Positions 1-25,033 of a stretch of 25,033 nt of DNA are shown here, in pieces; positions within the stretch are counted from its first letter, which is position 1, and each line of letters opens with the position of its first letter. The DNA comes from a virus. Below the pieces are notes generated by a model, which saw only the letters and a program-made list of their open reading frames with translations, searched no databases and was not told the origin of the DNA. The position numbers were made by a program, and so were the translations under genes. The stretch lies in IMG/VR virus record IMGVR_UViG_3300048033_001398, positions 1 to 25,033 of that record; one strand, 5' to 3'.

Positions 1-2
1 AC

Positions 3-1670
3 GATAGTGCAGCGGCACTTATTAAAGATGGAAAGGTATTGGGTGCCTGTGAAGAAGAAAGGTTTACAGGAGTAAAACATGATTCATCCTTTCCAATTAA
101 TACTATTAAATGGTTGTATAATGAATTTAAAATATCAGGTAATGATATTATTTCAGTTGCTTTTTATGATAATCCAAAAAATAAATTAGATAGAATTCAA
201 AAATCAGTAGGAAGAGGACCTTTTACTGAATACTTTAATCGTAGAAAGATTATTAAGCGAAACAAAGAAAAGTTTAAAGTATTAGAATCACAGATTTATA
301 ATATAACAAACCATGGGGTTACTCTATATTACTCAGACCATCACTTATCTCACGCAGCATATTCTTTCTATACATCACCTTACAATAAAGCATCTATACT
401 TTCAGTAGATGGTGTGGGTGAATGGGAAACTACAACACTTTGGTATGGTGAAGGAACTAAAATATCCAAACTACAACAAATAAATTTTCCACATTCGTTG
501 GGAATGTTATATTCAGCCTTTACTGCTTTCTTAGGTTTTAAACCAAACGAAGGTGAGTATAAAGTTATGGGGTTAGCTCCATATGGTGACCCAAAAAAGT
601 TCCTTAATAAATTTAGGAAACTATACACTCTTACAGATGATGGTGGATTTGAACTGAATATGGAATACTTTACATTTGATTGGTCAGATACCCATATGTT
701 TAACGAGAAGCTAGGACAACTTTTAGGTATTCCAAATAGATTACCTGAAGATAATTTAAATCAACCCCATAAAGATTTAGCATCAACTTTACAACACGAA
801 TATGAGTTACTATTATTTAGACTGATAGATAGAGTATCTGCTATACGTTCATCTCATAACTTATGTTTAAGTGGTGGGTGTGCATATAATGGAACTGCTA
901 ATGGAAAGATATTGGAAAAAACAAATTTTAAAAATATTTGGATACCACCAGCTCCATCAGATGCTGGTTCGGCAATAGGAGCAGCTCTTCATGTTTATTT
1001 TGAAAATGGAGGAACTACACGAGTAGATAATACCTCACCTTACCTCGGTCCTCATTATTTAAACGAAGATGTTGAAAAAGCATTAGAAGAATTAGAACTT
1101 GATGTGTGGTTTGAAAAGAAAAATCATTCTGATATTATTCCGATTATATCAAAGGAGATTACAGAAGGAAACGTAGTAGGTTGGTTTGAGGGTAAAATGG
1201 AATTTGGTGCAAGAGCATTAGGTAATCGTTCTATTTTAGGAAACCCATGTGACCCACAGATGAAGGAACGAATGAATCGTGTGATTAAAAAGAGAGAAGG
1301 ATTTAGACCATTTGCTCCAATTGTAAAAGCAGAAGAACAAACTAAATATTTTGAATATCAAAAAGATGTTCCTTATATGAATCAAGTGGTAAAAGTAAAA
1401 GAAGAGTATAGAGATAAACTTCCTGCCATTACTCATGTTGATGGTTCATCTCGTATCCAAACACTTACACAGAAACAACATAGACGAATATATCAGCTGT
1501 TGACTCAACTTCACAAAGATAATGGATATGCATTAGTTCTTAACACTTCATTCAATCTAAAAGACCAGACAATGGTATTAGACCCTAAATCAGCTATAGA
1601 AACATTTCTTAATTGTGAGATGGATACTCTTGTGATTTATAACTACATTATCAAAAAAAAGATACTTTAA
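3..1670 (+). CDS. NodU/CmcH-family carbamoyltransferase, 5' partial
   Basis: The reading frame is open from base 3, and the encoded start (DSAAALIKDGKVLGACEEER) already lies inside the usual N-terminal motif, so about ten residues including the start lie outside the window. The TTG at 39 is not the true start. Family signatures appear in order: the metal-binding HHLSH block (nt 339-353) and the following VDGVGEW; a stretch ending YKVMGLAPYG; LSGGCAYN; PPAPSDAGSAIGAAL; and the C-terminal domain with EFGARALGNRSIL and VLNTSFN. Known members use carbamoyl phosphate and ATP to carbamoylate a hydroxyl on a sugar or small molecule. In phages the family is plausible for carbamoylating hydroxymethylated DNA bases or glycans; the substrate cannot be read here. 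No frameshift or missing motif is visible. Family assignment is firm, the role is inference. Confidence 0.93.
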   Translation, partial: DSAAALIKDGKVLGACEEERFTGVKHDSSFPINTIKWLYNEFKISGNDIISVAFYDNPKNKLDRIQKSVGRGPFTEYFNRRKIIKRNKEKFKVLESQIYNITNHGVTLYYSDHHLSHAAYSFYTSPYNKASILSVDGVGEWETTTLWYGEGTKISKLQQINFPHSLGMLYSAFTAFLGFKPNEGEYKVMGLAPYGDPKKFLNKFRKLYTLTDDGGFELNMEYFTFDWSDTHMFNEKLGQLLGIPNRLPEDNLNQPHKDLASTLQHEYELLLFRLIDRVSAIRSSHNLCLSGGCAYNGTANGKILEKTNFKNIWIPPAPSDAGSAIGAALHVYFENGGTTRVDNTSPYLGPHYLNEDVEKALEELELDVWFEKKNHSDIIPIISKEITEGNVVGWFEGKMEFGARALGNRSILGNPCDPQMKERMNRVIKKREGFRPFAPIVKAEEQTKYFEYQKDVPYMNQVVKVKEEYRDKLPAITHVDGSSRIQTLTQKQHRRIYQLLTQLHKDNGYALVLNTSFNLKDQTMVLDPKSAIETFLNCEMDTLVIYNYIIKKKIL

Positions 1671-1723
1671 CATAACATTAAATTAACATTAGTATATATT
1701 TCTTAACGTTTACGTAACATTAG

Positions 1724-1735
1724 AATACTTATAAT
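1724..1735 (+). promoter_or_regulatory. Weak late-promoter-like motif before the exported protein
   Basis: AATACTTATAAT lies 15 nt before the ATG at 1751 and resembles the NATATTTATA motif found before six other genes, with CTTA in place of TTTA. A TATATTTC at 1695-1702 is an alternative. Neither has a TTTG about 20 nt upstream. Confidence 0.3.
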
Positions 1736-1750
1736 AAAGAGGAATTTATT

Positions 1751-2047
1751 ATGAGAACATTTATTACACTTGTATTTCTCCTTTCTTCATTACCTATATT
1801 CTCACAAGAAGGTGAAATACGAAAACACAAAGATGAAACCCAAACGGGTAAATTTATTAAAATTGATGGCGAGTGGGAACGCCATGGAATTTGGAAATCT
1901 GAGTTTGCTAAAGCCAGATATAATAATGGAAAGTTAGTTTGGGTTCAACCAAAAGGTCAAGAACGTTATACTTATGAAAGAATAAGGATGGAACAACTTT
2001 CAAGGAAAGTCGAACGTTTAGAAACACGTCTGGCATCCAATAAATAG
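1751..2047 (+). CDS. Small exported protein, unknown function
   Basis: This 98-residue protein starts after a good AGAGGA ribosome site (1738-1743). Residues 1-19 form a signal peptide: short basic start MR, a hydrophobic core (TFITLVFLLSSLPI) and an end in FSQ, a form very common in flavobacterial secreted proteins. There is no lipobox cysteine. The middle (about residues 30-75: IDGEWERHGIWK, ARYNNGKLVWVQP) loosely resembles MORN-like GxW/YxNGK repeats. The last 25 residues are charged and helical, possibly a short coiled coil. It stands alone between the carbamoyltransferase and a terminator, in a transcription unit of its own. Export to the host periplasm suggests a role in lysis, superinfection exclusion or envelope change, but nothing visible decides between these. 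It is not a recognisable spanin. Confidence 0.75.
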   Translation: MRTFITLVFLLSSLPIFSQEGEIRKHKDETQTGKFIKIDGEWERHGIWKSEFAKARYNNGKLVWVQPKGQERYTYERIRMEQLSRKVERLETRLASNK

Positions 2048-2079
2048 AACTTAATCGAATATCAAAGAGATTAGACAAG

Positions 2080-2137
2080 ACCCTACCAACACGGTGGGGT
2101 TGTTCATTTTACATCACCCCTATAAGAGGTTTTTTTA
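2080..2137 (+). terminator. Double-hairpin terminator
   Basis: Hairpin one pairs 2080-2087 (ACCCTACC) with 2093-2100 (GGTGGGGT), 8 bp including one T-G wobble, with a 5-nt loop. Hairpin two pairs 2116-2121 with 2125-2130 with one C-A mismatch and runs into a T tract at 2130-2136. Together they close the 1751 gene and insulate the virion operon that starts at 2175. Confidence 0.75.
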
Positions 2138-2142
2138 TTTAT

Positions 2143-2154
2143 TATATTTATATA
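2143..2154 (+). promoter_or_regulatory. Putative phage late promoter (TATATTTATATA)
   Basis: A perfect copy of the motif shared by six gene starts, directly after the terminator T tract and 20 nt before the ATG at 2175. No TTTG is seen 17-23 nt upstream. Confidence 0.6.
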
Positions 2155-2174
2155 CAACATAATATGGTATAATT

Positions 2175-2585
2175 ATGAGTACAGAATTTGAATTATTTCC
2201 AGGAAAAAATCTTGGTGGTTTGTTTAAAGATATCTATGATAACCAACAAACAAAGAAACTTCGTATATCAGAATTGATTGCCGAGATGAGAAAACTTATC
2301 CGACACTCAGGTGATATGGCAGTGATGGGTCCTATTATAAAAGATTTAATTGATTCGTCAGTTCGTAACGATGATTCCCTTATTAAGATGGCTGCAATTG
2401 CTCAAAGAATTATTGGAGCACAACACAAAGCTGAAGGAGATAGTGGATTTCTTTCTGATGAAGAAAAAGAACAACTATTAAATCAGTTAGAAGAAACTGC
2501 TAAAGAAGTTACTGATATCCAAGACTACAAAGTAGATGAACTTACAAATGAAATTGAAGAACTAAAACAAAAAGTAGGTAAGTAA
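2175..2585 (+). CDS. Conserved-looking phage protein of unknown function, first gene of the hub operon
   Basis: The protein has 136 residues, is soluble and mostly helical: FELFPGKNLGGLFKDIYDNQ at the start, then helices rich in I, L and K, and a final acidic/basic coiled-coil-like stretch (about residues 97-135, LLNQLEETAKEV...EIEELKQKV). There is no signal peptide or membrane segment. Its stop codon overlaps the next start (TAATG, one base shared), so it is translationally coupled to the gp5-like hub gene. Position and coupling suggest a baseplate-hub partner or assembly factor; a small packaging protein is an alternative I cannot exclude. No clear Shine-Dalgarno is visible. Function is not recognised from the sequence. 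Confidence 0.75.
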   Translation: MSTEFELFPGKNLGGLFKDIYDNQQTKKLRISELIAEMRKLIRHSGDMAVMGPIIKDLIDSSVRNDDSLIKMAAIAQRIIGAQHKAEGDSGFLSDEEKEQLLNQLEETAKEVTDIQDYKVDELTNEIEELKQKVGK

Positions 2586-3868
2586 TGGCGGATAGTAGAA
2601 AATCTATATCATCCCGATTTAGTAGTTGGTTTGAAAGTACTGGTCTTTTAAAAGATGTCGATACTGGTATTGTAATTCATGTTATCTTAAATGAAGATGA
2701 TGAGAATATACTTGAATCTTCCAAGTCAGAAGAAAATCCTAAATTAGTAAGTGCATATATTGGTCATGCTAAGATTAGAAACTTACAAGACCCTTCTCCC
2801 AACGAAAAAGATTTATTATTCTACGCACCATTTAATCCAGATGAAGGAACTCCTCTTGTTGGAGAAACTGTACAGTTATTTGAATTAGGTGCAACTTTAT
2901 TTTACAAAAGAATACCATCACCAGATATAAATCTTGGTAATGCAAAAGAAAATAAAGATTTATCTTTAAATACAGATACTGATAAGTCGGATGGTAATTC
3001 AAGTAATTATTCTGAAACTTCCCAAACAGGAACACCCAATTCATCAGCTGGTGGTGATAGGGATAAAAAAATAGGTGGATATTTTGAGCCAGAGAGAATA
3101 CATCAATTAAGATTATATGAAGGTGATAAGATATTACAATCAAGATTTGGCCAATCTATTAGATTTTCAGGATACAATAATGAAGATAATGAATTTTCAC
3201 CAACAATAATAATTCGTAATAGAGAAAATGATGAATCGGTAAATGATTTATTTAAAAATGATATTACAGAAGAAGATGTAAACAAGGATGGTTCTATTAT
3301 TGCAATCACTTCTGATAAATTTAAAATACCATTTCAACCTGGTCTTATAGATGATGGTGGTTCTTCTAACTTTGAAACTATTCCAATTAATTTTGAGTTA
3401 CCCGAAGAATATGTTGGTTATGACCAGATGTTATTAAATTCAGAAAGAATTATAATTTCTGCAAAATCTCAAGAAATGATTTTCTTTTCTAAAGGAAATT
3501 ATGGATTTATATCAGATGGAGAATTATTTATTGAAAATGGAAACGCTGGAGCACAAATGGATTTCGGTGGAGATGTTACCATAAAAGCAGATAGAAATAG
3601 TAATAATGTTTGGATTAATACAGGAAATGGCCAGATTAGATTAAATACTGATGATAGTGGTAACTCACCTGGAACTAGACAAAAAGAACCTTTAGCACGA
3701 GGAGAAACTTTAGTAAAACTTTTATCAGAACTTATTGATGCAATCACACAACAAGTATTTGCAACACCAGCTGGTCCAACTGCTACTGGTCCTCTAAATG
3801 TTGCATCATTTAAAAAGATACAAGGACAGCTTGATAAAATAAAATCTACATTAAACTTTACGGAATAA
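2585..3868 (+). CDS. Baseplate hub/spike protein, T4 gp5-like without an evident lysozyme domain
   Basis: This 427-residue protein is probably the central spike or hub of the contractile tail. The N-terminal part (about 15-125) is beta-rich with YIGHAKIRN and VGETVQLFELG, consistent with an OB-type fold. A low-complexity S/N/D/G linker (about 125-158) follows. From 160 on come GYFEPERIHQLRLYEGDKIL and QSRFGQSIRFSGYN, the gp5/VgrG-like 'RFG..IRF' block, then IIIRNRE and repeating short beta strands (SERIIISAKSQEMIFFSKG, ADRNSNNVWINTGNGQIRL) typical of the spike beta-helix. The end, EPLARGETLVKLLSELIDAI, resembles the tail of phage spike proteins. I see no T4-lysozyme catalytic block between OB domain and helix, unlike T4 gp5. 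It overlaps its upstream neighbour by one base. Confidence 0.75.
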   Translation: MADSRKSISSRFSSWFESTGLLKDVDTGIVIHVILNEDDENILESSKSEENPKLVSAYIGHAKIRNLQDPSPNEKDLLFYAPFNPDEGTPLVGETVQLFELGATLFYKRIPSPDINLGNAKENKDLSLNTDTDKSDGNSSNYSETSQTGTPNSSAGGDRDKKIGGYFEPERIHQLRLYEGDKILQSRFGQSIRFSGYNNEDNEFSPTIIIRNRENDESVNDLFKNDITEEDVNKDGSIIAITSDKFKIPFQPGLIDDGGSSNFETIPINFELPEEYVGYDQMLLNSERIIISAKSQEMIFFSKGNYGFISDGELFIENGNAGAQMDFGGDVTIKADRNSNNVWINTGNGQIRLNTDDSGNSPGTRQKEPLARGETLVKLLSELIDAITQQVFATPAGPTATGPLNVASFKKIQGQLDKIKSTLNFTE

Positions 3869-3872
3869 AATT

Positions 3873-4904
3873 ATGTCTTGGAATCTGTTCAAAGTAAATA
3901 TGTTACTATACATGAACAATCCAATAGGAATTGTTACACCTGTTCAGTTTGCAACTAAACTTGCAACTGAATACGATTCTTGTATGAGAAGAGGTGGCCA
4001 GTTAATTGGTAAAGAAGCCGTAATGGTTGGAAACTTACCTTTAATGTTATCATTACTTGGAGTAGCTCAGGCAAAGGCAATTACAAAAACTCAACCAGCA
4101 AAACACGATTTCTTAACAGATGTTGGTAGTGCAGTAAAAGGATATTGGACAGGAGCAACTCTAATGCCATTTCCCGTTTACCCAATTCCAGCACCAGGTT
4201 CTATACAAAATTTATTACTTAATTCTGGTATGGTTACAAATCCAGGTACTTGGCCAAAAGTACCATTTGAGATACCAACAAAATCTTGTTTAACATTCTT
4301 GGAAGCATTCGTAATGTTTGCAAAGATTCATTTGTTTACTTTACAGGGAATGTTTATGACAACATCTTTATATCCATCTGTACCATCACCAATCCCAGCA
4401 CCAGGTGTTGCAAATTGGGTAGGATATACAATTCCAAATATACCAATGTTTGGTATCAATCTAAATCAAAGTAGTAGTGGAGATTCGCCCGATACCAATA
4501 AGTTTAATCCAGATGGTCCTTTAACAGATAATTTATTACCAATATCAAATAAACCAAAATCTGTATTTACATCTACCGCGGAAAGAAATGCATCAAATAA
4601 TAAGTTTCCACAAAACAACTTAGGTGATAATGCACTTGGTAATACTGATGATTCTATAAACAATGAACTTAGAAATTCCTTAGATTCTTCAACATCATTG
4701 GATGATAAGTTAAATAAGATATTAGATGCAGAACGTAAGAAGGATACAACAGGTCTTGATAGGTTCTACTCTAAAGCAATTCAATCTATTGGTGATTTTA
4801 AAAATACATTGCCTGATACAGATGAGCAGTTTAGAAAGAGTTTATCACAATTACAAAAAGAATTACAAGATGAAAAGGATAATTGTTGCGTAGATTGTGA
4901 TTAA
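3873..4904 (+). CDS. Probable virion protein next to the hub gene, unknown function
   Basis: A 343-residue protein starting 4 bases after the gp5-like gene. Residues 1-200 are unusually hydrophobic and rich in P, G and M, with stretches such as LPLMLSLLGVAQAKAI and FVMFAKIHLFTLQGMFMTT that could bury in a complex or touch a membrane. The motif PIPAPG occurs twice (about residues 105-110 and 172-177), hinting at an internal duplication. Residues 200-260 are a low-complexity N/S/D linker. The last 75 residues are helical and charged and end in a cysteine cluster (CCVDCD at the extreme C-terminus), unusual for a cytoplasmic protein and possibly metal binding. The operon position suggests a spike-tip or hub-cavity component. 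I do not recognise the family. Confidence 0.7.
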   Translation: MSWNLFKVNMLLYMNNPIGIVTPVQFATKLATEYDSCMRRGGQLIGKEAVMVGNLPLMLSLLGVAQAKAITKTQPAKHDFLTDVGSAVKGYWTGATLMPFPVYPIPAPGSIQNLLLNSGMVTNPGTWPKVPFEIPTKSCLTFLEAFVMFAKIHLFTLQGMFMTTSLYPSVPSPIPAPGVANWVGYTIPNIPMFGINLNQSSSGDSPDTNKFNPDGPLTDNLLPISNKPKSVFTSTAERNASNNKFPQNNLGDNALGNTDDSINNELRNSLDSSTSLDDKLNKILDAERKKDTTGLDRFYSKAIQSIGDFKNTLPDTDEQFRKSLSQLQKELQDEKDNCCVDCD

Positions 4905-4925
4905 AACCTATAAAATGAACAAAGA

Positions 4926-4937
4926 TATATTTATATT
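4926..4937 (+). promoter_or_regulatory. Putative phage late promoter (TATATTTATATT)
   Basis: Copy of the shared NATATTTATA motif in the 56-base gap before the gene at 4961, 23 nt before its ATG. No -33 TTTG element. It would drive the baseplate wedge operon. Confidence 0.6.
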
Positions 4938-4960
4938 AAGATAAAAGAAAATTTTACAAA

Positions 4961-5581
4961 ATGAATAACAAGCAATTAATTAAAGTAATAAAAACATTAG
5001 TGGAAGCTGAAGTTGCAAAGAAACACGAAAAGTTTCTTAAAGACCAGTTTCCATCAATACTTGATGAAGCCGTTAAGGGTAAAATGAAAACTTTGAAAAA
5101 AACCACAACAAATAAAGTGGTTAGTGAAGAAGTAGACCCATTTGATATGGCTAGTCAAGTATTAAAAAATGAAAGAACTCAAGTTCAAGAACAGAAACAG
5201 TTCACAAAGAACCCAGTTCTTAATAATATATTAAATCAAACACAACCATTTAGTTCTCAACAAAGAAGTGGTGGTCAAGTTGGTAGTGGTACGAAATCGG
5301 TATTAGATACATTACCACAACAACAAGTGAACGAAAACACTCATATACCTTCTTACATGGAAGCAGAACCAGATATTGACCAAACAATCAATATGGATAC
5401 TTCACTAGGAGCAGGTGGTACTGAAGCTATGAGAGCTCAAATGGCTCAAAAAATGGGATATGGAAACATGGGTGGTGTTGGAGTTAAAAAAAGAGGATTA
5501 GGTGTTAATACTGGTTTAGCAGCTTTAGATAGAGTATTAAATAGAGATAACTCTGAATTAGTTAAGAAGTTTAAAAAATAA
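4961..5581 (+). CDS. Phage protein of unknown function upstream of the gp25-like gene
   Basis: This 206-residue hydrophilic protein opens with a helical lysine-rich region (about 1-50, LIKVIKTLVEAEVAKKHEKF). A long Q/N/T/S-rich, probably disordered middle (about 60-150) follows. The compact C-terminal motif combines a Gly-rich GYGNMGGVGVKKRGLGVNTG with ALDRVLNRDNSELVKKFKK. Disordered proteins ending in a short 'NRDxSxLVK' helix look like phage assembly or scaffold-type proteins, but this is an impression, not an assignment. It is the first gene after a late-promoter motif and lies 16 bases before the gp25-like wedge gene, so it is likely expressed with the baseplate set. There is no clear Shine-Dalgarno. 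Confidence 0.7.
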   Translation: MNNKQLIKVIKTLVEAEVAKKHEKFLKDQFPSILDEAVKGKMKTLKKTTTNKVVSEEVDPFDMASQVLKNERTQVQEQKQFTKNPVLNNILNQTQPFSSQQRSGGQVGSGTKSVLDTLPQQQVNENTHIPSYMEAEPDIDQTINMDTSLGAGGTEAMRAQMAQKMGYGNMGGVGVKKRGLGVNTGLAALDRVLNRDNSELVKKFKK

Positions 5582-5597
5582 TAGTTGGAGATAGTTA

Positions 5598-6026
5598 ATG
5601 TCATACGTTTTACCAAAAAGAATAGTAAAGGATACAGATTCGGAGTTTGATAACTATGCGTACGGATTTCAGTATCCTACAAATGGTGGTACTTTATTTG
5701 AACCAACGTATGATTCATTTGAACAAGCTAGAACAAATCTTCGTAATTTATTATTGACACGAAAGGGTGAAAGAATAATGCAACCAGATTTTGGAACAGG
5801 TCTACATGAACTTTTATTTGAACCAATGGATACTGAGTATGAGCAACAGATACAAAATGCAATTATAACATCAGTAGGTTATTGGCTACCTTATATCACA
5901 ATAGATACAATTGATGTAGAAATGACAGATGAAATGAAAGATAGAAATCGTGCTGGTATGAATATAAAATTTAGAGTTGGTGAAACAATTGACACAAACG
6001 AAATAACGTTTACGGTACAGGGGTAA
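5598..6026 (+). CDS. 25: Baseplate wedge protein, gp25-like (GPW/gp25 family)
   Basis: The 142-residue length fits T4 gp25 and P2 gpW relatives. The family core is clear at about residues 43-100: RTNLRNLLLTRKGERIMQPD, then FGTGLHELLFEP (the conserved F-G-x-x-L-x-x-x-L-F-E-P block) and a region with LPYITIDTIDVEM. In contractile tails this protein sits at the inner baseplate, links the wedges and resembles sheath subunits, priming sheath assembly. GGAG upstream (5586-5589) supports the ATG. It is followed 6 bases later by the gp6-like gene, the usual gp25-gp6 order of myovirus baseplate operons. Confidence 0.93.
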   Translation: MSYVLPKRIVKDTDSEFDNYAYGFQYPTNGGTLFEPTYDSFEQARTNLRNLLLTRKGERIMQPDFGTGLHELLFEPMDTEYEQQIQNAIITSVGYWLPYITIDTIDVEMTDEMKDRNRAGMNIKFRVGETIDTNEITFTVQG

Positions 6027-6032
6027 TAGAAT

Positions 6033-8075
6033 ATGGCATTAAATACATCAGATAAAAAAAATAAAGGAAGAAGTATTCAGTACTTGAATAAAGATTTTGG
6101 TCAATTTAGAGAAAATCTAATTGAATACGCCAAAACATATTTCCCTACAACTTATTCAGATTTTAACGAATCATCACCAGGTATGATGTTTATCGAAATG
6201 GCATCCTACTTAGGAGATGTTCTTGGATACTACATCGATGATACCTTAAAAGAATCAATGATTCATTCTGCAGAAGATAGAAGTAATGTTGTTGCTCTTG
6301 CAAACTTCTTGGGATATAAACCAAAAGTTACTTCACCTGCACTTACTAAAATAGCGGTTTATCAAATATCACCAAGTAAAAGAAAAGCAAGTGGAAACTT
6401 GTATGATGGTGATAATAGATTTGAAATAGATGAAGGATATCTTTTAAGAATTAAAGAAGGTCTACAAATGGAATCTTCTAATGGTATAACATTTAGAACT
6501 ACCGAACTTTTAGATTTTAGTGATACCGAAGATAGAGAAATAACTGTTTACGAAAGAAATTCAAATCAAGAACCAACATTTTATTTGGTTAGAAAGTTTG
6601 TAAACGCAATCTCAGCTGAAGTAAAAGAAGTAAGTGTAAACTTTGGGTCACCAAAACAGTTTGATAAAATTGATTTATCAGATACTAATATAATTTCTAT
6701 TTACGATGTTCGTGATTCTAATGGAAACAAGTGGTATGAAGTTCCTTATCTTGCACAAGAAATGATTTATACTGATTATCCAAATACAGACCAATTTGAT
6801 AAAGATTTATCTCAATTCAAAGAATCTGTACCCAGTATTTTGAGAGTAACAAAAACATCAAGAAGATTTGTAAGACAAGTAAATGAAGATAATACAACAT
6901 CTATTGTATTTGGAGCAGGTAATTCTACATCTTCTGATGAAACATTCTTACCAAATTTTAAAAATGTAGGATTGGGATTAAATAACTCTATCGATAGATT
7001 AGGTGCTTCATTTGACCCTGCTAACTTTTTAAAGTCAAAATCATATGGTCAGGCACCATCGAATACAACTTTAACAATTAAGTATTTAGTTGGCGGTGGT
7101 GTTCCATCGAACGTACCAAAGGGAGAAATAAAAAGAATAACATCTATTGAGTTTGACGAGGATTTAAGTTTATTTGATGCAGATGAACTACAGATGTATG
7201 GTACTGTTAAAAATTCAGTAGCAGGAGAAAACGAAATTCCTGCTAGTGGTGGTAGAGGAGCAGAAACAATCAATGAGATTAGAGAAAATGCGTTAGCTCA
7301 TTATGGTTCTCAAAATAGAGCAGTTACTCGTAAGGATTACCAAGTAAGAGCTTTAGCATTACCAGGAAAATATGGAGGAGTTGCAAAGGCATATTGTGCA
7401 CCAGATGGTGAATTAGATAATAACTCACCTGGTTCTATTTTGAATAATCCAGATACATTAGAAGAGTTTGCTGGAATTGTTCAAAGAATTTCTAAAGAAG
7501 GAAAAACTGAAACTGAAATAAAAACAGAATTACAAAGATTCTTGGTTGGTAAACAATCTAATTCAAATTCAGTTGAAAAAAATAATCCATTCGCTGTAAA
7601 TTTATATTTACTTGGATATGATTCTAATAAAAATTTATCTTCGATAAACAAAGCAGTAAAAGAAAATGTTAAAACATATCTATCAGAATATAGAATGTTA
7701 ACTGATGGTGTTAACTTATTAGATGGATTTGTTATTAATATTGGAGTTGATTTTGAAATAATGACATATAACTCTTATAACAAAAGAGAAGTTCTTTTAC
7801 AATGTATCACCGAGGTTGAAAAATACTTTAACATAGATGATTGGACATTTAATACACCAATAAATGTTTCTGAATTAGAGTTAATTATCGCAGGTGTGGA
7901 GGGAGTTTTATCTGTACCAAAATGTAATATAGTAAATAAATGTGGTGGTGTATACTCTAAACACAAATATAATATTGAATCAGCAACTAAAGGAAAGATG
8001 GTTTATCCATCACTTGACCCATCGGTATTTGAATTAAAATATCCTGGTAAGGATATAAAAGGGAGAATTGTATAA
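6033..8075 (+). CDS. 6: Baseplate wedge protein, gp6/J-like
   Basis: A 680-residue protein matching the T4 gp6 / baseplate J family in size and N-terminus. Residues 17-100 contain YLNKDFGQFRENLIEYAKTY, SSPGMMFIEMASYLGDVLGY and VVALANFLGYKPK, the characteristic start of gp6 relatives. About residues 418-450 carry ENALAHYGSQNRAVTRKDYQ, the conserved block before the J-like core. In the tail it forms dimers that make the inner ring of the baseplate and hold gp25 and its neighbours. It starts 6 bases after the gp25-like gene and ends in a TAATG overlap with the next gene, so the three are translationally coupled. No anomaly is visible. Confidence 0.93.
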   Translation: MALNTSDKKNKGRSIQYLNKDFGQFRENLIEYAKTYFPTTYSDFNESSPGMMFIEMASYLGDVLGYYIDDTLKESMIHSAEDRSNVVALANFLGYKPKVTSPALTKIAVYQISPSKRKASGNLYDGDNRFEIDEGYLLRIKEGLQMESSNGITFRTTELLDFSDTEDREITVYERNSNQEPTFYLVRKFVNAISAEVKEVSVNFGSPKQFDKIDLSDTNIISIYDVRDSNGNKWYEVPYLAQEMIYTDYPNTDQFDKDLSQFKESVPSILRVTKTSRRFVRQVNEDNTTSIVFGAGNSTSSDETFLPNFKNVGLGLNNSIDRLGASFDPANFLKSKSYGQAPSNTTLTIKYLVGGGVPSNVPKGEIKRITSIEFDEDLSLFDADELQMYGTVKNSVAGENEIPASGGRGAETINEIRENALAHYGSQNRAVTRKDYQVRALALPGKYGGVAKAYCAPDGELDNNSPGSILNNPDTLEEFAGIVQRISKEGKTETEIKTELQRFLVGKQSNSNSVEKNNPFAVNLYLLGYDSNKNLSSINKAVKENVKTYLSEYRMLTDGVNLLDGFVINIGVDFEIMTYNSYNKREVLLQCITEVEKYFNIDDWTFNTPINVSELELIIAGVEGVLSVPKCNIVNKCGGVYSKHKYNIESATKGKMVYPSLDPSVFELKYPGKDIKGRIV

Positions 8076-9139
8076 TGTATTATTTCGTAACATCATCAAA
8101 AGATGCAACCATTTACTTACAACAACCAACCCAAAATACTGGTTTAGATGAAATACTAGAAGTATCTAAAACATATTATGGTAGTTTAAAAGATATTGCA
8201 CATTCTTTAATTAAATTTGAAACATCTCCGTTATCACAATCTATTGCAAATGGTGATATAACAATGAGTAATGCAGATTTAATTCTTAGAGAATGTGAAT
8301 CTTCTGAAATTCCAATTGATTACACAATTTATGCATATGCAGTAACTCAATCTTGGGAAATGGGTATTGGTACTCGTTTTGATGATATCACAACTGATGG
8401 TGTATCATGGAACTCAGTAAGAACAGGTCAAGATTGGTTATCACTTGAAGAACATTCATCTGATACAACTGGTTCATTTAATGGTAAAGGTGGAACTTGG
8501 TTTACTGGTTCTTATTCAACACAATCATTTTCATATAGTTCATCTGATATTGAGATGGATGTTAAAGAAACAATGGATGAATGGTTGAGTGGTTCTCTAC
8601 CAAATGAAGGATTTATTTTAAAATATGATTCAGTATTAGAAAATGATACAAACGATTATGGTCAATTAAAATTCTTCTCAAAAGAAACAAACACAATATA
8701 CCAACCAAAACTAAGAATAGGTTGGGATGATTCTTCATTCTCTACTGGTTCTTTAACAGAACTTACCGCTGATGATATTCATGTAACGTTCAAGAGGTTA
8801 AAGACTAGATACAAACGTGGAAGCAAACCCCAAATAAGAGTTTTCGGAAGAGAAAAATATCCTCTTAAAACATATACTAATGAATACTCATATACAGATA
8901 CATATTTCTTACCATCAACTACTTATTATCAAGTAAAAGATATATTGACTGATGAGATAATCATACCATTTAATGATGATTACACAAAAGTTTCATGTGA
9001 TTCAAATGGTAACTTCTTTAAATTAGATTTAACAAATTGGGAATATAATAGAGATTACTATATTCAGATTAAAACTAATAGAGATGGTGTAATTGAATAC
9101 TTTGAAGATAAAGATTTAACATTCACGATTGAGAAATAA
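8075..9139 (+). CDS. Virion protein with a DNRLRE-like jelly-roll domain
   Basis: This 354-residue protein sits where T4-like phages carry outer wedge proteins. Residues 1-225 fit the DNRLRE pattern of bacterial surface proteins: an N-terminal 'ATIYLQQPTQN' strand, a series of beta strands, IEMDVKETMDEWLSGSLPNE (the 'DVTxxVxxWxxG..PNxG' block), GFILKYDS, and a final strand LKFFSKETNTIYQPKLRIGW. About residues 230-354 form a second beta-rich domain (ADDIHVTFKRLKTRYKRGSK...YYQVKDILTDEII). There is no signal peptide. The start overlaps the gp6-like stop by one base, so stoichiometric co-translation with gp6 is likely. It probably decorates the baseplate or attaches fibres, possibly binding glycans. 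The DNRLRE match is by motif only. Confidence 0.7.
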   Translation: MYYFVTSSKDATIYLQQPTQNTGLDEILEVSKTYYGSLKDIAHSLIKFETSPLSQSIANGDITMSNADLILRECESSEIPIDYTIYAYAVTQSWEMGIGTRFDDITTDGVSWNSVRTGQDWLSLEEHSSDTTGSFNGKGGTWFTGSYSTQSFSYSSSDIEMDVKETMDEWLSGSLPNEGFILKYDSVLENDTNDYGQLKFFSKETNTIYQPKLRIGWDDSSFSTGSLTELTADDIHVTFKRLKTRYKRGSKPQIRVFGREKYPLKTYTNEYSYTDTYFLPSTTYYQVKDILTDEIIIPFNDDYTKVSCDSNGNFFKLDLTNWEYNRDYYIQIKTNRDGVIEYFEDKDLTFTIEK

Positions 9140-9142
9140 AAA

Positions 9143-10429
9143 ATGGCATTAGACAATAGATTTAGATTTGATGAATTAGTAAAGGGAGGTTCTAAGGCGA
9201 TTATCTCAGAAGACCCTACATCTAAAACTCACACTTTTGTTGATGGGGCTAGTTCTATTGTATCTGCATCTCAAGATGTTCCATATGAACACATCAAAGG
9301 TGAACGTGATGGTGAAATAACTGCTTATATAGAAAAACCAGCATATACCGAAGAACAACTAAAAAAAGCAATCGATGTTAATATCGATGAGTTAGTTAAA
9401 CCACAGGCACCACCAAGACCTGATGTAGTTCCAAGACCTGTATATGATGAATTAGAAAATAAATATCAACAAGCTCTTGCGGATTTAGAAGCAGCTCAAC
9501 AGAGAATCTTAGAATTAGAGGGAAAAGTTGCAGAACTTACTGCTCAACTTCAAGCGGCACTTGTTGAGAATGATTCACTTAAAGTACAAAAAGCAGTAGT
9601 AGATAATCAATTTCAACAATCAACTGAAAGATATAAAGAACAAACTTCTAAATTAACTTTTGCAGTAATAAAAGCGACCAAAGAAGCAAATGCAAGAGTA
9701 CAATTAAATGCACAAGTAGAAGGTTTGGTAGCACAAAAAGATGTTTTAAGACAACAACTTCTTTCACTCAGACAAGTTGTTGCTGGATTAGAGGGACAGG
9801 TATCTGCTGGAGTGGAATCTTTAAAAGTTCAAACCGAAGCCGCAAAGGCTCAACGAGAAGCCGCGGCCGCTGCAGCGGAAGCTCAAAGACAAGCTTTACA
9901 AAATCAACAAGAAGCTCTCGAATCACAACTCTCTGGTCAGGCAGCAGAAACACAGGCCGCCGCCGCTGGTTTAATTCCTTTATCGGATAGTGAATCATAT
10001 TATGGAGTTAAGAAAACTGGACAAGGTGGTTCTGATATTGAGTGGGTAACTTCAGTAGATAATCCAAAGCCAGGTAAAGTAGGAACATTAACAATTCAAA
10101 ATTTAAAAGATACTGGTGCTAAAATAACAGGAGTAAGTATATCAGTTACTGGTGCATTATCATCATATGGTCCTCTTGGATTTGATACTGATAATGGAAA
10201 ACCAAAAACCTCTAAATCAATTAATATAAATAAAGGTGCTAAATTAGATATACCACTTTATATGAATAAGAAAATTGGTGGTAGAAATAAACCCGAACCA
10301 GATAAGAGTAACTTCTTAAACTCGGCAAAAGATTACAATGGTGGTTTTACTATAACTGCAACTTATGATGATGGAACAAACGCTAAATCGAGTTCTTTGA
10401 GTTGGCATATTAGAAAGAATAAAAGATAA
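9143..10429 (+). CDS. Coiled-coil fibre-like virion protein
   Basis: A 428-residue protein in three parts. Residues 1-100 form a globular head (DNRFRFDELVKGG...EEQLKKAIDVNIDEL) and end in a proline hinge PQAPPRPDVVPRP. Residues about 105-272 are an uninterrupted heptad-like coiled coil rich in L, A, Q and E, including alanine-rich AKAQREAAAAAAEAQRQALQ. Residues about 285-428 are a beta-sandwich-like C-terminal domain (PGKVGTLTIQNLKDTGAKIT, LDIPLYMNKK). This head-stalk-tip layout suits a short trimeric fibre or baseplate spoke. The codons for the alanine-rich part (nt 9840-9970) are locally GC-rich, which the amino-acid bias explains. It lies 3 bases after the jelly-roll gene and 6 before the Hint-domain gene. 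Confidence 0.75.
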   Translation: MALDNRFRFDELVKGGSKAIISEDPTSKTHTFVDGASSIVSASQDVPYEHIKGERDGEITAYIEKPAYTEEQLKKAIDVNIDELVKPQAPPRPDVVPRPVYDELENKYQQALADLEAAQQRILELEGKVAELTAQLQAALVENDSLKVQKAVVDNQFQQSTERYKEQTSKLTFAVIKATKEANARVQLNAQVEGLVAQKDVLRQQLLSLRQVVAGLEGQVSAGVESLKVQTEAAKAQREAAAAAAEAQRQALQNQQEALESQLSGQAAETQAAAAGLIPLSDSESYYGVKKTGQGGSDIEWVTSVDNPKPGKVGTLTIQNLKDTGAKITGVSISVTGALSSYGPLGFDTDNGKPKTSKSININKGAKLDIPLYMNKKIGGRNKPEPDKSNFLNSAKDYNGGFTITATYDDGTNAKSSSLSWHIRKNKR

Positions 10430-10435
10430 TAAAAG

Positions 10436-12736
10436 ATGGCAATAAAGACATTTAAAGATATAGAACAAAAGAAAGGATATCGAGTAGAAAAGAAAGATAG
10501 AGAAATCTTCGAGCGCGAAGTTCGTAGAGGTATCTTTGGTATCGATAGTGGTGATATTATTGAATTTGTTTTATATGATTCATCTGATAATCCATTACCA
10601 CAAGAAGCCGCCAATGGTAAAACCGTTCGTTACATCTATTATACTAATGAGAATATACAAAAATATTTTAGTAAAGTAAATGAAACAAAATTTAATATCA
10701 AACGAAATGGTGCAGAAGAATTTTTTGTAGATGTTGAAAAACTAATTAAAGAAGCGGGATATTCACAAGGAATATTCAAAACATCAGTATCTCTTTTAAA
10801 TAGAAGATTAGGTTCAGAAGAAAGAAAATTTGATAAGGCATGGATACATGAGATTTCTCCATCAAGAACAGAGGTAAGAGTTTTACCAGTAATAGATGAA
10901 GCAACTGGTAATCCTAATTCTGATTTACAAACACGATATGATACTTTTACAAGTGGTAAAGATTTTGCTGCAGATGTTATTCTTTTTTTAGATGAGTTTG
11001 CTGCACAGTTTGATGTTGAAGATATTCTTAAAAAAATGTTAAGTTTAAGAGGTAAAGTTGCGGATGGTCAAGGGTATATAAAACTTATTGAAACTGAATT
11101 TAAAATTGATAATTTTGAAAAATGGTTATCTTTGGTAAAAATATCTTTTGATAAATCATTAGACCATTATAGAAATAACAGATTTGCAAACATTTTAGAA
11201 CAAAGTAAATTTGGTCAACCAACTGGGGAGTCTTTTGGTGTTAATTTTGATTCTAGGGGAATTGTTCAACAACTTTGTGATATTGCTGAAAATTGTGTAA
11301 ATTATCATTTACCAAATCAAGACATTAGACGAGAAACACTTCGTTCAAGAACACAATCAAAAACTTTAGATAAAGTAAAACAAATTCTAAAAACAGTAGA
11401 ATCAGATGGTGAATTTTTAGCAGAAGCACCAACTGAAAAGAAACCTGCGGTTAGAGGATGTAGAGACCCTAAAGCTAAGAACTATAATCCTGCAGCAACT
11501 GTTGATGATGTGTGTAATTATGAGGTAACTGTGACTAAGTATAAGAAAATACCTATTCCTCCACCTCCTCCACCTCCACCACCACCACCACCACCAAATC
11601 CTAGTCCAAGGCCAAGGCCAAATCCATCCCCTACTCCATCAGGTGGATATACTTTAAGTGTATCTTCACCAAATGTATCGAGAAGTAAAAGTGGTTCACC
11701 AAGTAGTGTATCTCACTATATTGCAGTTAAAAAAGGTGGTAAAAATCCACCTGCGGTTTATAGAAAACAAATGGGTTGGAAGGTATCTGGTATCCCAAGT
11801 TGGGTAACCTCGGTATCAAATTCATCCAATGATGATTGGAGTGGAACATTCAGATATAAAATGACAAGTAATTCGGGTGCTGCAAGGAGTGTAACAATGA
11901 CGGTTACTGGTACTGGTAAAGCAGCAGGAGCATCTGCAACTATAACTCTTTCTCAAGCTGGTGAATCTGCTAGTCCAAAACCAAAACCAAAACCACCAAC
12001 CAATCCAGCTCGTGGTACTATCATAAAAGATATTTGTGTAGGGACTACTCGTAAAATTGGATATGCAGATGGTAATGGTGGATTGCAACCACCTGTTTTG
12101 GAAAAGAATTCCCCTAAGTGTGGATATACTGCACCAAAACCACCACCACCACCACCTCCAGCTGGACCAACAGGAGGAAGAGGCGGATGTCTCGTTGGTA
12201 ATACTATGGTTGAATTATCTTCTGGTAAACAGATTCCAATTAAAGATATTAAAATTGGAGATAAACTTTTAGGGTTAGATATTAAAACACTTTCACCTTG
12301 GAATGAAGTTGAAGATAACTGGAGAGGTAAGGATATTGAACAATATGAAACTACTTCTTATAAGGTAATAGATTCAATGATAATTTCAGATGCAGAAGTT
12401 TATTCAATTAATGATGGATTGTTAGAATGTAGTGAGGACCATAAACACCTCGTTCGTAGAGGAGATGAATGGATGATTAGAACTACTATACAACTCAATA
12501 CTGGTGATGTTTATTTAGATATAGATAAAAATGAAATTTTAATTAATAATATAAGTTGGGATAGAAATGAAGATGTTTATCTTATTACATTAAATGGAAA
12601 ACATACATACTACGCAAATGGTATATTAACTCACAATGCTAAAGGAGGTAATAGAATCTATGAAGTAGTTGACCAATCACCAGGACAAGGTGCTAACAAC
12701 GATACTAAATTCATAAGTCCAAGTAGAGAGCGATAA
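10436..12736 (+). CDS. Mosaic baseplate/fibre protein with BACON-like and C-terminal Hint (intein-like) domains
   Basis: A 766-residue mosaic. Residues 1-335 look like a conserved virion anchor (VSLLNRRLGS...IHEISPSRTEVRVLP). Residues 340-362 hold a cysteine module, GCRDPKAKNYNPAA...VC (C342, C360), typical of Bacteroidetes surface proteins. Thirteen prolines (375-387) and an SPRPRPNP linker follow. Residues 405-509 resemble a BACON domain (GWKVSGIPSWVTSVS at 447-461, final ATITLSQAG). Residues 522-565 are a second two-cysteine module (C534, C562; YADGNGG, NSPKCGY), followed by another proline run. Residues 585-734 are a Hint domain beginning CLVGNTMVELSSGKQIPIKD and ending THN before A735, leaving a 32-residue tail. 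The protein probably sits on the outer baseplate and displays glycan-binding modules; the Hint domain suggests self-cleavage. The family of the N-terminal part is inferred. Confidence 0.85.
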   Translation: MAIKTFKDIEQKKGYRVEKKDREIFEREVRRGIFGIDSGDIIEFVLYDSSDNPLPQEAANGKTVRYIYYTNENIQKYFSKVNETKFNIKRNGAEEFFVDVEKLIKEAGYSQGIFKTSVSLLNRRLGSEERKFDKAWIHEISPSRTEVRVLPVIDEATGNPNSDLQTRYDTFTSGKDFAADVILFLDEFAAQFDVEDILKKMLSLRGKVADGQGYIKLIETEFKIDNFEKWLSLVKISFDKSLDHYRNNRFANILEQSKFGQPTGESFGVNFDSRGIVQQLCDIAENCVNYHLPNQDIRRETLRSRTQSKTLDKVKQILKTVESDGEFLAEAPTEKKPAVRGCRDPKAKNYNPAATVDDVCNYEVTVTKYKKIPIPPPPPPPPPPPPPNPSPRPRPNPSPTPSGGYTLSVSSPNVSRSKSGSPSSVSHYIAVKKGGKNPPAVYRKQMGWKVSGIPSWVTSVSNSSNDDWSGTFRYKMTSNSGAARSVTMTVTGTGKAAGASATITLSQAGESASPKPKPKPPTNPARGTIIKDICVGTTRKIGYADGNGGLQPPVLEKNSPKCGYTAPKPPPPPPPAGPTGGRGGCLVGNTMVELSSGKQIPIKDIKIGDKLLGLDIKTLSPWNEVEDNWRGKDIEQYETTSYKVIDSMIISDAEVYSINDGLLECSEDHKHLVRRGDEWMIRTTIQLNTGDVYLDIDKNEILINNISWDRNEDVYLITLNGKHTYYANGILTHNAKGGNRIYEVVDQSPGQGANNDTKFISPSRER
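11558..11596 (+). repeat. CCA/CCT microsatellite encoding 13 prolines
   Basis: Thirteen consecutive proline codons (CCT or CCA) form a trinucleotide repeat inside the 766-residue protein. A shorter proline run is encoded near 12135-12160. Such tracts can change length by slippage, and polyproline usually needs EF-P for efficient translation. They act here as stiff linkers between domains. Confidence 0.85.
12188..12637 (+). other. Hint / bacterial intein-like (BIL) domain coding segment
   Basis: Encodes residues 585-734 (150 residues) of the 10436 gene. The first residue is Cys in GGRGG|CLVGNTMVEL, followed by IPIKDIKIGDKLLGL (block A). LECSEDHKHLV fits block B, with Ser in place of the usual Thr of TxxH. 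The end, VYLITLNGKHTYYANGILTH plus N, fits blocks F and G with the terminal His-Asn. The next residue is Ala rather than Cys, Ser or Thr, so canonical splicing chemistry is not expected, but cleavage at either end is. There is no homing-endonuclease insert at this length. Confidence 0.9.
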
Positions 12737-12757
12737 TGATAATAAATAAAATATAAA

Positions 12758-12769
12758 GATATTTATATA
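12758..12769 (+). promoter_or_regulatory. Putative phage late promoter (GATATTTATATA)
   Basis: Shared motif in the 52-base gap before the giant structural gene, 19 nt before the ATG at 12789; the first base is G instead of T. No TTTG upstream. An AGGAG ribosome site (12779-12783) follows. Confidence 0.6.
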
Positions 12770-12788
12770 GAAGGATAATAGGAGAAAA

Positions 12789-15700
12789 ATGGCAATTATT
12801 GATGAATATGGCAATGGGTTAGGGTTCGGAGATGGTCCTCAGAAACGAAGTGGATTCGGTGCCAATGATTTCGGTGAGCCATTAGACTTCAATGGAGTCG
12901 ATGAGTTGCGTCTGGACCCCAAGGAGTTGGTCGGAAATACTGGAACTGCAACTGGTACTGGAAGTGGTATTAGTGTTAACGGAAGACCAACTAGAAATGG
13001 TACGAGAATTGGAGAAGTAGTTGGTTTTTACCGATGGAATGGTTCCATGTGGATAGATAATCGTGTTACTTCTTCTAATAACGGAAATAATGGGTTACCT
13101 TATGTTGGTGATTTGGGAATAGGTGATTTATCTGGTTTTGGTGATTTTAAAATTGATATAGATGATATAAAGATTGATATTGATATTCCTCCAATCGAAC
13201 CAATTAATCTTCCATTTAAAATACATTTTACATCAAATCCATCTCACAAAAAAGGATATCAATTTACAGATACAGGAGCTCCTATTACTCCTGGTTCTCA
13301 GTTATATCCAAAGGATTTATTAAGTGGTAGAACCATTGGTGCAAAAGATAATGGTAAAGCCAATGAGGTATATAGTGTTAAAACTCGTGTTGTAAATAAA
13401 GGATTATTTGACCAATATGTTATTGATTTTACATTAAATGGTAGTCTATATAAATCAATAGATAGTAATCTTTATGCAGCTGTAACGTTACCTTTTACTT
13501 GGAAAGTAGAGGAAGTACCTGAACCAACACCTCCACCAACTGATGTAACAGTTGATATTCAACATGATATGGCAAGTGGTGTTTCTGCGGTATTAACACT
13601 ACAAGGAAAAACAGTAACATTTAGTGGAACTGGAACAAGTTCTATAACTAATTCTTCGGGTCCGTATCTTAGCATAACTCCAACAAGTAATTCTTCATAT
13701 AATCATTTATATACTTTATACGAAGATGCTAGTGGTAAAAAGGTTTTTGAGGCATCTCAACCAACTTTTACATATACCAAACTACAAAATGGTTTAAAAT
13801 ATAAGTTAAAGGTTGGTATTTCAAAAGGAGAAATCCCTGCAGACCCACCTGCAGACCCACAACCAGATAACACACCAAGATACAGATATGAAAAATATAC
13901 TGTAACTGAAAAAAGAACAACAGGAGAATCCGCTCCTTCTTATACAAAACCTATATTAACTTTAACAGATGGAGATTTTGTTACATTTAATATTGGAGAA
14001 GGTGGAGATGAATTTATTGATGTACCATTTACAACTCAAAATGCTGACTGGGTAAATATAAAAACAAAAGGTAAGTTTAAAAAAAATAGTTACAATAATA
14101 AAGCAAGATTGTCAGCCGATGATTTTGATGCACCAGGTGCGTATCAAATTTGGCTACAACCAGATTCTAATATAAATGGTACTGGTGAAGCAAAAGCAAT
14201 TGCAGTACAAGTTATTTCAAAAGATTTTTTACCTGGACCTGACATAACATTAATTGATTTTCCAGAGACAATTGTTGGTGAAGATTATAAAGGATATAAT
14301 ATAGATTTTGGAGTTAACTGGGAATCTATTAATACTAACTATATTGATATCTACATAGGTAAAGTATCCAAAACAACTCGTATATTAAAAGGAGGACCTG
14401 CAATGGGTTCTCAGCAATTTAATATTGGTAAAATATTAAAACAAGCCGGTGAATCATTAAATGAATCACGAGATTGGGTTTATTTTGATTTATATTTTAT
14501 TCCTTATAATGAAGAAGGAGATGAGTTAACGGCAGGTAGAACCGAGTCTATTAAAATTGCATTCGATAAGGGAAATGTGTTACTTACTAGACCAGAAGTA
14601 ATGAGAGATATAACCGATTCAATTTGTAATCAATTTGATTCAGATGCTCTTGGTAAAGATAATTCTAAATACTTAACTCACTTAATGCACTTTGGTGATG
14701 GTGATAATAAACTAATTGCAACGTGGTGTACTGATTATGAAGAATTTTCTCAATATGAAGATGTAGTTCAAAAAGTTGCAAATGATGAAGGTGAGTATGT
14801 AGACCAAATAGTTCGTAAGAAAACTAGAGAAGAAGAAACTTTAGTATTTAAAATGTATGAACCACTTCCAAGAAGTGTTCAACCAAATCAACAAATTTGG
14901 GTTTCTAAAATACAATCTATTCCAATCATTGAGCAAGTAACTCTTATCAATGAAGATTTAAAAGAATGTATAGAGCTAACACCGGATTTTGGACAAAATT
15001 TATGTGGTGAGAATATTGGATTCCAATTATATGATGATATCATATCAAGTGGTTCAGCATCATCTACCTCCGTATTAAGTGAATTTGTTAGTGGTAGTGG
15101 ATTTGATTTAAAAACATTACAGATACCATTTGCAAGTTCATCTAAAGAAATTGAAGGTTCTTTATTAGTTGATTCCGATTCTACTTGGGGATGGAATAAT
15201 TTTGTAAAATACTCATCTGCAGAAGAAAGAGTAAATAACTTTTTATACAAAATAAAATTAATGGAGTTCTATGATACCAAAATAGAACAACTCGAATCTG
15301 GTTCTTACTATACTGGTTCTGCTGGTATGATAAAGGAAATACAAACAAATACTGAAAATATTCAAAAGGTTAAAGATAATTTTGATGCATTCGAATCATT
15401 CTTATATACCTCATCATCTTTAAGTGGATTAACATATCCAGGTGCTGGACAAAATGAAGTATCACATTCAACTGATAGTGATTCAGTAAGTTGGTATTCT
15501 TCAATTATTGATTCTGCACAACATTACGATTACTACAATAAAGATTTATTAGTAAATAATTTACCTAATCACGTTAGAACTTCGGAAGATTCTGAACAAT
15601 TCAAAATGTTCTTCCATATGATGGGTAACCATTTTGATGTACTTTGGTCTTATACAAAGGCATTAGCAGAAACTAAAAATTTAGAACATAAGTATGAACT

Positions 15701-18101
15701 TGGTATTAAAGATACCTTAGTATCATCTATGTTAAAATCCATGGGTTGGGATGCTAAAATGGGTAAAAAAGCCCAAGCTCTTTGGGAATTTGCTTTTGGA
15801 GAAAATTCAGATGGTACATCTACTTCTTCAATGACTGGAAAAGAAAGACAACAAGAAGTTTGGAGAAGATTACTTAACAATTTACCATACCTAATGAAAC
15901 ACAAAGGTAGTGGTAGGGCAGTAAAAGCTGCACTTGCTTGTTATGGTGTACCTTCTTCTATGTTAACAGTATTGGAATTTGGTGGACCAAGAAATAGTGA
16001 TGGTGGTACTTCTAAAATATCATTCGAAGATAGAACGGCTGCTATTAATATTAGTGGTTCTAATTCTATTATAGTACCATGGAAGGAATATACTGAAACA
16101 TTAGACCACCCACAATCAGTTGAGATTCGAGTTAACTCTGAGGTTAAACAAAACCAAACTTTTATTTCATCGAGTGGATGGAATGTTGGTGTAAAATATT
16201 CTGATGTAGGTAATAGAGGTAGTATTGAATTCCAATATTTAAGTGGCTCTACAATAGTATCACAATCAACAGATTTGATGCCATTCTTTAATGATGAGTA
16301 TACTCAAATTGTAGTTCAACATCTTGCAACTGGTTCTTTTGAAGTTTATGCAAAAGAAGGATTTAATGAAAGAATCAGAAATGCGGTTTCAATGTCTGTT
16401 AAGAATGTACCAACCTCATCTTGGGAATTGGATACTAAATTAACTATTGGTAGTTCTACTATGAGTGGTTCTGTTGATGAATTTAGATATTGGACAACTG
16501 CATTATCAGAATCAAGAATAGATAATCACACCTTATTACCAGATGCAATTGATGGTAACCATCACTCATCTTCTACTGAAGATTTGATTCTTCGTTTGGA
16601 TTTTGAATATCCAAAGGATAGAAGTTCAAGTGGTGATACTGCTATTAAAAATGTATCAATAAACGAATCATATGATGTTGATTTTGTAACCGCATCTAAT
16701 TTTGATTCTATAACAGAGTATCCATATCATTATACAACTTATGAAAGAACTGTAACAGCAAATGTTCCTTCAAGTGGATTTGGTGTTGGTAATAAGTTTA
16801 GATTTGAATCACAACAATCAATTAACCCAACAGAAGATATTGATGGTACTGGTCTCACTCTTTCTTATAGAGAACGTTCTACTAAGAAATCATTTGATAC
16901 ATCACCAATCGATTCAAATAGATTAGGATTATTCTTCTCACCAATAAAAGAGATAAACATGGATATGTTAAAATCTCTTGGACAGTTTGAATTAGATGAT
17001 TATATTGGTGACCCTAATGATAGATATTCTGATGAGTATAGAGATTTAAGATTATTAAGAAATTACTATTTCGAAAGATACACTATAAATCTATATGAAT
17101 ATATTCAGTTGGTAAGATATATAGACCAATCTTTATTTGAAACATTGGAATCTCTTGTACCTGCAAGAGCAATTGTATCGAGTGGATTATTGATTGAACC
17201 ACACTTGTTAGAAAGAAACAAAGTAAAACATAGACCTTTACAGGCAGAAGATTTACTTCGTAATATAAAAGAACCTAAAATTGATTTAAGAGAACAAGTT
17301 AAAATTAAACCTGAAAATATTAAAAGATATGATAAGAGTTTAAAACCATTTGATAGATTTAAATTTGATGTTGATGCTAAGAAAATACGAGATGGTAGGT
17401 TACAGAGAATACAACCTAGAATTAGATATAGTAGACCAAATTACAATGCGTCTATTAGAAGTGTAGGACCGGCTTTTATTTCTTCCACCAGTTTATCGGA
17501 AGGTAAAATCACAGATACTCAATTTATACAAAGATTACTCAAACAACAAGAGGCTCTAGGTGGTCAATCACAAGTAGGTGTTGACCCAAGGAATCTTCGT
17601 AATGGACTTGCTGGTGTTTTTGCAAAAAATGGTATTGCAAATGTTACTCGTTTAGATGGAAATGGTACTTTAATTAAAGAAAGAAAACAAGTTTGGATTG
17701 TAACAGAAGAATATACTGAAATAGAAAAACAAGCAATTCCAGGTACTGGTCAAAAAACTACAGATGGTAAAAGGTGGTTAAAAGAACCATTATATAGAGA
17801 TGTGGTGGTAACTAAAACAAGAAAAGTAGTAGTATTTAATGAAATAGGAGACCCTGCACCAAGTGGAGATAATATATTATCTGCAGTTGCTGCTAACTCG
17901 AATGGTGGTAAATTACCTGGTGGAAATCTTGGTAATAAATACGGAAATAGAGGTTTTCGCTCTCCATCAAGACAAACATCGAGAACAACGTTGGATAGAA
18001 AATCTCCAGTAGAAACTTTCTGTACGAATCCTAACATTCTTAAAGTTTCAGATACTGCAAGAGGAAAAGGTGAACCAATTTTAGAGGTTAATAAAAAATA
18101 A
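12789..18101 (+). CDS. Giant virion structural protein with gpI-like and LamG-like segments
   Basis: A 1770-residue protein, probably a large outer wedge or fibre-network component in the place of T4 gp7. Residues 1-90 are Gly-rich with repeated GFG/DFG, and their DNA is much GC-richer than the rest. Residues about 150-600 are several beta-rich domains with P/D linkers (a 12-bp tandem repeat encodes PADPPADP). Residues about 780-960 are helical. About 940-1070 resemble the P2 gpI family: FFHMMGNHFDVLWSYTKALA, MLKSMGWDAKMG, and NLPYLMKHKGSGRAVKAALA followed by CYGVP. About 1078-1270 look LamG/concanavalin-like (MSGSVDEFRYWTTALSESRI). About 1417-1477 are a conserved-looking helical block (YFERYTINLYEYIQLVRYID). 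The C-terminal 250 residues are basic and disordered-looking. There is no internal stop or frameshift. The domain calls rest on motif resemblance only. Confidence 0.85.
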   Translation: MAIIDEYGNGLGFGDGPQKRSGFGANDFGEPLDFNGVDELRLDPKELVGNTGTATGTGSGISVNGRPTRNGTRIGEVVGFYRWNGSMWIDNRVTSSNNGNNGLPYVGDLGIGDLSGFGDFKIDIDDIKIDIDIPPIEPINLPFKIHFTSNPSHKKGYQFTDTGAPITPGSQLYPKDLLSGRTIGAKDNGKANEVYSVKTRVVNKGLFDQYVIDFTLNGSLYKSIDSNLYAAVTLPFTWKVEEVPEPTPPPTDVTVDIQHDMASGVSAVLTLQGKTVTFSGTGTSSITNSSGPYLSITPTSNSSYNHLYTLYEDASGKKVFEASQPTFTYTKLQNGLKYKLKVGISKGEIPADPPADPQPDNTPRYRYEKYTVTEKRTTGESAPSYTKPILTLTDGDFVTFNIGEGGDEFIDVPFTTQNADWVNIKTKGKFKKNSYNNKARLSADDFDAPGAYQIWLQPDSNINGTGEAKAIAVQVISKDFLPGPDITLIDFPETIVGEDYKGYNIDFGVNWESINTNYIDIYIGKVSKTTRILKGGPAMGSQQFNIGKILKQAGESLNESRDWVYFDLYFIPYNEEGDELTAGRTESIKIAFDKGNVLLTRPEVMRDITDSICNQFDSDALGKDNSKYLTHLMHFGDGDNKLIATWCTDYEEFSQYEDVVQKVANDEGEYVDQIVRKKTREEETLVFKMYEPLPRSVQPNQQIWVSKIQSIPIIEQVTLINEDLKECIELTPDFGQNLCGENIGFQLYDDIISSGSASSTSVLSEFVSGSGFDLKTLQIPFASSSKEIEGSLLVDSDSTWGWNNFVKYSSAEERVNNFLYKIKLMEFYDTKIEQLESGSYYTGSAGMIKEIQTNTENIQKVKDNFDAFESFLYTSSSLSGLTYPGAGQNEVSHSTDSDSVSWYSSIIDSAQHYDYYNKDLLVNNLPNHVRTSEDSEQFKMFFHMMGNHFDVLWSYTKALAETKNLEHKYELGIKDTLVSSMLKSMGWDAKMGKKAQALWEFAFGENSDGTSTSSMTGKERQQEVWRRLLNNLPYLMKHKGSGRAVKAALACYGVPSSMLTVLEFGGPRNSDGGTSKISFEDRTAAINISGSNSIIVPWKEYTETLDHPQSVEIRVNSEVKQNQTFISSSGWNVGVKYSDVGNRGSIEFQYLSGSTIVSQSTDLMPFFNDEYTQIVVQHLATGSFEVYAKEGFNERIRNAVSMSVKNVPTSSWELDTKLTIGSSTMSGSVDEFRYWTTALSESRIDNHTLLPDAIDGNHHSSSTEDLILRLDFEYPKDRSSSGDTAIKNVSINESYDVDFVTASNFDSITEYPYHYTTYERTVTANVPSSGFGVGNKFRFESQQSINPTEDIDGTGLTLSYRERSTKKSFDTSPIDSNRLGLFFSPIKEINMDMLKSLGQFELDDYIGDPNDRYSDEYRDLRLLRNYYFERYTINLYEYIQLVRYIDQSLFETLESLVPARAIVSSGLLIEPHLLERNKVKHRPLQAEDLLRNIKEPKIDLREQVKIKPENIKRYDKSLKPFDRFKFDVDAKKIRDGRLQRIQPRIRYSRPNYNASIRSVGPAFISSTSLSEGKITDTQFIQRLLKQQEALGGQSQVGVDPRNLRNGLAGVFAKNGIANVTRLDGNGTLIKERKQVWIVTEEYTEIEKQAIPGTGQKTTDGKRWLKEPLYRDVVVTKTRKVVVFNEIGDPAPSGDNILSAVAANSNGGKLPGGNLGNKYGNRGFRSPSRQTSRTTLDRKSPVETFCTNPNILKVSDTARGKGEPILEVNKK
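13836..13859 (+). repeat. Two perfect tandem copies of a 12-bp unit
   Basis: CCTGCAGACCCA occurs twice head to tail and encodes the linker PADPPADP in the giant protein. It is a small in-frame duplication between beta-domains. Confidence 0.9.
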
Positions 18102-18122
18102 AAATGAATTTTATAAATTAGT

Positions 18123-18134
18123 TATATTTATATA
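18123..18134 (+). promoter_or_regulatory. Putative phage late promoter (TATATTTATATA)
   Basis: A perfect copy of the shared motif, 22 nt before the ATG at 18157. An AGAGGA ribosome site follows. No TTTG about 20 nt upstream. Confidence 0.6.
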
Positions 18135-18156
18135 TTGAAAACACAGAGGAACAATT

Positions 18157-18786
18157 ATGGCATATTTAGATAACGCAGAAATCACAGTAGATGCAATTCT
18201 TACTAGAAAAGGTAGAGAATTACTTGCAAATGGTGGTGGGTTAAACATAACAAAATTCGCATTGGGAGATGATGAGATAGATTACTCATTATATGAACCA
18301 GCACATCCAAAGGGTAGTGCTTATTATGATGCGGCAATTAAAGCAATTCCAATTACTGAAGCTTCACCAGATGAAACTCAAGTATTGAAATATAAATTAG
18401 TAACTTTACCAAAGGGAACAAAAAAGATTCCAAAGGTAGAATTTGGTATACCATCTATTTCTGTAAATCAGAATTCAGGTCAAGTATCTTTAACACCAAC
18501 AACTTCACCAGCAGGAAATGGAAGTAGTGGATATACTGTTATTCTTTCTAATAAGAATGCAGGTTCAATAGTAGGTGCAGGTTTAGCAGCAACATCTGGA
18601 ACAATTCCTTTGGCACTTGGTGATGAGATTACAACAACTGCAGCAATTGAAACTGGTTTGGCATTCAATTTTATTCCGAATCCAAATATTACTGCAACAA
18701 TTAAAACAACGATTACAGTATATGGTAATGAGACTGGTGGTTCACAAACTATACCTGTTACCGTTACTTATGTACAACCAAAATAA
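18157..18786 (+). CDS. Virion structural protein of a family seen in marine phages, with Ig-like C-terminus
   Basis: A 209-residue protein. The N-terminal 55 residues (ITVDAILTRKGRELLANGGG, then LNITKFALGDDEIDYSLYEP) form the compact signature of a structural-protein family I recall from marine myoviruses; its exact location in the particle is not known to me. Residues about 95-209 are beta-rich and T/S/G-rich (VEFGIPSISVNQNSGQVSLT, ATIKTTITVYGNETGG), like an Ig-type or fibre-knob domain. A strong AGAGGA site 8 nt before the ATG and a late-promoter motif at 18123 suggest high late expression. It is followed after 15 bases by the first of two paralogous virion proteins. It is probably a baseplate or fibre-attachment protein. 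Confidence 0.75.
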   Translation: MAYLDNAEITVDAILTRKGRELLANGGGLNITKFALGDDEIDYSLYEPAHPKGSAYYDAAIKAIPITEASPDETQVLKYKLVTLPKGTKKIPKVEFGIPSISVNQNSGQVSLTPTTSPAGNGSSGYTVILSNKNAGSIVGAGLAATSGTIPLALGDEITTTAAIETGLAFNFIPNPNITATIKTTITVYGNETGGSQTIPVTVTYVQPK

Positions 18787-18801
18787 TAGGAAAATAATAA
18801 G

Positions 18802-20037
18802 ATGGCACAAATAACAGGACAAGCGGGAGTAAATCTATCATCTGATTTAGCATCGTACTTATCAGCTCAGAATGGTCAAGTAACTTCTGAACAACTTTCA
18901 GAGATTATTAATCAGTATTTGAGTGGTGGGGATAAGATTGCTGCACAAGGTGGAAATCTTTCTACTGGAATTTATAAAAGATTCGGTGAGTATGATACTG
19001 TACAAGGAAAAGTAGAAACAGTAACAACTGGTCTTTGGACTGGTGATACTGGTTCATTGGAATCATTTTTTACCTCATCTGACCAAACCGCAGCAAGTAC
19101 ACAATATTACTTAAATGTTTATTCAACTGACCCTGCAACTGATGCATCAGCTGAAGTACAATATGCCGTTGCATTTGGTAACAAATATGGAAGTGGTTCT
19201 GTATCTTTAGCAAATGATGATAACTCAACAACTGCAACTAAAGCAACTTACGCACAATACAGACAAATTCTTTTAGAACAAGATGATGAATTATTCTCAT
19301 TTGTATCTGCTTCAGGTGGAACAATAGATTCTGAAGATATTTTTGTAATAAATGTAGCTCGTGCTAGATATAAAGAATCAATGGACCCTGGAAACTTAGA
19401 ATTTAAATTAAGTGGGTCTAATGGAATCTTCAACTATATTGATGATAGTGGTAAAAAATTCTCAGATACAGTTGGAAAGGCTGGTAGAGTATTTAATATT
19501 GTAAGTGGTTCTCTAAACTTAGGAACTGAAAACCCATCAACTGTTGCACAGACATACAGTAGTGCATCTGCCGCGTCTGGACAAGGATATGGTTTATTTT
19601 ATCCAGACCAAGGTTTAATCGTACTTAACCCAGCTGTTATTATGGCGGAAGTTGGTAATGGTATTGATAGTGGTTCATTAGGTGGTGTAGAACTATACAA
19701 AGGATTCCAACGTGAAGGTAGAAATCAATACATTCTACATCATATGTTAGAAGGTGGAAATGATTTTCAAGCTAGAAGAGTTGAAAATTTATCTACATCT
19801 CATTACTTTGTAAGAGCACAGAATAGAGAATTTAACTTCTCTAACAACCCAACATATGTATCTGGTTCAGATGGTACTTTCAGAGAATCATCGTTTGAAA
19901 CAAACCCAATAACTTATATAACTTCAATTGGACTAATGAATGATGCTAATGAAATGTTAGCAGTAGCTAAAACTTCACAACCTATTGAAAAATCATTTGA
20001 TAAAGAAGTACTTATAAAAGTTAAACTTGATTTCTAA
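18802..20037 (+). CDS. Virion structural protein, paralogue A
   Basis: A 411-residue protein with a helical N-terminus (about 1-45, LSSDLASYLSAQNGQVTSEQ) and a long beta-rich S/G/T-rich body. Its C-terminal half has the same layout as the gene at 20113. GYGLFYPDQGLIVLNPAVI corresponds to YGNVFYQDGLVVVT there. Residues 343-411 (REFNFSNNPTYVSG...ITSIGLMNDANEMLAVAKTS...VLIKVKLDF) correspond to CEFNYSQNPSAV...STIGLYDDNNNLVAVAKLP...VNFIVRMDL. It ends about 20 bases before a strong terminator, so it is the last gene of the 18157 unit. The body suggests a tail or fibre-network protein; the specific role is unknown. Confidence 0.78.
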   Translation: MAQITGQAGVNLSSDLASYLSAQNGQVTSEQLSEIINQYLSGGDKIAAQGGNLSTGIYKRFGEYDTVQGKVETVTTGLWTGDTGSLESFFTSSDQTAASTQYYLNVYSTDPATDASAEVQYAVAFGNKYGSGSVSLANDDNSTTATKATYAQYRQILLEQDDELFSFVSASGGTIDSEDIFVINVARARYKESMDPGNLEFKLSGSNGIFNYIDDSGKKFSDTVGKAGRVFNIVSGSLNLGTENPSTVAQTYSSASAASGQGYGLFYPDQGLIVLNPAVIMAEVGNGIDSGSLGGVELYKGFQREGRNQYILHHMLEGGNDFQARRVENLSTSHYFVRAQNREFNFSNNPTYVSGSDGTFRESSFETNPITYITSIGLMNDANEMLAVAKTSQPIEKSFDKEVLIKVKLDF

Positions 20038-20057
20038 AAGAACTTAACCTATAAAAC

Positions 20058-20082
20058 AACCCCACTTCGGTGGGGTTTTTTG
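20058..20082 (+). terminator. Strong intrinsic terminator with UUCG loop
   Basis: A perfect 8-bp stem, AACCCCAC (20058-20065) with GTGGGGTT (20070-20077), is closed by a C(TTCG)G tetraloop and followed by TTTTTT (20076-20081). It ends the 18157-18802 unit seven bases before the next promoter motif. Confidence 0.95.
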
Positions 20083-20088
20083 TTTCCA

Positions 20089-20100
20089 TATATTTATATA
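20089..20100 (+). promoter_or_regulatory. Putative phage late promoter (TATATTTATATA) directly after the terminator
   Basis: A perfect motif copy between the terminator and GAGGAG (20101-20106), only 12 nt before the ATG at 20113. If transcription starts a few bases after the core, the leader would barely contain the ribosome site. Confidence 0.65.
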
Positions 20101-20112
20101 GAGGAGAAATCT

Positions 20113-21411
20113 ATGTTAAAGAATATACCAAAATCTAACGTATCAAATAGAGAGTTCAAAGTTTATAAAAAATTCTTTGCTTCTCACAACGATTACCCTG
20201 TCTTAAAATTATACGATAAGTCATCGGCATATCATACTGGTAGTGGTATGTTTGACTCGGATGTATTTGAAAGAACTGTTAGTGGTTCTATAAATGATTC
20301 GTTTCATAAGTACCCCATGTACCAATCCATAAAACACAAATATCTTACTGATAATGGATTGTTAGGTATGTTTGGTACTATTACCAATATGTCTGATTTC
20401 AATAATGAAAGAATTGTTGATGAGACTATGTTTGTAATACCAATTACTCAAAGTAGAGTTGGTGAAGGAATCAAACCAGGTTCAGTAAAATTATATTCAG
20501 ACCAACTTAATTCTGGTTCATTGTTATATGATGATGGAAATGGTAATTTAGTAGGAGAAAGAAAAGAATATAGTTTTTTATCTGCAGATTTCGGTTCATT
20601 TGGTACTGGTTCGTTAAGTAATAATGGTAATTTAGATAGAGGTGTTTATTTATATTTAAATGATACTAATGTAACTCATTCTATAAAATTGAGTAATAAC
20701 TTGGATTTAATGAATCCAGAAATGACACTAACATTAGAAGGTGATACTGATAAAAGAACCTTAGTTAGATGGGATATGTTTACCAATGATATTGGTGGGG
20801 AATATATTACAGGTTCTTCTGATATCAGAACACAAGGTAACATCTCATTTACCGAACAATTAAATTTCTTAGGAAGTGAATTAAAACCACTACATTATGG
20901 AAATGTATTTTATCAAGATGGGTTAGTAGTAGTAACCACTCATGATGTTCATAATGATGTATCATTAGAAGATGTAACAACTTATGATTTACAATATCGT
21001 TCTACTAAAACTATACATGAATTAGAAGTATTAGTACAAGCAGGAGATTGTGAGTTTAATTATTCCCAAAACCCATCGGCTGTAAATGTATCCTTAAAAG
21101 ATTCTTATGATTTTCAAATAACAGGTGTACCTAATGTATTTCCAGCTGGTACTAAAAAAATAAAAGAAGTGTTAGATATAACACAGGTAAGTGGTTATAC
21201 ATCATCATATGATAATTCAACAACTGGTAGTTGGGATGATTATTATAATAAAACATTAACTGACCCAACTGGTTCATATTTATCAACATTTGTATCAACA
21301 ATTGGATTATATGATGATAACAATAACTTAGTTGCGGTGGCAAAACTACCCAAACCAATAAAAAAATATCCTGATATGGCGGTTAATTTTATTGTTAGAA
21401 TGGATTTATAG
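20113..21411 (+). CDS. Virion structural protein, paralogue B
   Basis: The start is taken at ATG 20113, 6 bases after GAGGAG. An upstream in-frame ATG at 20080 would begin inside the terminator T tract and read through the promoter motif, so it is rejected. The 432-residue protein has a distinct N-terminal domain (LKNIPKSNVSNREFKVYKKF, then HKYPMYQSIKHKYLTDNGLL) and a central beta-rich region (MFVIPITQSRVGEGIKPGSV, VYLYLNDTNVTHSIKLSNN). The C-terminal module (about 275-432) is shared with the 18802 protein. The paired arrangement suggests two related subunits of one tail or fibre structure. It is followed by the SDR-like gene 8 bases later. Confidence 0.8.
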   Translation: MLKNIPKSNVSNREFKVYKKFFASHNDYPVLKLYDKSSAYHTGSGMFDSDVFERTVSGSINDSFHKYPMYQSIKHKYLTDNGLLGMFGTITNMSDFNNERIVDETMFVIPITQSRVGEGIKPGSVKLYSDQLNSGSLLYDDGNGNLVGERKEYSFLSADFGSFGTGSLSNNGNLDRGVYLYLNDTNVTHSIKLSNNLDLMNPEMTLTLEGDTDKRTLVRWDMFTNDIGGEYITGSSDIRTQGNISFTEQLNFLGSELKPLHYGNVFYQDGLVVVTTHDVHNDVSLEDVTTYDLQYRSTKTIHELEVLVQAGDCEFNYSQNPSAVNVSLKDSYDFQITGVPNVFPAGTKKIKEVLDITQVSGYTSSYDNSTTGSWDDYYNKTLTDPTGSYLSTFVSTIGLYDDNNNLVAVAKLPKPIKKYPDMAVNFIVRMDL

Positions 21412-21419
21412 ATAAAATT

Positions 21420-22124
21420 ATGAAAAAGTTATGGAATTTTGGAGGAACCTATACTGATTTTGGTAAAAAACTATCACATGGGTTTGATGTAAATCAATTC
21501 GGAAGACATAATGTAGATTACTCAGATATAGATGGTTTTATAAAAAAAGTAGAACAAAATACTGATTTATTTCCTATACCTGATATTATTTCATTCAATA
21601 TGAATCCCCATACACATTATTATAATTTTGAGCAAAGAATTACTCCGAAAGAAGATTTTGATAAATTAATAAATTTAATAAATACAAACTTTTTTTTTCA
21701 AGTAAGACTTGTTGAATGGTTTTTTTCAAAAAACAAAAACAAAAGAGTTTTATTTCTAACAAGTAATCAAAGTAATTCCATAGTACAACCAGGAGATGGA
21801 TTAGATTCTGAAATTTTTATGGATGGAGATTTGTTACTTTACAGAATGAATAGAGCACTTGAACATCAACTTATTCATGCAAAAAATATTGTGCAAGAAA
21901 ATCACATAAATGATAATATTATAATGGGAGTGTGTGTTGGATATAATGTTCCTGGTACTCCAGAATATTTAAATGGTATAATGAAAACAGATTCTTTTAA
22001 AAGAAATGTGTTTGGAATAGGAGAACATACTATGAAAAATGGTAACGCAAATATTCCCACATTATCGGAATCAAAGTTACCTACAATAAGTAAAATAAAT
22101 TCTATTCTATTAGATATAATATAA
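21420..22124 (+). CDS. Degenerate short-chain dehydrogenase/reductase-like protein
   Basis: A 234-residue protein that follows the SDR plan. NFGGTYTDFGKKLSHGF (6-22) matches the nucleotide-binding TGxxxGxG turn, with F14-G15 where GxG is expected. GRHNVDYSD (28-36) matches the end of beta2 and the D-[LV]-[TS] position. PDIISFNMN (54-62) takes the place of the NNAG strand. RVLFLTSNQSN (109-119) is beta5 with the catalytic serine position. LYRMNRALEHQLIHAKNI (140-157) is the YxxxK helix, with Arg145 in place of Lys. The late part (IMGVCVGYNVPGTPEYL) fits beta6. The damaged glycine motif and K-to-R change suggest weak or no dehydrogenase activity. An SDR-like gene between virion genes is odd; it could be a pseudoenzyme used as a structural or chaperone part, or a nucleotide-sugar tailoring enzyme. 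Assignment rests on pattern only. Confidence 0.6.
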   Translation: MKKLWNFGGTYTDFGKKLSHGFDVNQFGRHNVDYSDIDGFIKKVEQNTDLFPIPDIISFNMNPHTHYYNFEQRITPKEDFDKLINLINTNFFFQVRLVEWFFSKNKNKRVLFLTSNQSNSIVQPGDGLDSEIFMDGDLLLYRMNRALEHQLIHAKNIVQENHINDNIIMGVCVGYNVPGTPEYLNGIMKTDSFKRNVFGIGEHTMKNGNANIPTLSESKLPTISKINSILLDII

Positions 22125-22163
22125 CACGATACTTAAAGAAATATATCTTAAAATAAAATTTAC

Positions 22164-22175
22164 CATATTTATAGT
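22164..22175 (+). promoter_or_regulatory. Putative phage late promoter (CATATTTATAGT)
   Basis: Shared motif in the 71-base gap before the gene at 22196, 20 nt before its ATG; the first base is C and the end is less conserved. AGAGGA follows at 22181-22186. Confidence 0.5.
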
Positions 22176-22195
22176 ATATAAAGAGGAATATTATT

Positions 22196-22453
22196 ATGGC
22201 TAAAAGTATTATTGATTTATTTAAAGACTCTACTGCATATAAAAATGGAGTTGATTATTCTAAAGGACCTGCAACGGGTCAGGAGAAAACTCCAATGTCT
22301 GTTGATTTAACGGGTACTGTTGAAGAAAAAATAAAAACAGGTACCAACCGAAGTGCTACTGTTAAACAAGCTAGAGGTGGTGCTGTTGGAGATGGAACTC
22401 CATCTGGTTACAAACCAGGCAAAGGATATTCAACTGGCGTAAAGTACGATTAG
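22196..22453 (+). CDS. Small hydrophilic protein, unknown function
   Basis: An 85-residue protein with a strong ribosome site (AGAGGA, 10 nt before the ATG) and its own late-promoter motif, so probably well expressed. The N-terminus MAKSIIDLFKDSTAYKNGVD is amphipathic. The rest is Gly/Lys/Thr-rich and probably disordered, ending GYKPGKGYSTGVKYD. There are no cysteines, signal peptide or membrane segment. Such short basic Gly-rich proteins in a late position can be minor virion components or DNA-associated proteins, but no family is recognised. It is followed 27 bases later by the GIY-YIG gene. Confidence 0.65.
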   Translation: MAKSIIDLFKDSTAYKNGVDYSKGPATGQEKTPMSVDLTGTVEEKIKTGTNRSATVKQARGGAVGDGTPSGYKPGKGYSTGVKYD

Positions 22454-22460
22454 TTGATAT

Positions 22461-22476
22461 AGGATGATTACATCCT
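22461..22476 (+). promoter_or_regulatory. Hairpin over the leader of the GIY-YIG gene
   Basis: AGGATG (22461-22466) and CATCCT (22471-22476) form a perfect 6-bp stem with an ATTA loop, ending 3 nt before the ATG at 22480. The only AGG-type ribosome site lies in the stem, so folding would mask it. There is no T tract, so a terminator is unlikely. Confidence 0.5.
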
Positions 22477-22479
22477 TAT

Positions 22480-22971
22480 ATGATTTCTAAATTTCTTACT
22501 ATGACATGGACTTACAAAGGAAAGTCAGTATCTGAACTTTCAGATATGCCAGAAGACGCTTTTGGATTTATTTACAAAATAACCAATGGTAAAACTGGTG
22601 AATATTATATTGGCAAAAAACAAACTGTATCAATACGTAAAAGAAGATTTGGTAAAAAAGAAATTGCATCTCTTACTGATAAACGTATGAAAAAATACGA
22701 AATGGTTACAAAAGAATCTGATTGGAAAGAATATCGTTCTTCTAATAAACAAGTAAAGGGTTGGTTCGAAGAAAATAAAAAAGCTCTCAACGAAGGAAGA
22801 AGAGATGATATCAATGACCAATTAGAATTAAGAATACTCAGATTCTGTTTAAATAAAAAATCACTTACCTATTACGAACTACAAGAACAATTCGCTCACG
22901 ATGTTCTTGGGGATGAGTTATCTCTAAACGATAATCTTCTTGGTAAATTCTTCCGAAAAGATTTGGATTAG
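22480..22971 (+). CDS. GIY-YIG domain protein (putative endonuclease, Seg-like)
   Basis: A 163-residue protein. The GIY-YIG signature is clear: GFIYKITN then GEYYIGKKQ (about residues 29-48), followed by an R-containing helix RKRRFGKK. WKEYRSSNKQVKGWF and ELRILRFCLNKKSLTYYELQ resemble small phage GIY-YIG proteins of the T4 Seg / putative endonuclease type, which nick or cut DNA. The start may instead be ATG 22501 (MTWTYKGKSVSEL), which I think resembles relatives better; the 22480 start adds MISKFLT. The hairpin at 22461-22476 lies just upstream. It stands between the last late gene and the replication genes, a common site for free-standing homing genes. Two host-type promoters begin inside or just after its end. 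Confidence 0.8.
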   Translation: MISKFLTMTWTYKGKSVSELSDMPEDAFGFIYKITNGKTGEYYIGKKQTVSIRKRRFGKKEIASLTDKRMKKYEMVTKESDWKEYRSSNKQVKGWFEENKKALNEGRRDDINDQLELRILRFCLNKKSLTYYELQEQFAHDVLGDELSLNDNLLGKFFRKDLD

Positions 22972-22993
22972 TTTAAAAAAATTCGTATATTTG
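22962..22993 (+). promoter_or_regulatory. Bacteroidetes-type promoter P1
   Basis: TTTG at 22962-22965, exactly 20 nt, then TATATTTG at 22986-22993, matching the Bacteroidetes primary-sigma consensus TTTG-N(about 20)-TAnnTTTG. The -33 element lies in the last codons of the GIY-YIG gene. The -7 context is TTCGTATATTTGTA, nearly identical to P2. Confidence 0.85.
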
Positions 22994-23031
22994 TACAATA
23001 AATTTTATGACTAAAAAAAATATGTAAAAGA

Positions 23032-23063
23032 TTTGTTTAATTCAAATATTTTTCGTATCTTTG
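23032..23063 (+). promoter_or_regulatory. Bacteroidetes-type promoter P2
   Basis: TTTG at 23032-23035, exactly 20 nt, then TATCTTTG at 23056-23063, in the context TTCGTATCTTTGTA. It lies exactly 70 bp after P1 in both elements. The -7 box ends 20 nt before the primase ATG at 23084, so transcription should start just upstream of the gene. Confidence 0.88.
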
Positions 23064-23083
23064 TATCAAGATAAAAAGTATCT

Positions 23084-24025
23084 ATGCTTTCACATCACGA
23101 AAAACAATCAGTTATAAACATCTTAGATGATGTGTTAGGACCAGGTACATCAATGAAAAATGATGAACAGGCACACTTCTGTCCTTTCTGTCATCATCAT
23201 AAAAAGAAGTTACAGATAAACGTACAAACTCAACAATGGCATTGTTGGGTATGTGATGCAAAAGGTAAACGTATACAGAGGTTATTAAAAAGATTACAAG
23301 TAGATTCTCATAAGTTAAAAAAAATATATGAGATTTATGGAGATGATTATGTTGTATATAGTAATGATACCGAAGAAGAAAAGGTAGAGTTAAGGTTACC
23401 AAATGAGTTTCAATCACTATTAAAAGAACCAAAGGGTTTTAATCCTTTGTTTGGAAAGGTGAAAGAATATGCAAGAAAACGAGGTATTAGCCAAGGGGAT
23501 ATTAAACGTTATAATATTGGTTATTGCGACTCTGGTCATTACGCCAATCGTATTATTATTCCAAGTTATGATAATGATAATAGACTCAATTACTTCATCG
23601 CACGTTCTGTATTCGATGAGGAAAAGTTTAAATATAAGAATCCGCCGGTTTCTAAAAATGTTATAATGTTCGAAAACCAAATCAATTGGAACGAACCAAT
23701 TACTTTAGTAGAGGGAATATTTGATGCAATGGCTGTGAAGAGAAATGCAATCCCTCTATTGGGTAAATTTGTACCAAAAAAATTAAATGATACTATATAT
23801 AAAAAAGAAGTATCTAAAATAAATATATTACTTGACGAAGATGCTCAAGAACAAGCATTACGATATACAATGCAGTTTCAGAATCAAGGAATAGATACAA
23901 AAAATATTCAACCATCTGAAAAAGATGCATCAGATATGGGATTCTCCCAAGTAAATACAATTCTTAAAAAATCAAAAGAAACAAACTTTAGTGATATTAT
24001 TTCACAAAAATTAAATAGTTTATGA
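23084..24025 (+). CDS. DNA primase, DnaG-type (zinc ribbon plus TOPRIM), gp61-like role
   Basis: A 313-residue protein that should synthesise RNA primers at the phage replication fork. An N-terminal zinc ribbon is formed by C33-P-F-C36 and C54-W-V-C57. The linker region holds YARKRGISQGDIKRYNIGYC, typical of the primase core before TOPRIM. The TOPRIM domain shows LVEGIFDAMAVKR (E210), ILLDEDAQEQA (D251, D253) and KDASDMG (D281, D284), the metal-binding acidic set. There is no helicase domain, so the helicase must be a separate gene, as in T4 (gp41/gp61). The length is close to T4 gp61, although T4 gp61 itself is divergent. The stop overlaps the start of the next gene (ATGA). Two host-type promoters precede it, consistent with early or middle expression. 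Confidence 0.93.
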   Translation: MLSHHEKQSVINILDDVLGPGTSMKNDEQAHFCPFCHHHKKKLQINVQTQQWHCWVCDAKGKRIQRLLKRLQVDSHKLKKIYEIYGDDYVVYSNDTEEEKVELRLPNEFQSLLKEPKGFNPLFGKVKEYARKRGISQGDIKRYNIGYCDSGHYANRIIIPSYDNDNRLNYFIARSVFDEEKFKYKNPPVSKNVIMFENQINWNEPITLVEGIFDAMAVKRNAIPLLGKFVPKKLNDTIYKKEVSKINILLDEDAQEQALRYTMQFQNQGIDTKNIQPSEKDASDMGFSQVNTILKKSKETNFSDIISQKLNSL

Positions 24026-25033
24026 TAATAAACAAGGTTTATCATTTGGCAGATTTACATATTCGTAATCTCCAAAGACACAAAGAATACAGAATAGTAT
24101 TCAAAAAATTCCTAAAACAAGTAAAAGAAGATAATATAGAAGATTCTATCATCTATATTGCCGGTGATATTGCTCATGCTAAAACAGAGATGTCACCAGA
24201 ACTAGTACACGAAATAAGTTGGTTTCTCACCGAGTGTGCGAAGTTAAGAGAAACTGTGTTAATCACAGGTAATCATGATTGCAACTTAAATAACTCAAAT
24301 AGACTAGATGTACTCACGCCTATTATCGAAAATCTACAAAATCCTAGAATTCATTATCTTCGTGATACTGGGACTTATAATATCCACAACCTTACTTTTG
24401 TTGTTTACTCTATATTGGATAACAAGGAAAATTGGCCTACCGCGGATTCCGTTGATGGAGAGAATAAAATTGCTCTTTTCCATGGACCTGTAAATAAAGC
24501 ACAAACAGATATTGGTTATACTGTTTCTTCAAACTCATTCCAAGTGGATATGTTTGATGGATTTGATATGGCAATGTTAGGTGATATACACAAACGACAA
24601 ACATTTGGTGAAGGGTATGAACACATTGCATATGCTGGTTCTATGATTCAACAAAATCATGGAGAACTACTCGAAAATCATGGTTACTTGCTTTGGGATA
24701 TTCCTACTCGCACTTTTACCGAACATCATATTCATAACGATTATGGGTTTCTTACAGTTGATGTGGTGGGTGGAAAAATTCCACAATGGGTATATGATGA
24801 GGTGGATACGAAACTTCCTAAATATCCAAGATTGAGGTTAAGGTTTACTAATACCGAGGCAAGTGATATGAAAAAATGTATCACCGAACTTAAAAAGATA
24901 TTTAAAGTTGCCGAAGTTACGGTAACAAGAACAGACACTATAGGACAACTTAAAACAAATCAAAAAGTAAATAAAAATATTGTTGGTGATGTTAAAGATG
25001 AAACTTTCCAAAACTCATTAATCAGAGATTACT
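24022..25033 (+). CDS. 47: SbcD/Mre11-like nuclease subunit, T4 gp47-like, 3' partial
   Basis: The gene starts at ATG 24022, inside the primase stop (ATGA overlap), and stays open to the window end: 337 codons plus one base. All calcineurin-like phosphoesterase motifs are present: ADLHIR (D11, H13), AGDIAH (D49, H52), TGNHD (N84, H85, D86), FHGP (H154) and LGDIHKRQ (D188, H190). In T4, gp47 with the Rad50-like gp46 forms the recombination nuclease that processes DNA ends for recombination-dependent replication and host DNA breakdown. A gp46-like ATPase gene is expected just beyond the window. Coupling to the primase suggests a shared replication-recombination operon from the promoters at 22962-23063. 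Confidence 0.94.
   Translation, partial: MIINKVYHLADLHIRNLQRHKEYRIVFKKFLKQVKEDNIEDSIIYIAGDIAHAKTEMSPELVHEISWFLTECAKLRETVLITGNHDCNLNNSNRLDVLTPIIENLQNPRIHYLRDTGTYNIHNLTFVVYSILDNKENWPTADSVDGENKIALFHGPVNKAQTDIGYTVSSNSFQVDMFDGFDMAMLGDIHKRQTFGEGYEHIAYAGSMIQQNHGELLENHGYLLWDIPTRTFTEHHIHNDYGFLTVDVVGGKIPQWVYDEVDTKLPKYPRLRLRFTNTEASDMKKCITELKKIFKVAEVTVTRTDTIGQLKTNQKVNKNIVGDVKDETFQNSLIRDY

Follow-up and report, generated by a model that had tools for sequence, protein, structure and literature searches.

What does an intein-like Hint domain do at the end of a phage tail-region protein, where only a short tail follows it? The question is raised by a 25,033-bp stretch of DNA, called the window here, which is a complete IMG/VR record of an uncultured, marine-type phage. 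On its plus strand, where all window genes and features with strand given below lie, it carries a gene for a 766-aa protein (10436..12736) that a preliminary description had taken for a baseplate or fibre protein with a self-cleaving Hint domain of the bacterial intein-like (BIL) type. Judging from the catalytic residues and their conservation, we think that this tail protein probably matures by autoprocessing at the Gly584/Cys585 junction, with C-terminal release by Asn734.

Layout and surroundings of the Hint-bearing protein

The protein is composed of an N-terminal domain, a Cys-rich repeat, proline-rich linkers, a BACON module, the Hint domain and a short tail. The conserved N-terminal domain (residues 1-335, 10436..11440) defines the family; it is present in 17 viral contigs and gave zero matches at E≤1 among 50,697 GenBank phage records. 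It is followed by a GCxDxxAxNYNxxAxxxDxCxY repeat read from the sequence (residues 341-362, 11456..11521) and by the BACON module, a putative carbohydrate-binding unit (residues 448-508, 11777..11959), which scores E 3.3e-5 and 24.2 bits against a cut-off of 25 in the window protein and passes the cut-off in L013, L022, L024 and L029. In the relative L003 (4414-6531), three GCTDSxATNYxxxAxxxDxxCxY repeats occupy the place of BACON, a further sign of module exchange in the Hint-bearing protein.

The Hint domain itself spans residues 585-734 (150 aa, 12188..12637) and is preceded by the Gly-rich spacer GPTGGRGG (12164..12187), which leads up to the predicted N-terminal scissile bond. It opens with Cys585 (12188..12190), the block A nucleophile of position 1, carries the block B motif SEDH from Ser666 to His669 (12431..12442), and closes with blocks F and G, VYLITLNGKHTYYANGILTHN (residues 714-734, 12575..12637), ending in His733-Asn734 (12632-12637). 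Ala735 (12638-12640) then occupies the +1 position of a 32-aa tail (residues 735-766, 12638..12733), which has Lys736 at +2 and is not conserved beyond it. The boundaries and the Gly-rich scissile region are those that the preliminary description had given, and profile searches uphold its Hint assignment. The NCBIfam model TIGR01443 (intein_Cterm) scores 16.9 bits at residues 714-734, above its curated cut-off of 15.6, and passes also in L002, L004, L021 and L022; Pfam Hint (PF01079) matches residues 582-615 with E 0.0025, under its own cut-off, and Pfam Hom_end_hint matches the N-terminal block too, again below cut-off, so that two independent libraries each recognise one end of residues 585-734. 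With a profile built from eight relatives, the best match of solved structure was BIL2 of Tetrahymena (6tmm/6y75, E 5e-6), and the gp41-1 intein (E 0.0045) and the DnaB intein 4o1r (E 0.0095) were also matched. AlphaFold models of the Hint domain (8 rows, pLDDT 39) and of the N-terminal domain (13 rows, pLDDT 45) were too poor for use. Where many inteins have Asp in block F, the window Hint has Leu; the Asp seems to be replaced in gp41-1 too, so this residue is perhaps not always needed.

The surroundings of the gene point to the baseplate. Upstream lie a gp25-like baseplate wedge gene (5598..6026; PF04965, E 3.5e-15, and a PHROG baseplate wedge match) and a gp6-like one (6033..8075; PHROG baseplate wedge, E 3e-26), the product of the latter being 37-41% identical to its counterparts in Flavobacterium phage immuto and Microcystis phage Mel-JY01. 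The next gene downstream (12789..18101) encodes a large tail/baseplate-region protein of 1770 aa with a variable N-terminus. The order gp25, gp6, 354-aa gene, 1770-aa gene is recognisable in both of these phages, in which the gene for the Hint protein is absent. The earlier naming of a baseplate or fibre protein thus draws on this synteny and on BACON; judged by the neighbouring gene order, the protein is most likely baseplate-associated.

Two smaller observations concern other genes of the window. The 1770-aa protein has a short W-rich, hairpin-like motif near its start, GFYRWNGSMWIDN (window 12789-13100), which in the next gene of relatives reads WSEAIGDWID and WNGSNWYD; in L013 (8380-9153) a similar motif, GTLWIWDANDGVWMME, terminates the Hint-less protein instead, and the following gene lacks it, as though the module had crossed from one gene into the other. 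Elsewhere in the window lies a Nol-like carbamoyltransferase gene (3-1670, PHROG E 1e-109), which is cut by the window start.

Alleles, junction residues and cassette exchange

IMG/VR protein searches recovered the whole protein from further contigs and yielded eight distinct Hint-bearing alleles, those of the window and of L002, L003, L004, L018, L021, L022 and L024. The Hint domain is 150 aa long and without a homing endonuclease in every one, the residues for N- and C-terminal cleavage, including the terminal His-Asn, are kept throughout, in support of the preliminary description, and 60 of the 150 positions (40%) are invariant. Position -1 is Gly and position +2 is Lys in 8/8. Cys, Ser and Thr do not occur at +1, where the alleles have A, R, N, I, Y, Y, Y and F, in keeping with the BIL-type rather than intein-type C-terminal junction proposed before. 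Beyond +2 the tails cannot be aligned. Six of them measure 32, 35, 24, 23, 11 and 6 aa (the last in L021), and those of L022 and L024 are 84-85 aa long and contain an S74 endosialidase-chaperone domain (PF13884), above the Pfam cut-off in L024 (24.2 against 22) and below it in L022 (18.5); a Pfam search found no PF13884 at the C-terminus of the window protein. Being 6-35 aa long and unalignable, or else an S74 chaperone, the tail whose release was proposed earlier is not a conserved peptide. In L022 (8001-10496) and L024 (8001-10481) the Hint domain is followed directly by Peptidase_S74, placing two self-processing modules in series. L003 and L004 have GFNTSS-like tails, which resemble the stretch just before S74 in L022 and may be what is left of an S74 domain that was lost.

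The Hint domain is a terminal module and not an intein interrupting a protein. The close relative L013, whose N-terminal domain is 84% identical to that of the window, lacks it and has a different C-terminus, so the domain is dispensable; the more distant relatives L025-L030 also lack it, and the Hint-less relatives have no sequence in common with the tail. A canonical (class 1) intein was accordingly set aside: Ala735 stands at +1, none of the eight alleles has a nucleophile there, and the domain does not split a conserved site between two homologous exteins, only a variable tail following it. A Hedgehog Hog domain was rejected too, with only a 32-aa tail, no sterol-recognition region and a conserved terminal HN, and so was the release of a polymorphic toxin of the Pretoxin-HINT kind, because the tail, where it is not an S74 domain, has just 6-35 aa and is too short for it; the window protein had no PT-HINT match.

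How variable this part of the gene is can be read from L014 and L018. Since trees of the N-terminal domain and of the Hint domain were too weakly resolved for incongruence alone, we used the DNA identity profile of these two genomes. They are ~94% identical over flanks of 7.5 kb and 7.1 kb, and within the gene, codons 51-350 are at 99-100% identity; identity then falls across BACON and the linkers, is ~73% in the Hint domain, leaves the tail unalignable and returns to 91-97% or more directly 3' of the gene. The last 400 codons have been swapped as one unit between near-identical genomes. Together with the absence of the Hint domain from L013, this bears out the modular, variable host protein of the preliminary description. 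Synonymous divergence in the Hint domain is ~0.9 between L002 (on the same contig as L014) and L018, and pairwise dN/dS of the Hint domain is 0.16-0.39 across the family, with dS partly saturated. The cassette swap and these ratios taken together place the Hint domain in a hypervariable cassette and yet under purifying selection. Among the repeats of the window, none suggested a diversity-generating cassette for the gene.

A-type BIL domains were reportedly described by Amitai in 2003 and by Dassa in 2004. They have since been reviewed (PMC4031507, PMC7765530), and BIL domains are described as lying in hypervariable regions (PMC7765530). Like them, the window Hint has Cys1, the block B His, a terminal His-Asn, no Cys, Ser or Thr at +1, no endonuclease and a size of ~150 aa, and it lies in the hypervariable part of a non-conserved protein. 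Unlike the bacterial A-type domains, it sits C-terminally on a phage tail/baseplate-region protein with only 6-35 aa or an S74 domain behind it. Blocks A, B, F and G are recognised by sequence, the fold model having a pLDDT of only 39; by these blocks, the His-Asn end, the +1 residue, the size and the setting, the layout is that of an A-type BIL domain. The canonical phage mini-inteins gp41-1 and DnaB share the Hint blocks and the C-terminal splicing region with the window Hint, which differs from them in having no +1 nucleophile, no conserved site and no C-extein of known function.

Terminal Hint domains on other phage tail proteins

A weak match led to a 'putative tail protein' of Alcaligenes phage Afa-NA1, a collagen-repeat protein that ends HN/MDDSGYETKRKY (a slash marks a Hint boundary here and below). 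Its Hint domain matches 57 GenBank phage records, some of them RefSeq duplicates, and a search with the whole protein of Yoloswag gave 60 records, RefSeq duplicates included; in a few of these records, the JA29 group, the match lies wholly outside the Hint. The matched records are nearly all of jumbo phages of Erwinia and Dickeya, with Yersinia phage fHe-Yen9-02 in addition. Some 50 cultured phages, Alexandra, AD1 and Y3 among them, thus have collagen-like tail proteins with a terminal Hint domain, and the collagen-type ends among those read are HN/TDIVAKAEKK, HN/TDIVAQAEKT, HN/TDIVAKAEKL and HN/VDLVSKAEKN. Phage NCTB adds more examples, one of them a 'large intein domain protein' with the end HN/APVDQKH. 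These Alexandra-type proteins (Y3 gp110, AD1_108, Alexandra_114, Yoloswag_102 and NCTB SBV38305, with that of Afa-NA1) resemble the window protein in the terminal Hint, the usual Gly at -1, the same catalytic residues and, in those read, a tail of ~7-12 aa; they differ from it in their unrelated N-terminal parts and in the +1 residue, which is Thr in several and Val, Met or Ala in others. The layout is therefore not unique, being shared by tail proteins of cultured jumbo phages, and the depositors of Y3 and NCTB had already given a tail protein in each GenBank entry the remark 'contains intein domain', so that the presence of Hint domains there is not new.

Profile-profile comparison of the window Hint group with the collagen-type group gave E 1.6e-10. 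In an alignment of 13 Hint domains, drawn from four unrelated types of protein, seven positions were invariant (C585, G597, G608, H669, L731, H733 and N734) although the families share only ~20% identity. All four catalytic residues, C585, H669, H733 and N734, are among the seven; Hint autoprocessing needs them, and their invariance argues for activity. The collagen-type family also contains an orthologue without the Hint domain, JA29_099 of Dickeya phage JA29, which ends in ...TVRITARNPK. Its Hint-bearing orthologues read ...VVARNPVNTSTTG/C, and Y3 and Alexandra read ...VVARNPVNT..TG/CIVFG where JA29_099 stops. Ending a few residues before the predicted cut, JA29_099 corresponds almost exactly to the predicted N-cleaved product.

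Other Hint arrangements were met during these searches. The 641-aa protein of L011 (3169-5094) has a degenerate Hint-like segment with a QHN/P end and then an intact C-terminal Hint ending HN/KEVIEKFKPGFGA, with intein_Nterm and intein_Cterm both above cut-off. The tail region of NCTB has at least three Hint-type genes, one of which encodes a stand-alone 153-aa 'intein domain protein' (SBV38304.1; L053 4035-4496) that adjoins the Hint-bearing tail protein, is without a Cys1 start and ends HN/KVD. Genome contigs scanned with the Hint profile gave no relative. The plasmid matches were distant, being a polymerase or Hint domains of the RHS and pretoxin kinds; the Lak-phage matches, which by eye look like a piece of an intein within a UvsX/RecA-type gene, and those in SCTP-2 and Vibrio, ordinary inteins in RecA-like or helicase genes, were set aside.

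Autoprocessing and the competing readings

A baseplate-associated tail protein that ends in an A-type BIL-like Hint with a complete catalytic set would probably be processed as follows. After folding, Cys585 would attack the carbonyl of Gly584 in an N-S acyl shift, assisted by His669 of block B, and Asn734 would cyclise with the help of His733 and release the tail. The resulting thioester would be resolved mainly by water or an amine, so that the mature protein would end at or near Gly584, with BACON lying near its new C-terminus; a side product re-joined to the short tail might also arise, as reported for other A-type BILs. In this scheme we infer the activity itself, its timing during assembly, how the thioester ends and that the protein is located in the virion. 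For A-type BIL domains, an N-terminal thioester, C-terminal cleavage by Asn cyclisation and mainly cleavage products have been described (PMC4031507; PMC7664689). Those without a +1 nucleophile can nevertheless splice, the freed amine attacking the thioester, with cleavage dominating (PMC4031507). 'Cleavage only' is therefore not a safe conclusion from the BIL-type junction. Self-removal alone has no obvious benefit, which counts against the autoprocessing reading, as do the Leu in place of the block F Asp and the fact that experimental evidence of processing was found for neither the window protein nor any relative.

The Gly584 thioester might, in the manner of Tetrahymena BIL2, be transferred to Lys736 or to an amine of a neighbouring tail protein, forming an isopeptide cross-link in the baseplate. 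BIL2, the closest solved relative by profile, lies between ubiquitin-like domains of the ciliate protein BUBL1 and is reported to pass its acyl group to a lysine, in an isopeptide bond made without ATP (PMC8616854); a lysine acceptor of this type is only a possibility for the window Hint, and the Gly at -1 and the Lys at +2 in all eight alleles, the latter in an otherwise unalignable tail, would suit it. With 60 of 150 Hint positions invariant, however, one invariant flanking residue is weak evidence, the collagen-type family (T/V/M-D...) and NCTB (APVDQKH) have no Lys at +2, and JA29_099 manages without a Hint domain, so that such a cross-link is not essential there. We consider acyl transfer unlikely, and likewise its more specific form, in which the Hint domain would be a one-shot coupler passing the thioester of a receptor-binding tail module to a lysine, at +2 or in a neighbouring subunit, with no external enzyme. 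If it were true, exchangeable tail tips would be chemically welded into the baseplate.

The Hint domain might, on the other hand, be the degenerate relic of a once selfish mini-intein near the 3' end, self-removing or harmless, and the lack of a homing endonuclease, its terminal position and the Hint-less relatives in both families, in which the host protein works without it, are in line with that. But a single stop codon before Cys585 would delete it cheaply, and yet it persists, with catalytic residues intact in eight divergent alleles and ~50 jumbo-phage records, under purifying selection, and on host proteins that share no insertion-site sequence; we give such a relic a small chance. Full splicing, by which the released alpha-amine would attack the thioester and join the tail, or the S74 chaperone in L022 and L024, to the N-terminal part, is the route reported for A-type BILs lacking a +1 nucleophile (PMC4031507), and the strict conservation of HN even before the 6-aa tail of L021 suggests that C-terminal cleavage is selected. 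As the main outcome it appears quite improbable, since tails vary in length and kind and JA29_099 has none, giving no hint that a spliced tail is needed. A non-catalytic Hint fold acting as a folding or assembly cap would share its terminal position with intramolecular chaperones, and S74 does follow it in L022 and L024; that exactly the catalytic residues are invariant across families at ~20% identity makes this very improbable indeed.

Phage tail proteins mature by S74-type self-cleavage. The Peptidase_S74/endosialidase chaperone is likewise a C-terminal self-processing tail module, of another fold and another chemistry. Where phage Hint domains have been described, they are mostly inteins in genes for replication, packaging or nucleotide metabolism. 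A literature search of partial coverage turned up neither a paper in which an intein-like Hint is seen as a module for tail maturation or of BIL type, nor virion proteomics for AD1 or Y3. If the Hint domain works as autoprocessing would have it, the real C-terminus of these virion tail proteins would be made by Hint chemistry, and the annotated chain lengths would be wrong for ~50 GenBank phage records. Because tail proteins of ~50 cultured phages end alike, direct testing is possible, and the purpose of A-type BIL domains, a long-standing question, would become testable in cultured Hint-plus and Hint-minus phages. Protein ligation may be a further use for terminal Hint domains that have Gly at -1 and lack a +1 nucleophile.
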